Shown here: positions 1 to 64,000 of the stretch, piece after piece | Layout of the letters: each line of letters starts with the position of its first letter | Numbering within the stretch: position 1 is the stretch's first letter | The notes under the pieces: model-generated | Database searches by the model: none | The model's input: only the letters and a program-made list of their open reading frames with translations | Told to the model about the DNA's origin: nothing | Source: Calothrix sp. PCC 7716 | GTDB taxonomy: Bacteria; Cyanobacteriota; Cyanobacteriia; Cyanobacteriales; Nostocaceae | Assembly: GCF_019977735.1 (NCBI RefSeq) | Contig: NZ_AP025018.1 | Location: 2,914,001-2,978,000 of the forward strand | Reading direction: 5' to 3' | Length of the DNA stretch: 64,000 nucleotides | Position numbers and translations under genes: made by a program

Positions 1-92
1 CCCTTAATAAGGAGGGGAAATTTTTAAGCCCCCCTTAATAAGGAGGGGAAATTTTTAAGCCCCCCTTAATAAGGGGGGTTGGGGGGATTCTA
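1..92. repeat. tandem C/G-rich dyad repeats with CTTAATAAG core
   Basis: Three copies of a CCCCTTAATAAGG-type dyad separated by GGGGAAATTTTTAAG spacers, ending in a G-rich run. Related dyads occur near 15.77, 15.94 and 34.05 kb. Non-coding interspersed repeat at the window edge; it may continue upstream. Confidence 0.8.
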
Positions 93-143
93 TATACAAC
101 AAATAATGGTAAAATCGAAATTGTTGAAGGTAGTGTATCAATA

Positions 144-1199
144 ATGCTAATAAGACTCAGCATTATTTCGGCTATTTTAGGACTAACATCCCACTGGTTA
201 GGCGCCTTATTCAATATCGATGCTGCTCACATTCCTTATCTACAAACATTGATGAATATTGCCATCATAATTGGACTATACATCAATGTATTAAGTATTG
301 ATACAACCTTATTAAAAACGTGTTTGGGTTCCGTTATTACAGTTATATGTATAGGAGTACCAGTCAAAATCCTTTTATCTGGGTTTCTTCTAGCTTCATT
401 TTCTCCAAAACTGGCGCCTATCGCGTACCTATGTGCGACAGTAATAGCTCAAATCGACCCAATTGCCGCATCAAAATCGCTTCAAACAACCAAAGTTAGC
501 CCAAAATCTGAAACAATATTACGAGCATGGTCAAGCTTCGATGACCCAGTAACAGTACTATTCGCATTTTATATATTCCTTCCTGCACTAATTTTTCAAA
601 ATTCCAACATCAGTCAATACGTAGTCAAAATAGCTACTGATATATTGAGTTGTGCATTAGCTTACTGCTTGTACAGACTATATATAGATAACAGACGAGT
701 AAGTTTATTGAGTGACAGTGTAAAAACCACAATCGAAGTTACTTGTTTAGTAGCCATAATGATTTATAGTCTGATTTCAGGGTCTTTCCTTTTACCTGCA
801 TTCGTAGGATTTTTCCTTAGACCATTTGCTCCAGAAAAATTAGAACCAGTAATTTCAGTAATCTTTTACTTTAGCGTCGTAGTTATAGGTCTGTTATGCA
901 CTAACATCAGCTTAAATTGGCTATCGGGTGGAATATTAGCGTTTTCCATGTTTTTTATTGCTCAAGTACTGGTTGCTGTACTCTTTTTAAAAGACTCAAT
1001 GGCAAATAAGCTCAAAGTTATGTTTGGTCATCAAAACGGGATGACAGCTATTTTGCTAACTGTAGCAATAGAACTATCAGGGTTTGATAAAACTGGAGAT
1101 TTATTAGCGGTGACATTACCCGCAATTATCTTGATTGCGCTATTTTACTTTAGTACCAATTTTCTACTAGACCGCAAGGTTGCCGCTGATTGCCGCTAA
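144..1199 (+). CDS. cation/proton antiporter-like membrane protein
   Basis: A 351-residue, very hydrophobic protein with roughly ten predicted membrane segments, starting at an ATG at the first codon. Two short polar motifs lie inside the membrane region: QIDPIAA near residue 111 and SSFDDPVTVL near residue 137. They resemble the paired acidic motifs of CPA-type sodium or potassium/proton antiporters, in which Asp residues carry the ion. The protein is a little shorter than typical NhaP proteins (about 400 residues or more) and has no cytoplasmic C-terminal domain. It stands alone, upstream of purH on the same strand but with 330 bases between them. The family assignment is by motif resemblance only, and substrate ion and direction cannot be read from the sequence. 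Confidence 0.6.
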   Translation: MLIRLSIISAILGLTSHWLGALFNIDAAHIPYLQTLMNIAIIIGLYINVLSIDTTLLKTCLGSVITVICIGVPVKILLSGFLLASFSPKLAPIAYLCATVIAQIDPIAASKSLQTTKVSPKSETILRAWSSFDDPVTVLFAFYIFLPALIFQNSNISQYVVKIATDILSCALAYCLYRLYIDNRRVSLLSDSVKTTIEVTCLVAIMIYSLISGSFLLPAFVGFFLRPFAPEKLEPVISVIFYFSVVVIGLLCTNISLNWLSGGILAFSMFFIAQVLVAVLFLKDSMANKLKVMFGHQNGMTAILLTVAIELSGFDKTGDLLAVTLPAIILIALFYFSTNFLLDRKVAADCR

Positions 1200-1531
1200 T
1201 TGCCGTTTATCGTTTATACTTGGCATTGTGCAATCTACAGTAGGTAATACTTAGCCATGTCTGATACTGACAAAACAGCTAAAGGGAATGTTAAGATTTG
1301 CAACCGTAATCATAATCATAGCGATGATTGGGATGATGGTGGCTGTTGCCAAGATGCCAAAGCAACAAATGATGATAATGTCGGCGCCCTTCGGGTTCGC
1401 CAGTTTGACGGGACGGAAGCCGACACCGCCAACTGGCTCACCAAGAATCAGCAAAAAAAGCTACAGTAACCGAACTTCTGTAAAATATTCTTTGCTCCTA
1501 ATTTAAATTTGACAAAGGAAGCTTGAGAATT
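1200..1531. other. intergenic stretch, no convincing gene
   Basis: Three overlapping frames of 67-72 codons are open here on both strands, but none has a recognisable domain, and their compositions are those expected of shadows. The middle holds a GGCGCCCTTCGGGTTCGCC-type block similar to dispersed cyanobacterial repeats. The last 20 bases carry a weak ribosome binding site (AAAGGAAG) for purH. Confidence 0.5.
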
Positions 1532-3070
1532 ATGGCGCCTCTAGCACTGCTGAGTGTATCGAATAAAACAGGTTTAATCGACCTAGCAAAAAGTTTAGTG
1601 GAAGAATTTGGCTTTGATATAGTTAGCAGTGGAGGAACCGCTAAAGCTTTAAAGGATGCAGGTTTACCAGTAACTAAAGTCGCTGATTATACTGGTTTAC
1701 CCGAAATTTTAGGTGGAAGAGTCAAAACTTTGCATCCACGTATTCACGGTGGAATATTAGCACGTCGTGACATTCCCCAGGATGTAACAGATTTGGAAGC
1801 AAATCAAATTCGTCCTATTGATTTGGTTGTTGTAAATCTTTATCCTTTTGAAGAAACCATATCTAAACCGGGTGTAACTCTAGCTGAAGCTGTAGAGCAG
1901 ATTGATATTGGTGGCCCTGCAATGTTACGAGCAGCATCGAAAAACTTTGCTCATTTAACTGTATTATGTGACCCCGCTCAATATAATGAGTATCTCCAAG
2001 AATTACGACAAAATGGCGCCTCATCATTAGAGTTTCGGCAAAAATGCGCGCTCAAAGGATTTTTACATACTTCGAGTTATGACCAAGCTATATCAGAATA
2101 TCTTGGTAATCTAACTTCTACAGAGACATTACCACAACACTACAGTATTTCCGGTAAGCAAATTCAAGCTTTACGCTACGGAGAAAACCCTCATCAACAA
2201 GCAGGATGGTATCAAACTGGTAGCACGGCAACTGGATGGGCAGCAGCGAGTAAACTTCAAGGAAAGGAACTCAGCTACAATAATTTGGTTGATTTAGAAG
2301 CTGCACGCCAAATTATCGCTGAATTTACCGATAAACCTGCTGCGACAATCATTAAACATACAAATCCTTGTGGTACTGCGATTGGAAATACAATCCACGA
2401 AGCATATACAAAAGCTTACAATGCTGATGCAGTATCGGCGTTTGGTGGAATTGTGGCACTTAACCAACCAATTGATGCGGCAACCGCTACTGAGTTAACA
2501 AAAATATTCTTAGAATGTGTAGTTGCACCAGGGTGTGATAACGAAGCACAAGAGATATTGGCAAAAAAAGCAAATGTCAGGGTATTAATTTTACCTGACT
2601 TGCTCACAGGACCGAAGCAAACCATCAAAGCTGTTGCAGGTGGTTTTCTTGTTCAAGGCGCCGATGATATTATCGCGGACACAAGTAAATGGAATGTCGT
2701 CACCGAGAAAAAACCATCTGACACAGAACTCGAAGAATTATTATTTGCCTGGAAAGTTTGTAAACACGTTAAATCAAACGCCATCGTCATCGCACGTGAC
2801 TATACTACCCTTGGTATAGGCGCCGGACAAATGAACCGCGTTGGTTCTGTGAAAATTGCTCTCGAACAAGCGAACGGTGGCGCCGAAAATGCATTCCTTG
2901 CCAGCGATGCGTTCTTTCCGTTTGATGACTCGGTGCGTACCGCAGCATCTTCAGGAATTAAAGCTATCGTTCAACCAGGTGGCAGTGTTCGCGATGAAGA
3001 TTCTATCAAAGCTGCAAACGAACTGGGTTTAATAATGGTGTTTACAGGAATTAGACACTTCATGCACTAA
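1532..3070 (+). CDS. purH: bifunctional AICAR formyltransferase/IMP cyclohydrolase PurH
   Basis: Catalyses the last two steps of IMP synthesis in the cytoplasm: formylation of AICAR from 10-formyl-THF, then ring closure. The N-terminal MGS-like cyclohydrolase domain (about residues 1-150) shows ALLSVSNKTGL and the GGRVKTLHPRIHGG block. The formyltransferase domain (about 190-512) shows LRYGENPHQ, IKHTNPCGTA and the C-terminal AASSGIKAIVQPGGSVRDED signature. Length is normal for the family (about 510 residues). I chose the ATG at 1532; an in-frame TTG nine bases upstream would add three residues and is less likely. The other purine genes here (purL, purF, apt) are 42-53 kb away, so there is no operon. 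Confidence 0.96.
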   Translation: MAPLALLSVSNKTGLIDLAKSLVEEFGFDIVSSGGTAKALKDAGLPVTKVADYTGLPEILGGRVKTLHPRIHGGILARRDIPQDVTDLEANQIRPIDLVVVNLYPFEETISKPGVTLAEAVEQIDIGGPAMLRAASKNFAHLTVLCDPAQYNEYLQELRQNGASSLEFRQKCALKGFLHTSSYDQAISEYLGNLTSTETLPQHYSISGKQIQALRYGENPHQQAGWYQTGSTATGWAAASKLQGKELSYNNLVDLEAARQIIAEFTDKPAATIIKHTNPCGTAIGNTIHEAYTKAYNADAVSAFGGIVALNQPIDAATATELTKIFLECVVAPGCDNEAQEILAKKANVRVLILPDLLTGPKQTIKAVAGGFLVQGADDIIADTSKWNVVTEKKPSDTELEELLFAWKVCKHVKSNAIVIARDYTTLGIGAGQMNRVGSVKIALEQANGGAENAFLASDAFFPFDDSVRTAASSGIKAIVQPGGSVRDEDSIKAANELGLIMVFTGIRHFMH

Positions 3071-3082
3071 ATCCGCTCCTCC

Positions 3083-3120
3083 ACTCAGCACTCAGCACTC
3101 AGCACTCAGCACTCAGCACT
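3083..3120. repeat. STRR heptanucleotide repeat, ACTCAGC type
   Basis: About five tandem ACTCAGC units immediately downstream of purH. The same unit recurs at 40.1, 40.5, 48.3-48.5, 51.3 and 55.7-55.9 kb. Short tandemly repeated heptamers are a known trait of heterocystous cyanobacteria. Confidence 0.9.
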
Positions 3121-3187
3121 CCATTAGCCAATTTTAAAACTGTCATGTACAGCACTTGCGGTTTGAAAAAAAGCAGAGTATTCTATA

Positions 3188-3265
3188 GGAGTGTGTGAGG
3201 AGTAAGTTGAAAATACATAAAGCGTCTGGAGTGGAAACACGGTCACACGTCCAGGCGCTTTTTGT
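3188..3265 (+). ncRNA. yfr2: Yfr2-family small RNA, copy 1
   Basis: The 5' part carries GTGTGTGAGGAGT, complementary to the conserved ACUCCUCACAC core of cyanobacterial Yfr1. The 3' part is a strong hairpin (AAGCGTCTGGA paired with TCCAGGCGCTT) whose loop region contains GGAAACA, the signature of the Yfr2 family, followed by a T-run that acts as terminator. A promoter fits: TTGCGG at 3156, a 17-base spacer, TATTCT at 3179. Yfr1 and Yfr2 are near-universal cyanobacterial RNAs whose conserved motifs are nearly complementary to each other. Exact 5' end is inferred. Confidence 0.82.
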
Positions 3266-3289
3266 ATTTTATTTAAAAGTGAAAAATGA

Positions 3290-3353
3290 GAAACCGGGTT
3301 TCTGTTCAGAGACTTGGTTTTTTAGCGTAGGTTGTAATAAGAAACCCGGTTTC
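3290..3353. repeat. GAAACCGGGTTTC inverted repeat pair
   Basis: GAAACCGGGTTTC at 3290-3302 and GAAACCCGGTTTC at 3341-3353, each nearly self-complementary. The same sequence appears in the terminators after mscS and near 59.74 kb, and a partial copy lies near 44.43 kb. It is a small dispersed dyad sometimes recruited as a terminator. Confidence 0.65.
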
Positions 3354-3420
3354 TGGAGTGTGCAGTTAAAAAAGTGTCACCAGCATTACTTGTTTTATTT
3401 AAAAAACACTCTATTATATA

Positions 3421-3499
3421 GGAGTGTGTGAGGAGTAAGTTGAGAACAGAAAGCGCTTGGAGTGGAAACACGGTAACACGTCCAGGCGCTTTTTGCTTT
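3421..3499 (+). ncRNA. yfr2: Yfr2-family small RNA, copy 2
   Basis: Same architecture as copy 1: GGAGTGTGTGAGGAGTAAG at the 5' end, then an AAAGCGCTTGGA / TCCAGGCGCTTTTT hairpin with GGAAACA in the loop and a T-run. Upstream, TATTAT at 3412 with TTGTTT at 3390 forms a promoter. The stem bears substitutions relative to copy 1 that largely keep pairing, which supports a functional RNA rather than a decayed copy. Confidence 0.82.
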
Positions 3500-3847
3500 C
3501 TATATATAGAAAAACCTTATATTTATTAACTTACTTGTATAAAATATTTCCAAATAATTGAGGACGTAACATCTCTACATAAAGTTCCCAATTCTGAAAA
3601 AAGTCTTAAAGTTCGCTTAGACAAGCGTATTTGATGCGAATCTAAAAGCTAATAAAAAACTCTGCACTCAAACGGGTCGCTTTACATTAATGACTCGGAG
3701 TTTGGAATTTTATCAATGAATGCACCATATTTTCTAGCGTTAGCCTTAATTAAAAGCCTAGCGCTTTCTTATGGCGCCTATCAAACAAAATACTTACTAA
3801 TTATTGCGATTCACAAATCTACACCTTTCTTGGAGTAGCTGCAAAGC

Positions 3848-4081
3848 ATGAGTTACATTCATTTAATTTGTCAATTTTGGGCGCATCGGTTTCCTTTTTG
3901 GGGTATTTGTCAGCTACAATTTGACCCTAAGCAAAAAACTTTATATTTTTATTGTCAGACTCCGGCCAAGAGGACGACTATTTCTAAGGATGCAGATGCC
4001 ATCGCAAATTTGGATATTGGGATTGAACAGTTTGTAGTAGTACACCAAGGTTATCCCGATATAGTTATCCAGAAACGATAA
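3848..4081 (+). CDS. hypothetical small protein
   Basis: A 77-residue frame starting at ATG, lying between Yfr2 copies 2 and 3. The translation is aromatic- and Cys-rich at the N-terminus (HLICQFW, FPFWGICQL) with a more polar C-terminal half, giving the look of a small folded protein rather than a random frame. I recognise no family. It has no obvious membrane segment or signal peptide. A weak purine-rich sequence (TTGGAGTAG) sits about 10 bases upstream of the ATG and could be its ribosome binding site. It may equally be a fragment of a longer ancestral gene. Confidence 0.5.
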   Translation: MSYIHLICQFWAHRFPFWGICQLQFDPKQKTLYFYCQTPAKRTTISKDADAIANLDIGIEQFVVVHQGYPDIVIQKR

Positions 4082-4179
4082 ACGGCGCCTATCGTTACAT
4101 AATTATACAGTGGTTTGAAAGATTTTAGAAAAAGTTATCCGAAACACTTGCCATATTCGACAACAGGGGATATTCTTTA

Positions 4180-4260
4180 GGAGTGTGTGAGGAGTAAGTT
4201 GAAAACAGAAAGCGCTTGGAGTGGAAACACGGTCACACGTCCAAGCGCTTTTTGCTTTTC
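4180..4260 (+). ncRNA. yfr2: Yfr2-family small RNA, copy 3
   Basis: Third copy, with 5' GGAGTGTGTGAGGAGTAAG and a perfect AAAGCGCTTGGA / TCCAAGCGCTTT stem carrying GGAAACA in the loop, then a T-run. Promoter: TTGCCA at 4148, a 17-base spacer, TATTCT at 4171. Where copies 1 and 2 read TCCAGG, this copy has TCCAAG, restoring full Watson-Crick pairing with CTTGGA; this is compensatory variation. Confidence 0.83.
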
Positions 4261-4317
4261 CCCCCCCCACCTTGTAATAAGGACTTCAGTCCTTACACTC
4301 CTTCCAACCTTCACCCA

Positions 4318-5571
4318 TTACGAACCAATCCTCTCAACCTCTTGTCCCACAACAACCGGACTACGCTTCAAAGTAAACAAAGCCAACACAATTCCCAAAA
4401 CCGCCAAACCCGCAGTAGGGTAAAAGAAATTACTATAACTACCAAAAATATCTCTAATTCTACCAGCGAGTAAAGTCCCACCCAAGGCGCCCACTCCATA
4501 CGCGGTAAAAACGATACCATAATTCTTGGCGTAATTCTCAGGATTAAACAAAGTTAACGTAGAAGTTGGTGCAATTGCCAACCATCCTCCTAACGAAAAA
4601 TAAAACAGTACAAAAGCGACCTTATAAGTCAAAGCATCACCCTGTCCAACCTTCAACATCATAATCGAAGCGATTAATATTAGTACAAACGCTAATATCG
4701 CTCCATATTTAGCACTAAAACGGTCAGTGAACCAACCAAAGAAAGGTCTACCGGCGCCGTTAAAAATAGCAAACAAAGATACTAACGAAGCAGCAGTTGC
4801 CGCATCGAGCTTGACAATTTCTTGTGCAAGGGGACTAGCAATACCAATAGCAGCAAGTCCAGCAAAGGAACCGATAGCGTAGCACAACCATAACCCATAA
4901 AATGAGCCACTAGAAAGCATTGGAACTCTTTCATTAATTGAAACTGATGTTTTAGCAGAAGCATGAAAACCTTGAGGTTTCCAACCAGTCGGTGGTGTTT
5001 GTAAAAGCGCTGAGATAGCGAGAATAATTATAGTGAAAGCAATACCTAAGATTACAAACGTTTGTCTAACACCATTTGAGTCAATAAGTGATTTAGCTAA
5101 AGGAGCTGTAATTAATGGAGACAAACCAAAACCAATTACAGTTAACCCAACAGCCAAACCCTTTTTATCAGGAAACCATTTAGCTACAACTGCTAAAGGT
5201 ACACCATATACAATCCCAACTCCTACACCAGCAATTACACCGTAAGTAAAAGTCAGCATAGTTATATTGCCTTCAAAACTAGAAAGAATATAACCCAACC
5301 CAGTTATAATTCCTCCAACTGCTGTAATTAAACGGGCGCCAAAGCGATTGATGTAAAATCCTGTAATTGGCATTAATATTGCAAAAACTACCAATAGCAC
5401 AGTAAAAGGTAGCAAACTCTCAGTGGCGCCAATGTTAAGTAATTTTTCAAGAGGTTTTCTGAAAATACTCCACGAATACACCGTACCTAAACACAATAGT
5501 ACCGTTAAACCAAGAGGTATAAATAACCATCTACCTTTTTCAGCAGGCAGACCAAAAAGTTTGACATCCAT
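4318..5571 (-). CDS. OFA-family MFS transporter
   Basis: A 12-segment major facilitator of about 417 residues, close to the oxalate/formate antiporter (OFA) family length. The N-terminal motif GLTVLLCLGTVYSWSIFRKP is typical of OFA proteins. The loop 2-3 region (GFYINRFGARLITAVGG) and a C-terminal GRIRDIFGSY after segment 11 match the repeated MFS loop signatures. The open frame extends 16 codons further upstream, but MDVKLFGLPAEKGRW is the more natural start. OFA proteins carry small monocarboxylates such as oxalate, formate or lactate; the substrate here cannot be told. The gene stands alone, divergent from mscS across an AT-rich gap. Confidence 0.85.
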   Translation of the reverse strand: MDVKLFGLPAEKGRWLFIPLGLTVLLCLGTVYSWSIFRKPLEKLLNIGATESLLPFTVLLVVFAILMPITGFYINRFGARLITAVGGIITGLGYILSSFEGNITMLTFTYGVIAGVGVGIVYGVPLAVVAKWFPDKKGLAVGLTVIGFGLSPLITAPLAKSLIDSNGVRQTFVILGIAFTIIILAISALLQTPPTGWKPQGFHASAKTSVSINERVPMLSSGSFYGLWLCYAIGSFAGLAAIGIASPLAQEIVKLDAATAASLVSLFAIFNGAGRPFFGWFTDRFSAKYGAILAFVLILIASIMMLKVGQGDALTYKVAFVLFYFSLGGWLAIAPTSTLTLFNPENYAKNYGIVFTAYGVGALGGTLLAGRIRDIFGSYSNFFYPTAGLAVLGIVLALFTLKRSPVVVGQEVERIGS

Positions 5572-5788
5572 TATATTTTGAACATTATGCTTTGAAATTA
5601 CTTTTTTGAAGTATCGCACCTTTATAAGCTAGGTACTAGTACTTGATTGCACAAACTCCTTAGAAAGTGTAAAAACTTTACAAACAAATATATATGTAAA
5701 ATTTAATATTTATTTAATCTTTACGAAAATGATTTAACATTTATTTAATAAAAAAAATAAGTAATTTTGCGCCGATGTGACAAATCTT

Positions 5789-6679
5789 ATGTATTGTCTT
5801 AATAAAGACATCATGAGATTCGTATCTTCTGCATTTATGGATATCAATCAAATTGGTACAGTGGCTGTTTCACTATTGACCACGTTTGGACTGAAAATTT
5901 TAGGCGCCATCGCGCTGTGGATAGTTGGTCAAAAGCTTATAGACTTTGCGACAAGATTATTACGACGTGTATTCCGCAATCAACATGTAGATGCGACACT
6001 GATTAGTTACCTAACTAACATAATCTCCGTAACATTACGGGTGATATTAATTGTCGCTTTACTAGGTTTCTTCGGAATTGAAACCACATCATTTGCTGCA
6101 CTACTCGCAGCAGCAGGTGTAGCAATTGGCGCCGCATGGGGTGGACTACTAGCAAACTTTGCTGCTGGTGCATTCCTAGTAATTTTCCGTCCATTCAAAG
6201 TTGGTGATTTTATTTGTGCAGGTGGTGTCACGGGAACTGTCCACGAAATTGGATTGTTTGCCACGAGTATCAATACCCCTGACAACGTGATGACAATTGT
6301 CGGAAATAACAAAATTTTCTCCGATAACATCCAAAACTTCTCTACCAACGCTTATCGACGTGTTGATTTAGTTGCTCAACTAAACCATAGCGTAGACCAT
6401 AACGACGCAATTCGGCGCCTGAGAGACCGAGTTAGCGCTATTCCAAACGTTCTTAGCTCTCCTGCACCCGACATTGAAATTCTTAAATTCGAGGCAGCTG
6501 GTCCAGTCTTGGTAGTACGTCCTTATTGCAATAATGACCATTACTGGCAAGTGTACTTCGATACCAACAAGACAATTCGCGAAACATTCACTCAAGCTGA
6601 GTATCCAATTCCTGTTGAAGCGTTTAGCCTGAATGGACTAACTAAAGAGTCTAACAGCGCCGCATTAATACCGTCATAA
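5789..6679 (+). CDS. mscS: small-conductance mechanosensitive channel, MscS family
   Basis: Inner-membrane channel that opens under membrane tension to release solutes. Three N-terminal membrane segments lead to the pore helix region (AALLAAAGVAIGAAWGGLLANFAAG), which has the Gly/Ala packing pattern of MscS TM3. A beta domain follows (FRPFKVGDFICAGGVTGTV, then NNKIFSDNIQNFS), and then the alpha/beta C-terminal domain. Length, about 290 residues, matches E. coli MscS (286). The start is uncertain: GTG 5777, ATG 5789, ATG 5813 or ATG 5837 are all in frame, and MDINQIG at 5837 begins closest to where homologues usually start. A terminator follows 17 bases after the stop. Confidence 0.9.
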   Translation: MYCLNKDIMRFVSSAFMDINQIGTVAVSLLTTFGLKILGAIALWIVGQKLIDFATRLLRRVFRNQHVDATLISYLTNIISVTLRVILIVALLGFFGIETTSFAALLAAAGVAIGAAWGGLLANFAAGAFLVIFRPFKVGDFICAGGVTGTVHEIGLFATSINTPDNVMTIVGNNKIFSDNIQNFSTNAYRRVDLVAQLNHSVDHNDAIRRLRDRVSAIPNVLSSPAPDIEILKFEAAGPVLVVRPYCNNDHYWQVYFDTNKTIRETFTQAEYPIPVEAFSLNGLTKESNSAALIPS

Positions 6680-6696
6680 TTATTATCATTCACATT

Positions 6697-6734
6697 AGAA
6701 TCCCGGTTTCTTGAAGAAATCGGGATTCTTTTTA
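6697..6734 (+). terminator. intrinsic terminator after mscS
   Basis: AGAATCCCGGTTTC, a five-base loop, GAAATCGGGATTCT, then a T-run. One G-U pair; otherwise a perfect 14-base stem. Confidence 0.9.
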
Positions 6735-7008
6735 TACTCTTCATATTGAAACTGCAATTACATACATCTACTTAATAAATTTGATTCAATAATAGTGAAT
6801 CATTATATTTACGGGCATATTTAATTGCTCAACAAATGAATATTTTTTTATCTTATGAACGTATTATCGGGTGCTAGAAATGCTTACGTCGATTGGATCT
6901 ATTATCTTTATTGGCTTATTAATCTTTATATATAGATATCGTCATTAAATTAATGCTTGGTATAAACAAACACGTATAGTTTGGTATGACTTACAAAGAA
7001 GAAGATAG

Positions 7009-7275
7009 ATGAATATTCAACAGCGAGAGCAATTTAACGTAATAGTTCAAAAAATAGAGAAATATGCTCGGCAAAACCCTTCTTACTATAAGCTGCGCGT
7101 TTTTCTGCTAGCAATACTAGGGTATGCTTACATTACATTTGTATTTTTATTAATGTGTGGTGGAATATGGACTTTAAGAAATTTTGTTGAATCAACGCAA
7201 TCAGATTATTTAGTTAAACGTATTAATTGGACTTTGGACAAAATAATAAGTTTGCGAACAATGTTTGTGAGCTAA
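7009..7275 (+). pseudogene. 5' fragment of M48 metallopeptidase gene
   Basis: An 88-residue frame beginning MNIQQREQFNVIVQKIE, followed by two membrane segments (LRVFLLAILGYAYITFVFLLMCGG). This matches how cyanobacterial M48 peptidases with a C-terminal TPR region start. The catalytic part lies 1.7 kb downstream, beyond a transposase gene, in the same orientation. The fragment ends in a stop soon after the likely insertion point. It could still be translated as a short membrane peptide, but there is no zinc-binding motif in it. Confidence 0.7.
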
Positions 7276-7342
7276 AAAAGGACGCAGTTTTTTATCCCAG
7301 TTATGAGATTAACTGAGTAAAACAAGTATATTTGCAGAAAAA

Positions 7343-8800
7343 CTACGCAGCTTTAGGCTGTGAAATGTTTGATTTTTGACTTTTTTTGATAACAGGATGC
7401 TTAACTCTTTTAGTCTGGGTCTGACCCCTCACCCTACCAGTCGCATTTCCTCGGGGTTTTGGCGAATTTCCTGGTTTTCCGACCTCCGAAATAATTCTTT
7501 GGAAGTCACGTTGTACGGTACTGGGAGAAATAATTTTATCATTGTTTTGCTTTTGATAGCGCTCCCACGGTCTTGGTAAATAGTTAGATAATTCTTTTGC
7601 AGCCCATAATTGTACGTAGGCGAGCATTACTAAACGTATCCAATTTTCTTCGCGCTTTACGTCGGTAGTTTGGAAATTAGTCATTAGTAAACGTTGCTTT
7701 TTAAATCTAAACATATGTTCTATGTCAAACCGTTGCCGATAGCAAGAATAGACTTCTGCAAGCGTAATACGTCCGCGTTGCTCACCCATAACTATCAACC
7801 ACATCGGTTTCCAAACCGCACAGCCAGTATCATCGGTAACATGAACCCGTACTAGAGTAAATGGGCATTTATACATTTGTTCTTGTTGAGTTCCCCTCAT
7901 CAACATATGGTGCCAAGCCTTGAGGGTTACTGTGAATTGGCGACCTTTCTTGCTAGTGCTCTTGAATTGTGTTGTCTCGTCAGGCGGGTGCCAAGTCTCT
8001 TCAAGGGCAAGGTCGAAACGTTCAGCAAATTTTTTTGGACACCCGCGTTTCTTCTCTTCTTGTTGTGCAGGTGGTGAAGAGTAAAAAATTCGATTACTAC
8101 GAACTCTGGTAATTACAACCAAATTTTTGTGTTTGGATGAATTAAATAGGAATGAGCGTTGACTATAAGCACTATCAGCAGTTAATACTGATAATTTACC
8201 GTGCCACGGAAGCGATTCATCTGACATCAATGCGTTAATTTGGTTAATGCCAACACTTATACCTTTCTTATCAGTTGGAACTCTTTCTCCCGACAGTGGA
8301 ATTGACCAAGGCGCCGACTGGTGGGAGTCTTTTTCAGGTAACAGCGACACGAATGAAAAAGAATGACCAACACCGATGGATTTATTACCTGCAATAGTAT
8401 TTGGCTGGTAAATATAACCTCTTTCAGGTAAGGTTGGAGAGTAAGGGCGCGGGTGAGGAGTTGTATCCGTTGCAAATAAGTAAAAAGAGCGTTTTTCCGG
8501 TTGGGGCGTAACTTCAGCAATTAGTCGAGTTAAATTTTTTAGCTTTTTTCTCTTCTTTTTCTTATCATCGTTGAAATTAAATGATTTTTCAATTGCCTTG
8601 TAGATTGAGCTATAAGTCCTTTCAAATAAAGGACTTATAGATAACTCAACAGGGGAAGAAGCGCCGTTTGAGTTACTAGCCAAAGCATCAATTAAATCAA
8701 TAATACTATCACTGTAAGATTTAAACAATTTACGTAAATGTTGCCGAAAAGAGCGGAATTGCGCTATTAATTGATTATTGTTTATTACTTGCATAGCCAT
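7343..8800 (-). CDS. IS transposase, DDE type
   Basis: A 485-residue transposase. The N-terminal third is basic and helical. The core shows LTADSAYSQRSFLF near residue 200, which fits the first or second catalytic Asp of a DDE/RNase H fold. Further on, CYRQRFDIEHMFRFKKQRLL fits the C-terminal region with the catalytic Glu and the YRxR..E..F signature of IS4/IS701-like transposases. It ends in a basic tail (TQTKRVKHPVIKKSQK). The frame appears intact. The start codon is buried in an inverted repeat. The insertion splits an M48 gene, so transposition was probably fairly recent relative to gene decay. Exact IS family is not certain. Confidence 0.85.
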   Translation of the reverse strand: MAMQVINNNQLIAQFRSFRQHLRKLFKSYSDSIIDLIDALASNSNGASSPVELSISPLFERTYSSIYKAIEKSFNFNDDKKKKRKKLKNLTRLIAEVTPQPEKRSFYLFATDTTPHPRPYSPTLPERGYIYQPNTIAGNKSIGVGHSFSFVSLLPEKDSHQSAPWSIPLSGERVPTDKKGISVGINQINALMSDESLPWHGKLSVLTADSAYSQRSFLFNSSKHKNLVVITRVRSNRIFYSSPPAQQEEKKRGCPKKFAERFDLALEETWHPPDETTQFKSTSKKGRQFTVTLKAWHHMLMRGTQQEQMYKCPFTLVRVHVTDDTGCAVWKPMWLIVMGEQRGRITLAEVYSCYRQRFDIEHMFRFKKQRLLMTNFQTTDVKREENWIRLVMLAYVQLWAAKELSNYLPRPWERYQKQNNDKIISPSTVQRDFQRIISEVGKPGNSPKPRGNATGRVRGQTQTKRVKHPVIKKSQKSNISQPKAA

Positions 8801-8866
8801 CAGTTGTTTTGGTATGTAGTTCGTTTCTGATAATACTATGTATTGATATACTCACCCTGATGGCTA
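8794..8866 (-). promoter_or_regulatory. foldback hairpin covering the transposase start
   Basis: TAGCCATCAG at 8794-8803 and CTGATGGCTA at 8857-8866 are perfect complements. In the transcript the ATG GCT ATG start falls in the 3' arm of this stem. Insertion sequences are known to use such structures to stop translation of read-through transcripts. Role inferred. Confidence 0.55.
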
Positions 8867-8986
8867 TTTTTATAACTAACAACTTAGAGCAAAAGTTTTT
8901 ATTAGTTCATATCAACTACTGGGAAGTCAATCTAATAAAATGAAAAATATAAATGAAAACAACGTAAATGTTCTTCGCAATATTAG

Positions 8987-10690
8987 TGCGCGAACGTACT
9001 ATTTTGTCCAAAGTCCAATATTAACTATGTAATTATTATATTAATAATTGGGATTATTAGATTATTTTGGGTAAAATTCCAGCGTCCAAAGGGTTTAGAA
9101 TTATACCGTCAACAGCTACCAGACCTATTTGCTATTATTGATGAAATTAGAGAAACATTAAAGGCGCCGCGAATTCACCATATATTATTAACTTATGAGC
9201 ATAATGCGGGTGTTTTACAAATACCGCGTTTAGGTTTTCTGGGTTGGCAGAAAAATTACTTATTATTAGGGTTGCCGTTATTACAATCATTGAGTGTTGA
9301 ACAGTTTCGTTCGACAATAGCTCATGAGTTAGGACATTTATCTGGAAACCACAGTCGCTTTTCTGGATGGGTTTACCGAGTGCGACGAACTTGGTATCAA
9401 TTAGCTTCGACTGGGGACTTTTTTCTATTTAAGCATTTTTTTCAATGGTATGAACCATATTTTAACGCTTATTCTTTCGCACTCGCACGCGCACAAGAGT
9501 ACGAAGCAGATAGACGTTCGGTTGAAATATGTGGCATTGAAACTTCAGCAGAAGAGTTAATTAATATATATATACATAACTCGTTTTTACATGAAGTCTT
9601 CTGGAAAAATATTTATGAAAAAGCAATTCATAGCTCCGAGGCGCCGAATGGTACAATAACTAAACTGTTGCAAGCTTTGAGAACAGATATCAAAACTCAT
9701 GACGCAGTTAAATGGTTAGGGTTAGCTTGTTCAGACATTACCAATAATGATGATACTCACCCCTGCTTATCAGAACGTCTAGAAGCAATGGGATATCTCA
9801 TCAATCCAAATAATACTAATAAACTACCTGCATATATTAAAGAAACAGCAGCAGAATACTTTTTTGACGAGACATTATTTAGCTTTGCTGCATATCTAGA
9901 TGAGCAGTGGAAGCGAGAAATTGCTTCATATTGGCAAAAAATGCACGTTAGACTAATGTATCAACAGCAAAACTTAACGGCATTAGAAGCAAAAGCATAT
10001 AGATATACTTTAACTCCCGAACAAGCTTGGAAACGGGGTGTCTTAACAGAAAAGTTTCAATCTCAAGAAGCTGCGATAAAAATATTTTCCTCATTGCTTG
10101 CATCTGACCCTAACCATGCTTCATCGAATTACGAGTTAGGGAGAATATTACTGCAAAACTATGATGGCAAAGGTATTGACTACCTGAACAAAGCTATAGA
10201 CCTCGACCCAGAGTTAGTAATACCAAGCTGCGAAATACTTTACGGTTTCTATATGCGCTGTTCACAACCTGAGCAAGCGAACAAATATTTATTACTTCGT
10301 CAACAGTATCAACCATCATTCAAACTATTTCAACTCGAACGTCAGCACGTCAACCACACCGATAAATTCATTGCCCATGACTTATCACCAGTTGAAGTGC
10401 AGCAAATTGCTGAACACTTATCGAATTATTCATCTGTGGGTAAAGCGTATTTAGTTATAAAGCGAACAAAAATCTTTCCAGATAAACCTTTATATGTACT
10501 CGGTATTATACGTTATTTTGTTCGAGGAACAGGCGCCGACTACCAACCAGACGCAGAACTAATAGAACAAATCAACGCCGAAATCAACCTCAGAAGTCAA
10601 GTGCATGTAATAATTTTTAACCAAACTAACATGAAATTATACGGCGCCGTTACCCGCGTTCGAGATGCGTGTATATTATCATATAAGTAA
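8987..10690 (+). pseudogene. 3' part of M48 metallopeptidase/TPR gene
   Basis: An open frame of 567 codons with no good start codon near its 5' end. It contains a membrane segment (VIIILIIGIIRLFW), then a peptidase domain with the zinc motif HELGH in IAHELGHLSGNHSRFSGW. A conserved downstream glutamate lies in AQEYEADRRSVE. The C-terminal half has TPR-like helices (YELGRILLQNYDGKGIDYLNKAIDLDPE). M48 peptidases with TPRs are membrane proteases thought to act in protein quality control. The 5' part of the gene lies at 7009-7275, separated by a transposase gene, and a frame change may also exist around 9000-9040. If an internal TTG such as 9272 is used, the product would start just before the HExxH motif. 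Confidence 0.8.
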
Positions 10691-10832
10691 ATTTTCGGCA
10701 CAAATTTATTCAAATATATAATCATTATCATTATCATTATTATCGGGAAAAATTAATTTATTTTCAAAGTGTTAGTTAGCTCTTAAAGCTGGGAAGAATA
10801 AAGTTTATACACAAACCTTTAAATCATTGGTC

Positions 10833-12320
10833 ATGAATTCTGATTTTGAGCCACCACCAAAAAGCTGGTCTATACTGGCTTGTGTGGGAGGAGTTATTAC
10901 AGCAGTTGTTACAATTGCGCTTCTCAACTCTTGGTCTAAACAACTTTCTCTGACTTCTGCACAAAAACCGTTACCATCAACCACAACTACTTCCCTTGAG
11001 AAAAAGAGCGAAACAAGAGCGGAAATAGCTGCAAAACTGGATGCTCAATCTGTGAGCTTGCAAGGGACACCAATTACTACTAGTGTTACAACCACAACAG
11101 CTTATATTGCCCCTGGAGTTGGAACACTCACAAAAGAAGAAACATTGATTGCACGTCAAGCTTGGTCATATTTTGAGCGCAACTGGAACCAAGAAACTGG
11201 CTTGGTAAATTCGGTTGATGGCTTTACTTCTGTAACAATGTGGGATCAAGCGGCTGCTATGGCTGCTTTAGTCAGTGCAAAAGAACTGGACATTATCACA
11301 GCGACAGAATTTGAGAAAAAAATGACCAGAATGTTAAAGACTTTAGCTTCAATGCCTTTATATAAAGGTGAATTGCCCAACAAAGTCTACAACAGTAAAA
11401 CTCTTACCCCTGTTAATTACGGTCAATTAGACAAGCGAGAAGAAATTGGTTGGTCAGCTCTAGATTTGGGACGTATGGCAATCTGGTTAAAGATTGTTGA
11501 GACAAAATATCCACAAATGCGAGCGCGCGCAAGAGCGGTATGGAGGCACTGGCAAGTAGACCGTTTAACTAAAAAAGGGCAAATGTACGGTACTGCTGTT
11601 GTTAAAGGCAAAGAACAGTATAACCAAGAAGGGCGCCTGGGCTACGAGAATTACGCTGCATACGGTCTAAAGCTATGGGGTTTAGATGTTAAACAAGCTT
11701 TGGATTATCAATCCAACACAGCATTTGTTAATCTTTACGGACAAGGAGTTCCTTATGACAAGCGCGACTCTAAAAACTCTGGTGCAAATAATTACGTTCT
11801 GAGTGAACCGTATATTCTTGATGGTATAGAAACAGGATTTCAAGCATTACCAAAAGCTTATGCAGACAGAATATTAGCTGCTCAAGAAGCTCGTTATCAA
11901 GCGACAAAACTATTAACCGCTGTCACCGAAGATAATCTAGACCGCGCTCCATATTTCGTGTACAGCAGCTTATTTGTCAACGGACAACCTTGGGCAACTA
12001 TTACCGACACCGGAGAAAAACACAATAATTTACGCTTCCTAAGTGCCAAAGCAGCAATAGGCTGGCATGTACTTTATGACACAGATTACACGCGCGCTTT
12101 ATCTAATTTTGTTTATACCAATCTGAAGTCTGAAAAAGGCTGGTACAACGGCTATTACGAGTCTTTGCGCGAGCCAAATAAAGCTTTGACAGCTAACAAC
12201 AATGGCGTGATTCTGCAAAGCTTGCTGTATAAAAAAGTTGGAAAACCGCTTATTACTTGGGCTGGGGTGAGTGGTCAGGAGACAGGGGTCAGTAGAGAGG
12301 AGATGCGAGATGGAAGATAA
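10833..12320 (+). CDS. DUF3131 protein, membrane-anchored
   Basis: About 495 residues: a short cytoplasmic start, one membrane anchor (ILACVGGVITAVVTIALL), a Thr-rich linker, then one DUF3131 domain from about residue 105. The domain motifs are shared with the next genes: FERNWNQETGLVNS, GELPNKVYN, GWSALDLGRM, GRLGYENYAAYG, TAVTEDNLDRAPYF, then WATITD and LSAKAAIGW. DUF3131 is an uncharacterised family with the look of an (alpha/alpha)6 carbohydrate-active barrel; a role on polysaccharide in the periplasm is inferred from the neighbours. The last 20 codons (VSGQETGVSREEMRDGR) are encoded by heptamer repeat sequence, so the true C-terminus has been replaced or extended. Start ATG 10833 is preferred over a TTG two codons upstream. 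Confidence 0.8.
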   Translation: MNSDFEPPPKSWSILACVGGVITAVVTIALLNSWSKQLSLTSAQKPLPSTTTTSLEKKSETRAEIAAKLDAQSVSLQGTPITTSVTTTTAYIAPGVGTLTKEETLIARQAWSYFERNWNQETGLVNSVDGFTSVTMWDQAAAMAALVSAKELDIITATEFEKKMTRMLKTLASMPLYKGELPNKVYNSKTLTPVNYGQLDKREEIGWSALDLGRMAIWLKIVETKYPQMRARARAVWRHWQVDRLTKKGQMYGTAVVKGKEQYNQEGRLGYENYAAYGLKLWGLDVKQALDYQSNTAFVNLYGQGVPYDKRDSKNSGANNYVLSEPYILDGIETGFQALPKAYADRILAAQEARYQATKLLTAVTEDNLDRAPYFVYSSLFVNGQPWATITDTGEKHNNLRFLSAKAAIGWHVLYDTDYTRALSNFVYTNLKSEKGWYNGYYESLREPNKALTANNNGVILQSLLYKKVGKPLITWAGVSGQETGVSREEMRDGR

Positions 12321-12365
12321 AAGACAGGAGATGGGAAATACAAACAGGAGAGAGGAGTTTAGGAA
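12320..12365. repeat. degenerate GGAGACA-type heptamer repeats
   Basis: Degenerate GGAGA(C/T)A/GGAGAGA units continue from the coding end of the DUF3131 gene up to the start of the four-helix-bundle gene. Confidence 0.65.
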
Positions 12366-12755
12366 ATGAATAGACCAGCAGCTAAAACTTTTCAAGATTT
12401 GATTGTTTGGCAAAAAGCACATCAATTTGTTTTGTCCACATACCGTTTTAGTGAGAACTTTCCGAAAAAAGAGACGTATGGATTAACTTCTCAATATAGA
12501 CGAGCTGCTATTTCGGTTGCAGCAAATATAGCTGAAGGCTTTAAGAAAAAAACTAGACCAGATAAAGCCCGGTTTATGAATATTGCCCAAGGTTCTTTAG
12601 AAGAGTGTCGCTATTACCTAATTTTGGCGAAAGACCTTGAATATGGCGATAGTACAGAATTAATGTCTCTACTCGAACAAGTCAGTAAATTACTAGATGC
12701 TTACCGTTCTTCTTTATTGACTGCAAACCCTCAACCTCCAAACTCTAACCCCTAA
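12366..12755 (+). CDS. four-helix-bundle protein, S23/IVS-encoded family
   Basis: A 129-residue helical protein with the family signature: FQDLIVWQKAHQF near the N-terminus, QYRRAAISVAANIAEGF in the middle and SLEECRYYLILAKDL later. Members were first seen in intervening sequences of 23S rRNA genes, and relatives act as accessory RNA-binding proteins of diversity-generating retroelements. Here it is free-standing. No reverse transcriptase or rRNA lies nearby. The gene is bracketed on both sides by GGAGACA/GGAGTCA repeats and splits the run of DUF3131 genes, which suggests it arrived as an insertion. Its C-terminal tail (NPQPPNSNP) is itself repeat-encoded. Confidence 0.85.
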   Translation: MNRPAAKTFQDLIVWQKAHQFVLSTYRFSENFPKKETYGLTSQYRRAAISVAANIAEGFKKKTRPDKARFMNIAQGSLEECRYYLILAKDLEYGDSTELMSLLEQVSKLLDAYRSSLLTANPQPPNSNP

Positions 12756-12998
12756 CTACAGAAGTCAGGAGGCAGAAGTCAGGAGACAGAAGTCAGGAGG
12801 CAGAATTTAGGAGGCAGAATTTAGGAGGCAGAATGCAGGAGACAGAAGTCAGGAGGCAGAATTTAGGAGTCTGAATTTTGATTTCTAACCTTTAAGTGCG
12901 CGCCTCCTGAATTCTAAATTCTGACCCCCCAACTTTAAACTGCGCGCCTCCTGAATTCTGAATTCTGACCCCCCCAACTTCTAAATTGTTCTAAGATT
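12756..12998. repeat. STRR array with opposed arms
   Basis: A run of GTCAGGAGGCAGAA / TTTAGGAGGCAGAA units is followed, from about 12893, by the complementary form (CTCCTGAATTCTGAATTCTG). The two arms can fold into a long hairpin. No gene seen. Confidence 0.85.
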
Positions 12999-15737
12999 AT
13001 GATTCACAAACGCATAAAGAAAAGACTGTTGAGACTGTTTGTATTGTTTATTGTTGGAATACTTATCCAATTTTGGTTATATATCCCAACACCAGTGTTA
13101 TCCCAAACCCCTAGTGTCGCTTGTAATAGTATTACAGTTCCACTAACACCTGATGAACAGAGCTATGCTCGCACTGCTTGGCAATATTTTCTCAAGAATT
13201 ACCAACCTGCAACTGGATTTACTAATTCGACTGGTGGTTATCCTTCGGGTACGCTTTGGGATATGGGTAATTACCTGATGGCGCTACATGCCGCGCGTGC
13301 GCTTTCTTTAACTGACCAAGCTGACTTTGATGCTCGACTCAATAAGTTTTTGACTAGCCTTGGTAGCTTGAAATTATTTGATGGCGCCTTACCAAATAAA
13401 GTCTACAATGCAGCTACCGGAGAAATGGTAGATTATGGAAATAAACCAATTGAGCGCGGTATTGGTTGGTCGGCTTTGGATATTGGTCGGATGCTAGCTG
13501 CATTTGATGTGATTCGCACTTGTCATCCTCAATATAAAGATTGGTTAGAGGGAATTGTGAAAAAGTGGCAAGTCGCTCGCTCTGTTAAAGATGAACAATT
13601 ATACGGCGCCACTGTTCTACCAGATAACAAAACCTTACTGGTGCAAGAAGGAAGACTTGGTTACGAGGAATATGCTGCTAGGGGTTATGAACTTTGGGGT
13701 TATAAAGTACCCAAAGCTCTTAATTTTCAGCCATTTAAGTTTGTTGAAATTAATGGTGTACAAATTCCAGTTGATACTCGTGATTTCAAAAGTACTAACG
13801 CAAATAATTACGTTGTTAGTGAGTCGTATATCTTAGATGGGATTGAGTTTGGTTTAAAAGGCGAGTTGGCTGATTATGCTCTTCGGGTTTTGGATGTGCA
13901 AAAGCGGCGCCATGATAGCACTGGTCAGTTAACTGCGGTGACAGAAGACAATATTGATAGAGAACCGTATTTTCTCTATAACACGATTTACGCTAACGGT
14001 GAGAAATGGGCAACTATCACCGACAATAACCAGCCTTACCCACAGTTACGCAGCGTTAGTACAAAAGCAGCTTTTGGTTGGCGTTATCTTTACCCAGATA
14101 ATGCCTATGCTCAAAAACTCTTTGATGCTGTAAAAGACCTCAAAAGTCCTGATGATAGTGGTTACTACGCTGGTATTTATGAGGAAACAAAGCAACCGAA
14201 TAAAGCTTTAACTGGTAATACAAACGGTCTAATTTTAGAGATTTTGTATTACAAAGCTAGAGGAAATCGTCCTTTAATTGCTTCTGGTTCTCAGTCTCCA
14301 ACAACATCAACCGCAAATCCTCCTGCTGATGCTGTCACGACTCCTAAAATTACAGAGGTAAGTGTGGCGCCTATACCCCCAGTTAGTAATACTAAACCAA
14401 CCTCTACAATTAAACTAACTCGACCATTGTCAGTAATTGAACGGCGTTATGCAGAGGCAGCATGGGGTTACTTTCAAGCAAATTATCATTCAAAAAGTGG
14501 ATTAATCGACGACCGCAGTGATTTTAAAGGCGCCACTTTGTGGGGATTGGGAGATTATTTAGCAGCACTCAATGCCGCGCGTTCGCTTGATATTATTTCT
14601 GCAAAAGAATTTGACCAACGTACCCGCCATCTTTTAGGCGCCATCAAGAAACTACCTCTATATGCATCGGAATTACCAAGTCGAGGTTATGATACGCGAA
14701 CACTCGAACCAATCGATTATGCAGGTAATACAGTTCCCGAAGGTAACGGTTGGTCATCTTTAGATGTCGGACGAATGTTAGCAGCGCTTTATAACTTAAA
14801 GAGCAATTATCCAGAGTACACTGAGGCAGTCGATAAAGTCGTCTTAGATTGGTCTTATTTGCGAGTTGTACGGGATGGTATTCTTTCGAGTGCCGTTGTT
14901 ACAAAAGATAAAGAAGGGCGCCTACTTAGCCGTATAAACCCGGAAACTCGCTTGGGTTACGAGGAATATGCAGCGCGCGCTTTTCAATTGTGGGGTTTCG
15001 ATGTTGAACGCTCTGCTGTGGGGAGTGAATATCAAACTGCTGTAGTAGAAGGTTTAAAAGTGCCAATTGGGCGCCGTCGCAATCAATATAATCAATATAC
15101 CGTTAGCAATCCTTTTTTACTTTATGGATTGGAATTTGGGCTTGAACCGCAGATGCGCGCGCTTGTGCTGCCAATTTTCCAAGCTCAAGCTAAACGCTAT
15201 AAACGCACGGGTATTTTTACCGCTTCAGCAACCACTTTAATTGACCGCAAACCATACATCGTCCACAGCACAATTACCGGACAGGGTACACCTTGGGTAG
15301 CTTTAAGCGATGATGGTACTTTATCAAATGAACGATTAGTAAGTACCGCAGTGGCATTTGCTTATCATGCCCTACTTCCAAACGATAAATACGCTCAACA
15401 GCTAATACGGGCAGCAACAGACGTGTATAACCCAACACTAGGTTTTTACGAAGGCTTTTATGAAAAAACTGGTAAAACAGCAATTGGTTTTACTAGCAGC
15501 ACCAACAGCATGATTTTACAATCCTTGCTGTACAACCTCACAAATCAACAACCTCTAATTCGTCCTATTACTGCAATGAACTCTCCTTGGTGGCAAGCAG
15601 CACAAAAGAAAGATTCAGGTCGAGGTTTACCCTATACTACCGAGCAAAAAGCCAAGCTAGTGTCTGATAGCTTCGGAAGTTACTGGGTTTCAGCTAAAGA
15701 TAATACTCAGTTAGAAAGACGCGCGACTAGGAAATAG
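12999..15737 (+). CDS. secreted protein with two DUF3131 domains
   Basis: A 912-residue protein with an N-terminal signal or anchor (LFVLFIVGILIQFWLYI), a first DUF3131 domain at about 45-430, a Pro/Thr-rich linker to about 475, and a second domain at about 478-870. Domain 1 shows FTNSTGG, GALPNKVYN, GWSALDIGRM, GRLGYEEYAARG and TAVTEDNIDREPYF. Domain 2 keeps GWSSLDVGRM and LGYEEYAARA but has diverged elsewhere, for example ELPSRGYD for LPNKVYN and ASATTLIDRKPYIV for TAVTEDN. The duplication is old. Likely periplasmic, acting with the neighbouring GH26-like protein and GT2 on the same glycan. Start is an ATG preceded by repeat-rich sequence. Confidence 0.8.
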   Translation: MIHKRIKKRLLRLFVLFIVGILIQFWLYIPTPVLSQTPSVACNSITVPLTPDEQSYARTAWQYFLKNYQPATGFTNSTGGYPSGTLWDMGNYLMALHAARALSLTDQADFDARLNKFLTSLGSLKLFDGALPNKVYNAATGEMVDYGNKPIERGIGWSALDIGRMLAAFDVIRTCHPQYKDWLEGIVKKWQVARSVKDEQLYGATVLPDNKTLLVQEGRLGYEEYAARGYELWGYKVPKALNFQPFKFVEINGVQIPVDTRDFKSTNANNYVVSESYILDGIEFGLKGELADYALRVLDVQKRRHDSTGQLTAVTEDNIDREPYFLYNTIYANGEKWATITDNNQPYPQLRSVSTKAAFGWRYLYPDNAYAQKLFDAVKDLKSPDDSGYYAGIYEETKQPNKALTGNTNGLILEILYYKARGNRPLIASGSQSPTTSTANPPADAVTTPKITEVSVAPIPPVSNTKPTSTIKLTRPLSVIERRYAEAAWGYFQANYHSKSGLIDDRSDFKGATLWGLGDYLAALNAARSLDIISAKEFDQRTRHLLGAIKKLPLYASELPSRGYDTRTLEPIDYAGNTVPEGNGWSSLDVGRMLAALYNLKSNYPEYTEAVDKVVLDWSYLRVVRDGILSSAVVTKDKEGRLLSRINPETRLGYEEYAARAFQLWGFDVERSAVGSEYQTAVVEGLKVPIGRRRNQYNQYTVSNPFLLYGLEFGLEPQMRALVLPIFQAQAKRYKRTGIFTASATTLIDRKPYIVHSTITGQGTPWVALSDDGTLSNERLVSTAVAFAYHALLPNDKYAQQLIRAATDVYNPTLGFYEGFYEKTGKTAIGFTSSTNSMILQSLLYNLTNQQPLIRPITAMNSPWWQAAQKKDSGRGLPYTTEQKAKLVSDSFGSYWVSAKDNTQLERRATRK

Positions 15738-15764
15738 TTCAAGTACTCTATATTATAATTGATC

Positions 15765-15967
15765 CCCCCTAGCCCCCCTTAATAAGGGGGGAAAGATGAT
15801 TGATAGCACTTAATAAGTGAACAAAAATATAATTTATAGCACTTAATAAGTGAAGAAATATATAATTTATAGCACTTAATAAGTGAAGAAATATATAATT
15901 TATAGCACTTAATAAGTGAAGAAATATATGATTTATATCCCCCTTATTAAGGGGGTTGGGGGGATTT
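15765..15967. repeat. CTTAATAAG dyad array
   Basis: Two C/G-rich dyads (CCCCCCTTAATAAGGGGGG near 15772 and CCCCCTTATTAAGGGGG near 15940) flank four tandem units of about 34 bases containing GCACTTAATAAGTG. The weaker dyads share the CTTAATAAG centre with the outer ones. No gene in 15738-16085. Confidence 0.85.
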
Positions 15968-16085
15968 TATTTTATCTTTTGTTAGTAATCAATTGAACTT
16001 GGGAATACTACTTTATAGAAGGATAAAATTCCTAACTTTGCTCTTCGCTGTCAGAACTCTAAGTACTGTAAAAAACTGACTTCCT

Positions 16086-17129
16086 ATGATAATTAAAACC
16101 TTTACTAGTTCTTTCAAATTTATAAAAAAGATACGGCTGGTGATAATGATGCTGATTTTACTAACAAGCTTGTTTGTTAGTCAAAACATAACAGCAGCCG
16201 TCAAAGGCTCTAAAATACCTGTGCTGTTGGGTTTGTATGCTCCAAATTATTTGGGTTTGCAAAGTGTAATTAATAGCCAGTTACGTCAAATTGATGAGTG
16301 GGCTGGTAAACGCCATTCGATTGCAGGATTTTTTATAGATATTGAAGACGAAAATCCTGCTTATAACATACCAGTTCCCTTAGAGCAACTACGACAAAAC
16401 GGGTACACTGCCTTTATCAATCTCAAATCAACTCGAACTGCGGCACAGATTAGTAAAGGAGACTTAGACGGCAGGTTGCGAAAAATCGGATTAGCTTATG
16501 CTGAGTGGGCAAATCGAGGGCAGGGACGGATGGCGTTTATTGCTCCCTTGCAAGAGATGAACATTCCAGTCGAAACGTACAGCAAAGACCCCAAGAACTT
16601 CAAGTTAGCCTACCTACGCATCCAAAAGATATTCCAAGACGCAGGTGTATCTCCGGATTCAGTGCGTTGGGTATTTGCACCGAATGGCTGGAGTGAGAAC
16701 AACGAACACCGCTTTGAAAATTACTATCCCGGCAACAAACAGGTAGATGTAGTTGCTTTTAGTGCCTATAACTGGGGATATTGTGATAATTCTACGTGGA
16801 AACACTGGAACGGCGCCAAAGAAACGTTTGAACCTTACATTAAACGGATGAAAGCAATGGCGCCAAATAAACCGATTTTTATCGCCCAAACGGGCACAAC
16901 AAGTAATACAAAAAAGGGTTCTTCGAGCAATGCTAAAGACCAATGGTTCCGCGATTCTTATAGTTATTTAGCTGCCAAGGGTGTACAAGCTATCGTTTAT
17001 TTCAACATTAATAAGGAGTGTGATTGGGCACTGTACAGTAATGGCGCCAAATCTGCTGGCTATAAAGACGCAGTAGCTAATCCAGCTTTTGGCTATGTAT
17101 CTCCTGTTGATTTGGCAAAAAAGATATAG
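16086..17129 (+). CDS. GH26-like (beta-mannanase-like) secreted protein
   Basis: A 347-residue protein with an N-terminal signal anchor (LVIMMLILLTSLFVS) and then a TIM-barrel-like glycosidase domain. APLQEMN near residue 157 fits the acid/base Glu strand of clan A enzymes, and VAFSAYNWGY near 225 and ILYFN-like AIVYFNINKECDW near 300 are later barrel strands. At the position where the nucleophile strand normally reads E-F-G or E-T-G, this protein has KPIFIAQTG with Gln268. If the alignment is right, the classical nucleophile is missing. It lies between two DUF3131 genes, 24 bases upstream of the next, so they are probably co-transcribed. A role in trimming or binding a mannan-like exopolysaccharide is inferred. 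Confidence 0.65.
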   Translation: MIIKTFTSSFKFIKKIRLVIMMLILLTSLFVSQNITAAVKGSKIPVLLGLYAPNYLGLQSVINSQLRQIDEWAGKRHSIAGFFIDIEDENPAYNIPVPLEQLRQNGYTAFINLKSTRTAAQISKGDLDGRLRKIGLAYAEWANRGQGRMAFIAPLQEMNIPVETYSKDPKNFKLAYLRIQKIFQDAGVSPDSVRWVFAPNGWSENNEHRFENYYPGNKQVDVVAFSAYNWGYCDNSTWKHWNGAKETFEPYIKRMKAMAPNKPIFIAQTGTTSNTKKGSSSNAKDQWFRDSYSYLAAKGVQAIVYFNINKECDWALYSNGAKSAGYKDAVANPAFGYVSPVDLAKKI

Positions 17130-17153
17130 ATAACGAGCAAAGGTATAAAAATT

Positions 17154-18590
17154 GTGATTCTGCAATCTATCTTGTATTTAACAATACAGCAACCACTGAT
17201 TTGTCAAAATACACAGGTGTGGCAATGTTCTAATGTGATAATTGCTTCGCCTAATAACTTTAATCCTGACTTAGACTCACCAAAACCATTACCTACTCCT
17301 AAACCTAGCCTTGTAATTCCACCCAAGCCGATACAAAAGCCTGTAATACAACCAACGGCGCCTCAATTACCGGCGACTCAAGAAATAAACGTTCCTTCTG
17401 TAACGAATTCCCCACCACGATTAACGCAAGAAGCGGATTTGATTGCAGCTAAACGTGCTTGGAAGTATTTTGAGCGCAACTGGAATTCTCAAACAGGATT
17501 GGTAAATTCATCAGATAATATACCGTGGACAACTTGGTGGGATCAAGGTAGTGCAATATTAGGAACTCACGCGGCTTACAAGTTAGGATTAGTGCCAAAC
17601 GATGTGTTTCGTCTTCGGATAAGCACTTTGTTAAACACGCTCTTAACACTACCGTTACCTGCAACAGATCTACCGAACAAAGCTTATAGCACTAGTACAG
17701 CCCAAATGCGCCAACTTAATAATACCCCTGACCCTAAAGGTATAAGTGGTTGGTCGGCTTTAGATATGGCGAGATTATTGGTAGCGCTGCATGTTATACG
17801 TTCGCATTATCCCGAATATAACGCTGATGTTAACCGTATTGTGGCTCGCTGGAATTTATCCAAACTTGTCAAAGATGGTTGGTTAAACGGTGGAATTACA
17901 GGAGCAAACGGGCAAATTCTTGAAGTGCAAGAAGGACGCTTTGGCTACGAACAATACGCTGCCGAAAGTCTTAAACTGTGGAATATTCAGGCGCCAAATG
18001 CATTAAATAATCCACCTGTCAAAACTGCAATAGTCGATGGTATTACATTACAAGTAGATAAACGCAATTTCAAAAATTCGGGAGCTACCAACTACTTGAC
18101 AAATGACCCTTATCTCCTTTGGGGTTTAGAATTAGGTTGGACAAACGCGATAAAACCTCAAGTTGAAAATATTTTAAAAGTACAAGCACAAAGGTTTCAG
18201 CGTACAGGCATTTTAACTGGTGTAAATGAAGATTCTCTAGACCGTGTACCTTATTTTCTATATTACAGTATTTATGCTAATGACGAACCTTGGCAAGCTG
18301 TGAATACTATAGGAAAAGCCTATCCTCAATTTCGCTTTCTCAGCACAAAAGCTGCATTTTCGTGGTTTGCTCTTATGCCAAATAACTCTTACACAAAAAA
18401 ACTTCGAGACTCTGTTCAAAATTTGACCGATGAAAAACGCGGCTATTTTTCAGGACTATATGAAAATCGAAAAATAGGAGTCAATAAATCAGTTGACGTT
18501 AATACCAATGCAATTATTCTAGAGAGTTTACTTTATCAAGCTACAGGTAGGCGGGCATTAGTAGATAAGAATTCAGGAGACAGGAGTTAG
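17154..18590 (+). CDS. DUF3131 protein with Pro-rich N-terminus
   Basis: A 478-residue protein starting at GTG 17154, 24 bases after the GH26-like gene. The first 40 residues look like a weak signal sequence (MILQSILYLTIQQPLIC), followed by a Pro/Lys-rich linker (PKPLPTPKPSLVIPPKPI) and a DUF3131 domain from about residue 95. Motifs: FERNWNSQTGLVNS, TDLPNKAYS, GWSALDMARL, GRFGYEQYAAES, TGVNEDSLDRVPYF, FLSTKAAFSW. The start of the protein, with SPNNFNPDL followed by a Pro-rich stretch, resembles that of the outer-membrane barrel candidate at 27.5 kb (PENFNPGL then PPPPKPK). This hints at a shared targeting or docking segment. The last residues (DKNSGDRS) run into heptamer repeat sequence. Confidence 0.78.
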   Translation: MILQSILYLTIQQPLICQNTQVWQCSNVIIASPNNFNPDLDSPKPLPTPKPSLVIPPKPIQKPVIQPTAPQLPATQEINVPSVTNSPPRLTQEADLIAAKRAWKYFERNWNSQTGLVNSSDNIPWTTWWDQGSAILGTHAAYKLGLVPNDVFRLRISTLLNTLLTLPLPATDLPNKAYSTSTAQMRQLNNTPDPKGISGWSALDMARLLVALHVIRSHYPEYNADVNRIVARWNLSKLVKDGWLNGGITGANGQILEVQEGRFGYEQYAAESLKLWNIQAPNALNNPPVKTAIVDGITLQVDKRNFKNSGATNYLTNDPYLLWGLELGWTNAIKPQVENILKVQAQRFQRTGILTGVNEDSLDRVPYFLYYSIYANDEPWQAVNTIGKAYPQFRFLSTKAAFSWFALMPNNSYTKKLRDSVQNLTDEKRGYFSGLYENRKIGVNKSVDVNTNAIILESLLYQATGRRALVDKNSGDRS

Positions 18591-18665
18591 AGATAAGAAT
18601 TCAGGAGACAGGAGTTAGAAGCGAGAATATCCCTTCTGTCTCCTGAATTCTGTCTCCTGAATTCT
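18570..18665. repeat. GGAGACA repeats with inverted copy
   Basis: ATTCAGGAGACAGGAGTTAGA units on one arm and CTCCTGAATTCTGTCTCCTGAATTC on the other can pair. The array begins inside the end of the DUF3131 gene. Confidence 0.8.
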
Positions 18666-18709
18666 ATAGTTTTTAGTTTTGAATTGATAATTTTATTTTT
18701 TGTTTCAGT

Positions 18710-20731
18710 ATGACTTCTATTCCCATTTCTAAAAATTCAGCTAATACATCAAGTTTTTCAGGTAACAGTCGCTCAAGGTTGAAGGAAAGAACACTGCTGT
18801 TTCGCTACCTGGCAGAAATAAATCTAATTTTTGGCGCCTGGTATTTACAATGGCGCCTCACCCATTCGATTAATATGGATGCCCTATGGCTGTCTATTCC
18901 CTTGATAATAGCTGAGATTTACAGCTACTTTGGCGGCATGATGTTTGTAATTGGGCTGTGGCGTCCGTTAGTTCGACAAGTTAAGTCGCTCGACCAGCTA
19001 ACACCAGCTATTCCTAGCTCAGATTATCCTACTGTTGACGTGTTTGTTACCTGTTATAACGAGGCGCCGTCCATCGTTGAACAAACAGCTAAAGCCGCTC
19101 TAGCAATGGATTATCCAGCGACAAAGCTACGGGTTTATGTGCTAGATGATGGTAATTCGCCCGAAATGCGCGCGATGACGGAAAAACTTTGTATAGAGGA
19201 TTTACAGTCACCAAAATTACAACAAGAAAGTAATCGTATTGACGCAGAACTTTCGGGTTTGTTGCAACGACTAAAGCAACTAGAAAGTCTAACGCTCAAT
19301 TCAATAGCATCTGAACAATGGCTCTTAGACTTATCCGAAGGTCAGGTTGAGACAACAGACAAAAAAGCCGCTGAATTATTGCAAAGTATGCAACAGTTGT
19401 TTGTTTGGCTAAATAAAAATCAAGACAGCAGCAATTTAGATTCAAATACGATTTCACGTCTTTTAACAGATGAACGGCATAAATTAGAAGAAGCAATTCG
19501 TCAAAAAGAACACTCATTACTAGAAATCGCGCGTTTTCGCTATATTGCTCGTCCTAAAGTTCCTGGCGTACCTCATCATGCAAAAGCAGGTAATATCAAT
19601 TATGCAATTTTCTCTGGAGAAACATCAGGAGAGTTTATTGTTACTCTAGATGCCGATCATATTCCTAAGCCCCAATTTCTCAAGCGAGTCTTGCCATATT
19701 TCTATACTTATAATGTACTCGCCGGAAAATATGAGTCAAATCGCATTGCTTTTGTTCAGACTCGTCAAGATTTTTATAACCTTCCTACAGGCGACCCATT
19801 TGCACATAGAGCCAATTTATTTTATGGACCGCTGCAACAAGGTAAAGATGGCATGAATGCCGCTTTTTATACAGGTACAAATGCGATGCTAAGGCGTGAA
19901 GCTTTAGTTAGTGTCGGACTACAAAATTTTTCTGATGAGTATGCCAAAGATGCAAAACGTTTAGATGAGTTTGATTTAGTTGGGGGTGTATCTAGCAACA
20001 GTATTACAGAAGATATGAATACAGCTATGCGTCTACATAGTGCTGGCTGGAAGTCTATTTACCATAATGAATCTTTGGCAGAAGGTTTGGCGCCTGATGA
20101 TTTAAGCTCTACTTTGAAACAACGGTTACGTTGGGCGCAAGGTACTATTCAAGTGTTAGTGCGAGAAAATCCACTTACTAAGCCAGGACTATCTTTTTGG
20201 CAGCGTTTGCACTATTTTAAGACGATGTACAGCTATTTTTCTGGTTTTGCTACTCTTGTATTCATTTCTTGCCCAATCATCTATTTTTTCACAGAAATAG
20301 TCCCAGTCAAAAGCTACGGCCCAGATTTTGCCATCCACTTTTTCCCAGCTTTTATTGTCAACCGCTTGACATTTATTGCAGCTACTTGGGGTATTCCTGC
20401 TAGTGAGGTTTGGCGCTCCGAACAGTATGCAATTGCATTATTTCCTCTTTTAATCCAAGCTGTATGGAGTGTATTTTCAGGGCAAGCGCTTAAATTCCAA
20501 GTAACACCCAAACAACGACAGTCTGGGATTTATCTGCGCTTAATTGTACCCCAACTAATTGTCTTTACCCTCACCATTCTTGGAATATTGTGGACTCTAA
20601 TTCGTTTTGCAAGTGGTAATTTAAACGAACCTTGGGTTCACCTGCTTAACAGTGCTTGGGCTATTTACAACTTGTTCCTTCTATCAGCTATTATCCGCGC
20701 GGCTGTGTGGCAACCTCAAAAAATGACTTAA
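18710..20731 (+). CDS. processive GT2 glycosyltransferase, cellulose-synthase-like
   Basis: A 673-residue integral membrane synthase. Two N-terminal membrane helices precede the catalytic domain. Catalytic motifs are present: DVFVTCYNEAP and DDGNSPE (UDP binding), TLDADHIP (DxD), TGTNAMLRREAL, TEDMNTAMRLHSAGW (the base-providing TED) and QRLRWAQG (QxxRW), which marks a processive enzyme. Four or more helices follow. Two oddities: about 110 residues of coiled-coil-like sequence (about 165-275) lie between the DDG motif and the KAGNINYA motif, where bacterial BcsA has a short loop; and the protein ends soon after FQVTPK plus two helices, so the c-di-GMP-binding PilZ domain is absent. With the adjacent periplasmic proteins it probably makes and exports a beta-glycan. 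Confidence 0.9.
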   Translation: MTSIPISKNSANTSSFSGNSRSRLKERTLLFRYLAEINLIFGAWYLQWRLTHSINMDALWLSIPLIIAEIYSYFGGMMFVIGLWRPLVRQVKSLDQLTPAIPSSDYPTVDVFVTCYNEAPSIVEQTAKAALAMDYPATKLRVYVLDDGNSPEMRAMTEKLCIEDLQSPKLQQESNRIDAELSGLLQRLKQLESLTLNSIASEQWLLDLSEGQVETTDKKAAELLQSMQQLFVWLNKNQDSSNLDSNTISRLLTDERHKLEEAIRQKEHSLLEIARFRYIARPKVPGVPHHAKAGNINYAIFSGETSGEFIVTLDADHIPKPQFLKRVLPYFYTYNVLAGKYESNRIAFVQTRQDFYNLPTGDPFAHRANLFYGPLQQGKDGMNAAFYTGTNAMLRREALVSVGLQNFSDEYAKDAKRLDEFDLVGGVSSNSITEDMNTAMRLHSAGWKSIYHNESLAEGLAPDDLSSTLKQRLRWAQGTIQVLVRENPLTKPGLSFWQRLHYFKTMYSYFSGFATLVFISCPIIYFFTEIVPVKSYGPDFAIHFFPAFIVNRLTFIAATWGIPASEVWRSEQYAIALFPLLIQAVWSVFSGQALKFQVTPKQRQSGIYLRLIVPQLIVFTLTILGILWTLIRFASGNLNEPWVHLLNSAWAIYNLFLLSAIIRAAVWQPQKMT

Positions 20732-20735
20732 AGAG

Positions 20736-20835
20736 AATACAGGAGACAGAATACAGGAGACAGAATACAGGAGACAGAATACAGGAGACAGAATATAGGA
20801 GACAGAATTTAAGATCATCAAATTTCTATCTCCTA
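20736..20835. repeat. AATACAGGAGACAG tandem repeats
   Basis: Five 14-base AATACAGGAGACAG-type units (two heptamers each) directly after the GT2 stop codon, followed by a short complementary arm (ATCTCCTATCTTCTACCTC). Confidence 0.85.
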
Positions 20836-20946
20836 TCTTCTACCTCTGACAATAAAAAATATACGTCTAGATATTGCCGTTTTTATTAAGTCAGTGCCAA
20901 AATAGAAATGTGTAGGTAATAACCCAAATTGGAGTATACAAAAATT

Positions 20947-21273
20947 ATGGATACTAATGTAAAAGTACTTGAACCTTCTGGAATTTTAGACGGAATTAGA
21001 GGTAATCTACTTCGCCGTGAAATTAGCGATATTGTAGCTAACAAAGTAGAAATTCTTTTGATTGATTTAAAAGAGGTCAAGTTTATTGACAGTTCTGGTT
21101 TAGGTGCTTTAGTATCATCAATGCAAATGGTGCGAAATGCAAATGGTAAACTATTTATATGCTCCGCTAGCGACCAAGTAAAAATGTTGTTTCAACTAAC
21201 TAAAATGGATAGACTTTTTCAAACTTTTGATGACCAAGCTGATTTTTGCCGTCAAATATTGGCAGTACAATAA
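20947..21273 (+). CDS. STAS-domain anti-anti-sigma factor-like protein
   Basis: A 108-residue single STAS domain of the SpoIIAA/RsbV type. The phosphorylation-site motif is present as FIDSSGLGALVSS near residue 55. In partner switching, the unphosphorylated STAS protein binds and sequesters an RsbW-like kinase; phosphorylation on the conserved Ser ends this. ATG 20947 gives the standard family start (MDTNVKVLEPSGILDG). The phosphatase gene is convergent and ends 12 bases away, and the kinase gene lies beyond it, so the three parts of the switch are adjacent. The set resembles HmpUVW of Nostoc punctiforme, which controls hormogonium motility and polysaccharide; identity with that system is not proven. 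Confidence 0.88.
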   Translation: MDTNVKVLEPSGILDGIRGNLLRREISDIVANKVEILLIDLKEVKFIDSSGLGALVSSMQMVRNANGKLFICSASDQVKMLFQLTKMDRLFQTFDDQADFCRQILAVQ

Positions 21274-21284
21274 TTTGCTTAACT

Positions 21285-22475
21285 TTAGTTAAATCCGGCT
21301 TTCAGTAAAGACAAATCATCATCTAAATTACATTTACCATTCAATGCCATGATATACTTTAATATTTGATTTAAATCGTGCGTTTCTTCCTTGCTGTAGT
21401 TGATAAGATAATCAATGAAAGCGTTGATACCCCAAATTGTACCGTCTGGCTGGTTAATTTCGTAGGCGCCATCACTAAAGATGTATAAAGTGCTATTCTC
21501 TTCAACATCAAAGGCTACATTCTCAAATTCAATATTGGGCACAAAGCCAATAGGCAAATCTAAAGAACCTAGCTGTTGAACTTGGATTTTATTTGTAGAT
21601 GTATGAGATAAAAGTACAGCTTGCGGATGTCCAGCACTAGCATAAGTAAGTTGACGTTTTCGACGGTTATAAACTCCATACCAAATTGTGAAGTATTTAT
21701 CACCGTGATTGCTCATCTGAAAAGCATTATTAAGTGCTTTCAAAACTTCGCTAGGTTGAGAAAAGTTAGTATTAGGGAGAGACTGCGAACGCAAGACGTT
21801 AAGTACAGATACAGATAGTAAAGCTGAACCTACCCCATGTCCCGACACGTCTAATAAATAGATAACCAAATTTTCATCATCGAGCCAGTAATAGTCGAAA
21901 CAATCACCCCCTAACTGTGTTGAGGGAACAAATAAAGCTTTTGTAGTTACTGTTCCAACAAGTGGTTCGGGTAAAAGCGACCGCACATAATCTGCTGCTT
22001 CGGCTAATTCTGCTTCTAAAATTTGCTTTTGGGTTTGCAAATCCTGATTTAATACTTCTAAAGCTTGTTTTTGGTTGTGTAAATCCTGATTTAGCTGGTG
22101 TAACCTTAACCCCGCTCGTACCCGTGCTTTTAATTCGTTCATCTCAATGGGTTTAGAGATAAATTCATCTGCACCAGCGTCAAGTCCCCGAATTCTATCT
22201 TCTTCCTCACCCTTAGCTGCTCCTTTAGCAGTTAGGAGAATGAAAAAAGTAGTTGTCATCTCTGAATCTACTTTAATTTGGCGACACACTTCTAGTCCAT
22301 CTAAATTTGACATCATCCAATCGCAGATAATTAAAGCTGGATGTAACTGCTTCGCTAGTACAATTCCTTCTTCCCCATCACTAGCAACACTAACATCATA
22401 ACCTTGGTTTTGAAGTGTTCTTTTTAACGCTGCGCGCACAATTGGGTCATCATCAATGATAAGGATTTTAAACAT
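21285..22475 (-). CDS. response regulator with PP2C (SpoIIE-type) phosphatase domain
   Basis: A 396-residue protein. The REC domain (about 1-125) has the acidic pair IIDDDP and the phospho-acceptor Asp in LIICDWMMSNLDG. A coiled-coil (about 130-165, with repeats of LNQDLQTQKQ) joins it to a PP2C/SpoIIE domain (about 170-395) with metal-ligand motifs GGDCFDYYWLD, LLDVSGHGVGSALLS and IFSDGAYE. It should dephosphorylate the STAS protein next door when its REC domain is phosphorylated. The 1399-residue hybrid kinase just downstream, ending in an HPt domain, is the obvious candidate phosphodonor. The protein is divergent from the RsbW-like kinase gene, with a 68-base shared promoter region. Confidence 0.92.
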   Translation of the reverse strand: MFKILIIDDDPIVRAALKRTLQNQGYDVSVASDGEEGIVLAKQLHPALIICDWMMSNLDGLEVCRQIKVDSEMTTTFFILLTAKGAAKGEEEDRIRGLDAGADEFISKPIEMNELKARVRAGLRLHQLNQDLHNQKQALEVLNQDLQTQKQILEAELAEAADYVRSLLPEPLVGTVTTKALFVPSTQLGGDCFDYYWLDDENLVIYLLDVSGHGVGSALLSVSVLNVLRSQSLPNTNFSQPSEVLKALNNAFQMSNHGDKYFTIWYGVYNRRKRQLTYASAGHPQAVLLSHTSTNKIQVQQLGSLDLPIGFVPNIEFENVAFDVEENSTLYIFSDGAYEINQPDGTIWGINAFIDYLINYSKEETHDLNQILKYIMALNGKCNLDDDLSLLKAGFN

Positions 22476-22543
22476 GAATTACAGCTTTAATAAATAGGGT
22501 TTCAATACGATTAAATTATATTTTATACTATATTAACAATTAT

Positions 22544-22981
22544 TTGATATTTAGAAAAGTGGCTAAAAAAATTCAATTAAAAGTTAACACAGACCTTACT
22601 GCTTCATCTCAGGTTTTGTCATGGTTTGAGCAGATAAATGAACCTCCTATTTCCGAACCAGAAATTTGGTGGAAATGTCAAACACTTATAATAGAAGGAT
22701 TTACAAATATTGTAGAACATGCTCATAAAAACATGCCACCATCAACTTTAGTTGAAATTGAAGCAATCAGGTCAAGTCAAGAAATAGAAATTCGTATTTG
22801 GTCACAAGGTGCATTTTTTGACTTAGAAAAAAAATTACAAGAAACATGCGAATTTGAAGAGAATGAACAAGAGCGCGGAAGGGGTTTAAGAATTATGTCA
22901 GCAATCGCAGACAAATTGAGTTATGAGCGTACAACAGATAATCGTTATTGTTTATTTATTAGTAAAAGCGTAAGAAGTTAA
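22544..22981 (+). CDS. RsbW-like serine kinase / anti-sigma factor
   Basis: About 145 residues of a GHKL ATPase. The N-box is EGFTNIVEHAHKN and the G2-like box is ERGRGLRIMSAIADKLSY, as in RsbW and SpoIIAB. Such proteins phosphorylate STAS antagonists and bind sigma factors or other targets. The frame opens with TTG at 22544; a GTG at 22559 (VAKKIQLKV) is an alternative. No good ribosome binding site marks either. Together with the flanking STAS and PP2C genes it completes a partner-switching module. A second RsbW-like gene lies at 40.6 kb without such partners. Confidence 0.85.
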   Translation: MIFRKVAKKIQLKVNTDLTASSQVLSWFEQINEPPISEPEIWWKCQTLIIEGFTNIVEHAHKNMPPSTLVEIEAIRSSQEIEIRIWSQGAFFDLEKKLQETCEFEENEQERGRGLRIMSAIADKLSYERTTDNRYCLFISKSVRS

Positions 22982-23008
22982 GAACTGTAGGGGTGGGCAG
23001 TGCCCACC

Positions 23009-26000
23009 TTACAAAAGTGCGGAGTTGGGAGTTGGGAGTGGAGGTGTTTGAATTAAAAACGTTTGAATACGATTAACAAATGTCTCTAAATCTAGAATTA
23101 AATCAGCAGTGCCTCGACGCTCGCCTTTTTTAGCTAATAGTTCTAGTTTTTCTGCGGCTTGCTGCATAATTGTGGCGCCAACATTACCACTGGCGCCTTT
23201 AAGATGATGAGCAAGGCTCGAAACTTGCTCAAAATCACCTTGATTAATAGCCAGTTTCACAGCTTCTAAACGAGATTGAGTATCATCAACAAAAATTTGT
23301 AATAGTTCTAATTCAAATTCGGGGTTATTTTCTGAAAGCTGATGTAAGTGTTCCCAATCAATTGGTAACTTCATTAAATCAGTATCTGTTTGTTTTATAA
23401 ATATCAAATTCTCCCAATGTTTTAGTGCTACTGCTAATTTCTCTTTTGATACTGGCTTACTTAGATAGTCATCCATTCCTGCATCTAGACACATTTGCTT
23501 GTCTTCTTTCATTGCATTAGCAGTCATCGCAATTATTATAGGGCGCCGATGGTTAATAAATTTGCTCTCTTGCCAACGATGAATTTCTTTTGTCGCATCC
23601 ATACCATCGAGAACAGGCATTTGACAATCCATAAGAATCAAATCGTAAGGAATTTTTTCTAATAAATTCAACGCTTCTTGACCATTAGCAGCAACATCAG
23701 CTTGATATCCAAGACTTTCAAGTATTTTTAGGGCGACTTTTTGATTAACTACGTTGTCTTCGGTTAGTAAAATTCTTAATTTGGGTTGAGTAGGAGAAGG
23801 ATAGAGGTCGGGAGTCGGGGGGTCAGGAGTCGGGGGGTTAGGAGTTAGGGGGTTAGGAGTCGGGGGGTTAGGAGTTAGGGGGTTAGGAGTCAGGAGATTT
23901 GTTTGCTGTCTTCTATCTCCTACCTCCTGAATTCTGTCTTCTGAATTCATTCCTAAAATATTCATAATCGTATCGAGTAGTCGAGATGGTTTAATGGGTT
24001 TAACTAAATAAGCAGCAAATCCAATTTTGAGCGCTTGTTGTACTTCATTACGCTGATTTGTAGAGGTGAGCATAATTAAGGGTATTTCAGTAATAGCGGA
24101 ATTTGCCTTAATTTGTTCTCCCAAAGTGATGCCGTCTGTTTCTGGCATTTGCATGTCAATTAAGGCGATATCATATGGTTTATTTTGCGCGCGTGCATCC
24201 AACATTGCTTTGAGTGCTGATACTGCACTGTCGGCTTCATGTACACACATTCCCCAACGGGTGGCTTGATGGTAAACAATTTTGCGATTCGTAGCGTTAT
24301 CATCTACCACTAATAAACGTAAATTACTAGAAAGTTTTTGAGCTTCTGTTGCGGTAATAGGTACTGGCGCCAAAGCGAAACTCACATCAAACCAAAATGT
24401 CGAACCTTTGCCTAACTGACTTTCTACTCCAATTTCTCCCGACATTAAGGTAACGAGTTGTTTGCAAATGGCTAATCCTAAACCAGTACCGCCATACTTA
24501 CGGGTAGTCGAAGCGTCTACTTGGGTAAATGGTGTAAACAGTTTGCTTTGGTCTTCTGTGTTAATACCAAGACCAGTATCTGTGACGCTAAAATGAATTG
24601 TGGCTGTAGTAGAGGAAAGCTCTTTTACTTCTGCCCGCACTACTACTTCTCCATTAGTAGTAAATTTAATTGCGTTTCCAATTAGGTTCATGAGAATTTG
24701 CCGCAAGCGACTAACATCCCCTTTAAGATGAATCGGAACGTTACGATAAATTAAAGCAGCAATCTCTAATCCTTTTTTGTGAGCTTGAGGCGCCAGTAAA
24801 TCTAATACTTCTTCTATACAGGTAGACAAATTAAAGTCTAAAATCTCTAAAGTCATTTCCCCAGCCTCAAGTTTAGATAAATCCAAAATTTCATTGATAA
24901 GGGTTAACAGCGCGTCTCCACTGACACGGACTGTTTCAACAAAATCTTGTTGTTCTGATGTCAAGTTAGTTTCTAATAAAAGTCCAGTCATCCCCAATAC
25001 AGCGTTCATTGGGGTGCGGATTTCATGACTCATGTTCGCCAAAAAAGCACTTTTGGTTTGAGATGCTAACTCTGCTTGACGACGAGCTACTTCTAATTCT
25101 TGTCGCTGCTCCCTTTCCGCTTTTAGCAATTGTTTAAGTTCTTCTTTGGCTTGGTTGCGCTCGATAAATTGCCCTATTTGTTCACCTAAAGAAATCAGCA
25201 TCTTTACCAAATCTGAGTCAGGTTGCTGAGTTTGACGATTAAAGCAGGTAATCATACCCAGAACATTATTACCACTGCGAACCGGAAAACCAAAAGCTCC
25301 ATGTAGTCCAACTTCGGCAGCAATTTTTCCTCTCAAAAACTTTGGATTATCAACGACATTAGTAAACCATACAGGTTCGTCCAATGACCAAACACGACCA
25401 GGTAAACCAATCTGGGGTGCAAATGTCATTTCTTTAGTTATAGCTTTAAATTCTTGCACGTCAATATTTTCTTTATGCCAAATATCATGGCAACGTAAAA
25501 CATTTGCGCTTGCGTCTACCATCCAAATTTCCGCCAAATCCCATTCTAAACTTTCGCAAATTGCTTGTAAAATTAAGGGAGTTGCTTCGGCAATGGTAGA
25601 CGAATCTGCTAACACGCGCGTGGTAGAATGTTGTGCTGCTAAATGCTTTTCATCCCGTCTGCGAGCAGTAATGTCAACCCCGGTACCAATAATATATTCT
25701 ATGGCGCCTTCATAATCTTTTAAGATGGTATTTGACCATGCAATTAGCCGTTTACTACCATCTTTTGTCACCCAGTAATTTTCATATTCTTTGATAACTT
25801 GCCCACTTTGTATCTTAGTAAAAACAGCTTTAACTGGTTCTATTTCTTCAGGAACGAGGAAAATGTTCCAGAAATATCTACCTCTAACTTCATCGAACGA
25901 GTAACCTGTTGTTAGCTCACAAGCTTGATTAAAGCGAACAATTTGCCCTTGAGAATTAAGAACTACAACTAAGGCACTAGCTGTATCCAGAATTGCTGAA

Positions 26001-27208
26001 ATAAAATTGCGTTCTTTATTTAATGATTCCTCTGCTAACTTTCGCTCATTAATTTCACGGGATATAAAATAATAAAGTGTTACGATAATAATAAAACTTA
26101 GAATAATAGCGATTGCTAGTGTCAAAAATGATTTACGCGCGCTCGCTTGTGCAGCTTGAGACTCTTTATTAAGCTCTTGCCTTTGTTCATTCTCCATCTT
26201 CAATAGTAGCTCACGGATATCATCCATCAGGTTTTTTCCCTGATTTGTTTGAATCACTTGCAAAGATGCATCAAATCCTTGGTTTTGGCGTAATTCGATA
26301 GTTTGCTTGAGTTCTGCTAGTTTTGCAGTAATTAGAGATTCTAAGCTTTCAATCTGCTTTTTTTGGTAGCGACTATCTATTACTAAACTCTTAATTTTTT
26401 TGATTTCTTTATTAATTTTTGTATTTGCTGTTCGATACGGTTCTAAATAAATATTTTGCCCAGTCAAAATATAACCGCGTTGTCCTGTTTCTGCGTCATT
26501 TATTGCTAGAATAAGTTCTTGTAACGAATTGATTTTATCTTGACTTTTTCTGACCTGATTATAAGTATTAATCAAAACTTGAGTATTATGGTATGAAACC
26601 ATTCCAATCAAAACTAAAATTGCCGATGCTAACCCAAACCCAGAAGCAATCCTTTTAAAAAATCGTTTGCGTAATTTAGAAGCTTGCTTACCTTTATTAT
26701 TTGCCAGTTCTAAGGAAGCTAAATTACGGCGCATTTCCAGTTGCTTAATAACTTGCCGCCCTAATGCTCGCAATGCTTCAATTTGTTCTGAAGTTAATTC
26801 TCGTGGTACATAGTCAATCGTGCAAAGTGTTCCTATCGCGTGACCCTCTGGATTTATTATCGGAACACCAGCATAAAATCGGATACTAGGGTTAGATGTT
26901 ACCAGTGGATTTGCGGCAAACCGTTCGTCGGATGTAGCATCAGGGACAATAAAAACGTCAGTTTGTAAAATAGCGTGAGCGCAAAAGGCAACATCGCGGT
27001 GTGTTTCTGAGACTTCCAAACCGATTTTGGATTTAAACCACTGGCGATCACTATCAATTAAACTGATTAAAGCAATCGGAGTTCCACAAATATACGAAGC
27101 TATACGAGTAATGTCATCAAAAGCCGCTTCAGATGGAGTATCAAGGATTTTATACTCATTAAGAGCTTCGATTCTCTGTGCCTCGTTTAGTGGTAGTGGT
27201 GCTTTCAT
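23009..27208 (-). CDS. hybrid histidine kinase: GAF-CHASE3-PAS-GAF-HisKA-HATPase-REC-REC-HPt
   Basis: A 1399-residue membrane sensor. Order by eye: GAF (about 20-170), membrane helix near 190-210, periplasmic CHASE3 (about 210-350), membrane helix near 360-385, PAS (about 395-510), GAF (about 525-690), HisKA with phospho-His in [14 protein letters not shown] near 727, HATPase (to about 950, [12 protein letters not shown]), REC1 (Asp near 1017, [13 protein letters not shown]), REC2 (Asp near 1194, [13 protein letters not shown]) and HPt ([14 protein letters not shown] near 1334). It resembles ArcB/BarA-type phosphorelay kinases. The linker between the two REC domains is a Pro/Thr-rich run, [10 protein letters not shown] repeated, encoded by a heptanucleotide array. 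Likely partner: the REC-PP2C phosphatase 530 bases further on; this is inferred from position. Confidence 0.93.
23800..23950. repeat. STRR heptamers inside the hybrid kinase gene
   Basis: Alternating GGAGTCGGGGGGTTA and GGAGTTAGGGGGTTA units, in frame. Three heptamers make a 21-base, seven-residue period, so the array stays open on the coding strand and encodes a Pro/Thr/Asn linker. Confidence 0.9.
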
Positions 27209-27501
27209 CCTTGTGTATCTTAATTTGAAGTCAACAGAATCATTTTAAGTAATAACAATATTTGACTTCAAACCGTTACGGTAATTCTACTGAAAATATA
27301 CATAGCAGCGAATATTTGAGAATTATTTGGGAATTATAAAATCAAGTCCAAACCTTAAAGCAATAATAAACATTTTGTTTTGGTAGAGGATTTTATACAT
27401 ACATTTGTATTAAGTATTAATAACTAATGGCAAGTTATTTTAGACCTTTTGAATCCCCCCAACCCCCCGGAATTCGGGGGGCTAATAGTAAGTCTTATAA
27501 T

Positions 27502-28578
27502 ATGTATCTACGGTTAGTATTAGCAGTGGTGGGCAGCATAGGTATTTTAACTTTATGTGAAACTAAGCTACTGGCGGCGCCCGAAAATTTCAATCCTGGT
27601 CTACAGCCCCCACCACCGAAACCTAAATTAAAACCAACAGAAAACACAACACCGTCAACATCGAGCGAAGCACTAAAACCGTTAGGAGAGTTAGAAAACA
27701 TCCAAACAGACTTCCGTAACGAAACAGATAACTTTGGTCAACAAAATTTATTCATCGAACCAACCGCTCAATTTAGATTAAATAACGGTAATAAAATCAA
27801 ATTCAAAACAGGTATAAATTACTTTGACCAACGCAGTGTAAAACCCATAACCAACATACCCTTTCAACTCGGATGGCAAGGAAAAATTGGCGAAGTGACA
27901 TTGCAGACAGCAGCAGGGATAGATATATTTGACCGTCTAACTCCAGCTATTAATTTTAATGCTAGGGCAGAGACTCCTATTACACCAACAAAAGTTTCAC
28001 CATCAGGCAAACTGCTATCGGCTGTTATACTATCAGCTAACTTACAACAGGCGCCGTACAAATTCAATGCTCAAACTTTAGAAAATCAAATTACAGCTTG
28101 GCGCTATGGACCCGATTTATACTGGCAGATAGACCGTAACACCAGCTTATTTTCATCATTGCGCTTAGGTAATTACAACGATGGTAATTCCGAAGTTCAA
28201 TCTTTCAGTAGACTAGAGCGCAAAATTGGACAATTTTTCGTAGCAGCAAACTTGTTTACTTGGAACTACGCAGATGACTTCGAGCGTAAAAGCGGCTATT
28301 TTTCACCGCAAGACTTCTTAGTCTACAACGCCGAAGCAGGCTGGGAAGGAGATGTTACTAAATTCCTAAAATGTCGGCTTGCTGCTAACCTAGGAAGACA
28401 GAGACTTAAAGGAGAATTTGACAACGCCAATACCTATCAAGCGCGCTGTACAGTAAAACTCTCACCCAATATAGAAACAGACCTAGGTTATAACTTTTCC
28501 AACGTCCGCAATTTAGATACTGGTGCAAGTGCTTATAATAGTAACTCCATAACAGGGCAACTACGAGTGAAGTTTTAA
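27502..28578 (+). CDS. outer-membrane beta-barrel candidate, BcsC C-terminus-like
   Basis: About 358 residues. The signal peptide is LRLVLAVVGSIGILTLCETKLLA, then a Pro-rich linker (PPPPKPKLKP) and, from about residue 90, alternating short amphipathic strands with aromatic belts (IKFKTGINYFDQR, FFVAANLFTWNYADD, CRLAANLGRQRLKG). It ends in SITGQLRVKF, a terminal Phe as in outer-membrane barrels. This layout fits the barrel that ends BcsC-type exporters, without the TPR part. The open frame begins at 27427 inside a C/G-rich dyad repeat, so ATG 27502 is the real start. As the last gene of the polysaccharide locus it is a plausible exit pore for the GT2 product. The assignment is structural inference. 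Confidence 0.65.
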   Translation: MYLRLVLAVVGSIGILTLCETKLLAAPENFNPGLQPPPPKPKLKPTENTTPSTSSEALKPLGELENIQTDFRNETDNFGQQNLFIEPTAQFRLNNGNKIKFKTGINYFDQRSVKPITNIPFQLGWQGKIGEVTLQTAAGIDIFDRLTPAINFNARAETPITPTKVSPSGKLLSAVILSANLQQAPYKFNAQTLENQITAWRYGPDLYWQIDRNTSLFSSLRLGNYNDGNSEVQSFSRLERKIGQFFVAANLFTWNYADDFERKSGYFSPQDFLVYNAEAGWEGDVTKFLKCRLAANLGRQRLKGEFDNANTYQARCTVKLSPNIETDLGYNFSNVRNLDTGASAYNSNSITGQLRVKF

Positions 28579-28618
28579 TCTTGTATAGTACAAAAGTATT
28601 GATTATTTTTCAGTGATT

Positions 28619-29257
28619 ATGGTACAAACAATCCAAGCGCGCGATATAAGTCTTTACGATTTAGAAGAAAAATTTGGCTTAGAATTAATTAACGACCCTA
28701 ACTTTTTCACAGAATGGGTAGATAACTTACCAACGCTAGTAGAAGAAGAAAAACTAGCATTAGAACGAATTAAAAGCAACTACTTGAATTTAACAAAACG
28801 GCGCCCAATGTCAGAAGAAGCCGTTAAAATGGTAGTACTATCAAGGTTACTAGACCTAGCCGGATTATATCAGGCACCTTACGAAATCGAAACAGAAACC
28901 TCCACTCAAATATCTGCTGAAGATGAAGGTGTTATAGTTAAAGGCAATATAGATGTTTTAGTTATACAAAAGCGTCTCTGGGTTTTGGTAATAGAATCAA
29001 AAAGCACCAAATTTGACGTAATAACAGCATTACCCCAAGCATTAGCTTACATGCTTGACACTCCCAATATTGAAAAGCCTACTTTTGGTTTACTGCTTAA
29101 CGGTAGAGAATTTGTCTTTATAAAATTGATTAAACAAGAACAACCAAAATATGCTCGTTCTTATGCCTTATCAATAGAAAAAGAAGATGAACTACAACAG
29201 GTATTAACCATATTAAAACGTTTAGGTGAATTGATAGTAAGTGCAACGGATTATTAA
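28619..29257 (+). CDS. restriction-endonuclease-like protein (HsdR N-terminal type)
   Basis: About 212 residues. An N-terminal helical part (ISLYDLEEKFGLELINDPNF) precedes a PD-(D/E)xK-like nuclease core: GNIDVLVIQKRLWVLVIESK has the D...ExK spacing, then TPNIEKPTFGLLLNGREFVFIKL. Cyanobacterial genomes carry many such stand-alone proteins, often annotated as type I restriction subunit R, without hsdM or hsdS nearby, as here. Their function is unknown. ATG 28619 is preferred over a GTG two codons upstream. A 43-codon fragment at 37.4-37.6 kb has the same N-terminal motif and is likely a decayed paralogue. Confidence 0.65.
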   Translation: MVQTIQARDISLYDLEEKFGLELINDPNFFTEWVDNLPTLVEEEKLALERIKSNYLNLTKRRPMSEEAVKMVVLSRLLDLAGLYQAPYEIETETSTQISAEDEGVIVKGNIDVLVIQKRLWVLVIESKSTKFDVITALPQALAYMLDTPNIEKPTFGLLLNGREFVFIKLIKQEQPKYARSYALSIEKEDELQQVLTILKRLGELIVSATDY

Positions 29258-29325
29258 CAGATGTAACGGATGGTTTATTTCTCTATCCGTTACATCCGTT
29301 CTATCCGTCGCAAATATCCGCTACA
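29258..29325. repeat. ATCCGTTACATCCGTT dyad repeat
   Basis: GATGTAACGGATGG and ATCCGTTACATCCG face each other between the convergent nuclease-like and crtI genes. Related copies lie at 37126-37183 and near 38117. Confidence 0.75.
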
Positions 29326-30767
29326 ATCTTACTAGAACTCAACACCCCAGGTATTCCCGCACCAGGATGAGTACCGGCACCAACAAAATACAAATTAGAA
29401 ATATTCTCACTTTGGTTATGGGGACGAAAATAAGCAGATTGAAACAAAGTAGGTTCAATAGAAAACGCGCTTCCCAAGTAGCTATTGAGGCTATCACGAA
29501 AATGCAAAGGGTCTATATAATGTTCCGTAACAATATGCTGCGACAAATCGGGTAAATATTTTTCTTCTAGATATTTAACTATCCTGTCACGAAAAGGTTT
29601 TGCCATTGTTTTCCAATCTACATCACCACCCAAGTGAGGTACAGGCGCCAACACATAAAAACAATCACAACCAGATGGCGCCAGCGAAGGGTCAGTAGCA
29701 GTAGGTCGATGCAAGTATAGCGAAAAATCATCAGGTAAGTATTTGCGCGTAAATATATCTTCAATCCAATCTCGATAGCGCTTACCCATCAGAATCTCAT
29801 GATGTGCCATATGTTCATATTGACGATTCGTACCAAAGTACAATACAAACAGCGACATTGAGTAGCGCAGGCTTTTAATTCTCTTATCGCTCCATTTCTT
29901 ACGGTACTTTGCTGGTATCAAATTTAAATATGTAAAAGCGACATCAGCATTACTAACAACAGCTTCGGCGCCGATATACCCATGATTATTTGTATTTACA
30001 CCAGTCGCGCGCTTTGTTTTAGCATCAATAACTATTTCTGTAACTTCTGTATTCAGTAAAACCTTACCACCAATATCAACAAACAACCTTCCTAAACCGT
30101 CAACCAATGCTCCCGTACCACCCATCGCAAACCAAATACCAAAAGCCTGCTCCAGCTTATGAATCATCGCATAAATCGAAGTACTTTGAAAAGGGTTGCC
30201 ACCAATTAATAACGGATGAAAGCTAAATACCTGTCGTAGTCGCTCATCTTGAATATATTGATTAACAAACCCTGCTACCGATTTAAAAGACTGTAACTCC
30301 ACCATATCAGGCGCCACCTTCACCATATCAGTAATACTACCGAAAGGCTTAGTCATTAAAGGCAAACCCTTATTAAAAACAGCTTGACTAGCTTGATAAA
30401 AACGTTCGTAACCAACTACATCATTCGGGTTAAACGCGCGAATTTGTTCAATTAGATAATCAGCGTCGTTGTTATAGTGAAAAACAGAACCATCTTCAAA
30501 GCGAATATTATAGAACGGGTTGAGTTGCACAAGCTTGACGTAATTTTCCATCGGTTTACCCGACACATCAAACAGTTCTTCAATTAACCACGGCGCCGTA
30601 ATAATAGTAGGGCCACCATCAAATTTAAATCCGGAAAGCTCATATACATAAGCACGTCCCCCTAACTTATCACGTTTATCAATCAACGTAACTTGATGCC
30701 CACTTGCTTGTAAACGTATCGCTGTGGCTATTCCACCAAACCCGGCACCTATCACTACAATATTCAT
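29301..30767 (-). CDS. crtI: CrtI-type phytoene desaturase
   Basis: A 488-residue FAD enzyme. The N-terminal dinucleotide-binding motif is VIGAGFGGIATAIRL, followed by GGRAYVYELSGFKFDGGPTI. Inner blocks (NPFYNIRFEDGSVF, FSFHPLLIGGNPF, GGTGALVDGLGRLF) and the C-terminal VGAGTHPGAGIPGVL match bacterial CrtI closely, much as in Pantoea. CrtI converts phytoene to lycopene in one enzyme. Most cyanobacteria use the CrtP-CrtQ-CrtH route, so this gene is probably a horizontal acquisition or a diverged relative acting on another carotenoid. No crtB or other carotenoid gene adjoins it. The exact product cannot be told from sequence. Confidence 0.85.
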   Translation of the reverse strand: MNIVVIGAGFGGIATAIRLQASGHQVTLIDKRDKLGGRAYVYELSGFKFDGGPTIITAPWLIEELFDVSGKPMENYVKLVQLNPFYNIRFEDGSVFHYNNDADYLIEQIRAFNPNDVVGYERFYQASQAVFNKGLPLMTKPFGSITDMVKVAPDMVELQSFKSVAGFVNQYIQDERLRQVFSFHPLLIGGNPFQSTSIYAMIHKLEQAFGIWFAMGGTGALVDGLGRLFVDIGGKVLLNTEVTEIVIDAKTKRATGVNTNNHGYIGAEAVVSNADVAFTYLNLIPAKYRKKWSDKRIKSLRYSMSLFVLYFGTNRQYEHMAHHEILMGKRYRDWIEDIFTRKYLPDDFSLYLHRPTATDPSLAPSGCDCFYVLAPVPHLGGDVDWKTMAKPFRDRIVKYLEEKYLPDLSQHIVTEHYIDPLHFRDSLNSYLGSAFSIEPTLFQSAYFRPHNQSENISNLYFVGAGTHPGAGIPGVLSSSKIVADICDG

Positions 30768-30890
30768 TGATTACTTGTACCTACACCCAACCTATAATTT
30801 CATTATTACTCAATGAATGACCTATGATGCTCTCGTTGAAGTGAAAATAGCTATCATATAATATATTTTGTAAATACCTTAAGCAGCTGT

Positions 30891-31133
30891 ATGCAAACAA
30901 TCGCAACAAAAGTCAATGTTAGTGAAGACCACAAATTAACAATTCAGCTACCTACTAACATTCCGGCAGGTGAGTACGAGGTCGTTTTGGTTTTAAACAA
31001 TTCTTCACCTCAGCCTTCTGTAGAAGCATTGATTGCCGAAGCACAAGCTCTTGTACGTCAGTTTGTTCCCGCCGAACGTTCGCTCGCAACAGAACTTATT
31101 AACGAACGTAGAGAGGAAGGTCTCTGTGAGTGA
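30891..31133 (+). CDS. antitoxin-like partner of PIN protein
   Basis: An 80-residue protein. The N-terminal half is a predicted beta strand pattern with IQLPTNIPAGEYEVVLVL, and the C-terminal half is helical and charged (VEALIAEAQALVRQF, ELINERREEGLCE). That is the layout of short antitoxins, in which a DNA-binding or dimer part is followed by a toxin-clamping tail. Its stop overlaps the GTG start of the PIN gene (GTGAGTGA), so the two are translationally coupled. Assignment as antitoxin rests on that overlap and on size; I do not recognise a standard antitoxin fold. Confidence 0.7.
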   Translation: MQTIATKVNVSEDHKLTIQLPTNIPAGEYEVVLVLNNSSPQPSVEALIAEAQALVRQFVPAERSLATELINERREEGLCE

Positions 31134-31509
31134 GGTAGTTTTGGATGCTTCTGCTGTTTTAGCTCTTCTTAAGCAGGAGACAGGTAGCGAGCAAGTAGCT
31201 ACTTACATACCACAAGCAGCAATTAGTTCTGTAAATTATTCAGAAGTTGTTGCTAAACTCGCAGACGCTGGTGTGCCAGAATTAACAGTTCAAAAAATTC
31301 TTGGTAACTTAAATCTTGAAGTTATTGCTTTTGATTTAGAACAAGCAATAAAAGCAGGAATGCTTAGACCTTTGACAAAGATTATTGGGTTATCGTTTGG
31401 AGATAGGGCTTGTCTTGGGTTAGGGCTTTTCCTTAGTCAACCAGTTATAACGGCAGACCGTCAATGGCAAAACCTTAATCTAGGTATTAATATACAAGTT
31501 ATACGTTAG
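31126..31509 (+). CDS. vapC: PIN-domain toxin, VapC-like
   Basis: About 127 residues from GTG 31126, with a good ribosome binding site (GAGGAAGG) just upstream. The PIN acidic residues appear in order: VVLDASAVLALLKQE (first Asp), SSVNYSEVVAKL (Glu), LSFGDRACLGLGL (Asp), and VITADRQW (last Asp). VapC toxins are ribonucleases that cut tRNA or rRNA and are held in check by the upstream partner. The frame is open further upstream inside the antitoxin gene, but the coupled GTG is the natural start. Confidence 0.88.
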   Translation: MSEVVLDASAVLALLKQETGSEQVATYIPQAAISSVNYSEVVAKLADAGVPELTVQKILGNLNLEVIAFDLEQAIKAGMLRPLTKIIGLSFGDRACLGLGLFLSQPVITADRQWQNLNLGINIQVIR

Positions 31510-31543
31510 TCATCGATTTTGTAATTAAATATTCTATAATCTC

Positions 31544-31810
31544 CTAAAAATCCTGATTTATTTCCCAATCATCTGGGGAAATAGCAGGTTCCGACGGGTC
31601 TGCCAAATAAGAATATGGTCGCATTTCTCCAAGAGGATTAATTGGATATTCAGCTTGGGTTTCCGAATTGCTAATTTCACCAAACCTTTCTTGGATACTT
31701 TCTCTCAACAGTGAGGAAGCTAACTCTTCTATAGACATTTCATTTAAAGCAGCGGCTTGAATTAGAGATTTTTGAGTTGCTTGATTAATATAAACATTAA
31801 TACCAATCAT
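31544..31810 (-). CDS. ribbon-helix-helix-like small protein, possible orphan antitoxin
   Basis: An 88-residue frame convergent with the PIN gene. The N-terminus (MIGINVYINQATQKSLIQAAALNEMSIEE) has the beta-strand, helix, turn, helix pattern of CopG/MetJ-type repressors. The C-terminal part (NPLGEMRPYSYLADPSEPAISPDDW) is Pro- and acid-rich and lacks known motifs. No toxin gene follows it; the next sequence is P450 debris. It could be a leftover antitoxin or an independent repressor. Confidence 0.5.
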   Translation of the reverse strand: MIGINVYINQATQKSLIQAAALNEMSIEELASSLLRESIQERFGEISNSETQAEYPINPLGEMRPYSYLADPSEPAISPDDWEINQDF

Positions 31811-31911
31811 AGTTAGACTACTCTAATTTTCTATATTATACCAGATATTATTAGCAAAAGTTAGAGATGCGTATTTTGGGAAAATACGCCATAATTTTCT
31901 GAGTCCACCTA

Positions 31912-32411
31912 TTAATTCATCAAATTGACCATTTCACGCACGTTACCATGTACACCACCTACACCTTGATTAAATTGACGGTCTTGTTTATGAACTTTCA
32001 TAAACATTCCATTTTCAGGCGCCATCACAATTAAACCTTTGCCATTTATTGGTTTTTCTGTAATTAATTGCAAGCGATAACGCATTAGTAGCATTGCTAA
32101 AACAATTTTGATTTCCATTATCGCAAACCCGGCGCCGATACAAATGCGTGACCCTGCACTAAAAGAGTTATACTCATACATTGTTGGTTGAATTGTTTCC
32201 CAACGTTGAGGATTAAAGCGTTCTGGTTCAGGATAAATTTCTGGCATGTGGTGTGTCTGATAAATACTCACAAATACCTCTGTTCCTACAGGTAATTCGT
32301 ATCCACCCAAAGTGGTTGGTTGTGAGGTGACGCGACCGTTCCAAGGTATTGCTACACCGGAGCAACACGTGGGCCAGGTACCGTTAATTTGGACTTGGTA
32401 ATTGTAATCAT
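31912..32411 (-). pseudogene. cytochrome P450 remnant B
   Basis: Starts with MITITKSKLTVPGPRVAPV, the N-terminus of a CYP110-like P450, then hits a stop. Shifting frame, the sequence jumps straight to the region after the K helix (CSGVAIPWNGRVTSQPTTLGG), missing roughly 300 residues. The remainder is a good P450 C-terminus: FNPQRW, then the haem-binding FSAGSRICIGAGFA with the axial Cys. The I helix and the ExxR motif are gone, so no active enzyme can result. The last codons are closely similar to the end of remnant A just upstream. Confidence 0.85.
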
Positions 32412-32420
32412 TATCTTAAA

Positions 32421-33287
32421 TTATTTCACTAAATCGACCATTTCACAAACACCAAGGTGTCCAAGCAACTCATCATCAGTTAGCGTCACACCAGTTTCTG
32501 CATCCCTAGCTTGAATAAGCATTGAGAGAATATCAACTTTATCAATACCATTACGCTTTTGCTGAATAATACCCCGCATAGTGCTATCGAGTTCAACCAT
32601 ACCGTTAAGCAGTCTATGGTAAGGAAAACCAGGGATATCAAACGGAAGAGCAAGAACTTCTCGACTTGCAAATTTACCAAAAACTTCTTTCAACAGCGTT
32701 GCAAACCTGCCACCATTTTGACTAAAATCCATTCCAAATAAGGTTTTAGTGGCAATACGCATTGTTAGGTGTCGCATCAAATCAAGAATATCTACAACCT
32801 CACCAACCTGTAGTTTTTCAAGCTCAGATTGAGTAATTACTACCATATCGTCGCGGTAAGCTTCGATACGTGACTTGTGAAAAGCAGGCATTAAAAGTTG
32901 TCGGTGTTGACGATGGTCGGCGCCGTTAACACCAAATAACCCAACCAGAAAATGTCTAAAAGGTTGAGTATGCGCTGAGTCATTCCGCTTGCCGTAAATA
33001 TGTCCAGTCAGAGGACACTTATGATAGATATCATGCTGGCTAGTTACTTCCCGAACAGCCTCGGCGCCTTTAGCTAACACCGTACCAGGACAATTAGGAT
33101 ATGGCTAATATACATTAGTACCACCACCTTCAGCCAAAGCAACAACCGAACCGTACTTTTCAAACAACCGACTCGACAACTTAATAGAGTCGCCAACAAA
33201 ATTTAAAACCTGACTAATATGTCCGAACAGTGGAGACACACGCGCGCCAGGTACTGTTATTTTTCGCTCAATGGTATTTGCAATCAT
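32421..33287 (-). pseudogene. cytochrome P450 remnant A
   Basis: The N-terminal part is P450-like (ITVPGARVSPLFGHISQVL, GSVVALAEGGGTNVY). It is broken by an in-frame TAG at 33105-33107, after which the same frame continues with PYPNCPGTVLAKGAEAV. The C helix region is present (GADHRQHRQLLMPAFHKSR). After LTDDELLGHLG, where the I helix should begin, the sequence joins directly to VCEMVDLVK and a stop. This last piece matches the final codons of remnant B, so an internal deletion removed the I helix, ExxR and haem-binding Cys. Ten bases separate A from B: they were tandem paralogues. Confidence 0.85.
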
Positions 33288-33513
33288 GATATATATTTTA
33301 CAATTTTGTTCGCTACAGATTTAAAGCCATACAAATAAATCTGTTTTAGGAGGCGCCAAAGCTCCATTCAATATGATATTTATAAGTATGGAACGTAACA
33401 TTAATGTATTTATAGTTGCATTTGCAGAGAAAATATATTTAGAATAAAAAGAGTATGGAATGCTCTAATTCGACGTTGTAGTTAAACTTATACTTATACC
33501 CTATGTATAAAAA

Positions 33514-34041
33514 ATGCAGTACTTAACCTTGGATAGCAAGCATTTACTCACGCAGCTAAGTTCATTATCTAGCTTGCGCTGCTTGGCTACAATTGCTTGT
33601 GTATTAGCAGCTACCTTATTAGCATCTTGCGACAATGCGGTTGACTCACAAGATAATGTAATTTCCTCAAGAGAAGTACCTCAAGTAGTTCAAAGTGCTT
33701 TCGCAAAGAAATATCCAGGTAAAACACCTAACTGGGAATTACAACCTTATGGTTATGAAGCTGTTTTCATTGAAAATGGCATAGAATACGAAGCAGAGTA
33801 CTCATCTAATGGTCAATGGTTAGAAACAGAGTACGAGCTAACATCAGATAATGGCTTTTCCGAAGTAGTGCTTGATAAAGTTAGAGCGCAATACCCAAGC
33901 GGTACAATTAAAAAGCGAGAGATTGAAATTACACCGCAAGGTATTTTTTACGAAGTGGAAGTTGTAAATAATGGTAACGAAGTTGAATTATATTTTGATG
34001 GTCGCGGAAACAGGGCGCCAAATTCTCATGAAGATGCTTAG
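33514..34041 (+). CDS. PepSY-like lipoprotein
   Basis: A 175-residue protein with a lipoprotein-type N-terminus (LAATLLASCDN, lipobox Cys near residue 46). Two PepSY-like repeats follow: VPQVVQSAFAKKYPGKTPNWELQPYGYEAVF and VVLDKVRAQYPSGTIKKREIEITPQG, each with the pattern of a helix plus beta strands found in the DUF2874/BLIP-like PepSY family. These are periplasmic or envelope proteins of poorly known function. No operon partner. A C/G-rich dyad repeat lies right after the stop. Confidence 0.75.
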   Translation: MQYLTLDSKHLLTQLSSLSSLRCLATIACVLAATLLASCDNAVDSQDNVISSREVPQVVQSAFAKKYPGKTPNWELQPYGYEAVFIENGIEYEAEYSSNGQWLETEYELTSDNGFSEVVLDKVRAQYPSGTIKKREIEITPQGIFYEVEVVNNGNEVELYFDGRGNRAPNSHEDA

Positions 34042-34164
34042 ATCCCCCCTAACCCCCCTTGATAAGGGGGGGACAAGAAAAAATATTTTTACCTCCTTAA
34101 TCTTAATAAACGCATAAAAAGAGCATTTATAGCCCCCCTTCCACGCGGGGGGTTGGGGGGATTA
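34042..34164. repeat. two C/G-rich dyads
   Basis: CCCCCCTTGATAAGGGGGGG near 34053 and CCCCCCTTCCACGCGGGGGG near 34131, between the convergent PepSY-like and M28 genes; they may double as terminators. Confidence 0.8.
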
Positions 34165-34167
34165 AAA

Positions 34168-35190
34168 TTATTCAACGAGCTTATTGATAACCTGCTCCAA
34201 GCCATAAACAACTCGGCTTAACCTTCCATAATCAATTTTATCAGGAGTATCTTCTTGAGTATGATAATAAGGATAGCGGAAAGGAGCAGTATCAGTAACC
34301 ATTAAACCGTTGTATCCTTGTTGCCAAAATGACCACTGGTCAGACCATCCCACACCAGGAATTTGTGCTGGTAAAGCGGCGCCTTGAGAAGGAAACTTCG
34401 CATTGCTACGGAACATTTTTATAACATCTTTCACAAACCCACTTGATTTAACATTACCAATAAAAGCAATAAAATTTCCTGTAGAAGGATATATATAGTT
34501 AAGCGGGAAAGGGTACTTTTGAGTATTCTCCCTATCTGAGAAATATCCCATTGTTTCCAAGCTCAACATAGCGACAATATTTTCCTGATGTTCTTTACAA
34601 CGCTTGGCATAAACCAAGCTACCCATATTATCCGTCCAGAAAAAAGGCGGTTCTTCATTGACAAACTCAACAAACCGCAATGTACGACTAGGCTTTTTAT
34701 CTACAAAGCGGCGCCCAAGTTCCAGAACAGCAGCAGCACCCGAACCATTATCATTGGCGCCATCACTTGAAAAGGCTGAGTCGTAGTGGGCGCCGATAAT
34801 TACTATTTCGTTTGGAAGTTTTAAACCGCGTATTTCGACTTCTAAATTAGAATAAGTTTGATTATCGATATTATATTTTTGTTCGCTAACTGTATATCCA
34901 GCATTTTGAAACTCTGATTTTAAGAAGCTTGCTGTTGCTTGGAGATTCTCATAATAACTATAATTACGCTTTCCAATATTGGCGCCTATAATTTGAATAT
35001 CTTTTTGTACAGATTCTTGAAGGGCTGTTTCGCTTGCAGATAGTGGTGATAGCTCACCTTGATAGCTTTTTCCGGGCATTTGGAAAAGAGTAAACCAAAG
35101 CCAGGTAATAGATATGATGAGAAATGCGGCTAGATAGCTAAGTCTAATTAATACCGCGCGGTTGATGAGTTTAATTTGTTTTTCTTTCAT
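34168..35190 (-). CDS. M28-family metallopeptidase, membrane-anchored
   Basis: A 340-residue protein with an N-terminal anchor (LSYLAAFLIISITWLWF). The catalytic domain has the zinc and catalytic motifs of M28 aminopeptidases: GAHYDSAF (His ligand, Asp), GANDNGSGAAAVLELGR (bridging Asp), FVNEEPPFF (catalytic Glu pair), LETMGYFSD and, near the end, YYHTQEDTPDKI (His ligand). All key residues are visible, so it should be active, facing the periplasm. Substrate unknown. No operon partner. Confidence 0.9.
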   Translation of the reverse strand: MKEKQIKLINRAVLIRLSYLAAFLIISITWLWFTLFQMPGKSYQGELSPLSASETALQESVQKDIQIIGANIGKRNYSYYENLQATASFLKSEFQNAGYTVSEQKYNIDNQTYSNLEVEIRGLKLPNEIVIIGAHYDSAFSSDGANDNGSGAAAVLELGRRFVDKKPSRTLRFVEFVNEEPPFFWTDNMGSLVYAKRCKEHQENIVAMLSLETMGYFSDRENTQKYPFPLNYIYPSTGNFIAFIGNVKSSGFVKDVIKMFRSNAKFPSQGAALPAQIPGVGWSDQWSFWQQGYNGLMVTDTAPFRYPYYHTQEDTPDKIDYGRLSRVVYGLEQVINKLVE

Positions 35191-35388
35191 GTTTTTAGCT
35201 CAAGATTTAAATGCCTTGCTAAGATTGGTATTTATGGTAGTCCAATCATTTGCTTATTGCTTATGTTTTTAGAGGCGGGCAAGGATGCCCGCTCCACAAG
35301 AGAGTATCAGAAGATTTCAGCCAGCAAACGCGCGCTATACTAATGTACATAACACACTCTCTTTCAATCATTCATAATTAAGCACAAA

Positions 35389-36570
35389 ATGATATTACAT
35401 TTCTTGAAAAAGGCAATATCTTTAATTGTGACTGTCTTCATACTTCTCAATATTTCGGCGCCAGCATTTGCTTTAACTATTCAAGAAGTTCCTAACCCTC
35501 GCGCTGTTTACGGTGGTTGGGTGACAGATATGGCAAATATTCTTACTTCAGAAGATAAAAGTACAATAAATCAAATCATCTCTGAATACGAAAGGAAAAC
35601 TGGTACTGAAATTGCTGTAGTGACAGTTGAAGATACTTCACCAAGCTTGACTCCTAGATATTTTGCAACGCAATTATTTAAATATTGGAGAGTTGGTAAA
35701 AAGAACATTAATAACGGCATATTGTTTTTAGTATCTCAAGCAGAACGAAGGGTAGAAATCATTACTGGCTACGGTATTGAAGCTATACTGCCGAACTATA
35801 AAGTCAAGCGGATTATTAACTCTAAAATCATTCCTTTATTCAAACTGCACAATTTTTCTGAAGGAACTTTGATTGGTACACAAGCGTTGATTCAAGCTTT
35901 ATCAGAAGAGAACACTTTTACTGCTGTGTACATTAAGCCTAAAATAGCTGGTAGCAAAGTAACTCATCCTGAATATATATTTTTCGCACTGCTGGCAGGA
36001 TTAGTTATTGCTGTTTCTTCTATTATTACACTTGCTTTGCGTCCACTTCGTCTGGCGCCGTCTGGCAAATCTCGTGTATATGATGGTACAAAAAATGGCG
36101 CCGCAAAATGTAGTGAATGTGGTCAGCAAATGCAAAAGCTTGACGAAAAATCTTTAGTTTCATATTTAAATCAACCAGAACAAGTAGCTCAAAATTTAGG
36201 TAGTGTAAGCTTTGAGGGTTGGAGATGTCCACAATGCCACCCAGAAGTTCCTGCAACAGGAATCCATCTCCGTGCATATGTACTAAATAACAGGAAATTT
36301 ATTAATTGTCCGAATTGTGAAGAATTAACTGTTCAGCGTAAATACAAAATTATAAAGCCTGCCACTATAGCGAAAAAAGGTGAAGAGTCAGTAACAGAAA
36401 AGTGTAATTGTTGTACTTACTCTCATACAACAATTCACCCAATACCTAAAATAGGGCAATACAGTTCAAATGGTTCTACTGATGGGGGAATAGGTGGAGG
36501 CAGTTGGGGAGATAGCGGTGGTTTCGGTGGTGGAGACTGTGGAGGTGGTGGTGATGGTGGAGGATGGTAA
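35389..36570 (+). CDS. TPM-domain protein with zinc-ribbon region and Gly-rich tail
   Basis: A 393-residue protein: signal peptide (LIVTVFILLNISAPAFA), TPM domain (about 40-180: YGGWVTDMANILTSED, GTEIAVVTVEDTSP, INNGILFLVSQAERRVEIITGYGIE), a membrane helix near 205-225, then Cys pairs CSECGQQM, CPQCHPE, CPNCEEL and CNCC. It ends in a Gly-rich tail (GGGSWGDSGG and on). The same order occurs in the YgcG family; a plant relative, TLP18.3, works in photosystem II repair. The cysteine pairs suggest zinc ribbons on the far side of the membrane. Stand-alone gene. Confidence 0.85.
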   Translation: MILHFLKKAISLIVTVFILLNISAPAFALTIQEVPNPRAVYGGWVTDMANILTSEDKSTINQIISEYERKTGTEIAVVTVEDTSPSLTPRYFATQLFKYWRVGKKNINNGILFLVSQAERRVEIITGYGIEAILPNYKVKRIINSKIIPLFKLHNFSEGTLIGTQALIQALSEENTFTAVYIKPKIAGSKVTHPEYIFFALLAGLVIAVSSIITLALRPLRLAPSGKSRVYDGTKNGAAKCSECGQQMQKLDEKSLVSYLNQPEQVAQNLGSVSFEGWRCPQCHPEVPATGIHLRAYVLNNRKFINCPNCEELTVQRKYKIIKPATIAKKGEESVTEKCNCCTYSHTTIHPIPKIGQYSSNGSTDGGIGGGSWGDSGGFGGGDCGGGGDGGGW

Positions 36571-36601
36571 TGTAATAAAATAAAGGTATGCCATAAAGTA
36601 A

Positions 36602-37123
36602 AATCACAAAACTAACCTGGCGCCGCAAATACTAGCTGCTCGTTTATCTGGTAAAAAGTTATTTGATGCAATAACTCCCGCTTTGGCTAAAGACCTTTAC
36701 ATACCAATTTCTCGCGAACAAGGAGAATATCTTTATTTAACCGCACGTGCAATCGGCGCCAAGCGAGTAGTAGAATTTGGAACATCCTTTGGTGTGTCTA
36801 CAATATATTTAGCTGCTGCCCTACAAGATAATCAAGGAGAAATCGTAATTGGAAGCGAACTAGAACCAGCAAAACATCAGCGTGCAACAGCAAACCTCGC
36901 TTCATCAGGTTTAAGTGATATTGTAGATATCCGTTTAGGCAATGCTCTAGATACACTTCAAAATATACCCGAACCCATAGATTTAGTACTATTGGATGGA
37001 TGGAAATATTTATATATTCCTGTTTTAGAATTACTTAAACCAAAACTACGAAAAGGCACCGTCGTTTTCGCCGTTAAAAATGGGAGGAGGTATGGAGTAT
37101 TCGTGCTACCTTTTGTAGAGTAA
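36602..37123 (+). pseudogene. truncated SAM-dependent O-methyltransferase
   Basis: Open frame without a usable ATG; a stop at 36599 closes it upstream and the first candidate is a TTG at 36683. The body is a clear class I methyltransferase: RVVEFGTSFGVSTIYLAAAL (SAM-binding motif I), IVIGSELEP, IVDIRLGNALDTL and PIDLVLLDGWKYLYI. After GTVVFA, where homologues continue with an Asp-Asn and about 40 more residues, the sequence reads VKNGRRYGVFVLPFVE and stops, which looks like a frameshift. Both ends are therefore damaged. It may still be expressed from TTG 36683 but is probably decaying. Confidence 0.6.
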
Positions 37124-37125
37124 CG

Positions 37126-37183
37126 TAGTAATGTAGCGGATACCACTAAAAATTTAGTCGCTATATCCGCCGCATTACTAATT
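37126..37183. repeat. dyad repeat, TAGTAATG..CATTACTA
   Basis: TAGTAATGTAGCGGATA and TATCCGCCGCATTACTA face each other around a 24-base loop. Member of the same family as 29258-29325. The rest of 37184-37382 shows nothing recognisable. Confidence 0.75.
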
Positions 37184-37382
37184 ACAAACTGCTTGTTCTG
37201 TATACACAGCTATCTATGCTTGGGTAAATCTATCTATCAACTCTTCGCGTGATAATTGTGTCTTTTTTCATGTATAAATTAGAGTCAGTTCGTTTGTTTG
37301 TTTGTAAATAATTAATTAAATTTTTGATAACTCTCTGAAATTAGATGTTTAAGCTTTTTGTAATAATTAATTATACTCAAAA

Positions 37383-37423
37383 TTCCTAGAGGATAAATTA
37401 GGCACGTATATATCCTCTAGGAA
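37383..37423 (-). terminator. 13-bp perfect hairpin
   Basis: TTCCTAGAGGATA at 37383-37395 pairs perfectly with TATCCTCTAGGAA at 37411-37423; read on the minus strand it is followed by ATTTTG. It lies two bases past the stop of the minus-strand gene fragment, where a terminator would be. Confidence 0.6.
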
Positions 37424-37425
37424 AA

Positions 37426-37557
37426 TCAGATTAAGGCGCCGAAAGTCTTATGTAAACCACATTCTGGAAAGAAAGAGTCATCTTGATTTTCTCGTAAGTT
37501 AAACTTTTTTTTAACTTCGTGCAAAGTAAGTTCGCTTGCTTGGACGACTTGCAACAT
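37426..37557 (-). pseudogene. N-terminal fragment of restriction-like nuclease paralogue
   Basis: A 43-codon frame from an ATG. VQASELTLHEVKKKFNL followed by DDSFFPE mirrors the start of the intact protein at 28619 (IQARDISLYDLEEKFGL, then DPNFFTE). After that, the text (CGLHKTFGALI) no longer fits, and the nuclease core is absent. A gene remnant cut off after its first exon-like segment; a small translated peptide is possible but unlikely to be functional. Confidence 0.6.
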
Positions 37558-37657
37558 AATCAATATTTTCGATGTAATGTATCGATTATAAAGCATTTAT
37601 GAATCAAAATATTCTCAACTTTTTAACAAAATCGAGAATCTTAAAGTTTCGTAATAA

Positions 37658-38047
37658 TTAGCTGCAACGTTCTACAAATTCTACTTCTGGTAATTTACCT
37701 GCACGATACTGGGTAACTCGCTTACCATCGGTTTCAAAAACTACACGATAATTTTTATATAGTGGCTCTTTTGATATAAAAGTAAGGTAATGTCCACCTT
37801 TAACATATTTATGTAGTGTAACTTGGATTTTTCCTGGGTAAAGTGATTTAATGCGGCTTTCAGTATCACCTATTTTGGCACCGCTGACTGTGGTAATTTT
37901 AGTATTTTTAGTTACATCAATTCTCGAAATACGTCCATCGGTAAGCATGAACTCTACACCAGTAGGCGTATGAATGGGTTTAACATAAAAACAGCCTTTA
38001 TTTTGAATCGGCGCCCCAAATAATGATACTAAACCATTACAATTGAG
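37658..38047 (-). pseudogene. 5'-truncated cyanobacterial envelope protein gene
   Basis: The open frame runs from a stop at 38048-38050; it reads GLVSLFGAPIQNKGCFYVKP, then MLTDGRISRIDVTKN, TTVSGAKIGDTESRIKSLYPGK, GGHYLTFISKEP and RVVFETDGKRVTQYRAGKLP. This is the C-terminal half of a family of small secreted cyanobacterial proteins whose N-terminal signal peptide and first repeat are missing here. The internal ATG at 37948 would give a 96-residue product without a signal. I judge it a remnant, though a short cytoplasmic version cannot be excluded. Confidence 0.55.
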
Positions 38048-38266
38048 TCAATTAACATAGCGCCATAAATTGATGTTTTTATCTTTAGGCAAATGCTACA
38101 GAATAATCTAATAAATTATCCGTTACATCCGTTGTATCCGTTGCAAACTAAGCCTAATACTAAGAAGCATTAGCAAAATATGGTAGGTTTTCTTCTCTAG
38201 TTCGTTTCCAGTTTTTCTAATTATTTTTGACACAGGCAGGGATGCCTGTGCTACAATTACCAACTA
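38048..38266. repeat. spacer with two dispersed dyads
   Basis: Contains ATCCGTTACATCCGTT near 38118 and an ACAGGCAGGGATGCCTGT hairpin near 38232; the latter is close to the asnS stop and may end its transcript. No gene seen. Confidence 0.6.
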
Positions 38267-39670
38267 TTAAAAGTCGGCGTTTTCTGGTGTTCTTGGGAAG
38301 GGTATTACATCGCGAATATTAGCCATTCCCGTCATGAATTGCACGATTCTTTCAAACCCTAAACCGAAACCAGCATGGGGAACTGTGCCAAATCTTCTTA
38401 AATCAAGATACCACCATAAGTCTTCTTCTTTCATTCCTTGCGCTGCTATTCTTCTTTGCAGCACATCTAATCTTTCTTCGCGCTGTGAACCTCCGATAAT
38501 TTCCCCTATTTTCGGCGCCACTATATCCATTGCTGATACAGTTTTTTCATCTTCGTCTAAGCGCATATAAAACGCTTTGATTTGGGCGGGATAATTAGTA
38601 ATGATTGTGGGCTTTTTAAATAGCTGTTCGCATAAGTAACGTTCGTGTTCCGATTGTAGGTCTGTACCCCAACTAACTGGATATTCAAATTGAACATCAG
38701 CTTTTTCGACGGCTTTTTCTAAAAGCTTGACTGCTTCAGTATATGTAATGCGTTCAAACTGATTATTAATTATATTGTCAGCCGTTGCCAATACTGTATT
38801 ATCTATACGCTCGTTAAAAAATTGCATGTCTTCTGGGCATGTTTCCATCACATATTTAAAGATGTGTTTCAAAAATGCCTCGGCTAAGTCCATGTCCTCT
38901 TTGAGGTCACAAAATGCCATTTCTGGCTCTACCATCCAAAATTCTGCTAGGTGACGCGATGTGTTTGAGTTTTCCGCGCGGAATGTTGGTCCAAATGTAT
39001 AGACATTACTAAATGCCATTGCCATTACTTCGGCTTCGAGTTGTCCGCTTACAGTTAGATATGTTGGTCTCGCAAAAAAATCTTTACTGTAATCGATGGC
39101 GCCTTCTTTATTACGAGGTATTTTATTTAAATCAAAACTCGTAACACTAAACATTTCCCCGGCGCCTTCGCAGTCACTCGCTGTAATAATTGGAGTATGT
39201 ACCCACAAAAAACCACGTTCTTGAAAAAATTGGTGAATAGCTGTTGCACAAGCGTTACGCACACGGAACATGGCGCCAAACGAGTTGGTACGAGCGCGTA
39301 AATGTCCAATGGTTCGCAAAAACTCGAACGAGTGACGCTTTTTTTGCAATGGGTATGTTTCTGGGTCAGCATCACCGTACACTTGTACAGATTCGGCTTT
39401 AACTTCGATACGTTGCCCTTTACCTTGTGATGCTACTACTACACCATCAACTTCTACAGAGGCGCCTGTGTTTACTTTTTTGATAATCTCGCTGTAATTA
39501 GGTACAGTTTCATTAATGACGACTTGTAAAGAAGCCATCGATGAACCATCATTTACTTCGATAAAAGCAAAACCCTTAAGTTCGCGCTTCGTGCGTACCC
39601 AACCTTGTACTTTTACGGTTTCGTCAGGTTGCCCACTACGCAATATTTCCGCAATTCGTCTAATAATCAT
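38267..39670 (-). CDS. asnS: asparaginyl-tRNA synthetase
   Basis: A 467-residue class IIb synthetase that charges tRNA-Asn. The N-terminal OB-fold anticodon-binding domain (about 1-115) shows [25 protein letters not shown]. Motif 2 is [21 protein letters not shown], and motif 3 [15 protein letters not shown], which precedes the typical end [13 protein letters not shown] full-length protein. It lies seven bases downstream of a small coiled-coil gene on the same strand and may share its transcript. Confidence 0.97.
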
Positions 39671-39677
39671 CTTTTTA

Positions 39678-40043
39678 TCACAGTGTGTAAGACTTTAATA
39701 ACCAGCCTATAATAACGCCCAATCCACTGAAGCGGACAATTTGCCAAAACGGGTCTTTGAAAGAGCGCCAGTTCAATAACCGACTTTCTAGGTTAATTTC
39801 CAATACTTCTAACTGTTGCTCTATATACTTTAACTCCGCTTTCATTTCTGGTAGCTTACTTTTACGAAGTTCTGAGCGGCGCCGTTTTAGTTCATTTTGT
39901 AAGCTATAATCATTCTCAACCTGCTCGTAACGTTCTTTAAGCGCAATTAACGCACTCTCAACATCAGAGAGTCCTTGTTGGAATTCTTGCGACTGCGATG
40001 AATCTTCACCCGATGGCTCATTCTGTTTTTTCGGCGGCTTCAT
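39678..40043 (-). CDS. hypothetical coiled-coil protein with C-terminal membrane segment
   Basis: A 121-residue protein. The N-terminus is polar ([19 protein letters not shown]), residues about 25-90 form a charged coiled coil ([23 protein letters not shown]), and the C-terminus holds one membrane helix ([14 protein letters not shown]). It is a tail-anchored layout. I do not recognise a family. It ends seven bases before asnS on the same strand, but the pairing may be accidental. Confidence 0.65.
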
Positions 40044-40106
40044 GGATAGGCTATAAACTAAAATTAAATATAAATCCGGTTATATTACAACAACCCCTAA
40101 TTAGTC

Positions 40107-40200
40107 ACCTATCACCCAGCACTCAGCAACGCCATTCGCCTCAACGGGGGGAACCCCCGCACGGCGATGGCTCCTCAGCACTCAGCACTCAGCACTTTAC
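40107..40200. repeat. ACTCAGC repeats flanking a hairpin
   Basis: CACCCAGCACTCAGC, then an imperfect dyad (GCCATTCGCC ... GGCGATGGC) around GGGGGGAACCCCC, then four ACTCAGC units. A composite of the STRR and a stem-loop insertion. Confidence 0.8.
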
Positions 40201-40206
40201 ACTCTT

Positions 40207-40485
40207 ATGTTTCAATCTACACAACAGCCTAAAACAAACCAACTACAAGAATTTAGCGACTTAGAACTAGCGCAAGCACTTTTAGAAAGACTTGGTATTT
40301 CGCCAAATGACTGGCATCGACTCAAGTCTAATCGAAAAGCGCGCGCTTCGGAACAAGTTGCCGCCGCATTAGTATATTTACTGAAAGACGAAAAAGAAGA
40401 AGCACAACAAAGGCTACAACAAGCTGTTGGCTGGCTCGACCGTTCAATTTCGGCGCCACCCTGTCCAACACACGGAACCAAATAA
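40207..40485 (+). CDS. conserved small cyanobacterial protein (DUF6439-like)
   Basis: A 92-residue helical protein starting at ATG 40207. DLELAQALLERLGISPNDWHRLKSNRKARASEQVAAALVYLL followed by RLQQAVGWLDRSISAPPCPTHG is a pattern I recall from small cyanobacterial proteins of unknown function; the family name is from memory. Cytoplasmic, no membrane segment. ACTCAGC arrays lie on both sides, so promoter and terminator are not visible. Function unknown. Confidence 0.65.
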   Translation: MFQSTQQPKTNQLQEFSDLELAQALLERLGISPNDWHRLKSNRKARASEQVAAALVYLLKDEKEEAQQRLQQAVGWLDRSISAPPCPTHGTK

Positions 40486-40555
40486 GTGCTGAGTTATGAG
40501 TGCTGAGTGCTGAGTTACTATTTACTACTCAGCACTCAGCACTCAGCACTTTCAA
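40486..40555. repeat. GTGCTGAGT / ACTCAGC opposed arrays
   Basis: GTGCTGAGTTATGAGTGCTGAG on one arm and CTCAGCACTCAGCACTC on the other form a hairpin-capable pair between convergent genes. Confidence 0.85.
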
Positions 40556-41044
40556 CTATTTTCTTAATAATCGTGGTCGTGTTTCTACTTGTTTACAAAG
40601 CCGTAGCTCTGTGCCCTTGCGATTCCATTCAACTTGGTCAAAAATTTGATGTAGAATACATAGACCCCGACCACTTTCTGCTTCATCTGGAGGCAGATAT
40701 TCTGTGGGATCATCATCACAATTTAATGATGTTTCAAACGGGTCTACGTGTACATTACCAGGATTTGACTTAACGTCAAAACCTCCACCTTGGTCTGATA
40801 TGACCCACCAGTATTGATTATCAATAAGGGAAAAACGAACTATAACTTTTTTACTAGGGTCTAAATTATTACCATGTTTAGCGGCGTTGACTAGAGCTTC
40901 TTGAAGCCCTAATCGTAATTCGGCTTGCATTTTCGCGGGAATCTCTGCCAGGAGTAAATCTAATATAGGACAGAGATATAGAGTGGAGGCGAAACTAATC
41001 GTTCCCCAATTGCGTCCAACAGGACGGAGCGAGATAGTAATCAC
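40556..41044 (-). CDS. RsbW-like ATP-binding anti-sigma regulatory factor
   Basis: A 162-residue GHKL ATPase domain. The N box is LGLQEALVNAAKHGNNL, the G1 box DQGGGFD and the G2 box ESGRGLCILHQIFDQV. The protein should bind ATP and phosphorylate a STAS partner or bind a sigma factor. No STAS or PP2C gene lies nearby, unlike the kinase at 22.5 kb, whose sequence is only distantly similar. The start is GTG 41044 (ITISLRPVGR); the C-terminus is Arg-rich. Confidence 0.85.
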   Translation of the reverse strand: MITISLRPVGRNWGTISFASTLYLCPILDLLLAEIPAKMQAELRLGLQEALVNAAKHGNNLDPSKKVIVRFSLIDNQYWWVISDQGGGFDVKSNPGNVHVDPFETSLNCDDDPTEYLPPDEAESGRGLCILHQIFDQVEWNRKGTELRLCKQVETRPRLLRK

Positions 41045-41552
41045 AAGTAAACCCCGTAGCTTTCGTTCGGTCTTTTAGACATCAGTTTGCGTTACACAGG
41101 CACCCTGATTATATTGAGACGGTCGCACTGTCAAACTTGCGTCTTTAAAACTAAATTTTGAAAATAGCTAGGGAGCAAAGTCTCTCCTTAATATTAATGG
41201 GTTGCAACATTTAACTATATCACCAACTGAGTACACATATTTAATCACTAAATTTTTAGAGCCATTAAATACTCGTATTCAACTAGTGTATAAGCAATTT
41301 TATATGCTTTTGAAGTTGACCATTAGCAGAAGTACATTTGAATGGAACCGATACTGAACCAAGCAACTGTCACAGGCGCCAGATGGAAAACCGACTTATA
41401 GTTGTTGACAACTTCACTCATATGCAAGAAGTGACAATGCCACTTCAATTTCTTTAATTAAAAGGAATTATATTTTTAGCTTAATTCAATTTTAGCATTT
41501 TTACTATGCGCTAGACTACAAATTTGAAATTCGGACGATTGTTGTTTAATCC
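41045..41552. other. intergenic region without recognisable feature
   Basis: About 500 AT-rich bases between the RsbW-like gene and rlmD, both on the minus strand. One 19-codon frame (from 41342) is open on the plus strand but has no support. No repeat family, tRNA or strong hairpin seen. One GGCGCC at about 41375. Confidence 0.5.
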
Positions 41553-42926
41553 CTAACTGCCTATATCTAACTGTGATAACACAAGATATGCAGCAGTTTC
41601 CACATGTGCGGTTTGAGGGAAGAAATCGGCGGGAGTAACGCGCATCAAGGTATATACTCCATCTTGACAGAGTATTTTTAAGTCACGTGCCAATGTGGCA
41701 ACTTTACAGCTAACGTAAACAATACGTTTTGGTTTCAAGTCAAGCAAAGCTTGTATGACGCTCTTGTCACAACCTTTACGAGGTGGGTCGAGAACAACGA
41801 TATCTGGTTTAACATCTATTGAAAGAATTACTTTTTCAACGGTTCCAGCATAAAACTTGACGTTATCAATGCCATTGTGTTGAGCATTTGTACGTGCTTG
41901 TTCTATAGCTTCTGGTTGTACCTCTATACCAATTGCTTGACCAACGTAACGAGCAAGTGGAAGAGTTAAAGTGCCAATTCCACAATAAGCATCAAGTAAA
42001 GTTTCTTTACCCTTAAGTCCCAATTCCATCTTTATTTGCTGTACTAACGCTTCTGCCGTTTCTGTGTAAACCTGAAAAAATGTGTCGGGACGTACCTGAA
42101 ATTCCAGCTCGGTAAATTCTTCTCGCAAGAAATTTCTGCCAGCAACTAGACGACTTTCTCGCCCAAAAATGGCATTAGTACGCTCGCCATTCAGGTTTAA
42201 CATCACTCCAACAAGTGGGGGTGTGCTGTCTAACCACTCTTGCGCTACTGCCTCAATACCTGGTATATTCCATTGATTTATCACTAAAGTGATTAATACT
42301 TCTCCTGTCCGGCGCCCAATACGCAAGCTAATATGGCGAATTAACCCAGTATGCAGCTTTTCATTGTAAGGTTGCCAACCATTAGACTGTATATCTAGCT
42401 TGACTTTATGTAACAGCGGGTTTAAACGCTCATCTTGCACAGGACACTGATTTATATTGATAATTTGATGACTGTTTTTTTGATAATAACCAGCCACAAA
42501 GTTACCTGTCGCGGATATCCCAACCGGATAAGTAGCCTTATTGCGATAAGAGAGCGCTGTCGAATGCAGTACCTCATCTACACGTGGCGCCACAAAACCA
42601 CCAATTCGCTCTAAAGCTTGAACAACTTGATTACGCTTCGCTTCGAGTTGATATTGATAATCAATATGCTGCCAACTACACCCCCCACACTTATCAGCCA
42701 CAATACAACTCGGTCGAACCCGATGAATTGAAGATTTTAATATTTTCTTTAGAATTGCGTGCCCAAATTTCGGTTTAACGAAAACCAAACGCGCTTCTAC
42801 AACATCACCTGGTACTGTGTCAGGCACAAACACTACTCTATTAAATGCCCGTCCTACTCCATCTCCATCATCATTAAGATCAGTAATTTCGAGTTCAATT
42901 AATTCACCCTGCTGCCAATTAGTCAT
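41553..42926 (-). CDS. rlmD: 23S rRNA (uracil) methyltransferase, RlmD/RumA type
   Basis: A 457-residue tRNA/rRNA uracil-C5 methyltransferase. The N-terminal TRAM domain (about 1-60: LIELEITDLNDDGDGVGRAFNRVVFVP) is followed by iron-sulfur ligands CIVADKCGGCSWQH plus a later Cys, and the SAM-binding domain with LLDAYCGIGTLTLPLA. The catalytic loop is VLDPPRKGCDKSV, and the nucleophilic Cys lies in RIVYVSCK. Full-length for the family. Whether the target is 23S U1939, U747 or tRNA U54 cannot be told by eye. Confidence 0.93.
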   Translation of the reverse strand: MTNWQQGELIELEITDLNDDGDGVGRAFNRVVFVPDTVPGDVVEARLVFVKPKFGHAILKKILKSSIHRVRPSCIVADKCGGCSWQHIDYQYQLEAKRNQVVQALERIGGFVAPRVDEVLHSTALSYRNKATYPVGISATGNFVAGYYQKNSHQIININQCPVQDERLNPLLHKVKLDIQSNGWQPYNEKLHTGLIRHISLRIGRRTGEVLITLVINQWNIPGIEAVAQEWLDSTPPLVGVMLNLNGERTNAIFGRESRLVAGRNFLREEFTELEFQVRPDTFFQVYTETAEALVQQIKMELGLKGKETLLDAYCGIGTLTLPLARYVGQAIGIEVQPEAIEQARTNAQHNGIDNVKFYAGTVEKVILSIDVKPDIVVLDPPRKGCDKSVIQALLDLKPKRIVYVSCKVATLARDLKILCQDGVYTLMRVTPADFFPQTAHVETAAYLVLSQLDIGS

Positions 42927-43055
42927 AAATACCTACTACGTATTACTTTTACCCATCACTAAACGTATAATTTCAATAAGCACTTTTTGCTTTGACTTCA
43001 CTTGTGTACTCAAGACTCGTTAAACTAGCTAATAATATTTCATGCTGCATTAATC

Positions 43056-43541
43056 ATGACTGTAGTAAGCCAAGTTATTCTCAAAGCCGACGACGAACTG
43101 CGTTACCCTAGCAGTGGCGAACTCAAAAGTATCAAAGACTTTTTGACAACAGGTACACAGCGGGTACGCATTGTTTCTACCCTCTCTGAAAACGAAAAGA
43201 AAATTGTGAGTGAAGCAACTAAACAATTATGGCGTAAGCGTCCTGACTTTATCTCTCCTGGAGGTAATGCTTACGGACAACGTGAGCGCGCTCAATGTAT
43301 CCGCGATTTTGGATGGTACTTACGTCTCGTTACATACGGTGTTCTTGCTGGTGACATAGAGCCAATCGAAAAAATTGGTATTGTTGGCGCCCGCGAAATG
43401 TACAATTCCTTGGGTGTACCCCTACCCGGAATGGTAGAAGCGATAGGTTGTCTTAAAGCTGCGTCTCTCGACCTGCTTACTGCTGACGATGCTACTGAAG
43501 CAGCACCTTACTTTGATTACATCATTCAAGGAATGTCATAA
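43056..43541 (+). CDS. apcD: allophycocyanin alpha-B subunit ApcD
   Basis: A 161-residue phycobiliprotein, a terminal emitter of the phycobilisome core that passes energy mainly to photosystem I. It begins [23 protein letters not shown], which is diagnostic of ApcD, and has the bilin-binding Cys in [16 protein letters not shown] near residue 81. [10 protein letters not shown] and FDYIIQGMS are also conserved. Length is normal. It stands alone, far from the apcAB operon as in other cyanobacteria, and a terminator follows. The small-RNA array behind it runs on the opposite strand. Confidence 0.96.
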
Positions 43542-43609
43542 TCAAACATCTTCTTCGTTAGCGCACTAGCTTGAAGCCTCAATATAAATCATCTATTAAG
43601 ATTGTAACT

Positions 43610-43672
43610 CCCCACAGCTTGTTGGAAAGCTTGGCATTAGTGTCGAATTACCAACGATCTGTGGGGAAATTT
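43610..43672 (+). terminator. terminator after apcD
   Basis: CCCCACAG at 43610-43617 and CTGTGGGG at 43659-43666, then AAATTTTA. A long loop with a small inner stem (TTGTTGGAAAG ... TACCAAC) may shorten the fold. Confidence 0.7.
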
Positions 43673-43691
43673 TATGTACATAACCATAAAA

Positions 43692-43769
43692 ACAAAAAAC
43701 CGACAGTCTCGTTCAAAGGCTGTCGGCGCTTAGTGTGTTCCCTATTAATGACTCGGCTAGAGTTCAGTT
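43692..43769 (-). ncRNA. tandem small RNA, copy 1
   Basis: Read on the minus strand: CTGAACTCTAGCCGAGTC, an AT-rich single-stranded stretch, then CCGACAG/CTGTCGG hairpin and TTTTTTGTTTTT. A -10 box CATAAT lies at 43777-43782. The roughly 70-nt body differs from copy 2 by one base, while the sequence between copies is largely diverged. No open frame is conserved. I do not recognise the family. Confidence 0.8.
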
Positions 43770-43825
43770 ATCTTTTATTATGTGCCATTTTTTCTGTTTG
43801 CGATACGATTTTAATCATCAATGCT

Positions 43826-43841
43826 TGTGATACACGTCACA
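43826..43841 (-). promoter_or_regulatory. CRP-type operator for small RNA copy 1
   Basis: TGTGA-TACACG-TCACA, a perfect match to the TGTGA-N6-TCACA target of cAMP receptor proteins (SyCRP1, AnCrpA). Centre about 64 bases upstream of the inferred start, the spacing of class I activator sites. Confidence 0.75.
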
Positions 43842-43872
43842 CTGTTCAACAACGAAAGCTATGAGTACAAAA

Positions 43873-43950
43873 ACAAAAAACCGACAGTCTTGTTCAAAGG
43901 CTGTCGGCGCTTAGTGTGTTCCCTATTAATGACTCGGCTAGAGTTCAGTT
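43873..43950 (-). ncRNA. tandem small RNA, copy 2
   Basis: Same structure as copy 1: 5' CTGAACTCTAGCCGAGTC, CCGACAG/CTGTCGG terminator stem, T-run TTTTTTGTTTTT. -10 CATAAT precedes it. One C-to-T change in the terminator loop relative to copy 1. Confidence 0.8.
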
Positions 43951-44007
43951 GTCTTTTATTATGCACCCCTTATACTGTGCGCGATACGACCAACATCATA
44001 ATAAGTT

Positions 44008-44023
44008 TGTGATTAGCGTCACA
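44008..44023 (-). promoter_or_regulatory. CRP-type operator for small RNA copy 2
   Basis: TGTGA-TTAGCG-TCACA. Different spacer bases from copy 1 and copy 3, yet both half-sites are perfect, which points to selection on the operator. Confidence 0.75.
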
Positions 44024-44054
44024 CTATAAGCAATTAAACGGATTTACGTGTAAA

Positions 44055-44131
44055 ACAAAAAACCGACAGTCTTGTAAAAGGCTGTCGGCGCTTAGTGTGT
44101 TCCCTATTAATGACTCGGCTAGAGTTCAGTA
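44055..44131 (-). ncRNA. tandem small RNA, copy 3
   Basis: Third copy, with a slightly shorter terminator loop (TTGTAAAAGG on the plus strand) and a T-run TTTTTTGTTTT. The -10 is AATAAT. Body otherwise identical to copies 1 and 2. Confidence 0.8.
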
Positions 44132-44185
44132 TCCTTATTATTCCAGTTTCACAACCGTAAGAAGACGATCTTAATCATGTATCAA

Positions 44186-44201
44186 TGTGATTGTCATCAC
44201 A
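44186..44201 (-). promoter_or_regulatory. CRP-type operator for small RNA copy 3
   Basis: TGTGA-TTGTCA-TCACA, again a perfect palindrome, with its centre about 63 bases upstream of the inferred start. Confidence 0.75.
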
Positions 44202-44512
44202 ACACAAGCGCCTACTGTTTTGTATCATCCCTCTTCTTCAAGGGCGCCTGAATTTACCTATTAAGTTTGAATTTTAAAAAACCTAGCGCTAATGCTTGAT
44301 ACCTATTTTTCTGGTAACTATGCATATAAAGTCATTTAAAACTGTAAGCACCGTTACAATGTCAATAAGCTATGCCAATACTTTATATAATAACGGCTAA
44401 TCAGTTAAAATAGTTAAAATCTTAGAAACCCGGTTTATAGAACCAGGTAATTAACACAGTGGTGACAGAAATAGGTAAAATATTCGTCTGTTGCTATGGT
44501 GCATAGTTCAAT
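44202..44512. other. purL upstream region
   Basis: AT-rich. Holds one GAAACCCGGTTT half-dyad near 44427. No gene; a promoter for purL must lie here, but no element is convincing. Confidence 0.4.
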
Positions 44513-47500
44513 ATGACCGTCTCCTCACAACCTCCGTTTTCTCCTCAAGAAATCGCCTCAGAAGGCATTAAACCCGAAGAATACCAAGAAATATTTAATA
44601 GATTAGGGCGCCATCCCAATAAAGCCGAGTTGGGAATGTTTGGTGTAATGTGGTCAGAACACTGTTGCTATAAAAATTCTCGACCTTTATTAAAGCAGTT
44701 CCCTACCACAGGTAAGCGCATTCTCGTTGGTCCCGGTGAAAATGCTGGTGTTGTAGACATTGGTGATGGTTTACAACTAGCGTTTAAAATCGAATCGCAT
44801 AATCACCCTTCTGCTGTCGAACCATTTCAAGGCGCCGCTACAGGTGTTGGTGGTATACTTAGAGATATTTTTACAATGGGTGCGCGTCCCATTGCTGTAC
44901 TAAATTCGCTGCGATTCGGTTCCTTAGAAGATTCTAGAACTCAAAGATTATTTCAAGGTGTAGTTGCTGGTATAAGTCATTACGGTAATTGCTTGGTAGG
45001 TACTGAAACGCTTGTTTGGCGTGACCATACTGGGGTACACGTTGACACAATTGGGAATTTCGTAGAGTCACGGCTACATTCAAATTTGACTACACTCGAA
45101 ATAAGTGATGAAGAAGCAGTTGAAACGTTATCGATTGACCCTATTACCCACAAAAGTTGTTGGCAAAGGGTAAGACGGGTATTTAAGCGTCGTACTCAAA
45201 CATTAGTAAAAGTAAACACTTGTTTGGGTCGTTCCCTTACCATTACACCAGACCATCCAATGTTTGTTAAATCAAATACTGGATGGGATATTTTGCCTGC
45301 TCAAAACTTAGAGGTTGGTCAGGAACTAGCAATACTTACATCATTACCACAAGATATCTCTAGTGATACTGAAGTACCAGAATTGGATTTACTAAGTACT
45401 CTTAATCTCGAAGATGGTAGTGGAAAAGACGTTTACGTACAACTTCCCCCATGCTGGCAAGCTACAGATATTGTACGTACAGCATTACAATTAATCGAGC
45501 CAAAGGCTGTTAACCGCCATCAGTACACTAAGAATGGGGGTTTTCCATTATCACATTTTCTAAAATTGGAAAACTTATTTGGTGTAACACGTAACGAGGT
45601 TTGCCTGTTTCGCCGAGGTAAAGCGAATTATGCTAGAGCTACTATACAACCAGATGACAAATTTGCACGTTTACTGGGTTACTACTTAAGCGAGGGATGT
45701 GTCTCGCAAAACGGTAACACTTTTAAAATTATCTTTACTTTTGCTCATCACGAACTTGAATATGTTGATGATGTAGCTGATGGGCTTCAAAATCTTGGGT
45801 TACGCCCATGTGTAGAGAAAAGAGTCTCGACAATTGCTGTTTATGCCACATCATGGCTTTTAGGGCATGTTTTAAAAAATGTTTGGCAATGCGGCATAGG
45901 AGCAAGCAGTAAAGCGATACCAGATTTTGTTTTTTTATGGCCGCATCATTTGCAAAAAGAAGTTCTCAAAGGTTTACTTCGAGGAGATGGTTCGCTAACC
46001 ACAAAAACAAATGGAAATCACGCGAAAATCTCTTTCGCAACAGCTAGTCGTAAGTTGTTTGAGCAAACAGTATTGTTGGTTCAATCTCAGGGTGCTATTC
46101 CTTACATCTATTTGCGGTCAGCCACCGAAACGCAAATCAAGGGTCGTAAGCATGTTCGATTGCCACTATGGGAGTTAGAGGTGAGTAACTTCGCTGGCTT
46201 AAAAGCTCTAACTGGTGTTTTTAGTGAAGAACGTAATACTAAGTTAGCAACAGCTTTGGCTCGCTACAATGGTACAAAATATTCTTTCCCTCGTTTTACC
46301 CAATCTTCAGAAGATGTAGTATCCGTCAAAATAAAAGGTATTGAGACGCAGAAAGTAAGCGAATGCGATGTTTACGATGTGGAAGTTGACAATACTCATT
46401 TATTTGTTACCACTTCTGGCATTATTACTCACAATTGTGTCGGGGTGCCCACTGTTGGAGGAGAAGTTTATTTTGACCCAGCTTATTCTGGCAACCCTTT
46501 AGTTAATGTGATGGCACTGGGTTTGATGGAAACGCCAGAAATAGTAAAATCTGGCGCCTCTGGATTTGGCAACCCTGTATTATATGTTGGTTCCACAACA
46601 GGACGCGATGGAATGGGAGGCGCCAGTTTTGCGAGTGCCGAACTGAGCGCGGAATCAATGGATGACCGTCCGGCTGTACAGGTAGGCGACCCATTTTTAG
46701 AGAAATCTTTAATTGAAGCTTGTTTAGAAGCATTTAAAACAGGCGCCGTCGTAGCTGCCCAAGATATGGGAGCAGCAGGTATTACTTGTTCTACTGCCGA
46801 AATGGCGGCAAAAGGTGGAGTGGGGATTGAGTTTGATTTAGATAAAGTACCAGTGCGGGAAACTGGAATGGTGCCTTATGAATACCTACTTTCTGAGTCA
46901 CAAGAACGGATGTTGTTTGTGGCACACAAAGGACGCGAACAAGAGTTAATCGATATTTTCCATCGTTGGGGACTTCATGCAGTTGTTGCAGGTACCGTAA
47001 TTGAAGAACCCATAGTCAGAATTTTATTCAAGGGAGAAATTGCTGCCCTTATTCCGGCTTCGGCATTGGCAGAAAATACCCCCTTATATGAGCGCGTATT
47101 ACTCAAAGAACCACCAGAATATGCCCAAAAAGCTTGGGAATGGACACCTGAAAAATTACCTAGCTGTACAGCATCTGGTATTGAGGTGCAAGGTAAAAAG
47201 CTAAGTTGGAACGATGTTTTATTAACTTTGCTCGATACACCAACTATTGCGTCGAAACGTTGGGTTTACAGTCAATATGACCATCAAGTCCAGAATAATA
47301 CGGTTATGCTTCCAGGTGGCGCCGATGCTGCAATATTAAGATTACGTCCCCTCGAAGGAGTACAAAATTCTACTTTCTATAAGGGTGTTGCTGCTACTGT
47401 TGACTGCAATCCGCGTTACGTTTATCTTGACCCATATGAAGGCGCCAAAGCTGTTGTTGCTGAAGCCGCACGTAATCTTAGCTGTGTAGGCGCCGAACCA

Positions 47501-48304
47501 ATAGCAGTTACAGATAACTTAAATTTTGGTAGTCCAGAAAAACCCATAGGTTACTGGCAATTATCAGAAGCTTGTCGAGGTTTAGCAGAAGGTTGTCGCG
47601 AATTAGAAACTCCTGTCACCGGTGGAAACGTTTCTCTATATAATGAGACACTTGACTCACAGGGAAATCCACAAGCAATTTATCCAACACCTGTAGTGGG
47701 AATGGTCGGTGCAATAGGCAATTTAAACAATATTTGTGGTCAAGCTTGGCAAAAACCAGGTGATGTAATTTACTTATTAGGTGTAACCGTACAATCTAAA
47801 ACCGAACTAGGAGCATCAGAATATTTAGCGACAATTCATAATACTATTGCTGGTAAACCGCCACGTATCGATTTTGATTTAGAACGTCAAGTCCAAAAAG
47901 TTTGCCGTGAAGGAATTCATTTTAATTGGATACGTTCAGCACATGACTGTGCGGAAGGTGGTTTAACTGTAGCACTTGCAGAATGTTGTATTGCCTCCAA
48001 ATGCGGCGCCACTATAGAATTACCATCCAATGACATAGCTAATATACGCTTTGATGAATTGCTGTTTGGAGAAAGTGGCGCCAGAATAGTAGTCTCTGTA
48101 CCACCAGAACTACAAATAGAATGGGAATCATACATAAATAAAAACTTGGCTAATCATTGGCAAAAACTAGGAAAAGTCGGTAATTGCGACACTGGTTTAC
48201 AGGTAACAACATCTGATAACCAAACTTTAATCAGAGTTACGATCGAAGAAATCAGCTCAAACTTTCTTAACGCTATCGAACGAAGACTTTTAATAGAGTG
48301 CTGA
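44513..48304 (+). CDS. purL: phosphoribosylformylglycinamidine synthase PurL, intein-containing
   Basis: A 1263-residue precursor: PurL residues 1-159, an intein 160-641, and PurL 642-1263. The joined exteins make 781 residues, the normal length of the small PurL subunit, which turns FGAR into FGAM with ATP and ammonia supplied by PurQ/PurS. PurL motifs: [48 protein letters not shown], then the broken [18 protein letters not shown]; downstream [33 protein letters not shown]. The intein sits in a conserved active-site strand, so splicing is needed for activity. purF follows on the same strand 400 bases on, separated by repeats. Confidence 0.95.
44990..46435 (+). mobile_element. intein with LAGLIDADG homing endonuclease in purL
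   Basis: 482 codons in frame. The splicing blocks are complete: Cys1 in CLVGTETLV (block A), [10 protein letters not shown] with TxxH (block B), [15 protein letters not shown] (block F) and GIITHN followed by extein Cys (block G). The endonuclease motifs are [10 protein letters not shown] (block C), KAIPDF (block D) and [11 protein letters not shown] (block E), each with its acidic residue (Glu, Asp). All residues for class 1 splicing and for DNA cleavage appear intact, so it may be an active homing element. Confidence 0.95.
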
Positions 48305-48510
48305 GTAGAAAGTGCTGAGTGCTGAGTATAGTTAGGAGTTAGGAGTTAGGAGTTAGGAGTCAGAAGTTAGGAGTTAGGAGTTAGGAGTTAGGAGTCAGGA
48401 GTTAGGAGTTAGGAGTTAGGAGTTAGGAGTCAGGAGTTAGGAATGAAGAATAGTAGTTTCAACTGATCACTCAGCACTCAGCACTCAGCACTCAGCACTC
48501 ATCACTAAAA
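48305..48510. repeat. GTGCTGA / GGAGTTA / ACTCAGC composite STRR
   Basis: GTGCTGAGTGCTGAG, then about 16 GGAGTTA or GGAGTCA units, then CACTCAGCACTCAGC arms; the outer arms are complementary. One of the longest arrays in the window, between purL and purF. Confidence 0.9.
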
Positions 48511-48701
48511 ATTCATCACTTTTAACTGATTTTGCGGTACTGTTTTAATGGATGGTTAAGAAATATTTAATTATTCTTCCACCACTACCGAACGGAATAT
48601 TTTTGCATTTTTCCAAATTTCTTAAGTTTTCTCAGTTTTCCCGAACTGGGCAATTGTTCATCGTTGTGACCGACATCTTATCATCAGGAGCATATAAGCG
48701 C

Positions 48702-50198
48702 ATGGTTCCCAATCATCCCGTCACTTCGGATTGCGATTTCCAATCTACCAACGAGGATAGCAACTATAATGAACGACCCGACAAGCCAGAAGAAGCTTGT
48801 GGAGTTTTTGGCATTTACGCACCCGATGAGGATGTTGCCAAGCTGACTTATTTCGGATTGTACGCACTGCAACACCGAGGTCAAGAATCAGCAGGTATTG
48901 CTACGTTTCTTGGTGACACAGTTCATTTATACAAAGACATGGGTCTAGTATCCCAAGTCTTTAACGAATCGGTTTTAAGCGAACTGCCTGGTACAATTGG
49001 TGTCGGTCACACGCGCTATTCCACTACAGGTTCTAGTCGTAAAGTCAATGCTCAACCTGCTGTTGTAGATACGCGGTTAGGTAAATTAGCTTTAGCACAC
49101 AATGGCAATTTAGTCAATACTGTAAAATTGCGTGACGAACTTGTAAAAGACAGTATTAACTTGGTGACAACAACTGACTCCGAAATGATAGCGTATGCAA
49201 TCGCGCAGGAGGTAGGCGCCGGATTAGACTGGTTAGATGGCGCCATCAAAGCATTTCATCGTTGTGAAGGTGCATTTAGTTTAGTAGTGGGTACACCAGT
49301 AGGAATAATGGGTGTACGTGACCCCAATGGTATTCGTCCACTTGTAATAGGTACAATTGGCTCTAATCCAGTTCGCTATGTATTATCATCAGAAACTTGT
49401 GGTTTAGATATAATTGGTGCCGATTATTTGCGTGATGTTGAGCCAGGTGAGGTTGTATGGATTACCGAAGCGGGATTAGCATCATACCATTGGAGCAAAA
49501 AGCCACAAAGAAAGCTATGCGTGTTTGAAATGATTTACTTTGCACGTCCTGATAGCTTAATGCACAACGAAACATTATATAGCTATCGAATGCGCTTAGG
49601 GCGCCGACTTGCTACTGAATCTCCAGTAGAAGCGGATATAGTATTTGGTGTACCAGACTCAGGAATACCTGCTGCAATTGGTTATTCCCAAGAATCAGGA
49701 GTTAAATACGCTGAGGGATTAATTAAAAATCGCTACGTTGGACGTACATTTATCCAACCGACACAAGCAATGCGTGAGTCGGGAATTAAAATGAAACTTA
49801 ACCCACTCAAAGATGTTCTGGTTGGCAAGAGAGTGATAATTATTGATGACTCGATTGTGCGAGGTACAACTAGCCGTAAACTAGTAAAAGCTTTGCGTGA
49901 CGCAGGCGCCATCGAAGTGCATATGCGAATATCCTCACCTCCAGTCACTCACCCTTGTTTCTACGGTATAGATACAGACACTCAAGACCAGCTAATTGCC
50001 GCACGCTTGTCTGTAGAAGAAATTCGCAAACAACTAGAAGTTGATAGTCTTGCTTACCTCAGTTGGGAAGGAATGCTAGAAGAAACCCAAGAAGACACCA
50101 ACAGCTTTTGTTCAGCATGTTTCACAGGTGACTACCCTGTAGCTATACCCGAACAAGTCAAACGCACAAAACTAGTCCTAGAAAAAGTTACAGTCTAA
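48702..50198 (+). CDS. purF: amidophosphoribosyltransferase PurF
   Basis: About 498 residues. First committed step of purine synthesis: PRPP plus glutamine to phosphoribosylamine. The N-terminal nucleophile Cys is in EEACGVFGIYAPDED near residue 32, so a short propeptide is removed. Glutaminase motifs: LQHRGQESAGIA, GVGHTRYSTTGSS, AHNGNLVN. The PRTase domain has the PRPP loop VIIIDDSIVRGTTSRKLV. The open frame extends 50 codons upstream, but ATG 48702 has AGGAG 11 bases before it and gives the usual length. Cys residues near the end (DTNSFCSACFTGDYP) fit the 4Fe-4S cluster ligands of the B. subtilis-type enzyme. Confidence 0.96.
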   Translation: MVPNHPVTSDCDFQSTNEDSNYNERPDKPEEACGVFGIYAPDEDVAKLTYFGLYALQHRGQESAGIATFLGDTVHLYKDMGLVSQVFNESVLSELPGTIGVGHTRYSTTGSSRKVNAQPAVVDTRLGKLALAHNGNLVNTVKLRDELVKDSINLVTTTDSEMIAYAIAQEVGAGLDWLDGAIKAFHRCEGAFSLVVGTPVGIMGVRDPNGIRPLVIGTIGSNPVRYVLSSETCGLDIIGADYLRDVEPGEVVWITEAGLASYHWSKKPQRKLCVFEMIYFARPDSLMHNETLYSYRMRLGRRLATESPVEADIVFGVPDSGIPAAIGYSQESGVKYAEGLIKNRYVGRTFIQPTQAMRESGIKMKLNPLKDVLVGKRVIIIDDSIVRGTTSRKLVKALRDAGAIEVHMRISSPPVTHPCFYGIDTDTQDQLIAARLSVEEIRKQLEVDSLAYLSWEGMLEETQEDTNSFCSACFTGDYPVAIPEQVKRTKLVLEKVTV

Positions 50199-50233
50199 TA
50201 CTGTTGCAATTTATCTTGTAAAATCATGTTTTG

Positions 50234-50259
50234 TGGAATGGGCATCCTTGCCCGTTCCA
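50234..50259. repeat. TGGAATGGGCATCC hairpin
   Basis: TGGAATGGGCA-TCCT-TGCCCGTTCCA: a small dispersed dyad, with related forms near 22.99, 35.28 and 38.23 kb. Confidence 0.7.
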
Positions 50260-50282
50260 TCTGAATACTTCTAAAAACAACA

Positions 50283-50326
50283 AGAGCATCTCAATTATGC
50301 TTGTGCAGAATTGAAATGCTCTTGAA
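50283..50326 (+). terminator. hairpin after purF
   Basis: AGAGCATCTCAATT and AATTGAAATGCTCT pair around a 12-base loop, with no strong T-run. Probable transcript end for purF. Confidence 0.55.
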
Positions 50327-50443
50327 GTGACAGTAAATTTTTATTATCAAAAATGGGCCAAGATTTTATATAACCTGAACCATTATTGCAATTAAATTTC
50401 TATCTATGATGAATTTACTTAAAATGACCTTAAACCAGGAATT

Positions 50444-50755
50444 TTAATATCTGTTATTACGGAAGTTGCCTCTGCGGTCTCCACCACCACCACCAAATGA
50501 ACCTCTGTTGTTCTCTCTTGGTTTAGCTTTATTAACCTTGAGGTCTCGTCCCATCCATTCAGCACCGTCAAGAGCTTCAATAGCAGCTGCTTCTTCAGCT
50601 TCTGTACTCATCTCAACGAAACCAAAGCCACGAAGACGACCGGTTTCTCGGTCTGTGGGTAGTTGAACTCGCTTTACAGTACCATACTCTTGGAATACAG
50701 CATTTAAGTTTTCTTCTGTAACCTCATAGGAGAGGTTGCCTACATAAATTGACAT
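50444..50755 (-). CDS. rbp: RRM-type RNA-binding protein (cyanobacterial Rbp)
   Basis: A 103-residue protein: one RRM (about 1-80) with RNP2 IYVGNL and RNP1 RGFGFVEM, then a Gly/Arg/Asn-rich tail (SFGGGGGDRRGNFRNNRY). Cyanobacterial Rbp proteins of this form are often cold-induced and bind mRNA; some localise photosystem mRNAs at thylakoids. The usual neighbour rpsU is absent. The 5' leader folds into a stem that covers the ribosome binding site, which suggests control at translation. Confidence 0.94.
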   Translation of the reverse strand: MSIYVGNLSYEVTEENLNAVFQEYGTVKRVQLPTDRETGRLRGFGFVEMSTEAEEAAAIEALDGAEWMGRDLKVNKAKPRENNRGSFGGGGGDRRGNFRNNRY

Positions 50756-50763
50756 CTATTTTT

Positions 50764-50802
50764 CTCCGAAATTAAGCATGTTTAGAGATCTAGATTTCGG
50801 AG
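50764..50802 (-). promoter_or_regulatory. leader hairpin masking the rbp ribosome binding site
   Basis: Minus-strand mRNA: CTCCGAAAT pairs perfectly with ATTTCGGAG around a 21-base loop. The 3' arm contains the GGAG ribosome binding site, eight bases before the rbp ATG. It could be a thermosensor or an autoregulatory site. Confidence 0.65.
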
Positions 50803-50971
50803 AAAAGTCCGTGAATAGTGAAAACAAACGTGGTCGTCCGAATTAAGTCTCGTCAGCAATTATAGCACAGTTTGCTTCTTCTCAAGGTGAATAGAGTGAA
50901 ATCTATTTCTCTACGTACTCCGTGTCTCTGTGGTAAATAGATATACGCTTCACAATTTTTCACAATGAAGA

Positions 50972-51253
50972 CTAGCTTCGCTGCAAAAACTCAATATTTG
51001 GTATTAATGGGTCTGAAACAACACCTACACCAATAAAACCCCAACGTTTTAGTATACCTGGAACTTGGCTATTGGAAACCATCTCAATTCCTAAACGACT
51101 TGCATATTCAGAGGCGTGGGTATTGAGATAGCTCAAAGCGTCGTATTGCTCTTTAAATAACAGCAAGTAACTTGATTCGTTTTCATGAGGACGCGCTGCC
51201 AAGTACTTACCGTCAGTTTTAGAACGCATTATATAGTAAAAATCGAGAGCCAT
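50972..51253 (-). CDS. hypothetical cyanobacterial protein
   Basis: About 93 residues from ATG 51253 (MALDFYYIMRSKTDGKYLAAR). The frame is open further upstream, but that part is ACTCAGC repeat sequence. The rest (SSYLLLFKEQYDALSYLNTHA, VPGILKRWGFIGVGVVSDP) is a compact mixed protein with no signal or membrane segment. I recognise no domain. It is bounded upstream by a long repeat array, so its promoter is not evident. Confidence 0.6.
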   Translation of the reverse strand: MALDFYYIMRSKTDGKYLAARPHENESSYLLLFKEQYDALSYLNTHASEYASRLGIEMVSNSQVPGILKRWGFIGVGVVSDPLIPNIEFLQRS

Positions 51254-51259
51254 AATATT

Positions 51260-51388
51260 ATAGTGCTGAGTAGAAAGTGCTGAGTGCTGAGTAGATGATA
51301 TAGTGCTGAGTAGAAGAGGAGCGGAGTTATTACTCAGCACTCAGTACTCAGTACTCAGCACTCAGCACTCATTACTCAGCACTCATTA
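51260..51388. repeat. GTGCTGAGT and ACTCAGC arrays
   Basis: Several GTGCTGAGTAGA units followed by about seven ACTCAGC or ACTCAGT units; the arms are complementary. Confidence 0.85.
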
Positions 51389-52435
51389 CTAATTGAGGTC
51401 TTCGAGTTTGATGCGTGGGTCTGCGGCTTTGAGCAGTAAGTCGGCTATTAAGTTGCCTATAATTAACAGAACGGCGCCCATAACCAAGCTTGCCATTAGT
51501 AAATATAAATCTTGAGCTTGTAATGCCTGTAATGTTAACCTACCCAAACCGGGCCAATTGAAGAAATATTCTGCAATAAAGGCGCCATTCAATAAACCAG
51601 CTAGCTCAAACCCTAAAAGAGTAATTAGCGGGTTGATAGCATTGCGAAGCGCATGAACATAGATAACACGGTTTTCTGGTAAACCTTTCGCACGCGCTGT
51701 TTGAATATAATCTTGTCGTAGTACATCAAGTAGTTCACCACGGGTAATGCGTTGTAACCCAGCAAAGCTAGTAACACTCAAGGCAATTGTGGGTAAAAAC
51801 ATATGCCAAACAATGTCAATAAATTTACCAAATATATTTAATTCATCGTGGTAAATACTCGTCATACCCCCTACCGGAAACAAGGGAGCAGTAATTTGAG
51901 CAAATATTAATAGTATGAGCGCAGTCACAAAACTAGGAAAACCTTGCCCAGCATAACTAATTACCTGCAAAATTCTGTCGGCAGCACGATTTTGCTTCAC
52001 AGCAGCAAAAATACCTAGAGGAATTGCAATTGCCCAAGTTAGGACTAACGAGGAAATAGCTAAATATAGTGTCGCTGGTACCCGTTCCCATAACAACGAC
52101 GAAACCGAACGCTGATAAACAAAACTTTGTCCAAAGTCCCCTTTCGTAATAATTCGTCGTAACCACAGGAAAAATTGCTCAAACCATGACTTATCCAAAC
52201 CAAACTGGCGTTTTAGCTCCGCAATTCGTTCTGGCGAAATTTTCGGATTTTGCCGCAATGTATCCAAATAATCACCAGGCGACAATTGAATAATGATAAA
52301 AGATAATGCAGACGCAAAAAATAAAGTGAACAGCGCTTGAGTCACACGCTTAATGATATATACAAAAGTATCACTTGTTATAAATCTTATTATTGAATCT
52401 TTTCCCGATTCCCAAGAAACCCTGCTTGCTGTCAT
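51389..52435 (-). CDS. ABC transporter permease, DppB/OppB type
   Basis: A 348-residue inner-membrane permease for peptide or nickel-type importers. The N-terminal helix is followed by the family motif FIIIQLSPGDYLDTLR, the long periplasmic loop, and five more helices. The EAA coupling loop reads YIQTARAKGLPENRVIYVHALRNAINPL, and the C-terminal region has FNWPGLGRLTLQALQAQD. Cyanobacteria often keep such a permease apart from its DppC, ATPase and binding-protein partners, as here. Substrate unknown. Confidence 0.92.
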   Translation of the reverse strand: MTASRVSWESGKDSIIRFITSDTFVYIIKRVTQALFTLFFASALSFIIIQLSPGDYLDTLRQNPKISPERIAELKRQFGLDKSWFEQFFLWLRRIITKGDFGQSFVYQRSVSSLLWERVPATLYLAISSLVLTWAIAIPLGIFAAVKQNRAADRILQVISYAGQGFPSFVTALILLIFAQITAPLFPVGGMTSIYHDELNIFGKFIDIVWHMFLPTIALSVTSFAGLQRITRGELLDVLRQDYIQTARAKGLPENRVIYVHALRNAINPLITLLGFELAGLLNGAFIAEYFFNWPGLGRLTLQALQAQDLYLLMASLVMGAVLLIIGNLIADLLLKAADPRIKLEDLN

Positions 52436-52461
52436 AATGATAATTTAATAGTTAATAGTAG

Positions 52462-52520
52462 GGTGCGTGACGCTAATAAAAAATTCTAACGTAGTTAAAA
52501 GACTCGTAGCGTCACGCACC
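52462..52520. repeat. GGTGCGTGACGCTA inverted repeat
   Basis: GGTGCGTGACGCTA at 52462-52475 and TAGCGTCACGCACC at 52507-52520 form a perfect 14-bp stem with a 31-base loop. A dispersed cyanobacterial dyad, between apt and the permease gene. Confidence 0.85.
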
Positions 52521-52543
52521 AGTCAATATATTGTGACAATGAT

Positions 52544-53062
52544 TTAATACTCAACGAGCGAGATAATCGGTACATTTGGTAAAGACGCTCGCCCGTTTAA
52601 GTCCTGTAGCTCGATAATAAACCCAAATCCCACCAGATTGCAGCCGCACAACTGTAACAGTTTAGCGGTCGCAGCAGCAGTACCACCAGTTGCAATTAAA
52701 TCGTCTACGATTAAAACTTTGCAATCTGGTTGAATAGCATCCTGATGGATTTCCAAACAGTCAGTACCATATTCTAATTGGTACTCGATAGAATGGACGG
52801 CACTTGGCAATTTGCCTGGTTTACGTACCGGAATAAAACCAGCACCTAATTCGTATGCTAAAGGAGTACCAAAAATGAATCCCCGTGATTCCATGCCTAC
52901 TACGTAATCGACTGTTAAGTTTGCGTCAATACATCTTTGTTTCAGTAAATCTATGGTGTATCGTAATCCCTTCGCATCACGCAGTAATGTTGTAATATCC
53001 CGAAATACAATACCTGGCTTAGGAAAATCTGGGATGTCCCGAATTAATGACTTTAAATCCAT
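52544..53062 (-). CDS. apt: adenine phosphoribosyltransferase
   Basis: About 172 residues; salvages adenine to AMP with PRPP. Start [20 protein letters not shown] is the classical Apt N-terminus, so ATG 53062 is chosen over one six codons upstream. [10 protein letters not shown] and the PRPP loop [17 protein letters not shown] are intact. Cytoplasmic enzyme; adds to the purine genes in the window but is not linked to them. Confidence 0.95.
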
Positions 53063-53514
53063 ACAATCAAATCCATACAATATATTTAATTAAATCAGTT
53101 GATGTTGGCGCCGAAGCGTTAAATATACGGATGGCGTCATCTCGTCAAATCGTCCATTATAACGGTATTCGTTTGATTTGCGGACTCCGTTACACTCTTA
53201 TCATTGACGATTAACCCAATCTACACGAAGCTAGGGATGGAACAACCCACCCCGCTCATAGCAATCAAACAGGAATCATAATGAATGATGCAGGTAAGAT
53301 GTAGCTTTATTCGTCAGATGTGATAACGAAAGTGGGTAAACTATGTAATAAAAACATTGATTCCTTGTATACGGAAACCTTTCAATCGAATGAGTAACTA
53401 ATGTATATATCAGGCAGTGCTTTGTCGTCGCTCCCAGGAGGGTGTAAAGGTTAACGCTTGGGTATCTTTAAGTAGTTTTATGTAGTCATATGCAGCCTTG
53501 TAGTGGTATTTATA
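53063..53514. other. intergenic region upstream of DUF3038 gene
   Basis: About 450 bases between divergent genes. Nothing recognisable except one GGCGCC (53108) and an isolated purine-rich CCCAGGAGGGTGTAAAGG near 53436, which lies too far from the ATG to be its ribosome binding site. No tRNA or repeat family. Confidence 0.5.
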
Positions 53515-54147
53515 ATGAATGTCTCAGCTAGTTTAACGCCCTATAACCATAATTCAATGCCGTCGTCGCTTCCGATGATTTTGGACACTTTACCAGAACC
53601 AGCGATTGAGGGACAAGATTGTCCCCGTCGAACTCGGTTGCAAATCGACCTAATTTTACTCGCGATTGAAGCTTTAGAGCTAGGAGGTTCTGAAGCAATT
53701 TTGGCTTTTGCTGAAGAATTAGACCTCAAAGGTATTATTAAAGACCGAGTAAATCTGTGGCGAATGCGTAGCAGTAACCCAATGCGAAGAGCGCATATAC
53801 GGCGCCCTTTAACTATTATGGAAGCAAAAGCCTTAGTAGTAATAGCCTGTTACATTGCACGTCGCTTAACAGTTACAATTCGCCAATTGCTGATGATATA
53901 CCAGCAAATGACCGATAAACAAATACCACTCGAACAAAATCTTAGGTTATCGAACTACTTAGAAAGGTTCCGCGCGCATTTCAAAAGCCGCATGAATCCA
54001 CGTCGTACGTCGGGTGTATTATCTGTAACTAGCGACGAAAAACTTGATGAGCTAGCAATTGATTTGCTGGGCAAATTATTATTTTGTACCGGAACTGCTG
54101 GAATGCAACGGTTTTGGATTAGCCTTTTTGACGGTGAAGTGAATTAA
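53515..54147 (+). CDS. DUF3038 protein
   Basis: About 210 residues, a family found in cyanobacteria. PRRTRLQIDLILLAIEALELGGSEAIL, KDRVNLWRMRSSNPMRR and LTIMEAKALVVIACYIARRL are its conserved blocks. It is helical and cytoplasmic, with a basic patch. The next gene, DUF4335, begins four bases after the stop, and the two families commonly occur together, so they probably act in one process; that process is unknown. ATG 53515 is preferred over a start four codons upstream. Confidence 0.85.
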   Translation: MNVSASLTPYNHNSMPSSLPMILDTLPEPAIEGQDCPRRTRLQIDLILLAIEALELGGSEAILAFAEELDLKGIIKDRVNLWRMRSSNPMRRAHIRRPLTIMEAKALVVIACYIARRLTVTIRQLLMIYQQMTDKQIPLEQNLRLSNYLERFRAHFKSRMNPRRTSGVLSVTSDEKLDELAIDLLGKLLFCTGTAGMQRFWISLFDGEVN

Positions 54148-54151
54148 AATT

Positions 54152-55675
54152 ATGAATATTCAAAGAAAATATAGTTTACCCAATTGCACCCTGCTTCTCG
54201 AAGGTTTAAGCGACGCATCGAAAGCCACACATTTTCAAGAAATGCGTCCAGAACTATCTATATTAGTTAATGTAGAATGCTATTTATCTGGTTTAAAGCA
54301 ACCCCTAGTTGGTGGACGTGAATTTTTTGAAAACTTAGTACGTGTAGTTAGTGGTTATGCACAAGAGTTCTTGAGCAATGTTCCAAACCCACTCGCGGAA
54401 AATAAAGATACTGACATAGTACAACTGCACACAATTGATAGCAATCGCCACAAATTAATTGTTAGTTCAGAAACTGTTCATGTTGACTCTTTTAATTCTG
54501 ATATTAAAATGCCCGTTGAAATCGAACTTAATACAGTACAATTGTTCGATTTAGTTGAAGCGGTAGACCAATTTTTTGCGGATACCCAAACACTACCAGA
54601 ATTAACTTTAGCCCTTCAATCATCTCGACGTCCAGGTGGCGCCAGTGACTCTGTAACAAAACAGATTGTACCAGCAACAGTAGGGTTATCGAGTTTAGCG
54701 GCAGCAGCGCTTGCATTTAGCTTAATTCCCACACCGCAACCAAGGGTAGCACAACCCGAAGCTCAAAAAGACTCAAATAGTCTAACAGCGAATTCGACGC
54801 CAAATGTGGCAACTCCGGTTGGAGTTTCACCCACCCCAGTAGTAACCGATGCTGCAACTGTTCCCACACCTGGAATAACAGCAACTCCTACTCCTACTAT
54901 AGAGACTTTTTTGGCGCCGACTCCTGGAGTAACACCAACACCAACATCAACACCAACAGTTGCAGCGACTCCAGGTGTACCACAAGATATTGAGGCACTT
55001 TTAAAGACAGTTCCAGAAATAACCGACCCATCACAACTACGCGCATTAAATCGCCAATTATACAACCAAATTAACCCAGCTTGGGCAGGACGCGGCGCCT
55101 TAAATGAAGATGTAGTATTTCGTGTGGGTGTAGGAGCTGATGGTGCAATTCTTGGCTATAAACCAGTGAACAAAAATTCAAATGACGCAGTAAGTCAAAC
55201 ACCTTTACCCAATTTGCTTTACAACCCTGCAACAAGAAGTTTAGCAACAAATGAACCAATCGCTCAGTTTCGAGTTGTATTTAGAAAACAAGGAGTGTTA
55301 GAAGTTAGTCCTTGGTTGGGTTATTCTAAACCACCACAAGTAGTTGGCGAAAAAATTAAAGATGCAAATCAACTCAAAGAATTAAATACAAAACTATACG
55401 ATACGCTTCGTAATAGTTGGGGTGGTACGCCAAGCTTCAACACTGACTTAAAATACAGAGTAGCAGTGAATAAAGAAGGTGTAATTGCTGACTACGAACC
55501 ATTAAACAAAGGAGCTTTTGACTTTTACCGAGAAACTCCCCTGCCTAAAATTTTTAATGAAATCTACGGTTCTAATGTTGCTCCACCAGATACTAAGCAA
55601 CCTCTCGCTCACTACGAAGTTATATTTAAACCCAGTGGGACGTTAGAAATTCAACCTTGGGAAGGATATCAATAA
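54152..55675 (+). CDS. DUF4335 protein
   Basis: A 507-residue protein. The N-terminal part (about 1-180: YSLPNCTLLLEGLSD, LSILVNVECYLSGLKQPLVGG) is the conserved DUF4335 region. A short hydrophobic stretch (VGLSSLAAAALAFSLIPTP) could be a membrane anchor, followed by a Pro/Thr/Val-rich linker of about 80 residues. The C-terminus has two repeats, QLRALNRQLYNQINPAW then FRVGVGADGAILGYKPVNK, and QLKELNTKLYDTLRNSW then YRVAVNKEGVIADYEPLNK. Operon with DUF3038. Role unknown; the layout suggests a cytoplasmic domain tethered to an extracytoplasmic one. Confidence 0.82.
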   Translation: MNIQRKYSLPNCTLLLEGLSDASKATHFQEMRPELSILVNVECYLSGLKQPLVGGREFFENLVRVVSGYAQEFLSNVPNPLAENKDTDIVQLHTIDSNRHKLIVSSETVHVDSFNSDIKMPVEIELNTVQLFDLVEAVDQFFADTQTLPELTLALQSSRRPGGASDSVTKQIVPATVGLSSLAAAALAFSLIPTPQPRVAQPEAQKDSNSLTANSTPNVATPVGVSPTPVVTDAATVPTPGITATPTPTIETFLAPTPGVTPTPTSTPTVAATPGVPQDIEALLKTVPEITDPSQLRALNRQLYNQINPAWAGRGALNEDVVFRVGVGADGAILGYKPVNKNSNDAVSQTPLPNLLYNPATRSLATNEPIAQFRVVFRKQGVLEVSPWLGYSKPPQVVGEKIKDANQLKELNTKLYDTLRNSWGGTPSFNTDLKYRVAVNKEGVIADYEPLNKGAFDFYRETPLPKIFNEIYGSNVAPPDTKQPLAHYEVIFKPSGTLEIQPWEGYQ

Positions 55676-55903
55676 AAAGTGAAAAGTGCTGAGTGCTGAG
55701 TGCTGAGTGCTGAGTGCTGAGTGCTGAGTGCTGAGTTAGGAGTTAGGAGTTAGGAGTTTGAAGTTAGGAGTTGGGGAAGACATAAATTGTCATTCTGAGC
55801 GCAGCGAAGAATCTTTAAAATTTTAAGAAGTTATAGAGATGCTTCACTACGTTCAGCATGACATAGAAGGACACTCAGCACTCAGCACTCAGCACTCAGC
55901 ACT
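55676..55903. repeat. STRR arrays around a REP-like dyad
   Basis: GTGCTGA x7, GGAGTTA x4, then TGTCATTCTGAGCGCAGCGA facing TTCACTACGTTCAGCATGACA, then ACTCAGC x4. The central dyad is a widely dispersed bacterial palindrome. Confidence 0.88.
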
Positions 55904-58171
55904 TTATTTAACAATTCGTCCCATATAATTACCCCACAATTGTGCGGCTTGAGCGCTGCTACCAGATGTGGGTTTAATTTCGTCGTTGCCAAGCCAAATA
56001 CCTGTGGCAAGGCGCCGACCGGGAATAAAACCAATGAACCAAAGGTCTACGTTTTTATCGGTAGTACCAGTTTTGCCTGCTTCTCCAAAACCAATTGCGG
56101 CGCCTTTTCCTGTACCGTTTGTAATTACACCCCTAAGTAACTGCGTCATTGTAGAAGCTACGTTTTTTGAGAGAACACGCTTGTTAGCATCTGGGTCTTG
56201 GTCGTAGGAGTAGATAACGCGACAGGTTTTTAAATCATTACGGTCAGGACAATCACTACTGTCTAAAATGCGACTAATTGCGTGAGGACGATTTAGTAAA
56301 CCGTTGTTAGCAATGGCGCCGAATGCTCCTGTCATTTCTAATACATTTACAACGCTTTGCCCTAGTATTAAACCAGGCACCGGGTCAAGCGGTGAACGTA
56401 TTCCCAAACGTTTTGCTTCTTCGACAACTCTGTTTAGCCCAACATCCTGCGCTACTCTCAAGGCAATTGGATTTTCTGATAGAGCTAATCCTGTTGCTAG
56501 ACTCATACTACCACCAGCACCCGACCGACAAGGTTTATACAAAAACCCTTGCCAACGTAAAGCATCACAGGAATAAGACCTAGAAGGCGAAAATCCTTTC
56601 TCTAAAGCTGCTGTGAAAGCAAAAATTTTGAAAGTTGAGCCTGGTTGGCGTTTTGCTTGAAAAGCACGGTTGAATTGACTGCGACGGTAGTCTGTACCAC
56701 CTACCATTGCTAAAATTGCACCCGTACTCGTATCAATAGTTACAATTGCCCCTTGTGAGTAACCGACTTGGGCGCCCGAAGTACGTACTGAATTACGCAG
56801 TGCTGTTTCAGCTTGAGTTTGAATTATTGGGTCGAGTTGCGTCTCAACAATAAAATTGCCTTCTCGTGCTAACTCTGCCCCCAATATTGTTTCAAGTTCA
56901 GAATAAACATAATCGTAAAAATAAGGGGCAATAGTTTTTGCCTGCTGTTCGCAAACTTTAGGACTAATTTCTACTGGTGAACGTCGAGCGCGGTTATATT
57001 CATCTTGCTTGATTTTGCCCATATCGAGCATACGCCGCAAAACACGGTTACGATATTCGATTGTTCGGAATTTTCTCTCTCCGGCGCCGCAGTAATCGAA
57101 TCGATTTGGTGCTGGTAGAATTGCCACTAGCATTGACGCTTCAGCTAAAGTTAGTTCTTTTGCTGATTTGTCAAAATAAAATCTTGATGCATCCTCAAAA
57201 CCAGAAGTATTGGCGCCTAAGAAGACTCGGTTGAGATAAGTAAGCAAAATATCGTTTTTGCTGTAAAAAGTCTCTAATTTGAGCGATACAACAGCTTCAC
57301 GAAACTTACGACCAAGTGAATCTTGGGTTCCAACATAATCGCGGAACAAACTGCGCGCTACCTGCTGTGTTATCGTCGAAGCACCTTGTTGAACATCACC
57401 ACTACGAGCATTAATGGTTAACGCCCGTAACACCCCTAATGGGTCAACACCAGGATGCCAATAAAAACGGCTATCTTCCGAAGCGACGACGGCATTAGCT
57501 AGGTAAGGGCCAAAGTCTTCCATCTGTTTGAGGTCGATGTGCGCGATAGTTCTTGTTTCGCGCAGTGGAGTAATACCGTCGCGTGCTGTAATTACAATTG
57601 GTGAACGTGTGGCGCCAGGAAGCGGACGAACTGAAAATTTCAACCACTCAACACCAACAGTTAAAGCAACTAAACCAGCTACAGCACCAACCCCATAACC
57701 TGTCCACGTGGCAGCTTTAACATACCAAGGTGGTGGGTCAACATATTGCAAGCGCACCGAAGCGGCAAGTTCCGGTGGTCCAAGAGTCAAGATATCGCCG
57801 TGACGTAACTCTAAGGTGTTGACGCGACGTTTACCTCGATAAATACCATTTGTAGAATTTTCATCTTTAATTACAAATACTGGGCGCCGCTGACTAGAGT
57901 CGCGTGACAGCGACAAATGTATTTGGCTAACCACTGGGTTGCGGACAACAATATCGGAGGATTTTGAACTGCGACCAAGCATATATCGGTCGCCTAGCAA
58001 CGGATATACTTCTGCTTGAGATGCCCCCGCATCTTGTACCCAGAGTTCCGGAACTCTGGCATTTGGCTTGAGTGCTAATTTGGAAAAATCGACTCGAGCT
58101 TGAATTGTCTGCACTGCTTGCGTCAACTGACCAAGCAAAGTTTGCGGTTTTTGAGGTTGGGGGGAACTCAT
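55904..58171 (-). CDS. class A penicillin-binding protein with N-terminal FHA domain
   Basis: A 755-residue bifunctional peptidoglycan synthase. Residues about 45-125 form an FHA domain (GDRYMLGRSSKSSDIVVRNP, then ENSTNGIYRGKRR), which binds phosphothreonine. A membrane helix near 155-170 precedes the GT51 glycosyltransferase (VVASEDSRFYWHPGVDPLG, QGASTITQQVARSLF) and the transpeptidase with RQPGSTFKIFAF (active Ser), SEN in LALSENPIALR, and AGKTGTTDKN. All catalytic residues are present. The cytoplasmic FHA domain implies control by Ser/Thr kinases. Length is typical apart from the added FHA. Confidence 0.94.
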   Translation of the reverse strand: MSSPQPQKPQTLLGQLTQAVQTIQARVDFSKLALKPNARVPELWVQDAGASQAEVYPLLGDRYMLGRSSKSSDIVVRNPVVSQIHLSLSRDSSQRRPVFVIKDENSTNGIYRGKRRVNTLELRHGDILTLGPPELAASVRLQYVDPPPWYVKAATWTGYGVGAVAGLVALTVGVEWLKFSVRPLPGATRSPIVITARDGITPLRETRTIAHIDLKQMEDFGPYLANAVVASEDSRFYWHPGVDPLGVLRALTINARSGDVQQGASTITQQVARSLFRDYVGTQDSLGRKFREAVVSLKLETFYSKNDILLTYLNRVFLGANTSGFEDASRFYFDKSAKELTLAEASMLVAILPAPNRFDYCGAGERKFRTIEYRNRVLRRMLDMGKIKQDEYNRARRSPVEISPKVCEQQAKTIAPYFYDYVYSELETILGAELAREGNFIVETQLDPIIQTQAETALRNSVRTSGAQVGYSQGAIVTIDTSTGAILAMVGGTDYRRSQFNRAFQAKRQPGSTFKIFAFTAALEKGFSPSRSYSCDALRWQGFLYKPCRSGAGGSMSLATGLALSENPIALRVAQDVGLNRVVEEAKRLGIRSPLDPVPGLILGQSVVNVLEMTGAFGAIANNGLLNRPHAISRILDSSDCPDRNDLKTCRVIYSYDQDPDANKRVLSKNVASTMTQLLRGVITNGTGKGAAIGFGEAGKTGTTDKNVDLWFIGFIPGRRLATGIWLGNDEIKPTSGSSAQAAQLWGNYMGRIVK

Positions 58172-58682
58172 CTACTATTCACACCACGGTTTTTACTTAA
58201 AATTTAGCTTAAAATTTAGACTTACTTACATGCGATGCTAGCTATTCCACCATTGTAATCACAAGCCTAACAAGACGCTGGTTGTACTGAATTGTTTCCA
58301 ACTCAATAGATACTAAATAAATATACATTAATTAAATTTATTAATTAGAATTACTTTGTCAATAATGTTACATACTTATTAAAACTAAATATACACTCAT
58401 TAACTCTTTGATTGACTTGAGCCAATACTCTATACTATTGTCTATATCTAAGTTACACTGTCTTCAGGAAATATATATATTCTGATATATTGGTGCTAGT
58501 GTAATCTAGTAAGCAATATATAGCTGACATAAATTTTACATGATTTGATTGCCTCAACACCCAAAAAATTAGTTGTGGTACATATTTTTATTGAAGATAC
58601 ATCCCTATAAGGGAAGATTTTCTAAAACCCGTTGTTTGATTTAATGGGCGGAGTATGTGTCGAGGTGTTGAGGTTAAGTAAT
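58172..58682. other. AT-rich intergenic region
   Basis: About 510 bases between divergent genes, very AT-rich (TATATATATT runs near 58470). Near 58605 a CATCCCTATAAGGGA dyad lies just upstream of the next gene. No gene or repeat family recognised. Confidence 0.5.
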
Positions 58683-59696
58683 ATGAAGGAAAAATTCCTG
58701 ACCTTAGTAGGTACAGCCTTCGGATTGGCGCTATCTTGCAACGTAGCTTCCGCTCAATCAACAAAATTTCCAGAGTTGATTCAAGCACAAAGAGAAAACG
58801 AGTCCAAGGTTGCTCAAGCAGCACCTCCGAAAGAACTAGCTCCTGACGTAATGGAAATTTTATGTAAAAATTATCCATTAAATTCACGATGTGAAGGTCG
58901 TGCAAATGCGAATCCAGCAGGTGAAAGTGGCAGTTCATCAGAACAAAACACTCCTGGTGTAACTGGCAGTCCAACAGGAGGCAGTACTCCAGTTGATCCA
59001 TCTACAACAACAACTCCAGATTCATCCACTCCTGGTACAGGTACTAGCGCACCTAGTGATACCAACCCAACAGGCGCCCCAAGTCCTGAAGGTACCGTTA
59101 ACCCCGTAGAACCAGGTACTACTAATCCTGGTAGCATTAATACTCCTGGTAGCACCCCTACACCTGGTACAGGTAGCAGCGCACCTAGTGATACTAACCC
59201 AACAGGCGCCCCAAGTCCTGAAGGTACCGTTAACCCCGTAGAACCAGGTACAAATAATCCTGGTGGCAGTAATCAACAAACCGTTCCAGTTACACCATTA
59301 CCTGGTAGTAGCAACGAAACCCCAGGTGCAACTCCTTCTGTACCTGGTAGCAGTAATGAAACTCCTGGTGCAACTCCTTCTGTACCTGGTAGCAGCATTG
59401 AAACCCCAGGTACAACTCCTGGTGCAACTCCGGATGCTGGTGGCAGCAATAGACAAACTGCACCCCTAACTCCATTACCAGGCACCCCTGGCAGTTCAGG
59501 TAATGAGATTAACCCAAGTGGTAGTTCTAGTGAACAATTAAGAACACCTGCTTCTGATACACCAAGCAGTACAAGTGAGCCATTAAAGGCGCCAACATCT
59601 GGAACACCAGATAATATGACTTTACCTGGTAACACTCCACCCGCACTTAATCCTGGTTCAGGTTCTGAAGTAGCACCTGGTGGTTTTAAAAACTAG
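58683..59696 (+). CDS. secreted Pro/Ser/Thr/Gly-rich repeat protein
   Basis: About 337 residues from ATG 58683. The signal peptide is FLTLVGTAFGLALSCNVASAQ. A short conserved part follows (LAPDVMEILCKNYPLNSRC, two Cys that may bridge), then low-complexity sequence to the end. Two direct repeats, SAPSDTNPTGAPSPEGTVNP, lie 40 residues apart, and VPGSSNETPGATP occurs in tandem. The N-terminal MEILCKNYPLNS part is recurrent in secreted cyanobacterial proteins. Probably an extracellular or envelope protein with a disordered, perhaps glycosylated tail; function unknown. A terminator follows. Confidence 0.75.
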   Translation: MKEKFLTLVGTAFGLALSCNVASAQSTKFPELIQAQRENESKVAQAAPPKELAPDVMEILCKNYPLNSRCEGRANANPAGESGSSSEQNTPGVTGSPTGGSTPVDPSTTTTPDSSTPGTGTSAPSDTNPTGAPSPEGTVNPVEPGTTNPGSINTPGSTPTPGTGSSAPSDTNPTGAPSPEGTVNPVEPGTNNPGGSNQQTVPVTPLPGSSNETPGATPSVPGSSNETPGATPSVPGSSIETPGTTPGATPDAGGSNRQTAPLTPLPGTPGSSGNEINPSGSSSEQLRTPASDTPSSTSEPLKAPTSGTPDNMTLPGNTPPALNPGSGSEVAPGGFKN

Positions 59697-59738
59697 AAAC
59701 TGCTTTCAATCGCTTTGATTCAAACTCAAAAATTCCAA

Positions 59739-59777
59739 AATCCCGGTTTCGTAAAAGTTACCGGGATTATTGTTTTT
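59739..59777. terminator. convergent terminator
   Basis: AATCCCGGT at 59739-59747 pairs with ACCGGGATT at 59760-59768, followed by ATTGTTTTTATT. It ends the repeat-protein gene, and the lspA stop is right behind it on the other strand. Confidence 0.85.
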
Positions 59778-60249
59778 ATTGCCGATGGTCAGAACTAGGA
59801 CTTTTTTGGAAACTACCCAAAATTAAACAAGCAATACCGACATTAATAAATACGTCAGCAAGATTGAATACAGGAAAGTTAATCAGGCGAAAATCTAAAA
59901 AATCGACGACGTAACCGAGTACAAATCTATCGATTCCATTACCCATTGCTCCACCAAGGATAAATCCATACCCAAGTCTGTCCCAAAAACTTAATTCGGG
60001 TCCGAACAACGCCAAAGCCATCAAAGCTAAACTAACAATTAACGATAACCACCGTAATGATTCTACTTGCCCATCTAATATGCTAAATGCGGCGCCGTAG
60101 TTACGAACATAGGTAAAATGAAACACTCCAGCGATTAAAGGTTGTGTTTGTCGCAGTTGAAAACTTTGTAATATCCAGTATTTTGTCAACTGGTCTAAGA
60201 AAAAGGCAGTTAGAGCAGCTATCCAGAAATTGCGATTTTTTAGGTGCAT
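59776..60249 (-). CDS. lspA: lipoprotein signal peptidase
   Basis: A 157-residue, four-helix aspartic protease of the inner membrane that cuts prolipoproteins before the lipidated Cys. The conserved blocks are present: DQLTKYWI, RNYGAAFSIL, GAMGNGIDRF (catalytic Asp) and FPVFNLADVFINVG (second catalytic Asp). It lies 35 bases downstream of bioY on the same strand, so the two are probably one transcript. Confidence 0.95.
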   Translation of the reverse strand: MHLKNRNFWIAALTAFFLDQLTKYWILQSFQLRQTQPLIAGVFHFTYVRNYGAAFSILDGQVESLRWLSLIVSLALMALALFGPELSFWDRLGYGFILGGAMGNGIDRFVLGYVVDFLDFRLINFPVFNLADVFINVGIACLILGSFQKSPSSDHRQ

Positions 60250-60284
60250 TACTTGGTTGGGACTTGTTCAAGGACTATAAAACA

Positions 60285-60872
60285 TTAATAGAACATTAAA
60301 TGGCGTAGTATAAACGCGATAACAGTCACAGCACAAACTACAATAAGCTGTCCGGGTAGCGCGTACCAAGAATATTTTAAGATTGCTTGCACCAATGTTT
60401 GTGCTTCTGTGCCTTTCCATTGGAATATATAACCAAGCGCAAGATAGATAATGCCGCAAACGTGGACAGTGAACAAACCACATAAACAGCTAAACGCAAG
60501 ACTCTCAAGTCGTGGTCTAGCTTTAAATGCTATTAAACCGCAAATCCAAGCTCCTGGTATAAACCCAAGCAAGTAACCAAACTGCAATAACTTGATATAA
60601 CCAATACCACCACCTTCAGAAAATACTGGCAGTAAGGTTAAACCCATCACTAAGTAAGCAATTTGTGCTAAGGCGCCGGCATTTTTACCACCTAAACATC
60701 CAACCAGTAGTACTCCACCAATTTGATAGGTAACTCCTAGAGAAAAAGTTTGGATTCCGTGCTGACCCCAGTTCCAAGGTAGCGTGGTGACATACGCTTC
60801 GAGGAAGGTGCCCCCCATCGTCAGCAGTAAGCCAATCATTGACCATAATAATTGATTGGACGCAGCTAGCAT
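60285..60872 (-). CDS. bioY: biotin transporter substrate-binding component BioY
   Basis: About 195 residues, six membrane helices; the S component of an ECF-type biotin importer. Conserved blocks: NWGQHGIQTFSLGVTYQIGGVLL, GGIGYIKLLQFGYLLGFIPGAW and FSCLCGLFTVHVCGIIYL. The open frame begins 25 codons earlier, but MLAASNQLLWSMIG at 60872 gives the usual length. No bioM/bioN ATPase or transmembrane gene is nearby, which is common where S components share an energising module. Confidence 0.9.
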   Translation of the reverse strand: MLAASNQLLWSMIGLLLTMGGTFLEAYVTTLPWNWGQHGIQTFSLGVTYQIGGVLLVGCLGGKNAGALAQIAYLVMGLTLLPVFSEGGGIGYIKLLQFGYLLGFIPGAWICGLIAFKARPRLESLAFSCLCGLFTVHVCGIIYLALGYIFQWKGTEAQTLVQAILKYSWYALPGQLIVVCAVTVIAFILRHLMFY

Positions 60873-61185
60873 TCTATTTAAGAGAATTTCACGAGACACT
60901 CTATGGAATATCAATATATATAAGCAAAAATTTGTATAAGATACCATTAAATGGCTAAGAGTTGGAATTATAACCGAGTAAATACTATATCTAAGGTTAT
61001 ATATATCACTGATGTAATTAAATATACTGAACGGTACGTCATATGCCGCTAGTCAGGTGACAGTATTAGTGCAAAGAGTCTAAAGCCAGTCTATAGTTAA
61101 TGTTTGGCGTGTATTTAAACCATGATACTGAGTATGCTTTATTGTTCCATAGTTAACATAATATTTTCAAATGGTTCTTGTCTCT
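60873..61185. other. spacer between bioY and pstS
   Basis: AT-rich, divergent promoter region for bioY and pstS. No gene or repeat seen. Confidence 0.5.
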
Positions 61186-61204
61186 TTTAACCTTATCTTA
61201 AGAT
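61186..61204 (+). promoter_or_regulatory. Pho box upstream of pstS
   Basis: TTTAACCT-TAT-CTTAAGAT: two 8-base direct repeats spaced by three bases, as in the cyanobacterial SphR (PhoB) target PyTTAAPyPy(T/A). The first matches fully, the second in the TTAA core. It lies 49 bases before the pstS ATG. Confidence 0.7.
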
Positions 61205-61252
61205 ACGCACGATATTGTTAGCACTGTAACCCCTTTTTATAATTTACCTTCC

Positions 61253-62452
61253 ATGCTTTCCTCTAACCCTGTCAAAAATCACAAACGCATCATGGGTATT
61301 ATTCCCGCGTTAGCTCTATCAATGAGCTTGGCTGCTTGCGGTGGTGGAGACCAAGCCACAAATACATCAACTCCTGGTGCCGAAGCTTCACCTGGTGCAG
61401 CACAAGAAGCAACTGCTTCAGCCCCTGGTAAGCTTGACCTAGGTGGTAATGTACAGCTAACAGGTGCAGGCGCCTCATTTCCTGCTCCATTGTATCTAAC
61501 ATGGTTCCAAACTTTAAATCAAAAATATCCTAACTTGCAAATCAACTATCAATCAGTTGGTAGCGGCGCCGGTGTTGAGCAGTTTACTAAAGGTACTGTA
61601 GATTTTGGTGCTAGCGACGTAGCGATGAAAGATGACGAAATTGCCAAGGTACCTGCTGATAAAGGAGTTATTTTGCTGCCAGTAACTGCTGGTAGTATTG
61701 TACTAGCTTACAATCTGGCTGATGTTCCTGAACTCCAGTTACCTAGAGCTGTTTACGCTGATATTTTGCTAGGTAAAATCAAGACTTGGAATGACCCTGC
61801 AATTGCGAAAGCTAACCCAAATGCAAAGCTACCTAATACACCGATAACAGTTGTATATCGTTCTGATGGTAGCGGTACTACAGGTGTATTTACAAAGCAT
61901 ATGAACGCAATTAGCCCAGAGTGGAAAACCAAAGTAGGTGAGGGTAAATCTGTAAAATGGCCCGTAGGTATTGGTGCTAAAGGAAACGAAGGTGTAACCG
62001 CGCAAATTGGTCAAACAGCAGGTTCAATTGGTTATATTGAATACGGTTATGCCAAGCAAAACAACCTTAAGTTTGCTGCTTTGGAAAATAAAGGCGGAAA
62101 ATTTATAAAACCTGATGAGCAATCAGGCGCCAAAACTTTAGAATCAGTAACATTACCTGAGAACTTGCGCGCGTTTATTGCCGACCCAGAAGGTGCTGAT
62201 TCTTATCCAATTGTTAGCTACTCCTGGTTATTGGTTTACAAAAAATATCCTGATGCAGCTAAAGCTAAAGCAGTTGAAGCAATGGTTGAGTATGCTTTAA
62301 CTGAAGGTCAAAAGGCCGCTACAGAGTTAGGTTACATTCCTTTACCTGCCAATGTAGTGCAAAAAGTAGCAGCCGCAGCAGACCCAATTAGTGCTGAATA
62401 TAAGATTAGCGTCGGTGGTGGTGCTGGTGGCGCCAGTGCAACTAAACCATAA
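61253..62452 (+). CDS. pstS: phosphate ABC transporter substrate-binding protein PstS
   Basis: A 399-residue periplasmic phosphate-binding lipoprotein. The N-terminus has the lipobox LSMSLAACGGGD, then a Ser/Ala/Pro linker. The mature domain shows QLTGAGASFPAPLYLTWF, YQSVGSGAGVEQFTKG, FGASDVAM and VYRSDGSGTTGVFT, the phosphate-binding loops of the family. It is the first gene of a pstSCA run and has a Pho box, so it should be induced by phosphate shortage. A 93-base gap separates it from pstC. Confidence 0.96.
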   Translation: MLSSNPVKNHKRIMGIIPALALSMSLAACGGGDQATNTSTPGAEASPGAAQEATASAPGKLDLGGNVQLTGAGASFPAPLYLTWFQTLNQKYPNLQINYQSVGSGAGVEQFTKGTVDFGASDVAMKDDEIAKVPADKGVILLPVTAGSIVLAYNLADVPELQLPRAVYADILLGKIKTWNDPAIAKANPNAKLPNTPITVVYRSDGSGTTGVFTKHMNAISPEWKTKVGEGKSVKWPVGIGAKGNEGVTAQIGQTAGSIGYIEYGYAKQNNLKFAALENKGGKFIKPDEQSGAKTLESVTLPENLRAFIADPEGADSYPIVSYSWLLVYKKYPDAAKAKAVEAMVEYALTEGQKAATELGYIPLPANVVQKVAAAADPISAEYKISVGGGAGGASATKP

Positions 62453-62545
62453 ACGTATTGTTTAGACGTATTGTACAGACGTAACATGTTACGTCTCTAC
62501 GTGTTCGCTCCCACATTTATTTAGTATTGATGGGTAAATTGATTC

Positions 62546-63496
62546 ATGAGTAGTTTAGCTCAAGGTAGTCAGGCTTCGGCAAAATCGCGCTCAGAGGTTG
62601 ACAAAAACCTAGACCGTGGTTTTATTTGGATAACAAAACTTTTTGCGATTGCAATTGCTGTCATTTTAGTATGGATATCAATTCAGGTTGCGCTACAAGC
62701 AATGCCTGCTATTCAACAGTTTGGTGTAGGGTTTTTGTTTGAAACCGACTGGAACCCAGTAGTTAATGAGTACGGTGTACTTCCACAGGTATACGGAACT
62801 CTTTTTAGCTCTTTGATTGGACTGTTAATATCTGTACCGCTTGGAGTTGGTGCTGCAATTCTTCTCTCCGAAGACTTTTTACCAGGAAAAGTCAAAATAG
62901 TACTGGTGTTCATGGTAGAACTGCTAGCGGCAATTCCTAGCGTAGTTTACGGAGTTTGGGGACTTTTTGTTTTGGTTCCTTTATTAACAAATGTTGGGAA
63001 AGGTTTGAATGCGACCCTAGGATTCATACCATTCTTTAGTACTACTCCAACAGGTCCAAACATGTTGGTTGCAGGAATTATCCTAGCAATCATGACTTTA
63101 CCGATTATTACAGCAATTTCGCGCGATGCTCTCAACTCAGTTCCTCCTAGCTTGCGGCAAGCGTCTTTAGGATTAGGCGCCACACGTTGGGAAACTATAT
63201 TACAAGTTCTTGTGCCTGCTGCTTTTTCCGGAATAGTTAGTGCGGTGATGCTGGCACTTGGTCGAGCGATGGGTGAGACAATGGCGGTGACAATGTTGAT
63301 TGGTAACTCGAATAATATCAGCCCTTCGTTATTCTCACCAGCAAACACAATTTCTTCTCTACTTGCGAACCAATTTGCGGAAGCTAGCGGTTTGCAGGTT
63401 GGTGCTTTGATGTACGCAGCGTTGGTGTTGTTTTTCTTAACGTTCATAGTTAACGTCTTGGCGGAATTAATTGTGATGCGAGTCAAGCGAATATAG
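62546..63496 (+). CDS. pstC: phosphate ABC transporter permease PstC
   Basis: A 316-residue permease with six membrane segments. Diagnostic parts: FLFETDWNPVVNEYGVLPQ in the first periplasmic loop, MVELLAAIPSVVYGVWG, the coupling loop LRQASLGLGATRWETILQVLVPAA, and ALGRAMGETMAVTMLIGNS. Forms the channel with PstA, whose gene starts 25 bases on. Confidence 0.96.
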   Translation: MSSLAQGSQASAKSRSEVDKNLDRGFIWITKLFAIAIAVILVWISIQVALQAMPAIQQFGVGFLFETDWNPVVNEYGVLPQVYGTLFSSLIGLLISVPLGVGAAILLSEDFLPGKVKIVLVFMVELLAAIPSVVYGVWGLFVLVPLLTNVGKGLNATLGFIPFFSTTPTGPNMLVAGIILAIMTLPIITAISRDALNSVPPSLRQASLGLGATRWETILQVLVPAAFSGIVSAVMLALGRAMGETMAVTMLIGNSNNISPSLFSPANTISSLLANQFAEASGLQVGALMYAALVLFFLTFIVNVLAELIVMRVKRI

Positions 63497-63521
63497 TTAA
63501 TTAGATAGTGTTGAGTAAAAT

Positions 63522-64000
63522 ATGCCTTCTAATTTGTCAGATAGTTCAGGTAATTCGAGCGGATACACAATGGGTAGCTTAGTCCGCTCTCCTTCTGCTC
63601 CTAGGACGATGTTTAATTCCATCATGACTGGTGTTGCATTTTTTTGCGGCGCAGTTGCGATTTTTACCTTGGCAGCAGTACTTTCTTACATTTTGTACCG
63701 AGGGTTCGGTAGTATTAGCCCTAGAGTATTTACTGAATTACCACCGTTGCCATTTGGACCATCGCAGGGAGGTTTCGGTAACGCCATTCTTGGCACTTTC
63801 ATCATGGTATTGATTGGTGCTTTCATTAGTATCCCAGTGGGAGTTCTAGCTGCAATTTATTTAACCGAGTTTAGTTCTGGTAATTTAGCTCGATGGATAC
63901 GATTTGCTACAAACATTTTGAGCGGAGTACCTTCAATCATTGCAGGTGTATTTGCTTACGGTGTCGTAGTTCTGACCTTAAATAGATTGGGGTGGGGTTC
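63522..64000 (+). CDS. pstA: phosphate ABC transporter permease PstA (cut by window end)
   Basis: About 159 codons visible from ATG 63522 (MPSNLSDSSGNSSGYTMG). A polar N-terminus of about 35 residues precedes the first helix (GVAFFCGAVAIFTLAAVLSYIL). Then come LPPLPFGPSQGGFGNAILGT, IPVGVLAAIYLTEFSSG and FATNILSGVPSIIAGVFAYG, all typical of PstA. The frame is open to the last base. pstB should follow outside the window. Confidence 0.95.
   Translation, partial: MPSNLSDSSGNSSGYTMGSLVRSPSAPRTMFNSIMTGVAFFCGAVAIFTLAAVLSYILYRGFGSISPRVFTELPPLPFGPSQGGFGNAILGTFIMVLIGAFISIPVGVLAAIYLTEFSSGNLARWIRFATNILSGVPSIIAGVFAYGVVVLTLNRLGWG

Follow-up and report, generated by a model that had tools for sequence, protein, structure and literature searches.

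In enterobacteria and Vibrio, short RNAs can be placed under a CRP site, and Spot 42 and VcdRP are CRP-controlled. CyaR belongs to the same group and is termed a CRP-dependent riboregulator in the title of a reference in PMC6166021. The cyanobacterial small RNAs NsrR1 and NsiR4 are controlled by NtcA, a protein of the CRP/FNR family (PMC6166021); NsrR1 is described as lying between alr1709 and all1710, with an NtcA site that overlaps the -10 box. NsiR1 of Nostoc sp. PCC 7120 is an RNA of ~60 nt, encoded upstream of hetF in 12 tandem copies that each have their own promoter; these are DIF1 promoters under HetR, and the copies are divergent and have partly different targets (PMC9045159). Yfr1 combines a hardly changing unpaired stretch with a very wide cyanobacterial range (PMC4734099). 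According to a 2023 review, few functions of cyanobacterial CRP have been identified so far (PMC10117731).

Here, we describe a locus that is best read as encoding a small RNA of 75-80 nt that acts in trans and is activated by cAMP-CRP, a reading to which we assign a probability of roughly 0.8. The predicted control of the RNA gene by CRP is well supported by comparison of promoter sequences, while its transcription, activation rather than repression, the dependence on cAMP and an action through base pairing are all presumed.

The window, that is, the whole stretch of 64,000 nucleotides that was analysed, corresponds to C1:2914001-2978000 of a 12.37 Mb genome. At 43688-44201 it contains three tandem units on the minus strand, with a start-to-start spacing of 181 and 181, between an allophycocyanin alpha-like gene and an intein-bearing purL (44513-48304, plus strand). 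This agrees with the sequence-only reading, which had placed three minus-strand units about 180 bases apart in the apcD-purL gap. In the direction of transcription, a perfect TGTGA-N6-TCACA is followed in each unit by another conserved block and a -10-like hexamer; then come the transcribed stretch, which hardly differs between the copies, and a hairpin, CCGACAG/CTGTCGG, with its T-run. The features are:

43689..43769, minus strand: small RNA copy 1, inferred +1 near 43769, T-run 43694-43699 (blastn and covariance-model matches, letters checked)
43700..43726, minus strand: terminator hairpin of copy 1 (sequence, folding)
43777..43782, minus strand: -10-like CATAAT of copy 1 (sequence, conserved position)
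43804..43819, minus strand: proximal CRP-like degenerate site of copy 1, centre ~-42.5 (TGA-N6-TC at the place conserved in 119 aligned copies from the host's order)
43826..43841, minus strand: distal perfect CRP-type operator of copy 1, centre -64.5 (sequence)
43870..43950, minus strand: small RNA copy 2, inferred +1 near 43950, T-run 43875-43880 (blastn and covariance-model matches)
43881..43907, minus strand: terminator hairpin of copy 2 (sequence, folding)
43958..43963, minus strand: -10-like CATAAT of copy 2 (sequence, conserved position)
43985..44000, minus strand: proximal CRP-like degenerate site of copy 2 (conserved position, sequence)
44008..44023, minus strand: distal perfect CRP-type operator of copy 2, centre -65.5 (sequence)
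44050..44131, minus strand: small RNA copy 3, inferred +1 near 44131, T-run 44057-44062 (blastn and covariance-model matches)
44063..44088, minus strand: terminator hairpin of copy 3 (sequence, folding)
44137..44142, minus strand: -10-like AATAAT of copy 3 (sequence)
44164..44179, minus strand: proximal CRP-like degenerate site of copy 3, centre ~-40.5 (sequence)
44186..44201, minus strand: distal perfect CRP-type operator of copy 3, centre -62.5 (sequence)
43056..43541, plus strand: allophycocyanin alpha-like gene (apcD), tail-to-tail neighbour in related genomes

The product of 43056-43541 matches the NCBIfam allophycocyanin alpha family below the family cut-off, and the name apcD, taken over from the sequence-only reading, is putative. 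Its closest named relatives, at 98% protein identity, are found in Calothrix sp. PCC 7103, Calothrix sp. HK-06 and Dulcicalothrix desertica PCC 7102. A long imperfect inverted repeat at 43609-43667, 3' of apcD and facing the array (20-nt arms, 85% complementary), is perhaps the apcD terminator. On the other side of the array, the N- and C-terminal splicing regions of the purL intein are at residues 164-252 and 619-642.

Along the transcribed stretch, identity to copy 2 is 99% for copy 1 and 98% for copy 3 (blastn), and the hairpin is present in 3/3 copies, so that the first description of about 70 nearly identical bases ending in a hairpin and T-run is borne out. The same description had the sequence between the units diverge. 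However, units 1 and 2 share 92% identity along 121 nt, and the spacer is therefore not simply diverged. Neither blastn nor the covariance model detects a further full copy of the 81-nt RNA genome-wide, the one remaining match being of 16 nt (E 0.87). All three copies lack ATG and GTG and contain TTG only. A peptide-coding function was rejected on this ground and on account of the indels among relatives, as judged by eye in the alignment. With a hairpin and T-run in every copy and no conserved reading frame, each unit is a complete predicted small-RNA gene with an intrinsic terminator.

The palindrome TGTGA-N6-TCACA occurs three times in the window, each time within the array, against 0.05 expected (100 dinucleotide shuffles, none with three). 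Genome-wide, there are 16 sites versus 7 for a reversed control pattern. The 13 further perfect sites outside the array, for example at C1:44468, C1:522228 and C1:5082123, form a candidate CRP regulon. Relative to the aligned starts, the operator centres of units 1, 2 and 3 are at -64.5, -65.5 and -62.5, and the distance of about 63-65 bases from the inferred start that had been claimed is thus confirmed.

The conservation of this operator was followed in 80 named apcD loci, the top-ranking ones among 489 relatives. The RNA is present in 71 of them, with a total of 88 copies: one copy in 63 loci and two, three or five in the remaining eight. Laboratory strains with the gene include Calothrix sp. 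PCC 7103 (L034), Chlorogloeopsis fritschii PCC 6912 (L045) and Nostoc punctiforme NIES-2108 (L078). All 88 copies have an operator with at most two mismatches at -64.5 +/-4 (none in 33, one in 49, two in 6), against three at a control position, where these three have two mismatches and all others more. The loci with multiple copies are no exception (25/25 copies). Relatives that keep the hairpins and lack the box had been proposed as a counter-argument; they were looked for, and among these 71 loci there are none. In a wider set of 179 distinct blast rows, the palindrome is found at -64 +/-5 with no mismatch in 50 rows, one in 104, two in 17 and more in 8, so that 171 rows have at most two. 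Six of the 8 failures are artefact rows covering the hairpin only; the genuine ones are L141 with three mismatches and L176, a partial match in genome G256, with four. At six control offsets, at most one mismatch is reached in no more than 3 of the 179 rows and at most two in no more than 11. The most frequent operator change in relatives is from the outer T to A. The sequence-only reading of a perfect palindrome in each copy around a freely varying N6 is right in its first part; the N6 is less free than assumed, with t-g-a-n-A-A as the commonest letters in relatives. Judging from this conservation, the operator is an integral part of the RNA gene.

A second promoter block, ATGATt..gATCgT, had previously gone unnoticed. 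It is located at -49 to -36 and is nearly as conserved as the operator in 119 copies from the order, which were aligned on the start and selected for an operator at -64.5. The block keeps TGA-N6-TC at CRP spacing, with its centre at -42.5, that is, 22 bp from the main site. CRP-dependent activation is divided into class I and class II, and the proximal block, two helical turns downstream of the distal site, is close to the class II position and looks like a CRP half-consensus in degenerate form.

Outside the order, 56 copies were collected from 39 RNA-bearing genomes that were picked by hand, partly for divergence. Among 55 of these, 44 have a distal and 11 a proximal site with at most two mismatches, compared to 1 and 0 at control positions; one or the other site is found in 51/56 copies, against 1/56 at control positions. 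A CRP consensus at a class I or class II distance from the inferred +1 is thereby present in 88/88 named copies and in 51/56 copies outside the order. Of the 13 copies in the distant family f58, six (L210, L212, L216, L219, L220 and L233) have their strong site at the proximal position, with 0-1 mismatch, and have lost the distal one, where 4-6 mismatches are counted. Three copies (L223, L228 and L229) have at most two mismatches at both sites, while L226, L234 and one of the two L222 copies have the distal site only and the other L222 copy has neither.

From the geometry of the sites, it may be supposed that RNA polymerase is recruited by one or both CRP dimers. The packing of three perfect sites into less than 400 bp could also suggest that the palindromes repress transcription or merely titrate CRP. 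This seems improbable, given that most of the named loci have a single copy. Furthermore, the site is at a fixed class I-like distance from +1, and in part of f58 it is shifted by about two helical turns, both of which are as expected of activation.

The host genome has eleven matches to the Crp-type HTH, ten of them above the cut-off. The CRP candidate among them is encoded by C1:10443527-10444225. Its product contains GEMAALDEVPRST, which from the known features of E. coli CRP we take to be the cAMP pocket, and the helix RETVTRVLNRLE, presumably the one that reads TGTGA. It matches PDB chains of the CRP family along its length, including the catabolite gene activator at ~1e-20, and scores 84 bits against the NCBIfam CRP equivalog, below the cut-off of 266 bits. 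On these grounds it is a putative CRP orthologue of the SyCRP1/AnCrpA type.

Such an orthologue (match at 1e-50) exists in 333 of 388 sampled genomes of the order and in 94 of the 96 genomes of this sample in which a DNA search finds the RNA (overlap counted by eye; Fisher 1.5e-5, phylogeny ignored). One of the 96, G256, is a 36-nt match with a poor operator that the covariance model does not confirm. In family f1, the RNA is absent from 6 of the 7 genomes without CRP, and also from five that have it (Fisher 2.1e-5, again ignoring phylogeny). A sample of 388 genomes from the class Cyanobacteriia was searched with a covariance model built from 68 diverse copies (E <= 0.001). The RNA is found in 185 of them, including families outside the order as well as the 2.1-2.8 Mb genomes of genus g176. 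CRP is encoded by 282 of the 388 genomes, namely by 173/185 with the RNA versus 109/203 without (Fisher 5.7e-20, phylogeny ignored). Among the 12 genomes with the RNA and without CRP, nine are less than 90% complete. This co-occurrence in both samples, which extends to the host genome itself, speaks for the control by CRP that had been proposed from the array.

Some observations count against the best reading. The RNA is missing from 109 of the 282 CRP-bearing genomes of the class, and G235 (locus L018) keeps the RNA and its operator without a CRP match at 1e-50, for which recent loss, divergence or an assembly gap are candidate causes. AnCrpA, moreover, may use a different motif at nif-related genes (PMC2633013).

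CRP/FNR proteins share their half-site geometry, and the operator could in principle be used by a relative of the cAMP receptor, for example NtcA. A paper on cross-talk between NtcA and CRP is cited in PMC6166021. Nevertheless, we regard this as scarcely probable, as the sites are GTGA-N6-TCAC and not GTA-N8-TAC, and NtcA is called universal in cyanobacteria (PMC3898017), whereas the RNA tracks the presence of CRP.

Of 93 loci found via the RNA, 83 have apcD on the opposite strand at a distance of no more than 1.5 kb. Outside the order it is near only 4/56 copies (in stretches of ~2-3 kb), which is also counted against the best reading. Nine of the named apcD loci are without the RNA; in one of these, L048, the sequence ends 384 nt past apcD. 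L303 has at ~1015 (G512:C1:901815) what by eye seems to be a diverged additional copy, recognized through its core only; such copies may be missed by the model search. Another copy, L227 1501-1582 on the minus strand, has kept the core with a poor 5' stem and no good operator, and is possibly decaying.

The first reading had the locus as a CRP-controlled multicopy small RNA with no described match. The control and the novelty are supported; the multicopy state, on the other hand, is the exception, and the three-copy array is a local expansion of an RNA that in related genomes is mostly single-copy and tail-to-tail with apcD. Arrays beyond the host genus occur at L046 and L075 and, outside the order, for example in G456 (5 matches) and G536 (4 matches). 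From this scattered occurrence, tandem amplification probably took place several times. Tandem repeats that carry hairpins could also be selfish or mobile in nature, or could simply terminate apcD. To this we give hardly any credit, since there are just three copies in 12.37 Mb, the position beside apcD is orthologous in the great majority of the loci found via the RNA, and the part before the terminator is the best conserved.

From its +1, the RNA is predicted to have a small 5' hairpin, then a stretch containing AGGGAACACAC that is for the most part unpaired, and a short linker that leads to the terminator. The stem of the 5' hairpin is GACUC/GAGUC outside the order and ACUC/GAGU within it. 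In folds of single copies, part of the unpaired stretch can pair with the T-rich 3' end. Conservation peaks in the part that precedes the terminator, where the core reads AUUAAUAGGGAACACAC in the host genome and AUCAACAGGGAACACAC, or nearly so, in distant lineages. All 88 named copies have AGGGAACACA, and 55 of the 56 copies outside the order have GGGAACACA, the remaining one reading GGGAACATA. The structural signal is more modest. Covariation in alignment A2 is next to nil (one cell), with too few changes to support either stem. Of the 56 copies outside the order, 54 have a completely paired 5' stem, with two double changes, a count in which pairing is favoured by the choice of the best register for the 5' arm. 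Folding z-scores range from -1.3 to -2.5 and are weak for copies 1 and 2 (-1.3 and -1.5). Conservation therefore appears to reside in the core sequence more than in structure, as described for Yfr1.

Targets were searched for with the exact complement GTGTGTTCCCT, as a perfect 11-mer only, in 40 genomes picked among those bearing the RNA. There are 78 matches, of which 42 are at the RNA genes by position and 36 elsewhere, versus 34 for the reversed control. The perfect complement is thus not enriched in these 40 genomes, and no target gene recurs among the 36 places. Their proteins form two similar pairs, one with 31% and one with 78% identity; in the latter, which involves two genomes, the motif is inside the reading frame.

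It could be imagined that the RNA binds a protein, such as a regulator or an RNA chaperone, or titrates another small RNA, and that the core is a recognition element rather than a sequence that pairs with mRNAs. The lack of enrichment of the perfect complement would fit, and the constancy of GGGAACACA and AGGGAACACA is stricter than pairing with one target needs. A protein partner is a serious alternative to mRNA pairing, even if we consider the whole of this explanation rather doubtful: GGGAACAC is exact in only 59 of the 68 rows of an order alignment selected to be diverse, nothing points to a partner protein, and the complement search covered the perfect 11-mer only. In addition, with its conserved unpaired stretch between a 5' hairpin and a terminator, the RNA has a layout similar to that of antisense small RNAs such as Yfr1 (PMC4734099).

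Under the preferred reading of a CRP-activated, pairing RNA, cAMP-bound CRP would bind the perfect palindrome ~64 bp upstream of each start and may additionally occupy the weaker site two helical turns nearer to the promoter. It would recruit RNA polymerase to a promoter that has a -10 box and no clear -35 box. Upon activation, an RNA of 75-80 nt with a 5' mini-hairpin, an unpaired core and an intrinsic terminator would accumulate. The core would most likely pair with several mRNAs, although this target step is a guess. As there is no difference between the three cores, an additive action of the copies is most likely, and their number would raise the dose of a single regulator.

On a wider scale, the balance tips slightly towards an ancient RNA regulator of the Cyanobacteriia that is a conserved output of cAMP-CRP. 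Its two phased CRP sites would have turned over in relative strength between lineages, its core of ~17 nt would have changed little, and tandem arrays would have formed in several lineages. Such an RNA may give the poorly understood cAMP signalling of cyanobacteria a job. As a widespread gene with a fixed CRP-type operator, it is a conserved candidate member of the CRP regulon and is accessible in laboratory strains; the hardly changing core could be used for target finding, and the arrays in several lineages make the effect of small-RNA gene dosage testable.

That no described RNA matches, as was first stated, is in keeping with Rfam 15, in which no family matches the array at gathering or permissive thresholds apart from snoRNA matches at chance level, and nothing is found in the loci of five relatives. 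Searches of open-access main texts gave no description of the RNA among the papers listed. No cyanobacterial small RNA with a CRP operator appears in the titles and abstract starts of the matches listed, and the core string together with cyanobacteria retrieves a single open-access match, a paper on rice. The main text of PMC2633013, which gave CRP-site predictions in 2009, names neither apcD nor purL. The predicted small RNAs of Nostoc 7120 are given by coordinate only in Table 1 of PMC4734099, and the dRNA-seq tables of this organism may well contain the start site of the RNA.

A comparison with the known systems leads to the same view. Cyano-1 (RF01701) is a small cyanobacterial RNA that also has three copies in the window; the array misses its model, with no match up to E 10, and identity is rejected. 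The Cyano-1 copies, at 3189-3266, 3422-3497 and 4181-4256 on the plus strand after the gene 1523-3070, are a second multi-copy small RNA in the window. NsrR1 and NsiR4 have an NtcA site where the array has a CRP palindrome. Membership in their class was rejected on the conserved GTGA-N6-TCAC; GTN10AC is loose enough to overlap with it, so that only GTA-N8-TAC is truly unmatched. Yfr1 resembles the array RNA in its constant unpaired stretch and wide range, but its CACUCCUCACACC stands against the core GGGAACACAC here and is absent, by eye, from both the consensus and the host row of the 68-sequence alignment, and identity is rejected on this ground; a CRP-type operator is a further feature of the array RNA. 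NsiR1 likewise has a tandem arrangement. Identity is nonetheless rejected, as the array has apcD as its neighbour and its conserved promoter blocks are of the CRP type, and unlike the divergent NsiR1 copies, its cores are identical. In the way it would work, the array is reminiscent of CyaR, Spot 42 and VcdRP, likewise short RNAs under a CRP site. It differs from them by its tandem organization and its occurrence in another phylum, and in Rfam scans it matches no family.
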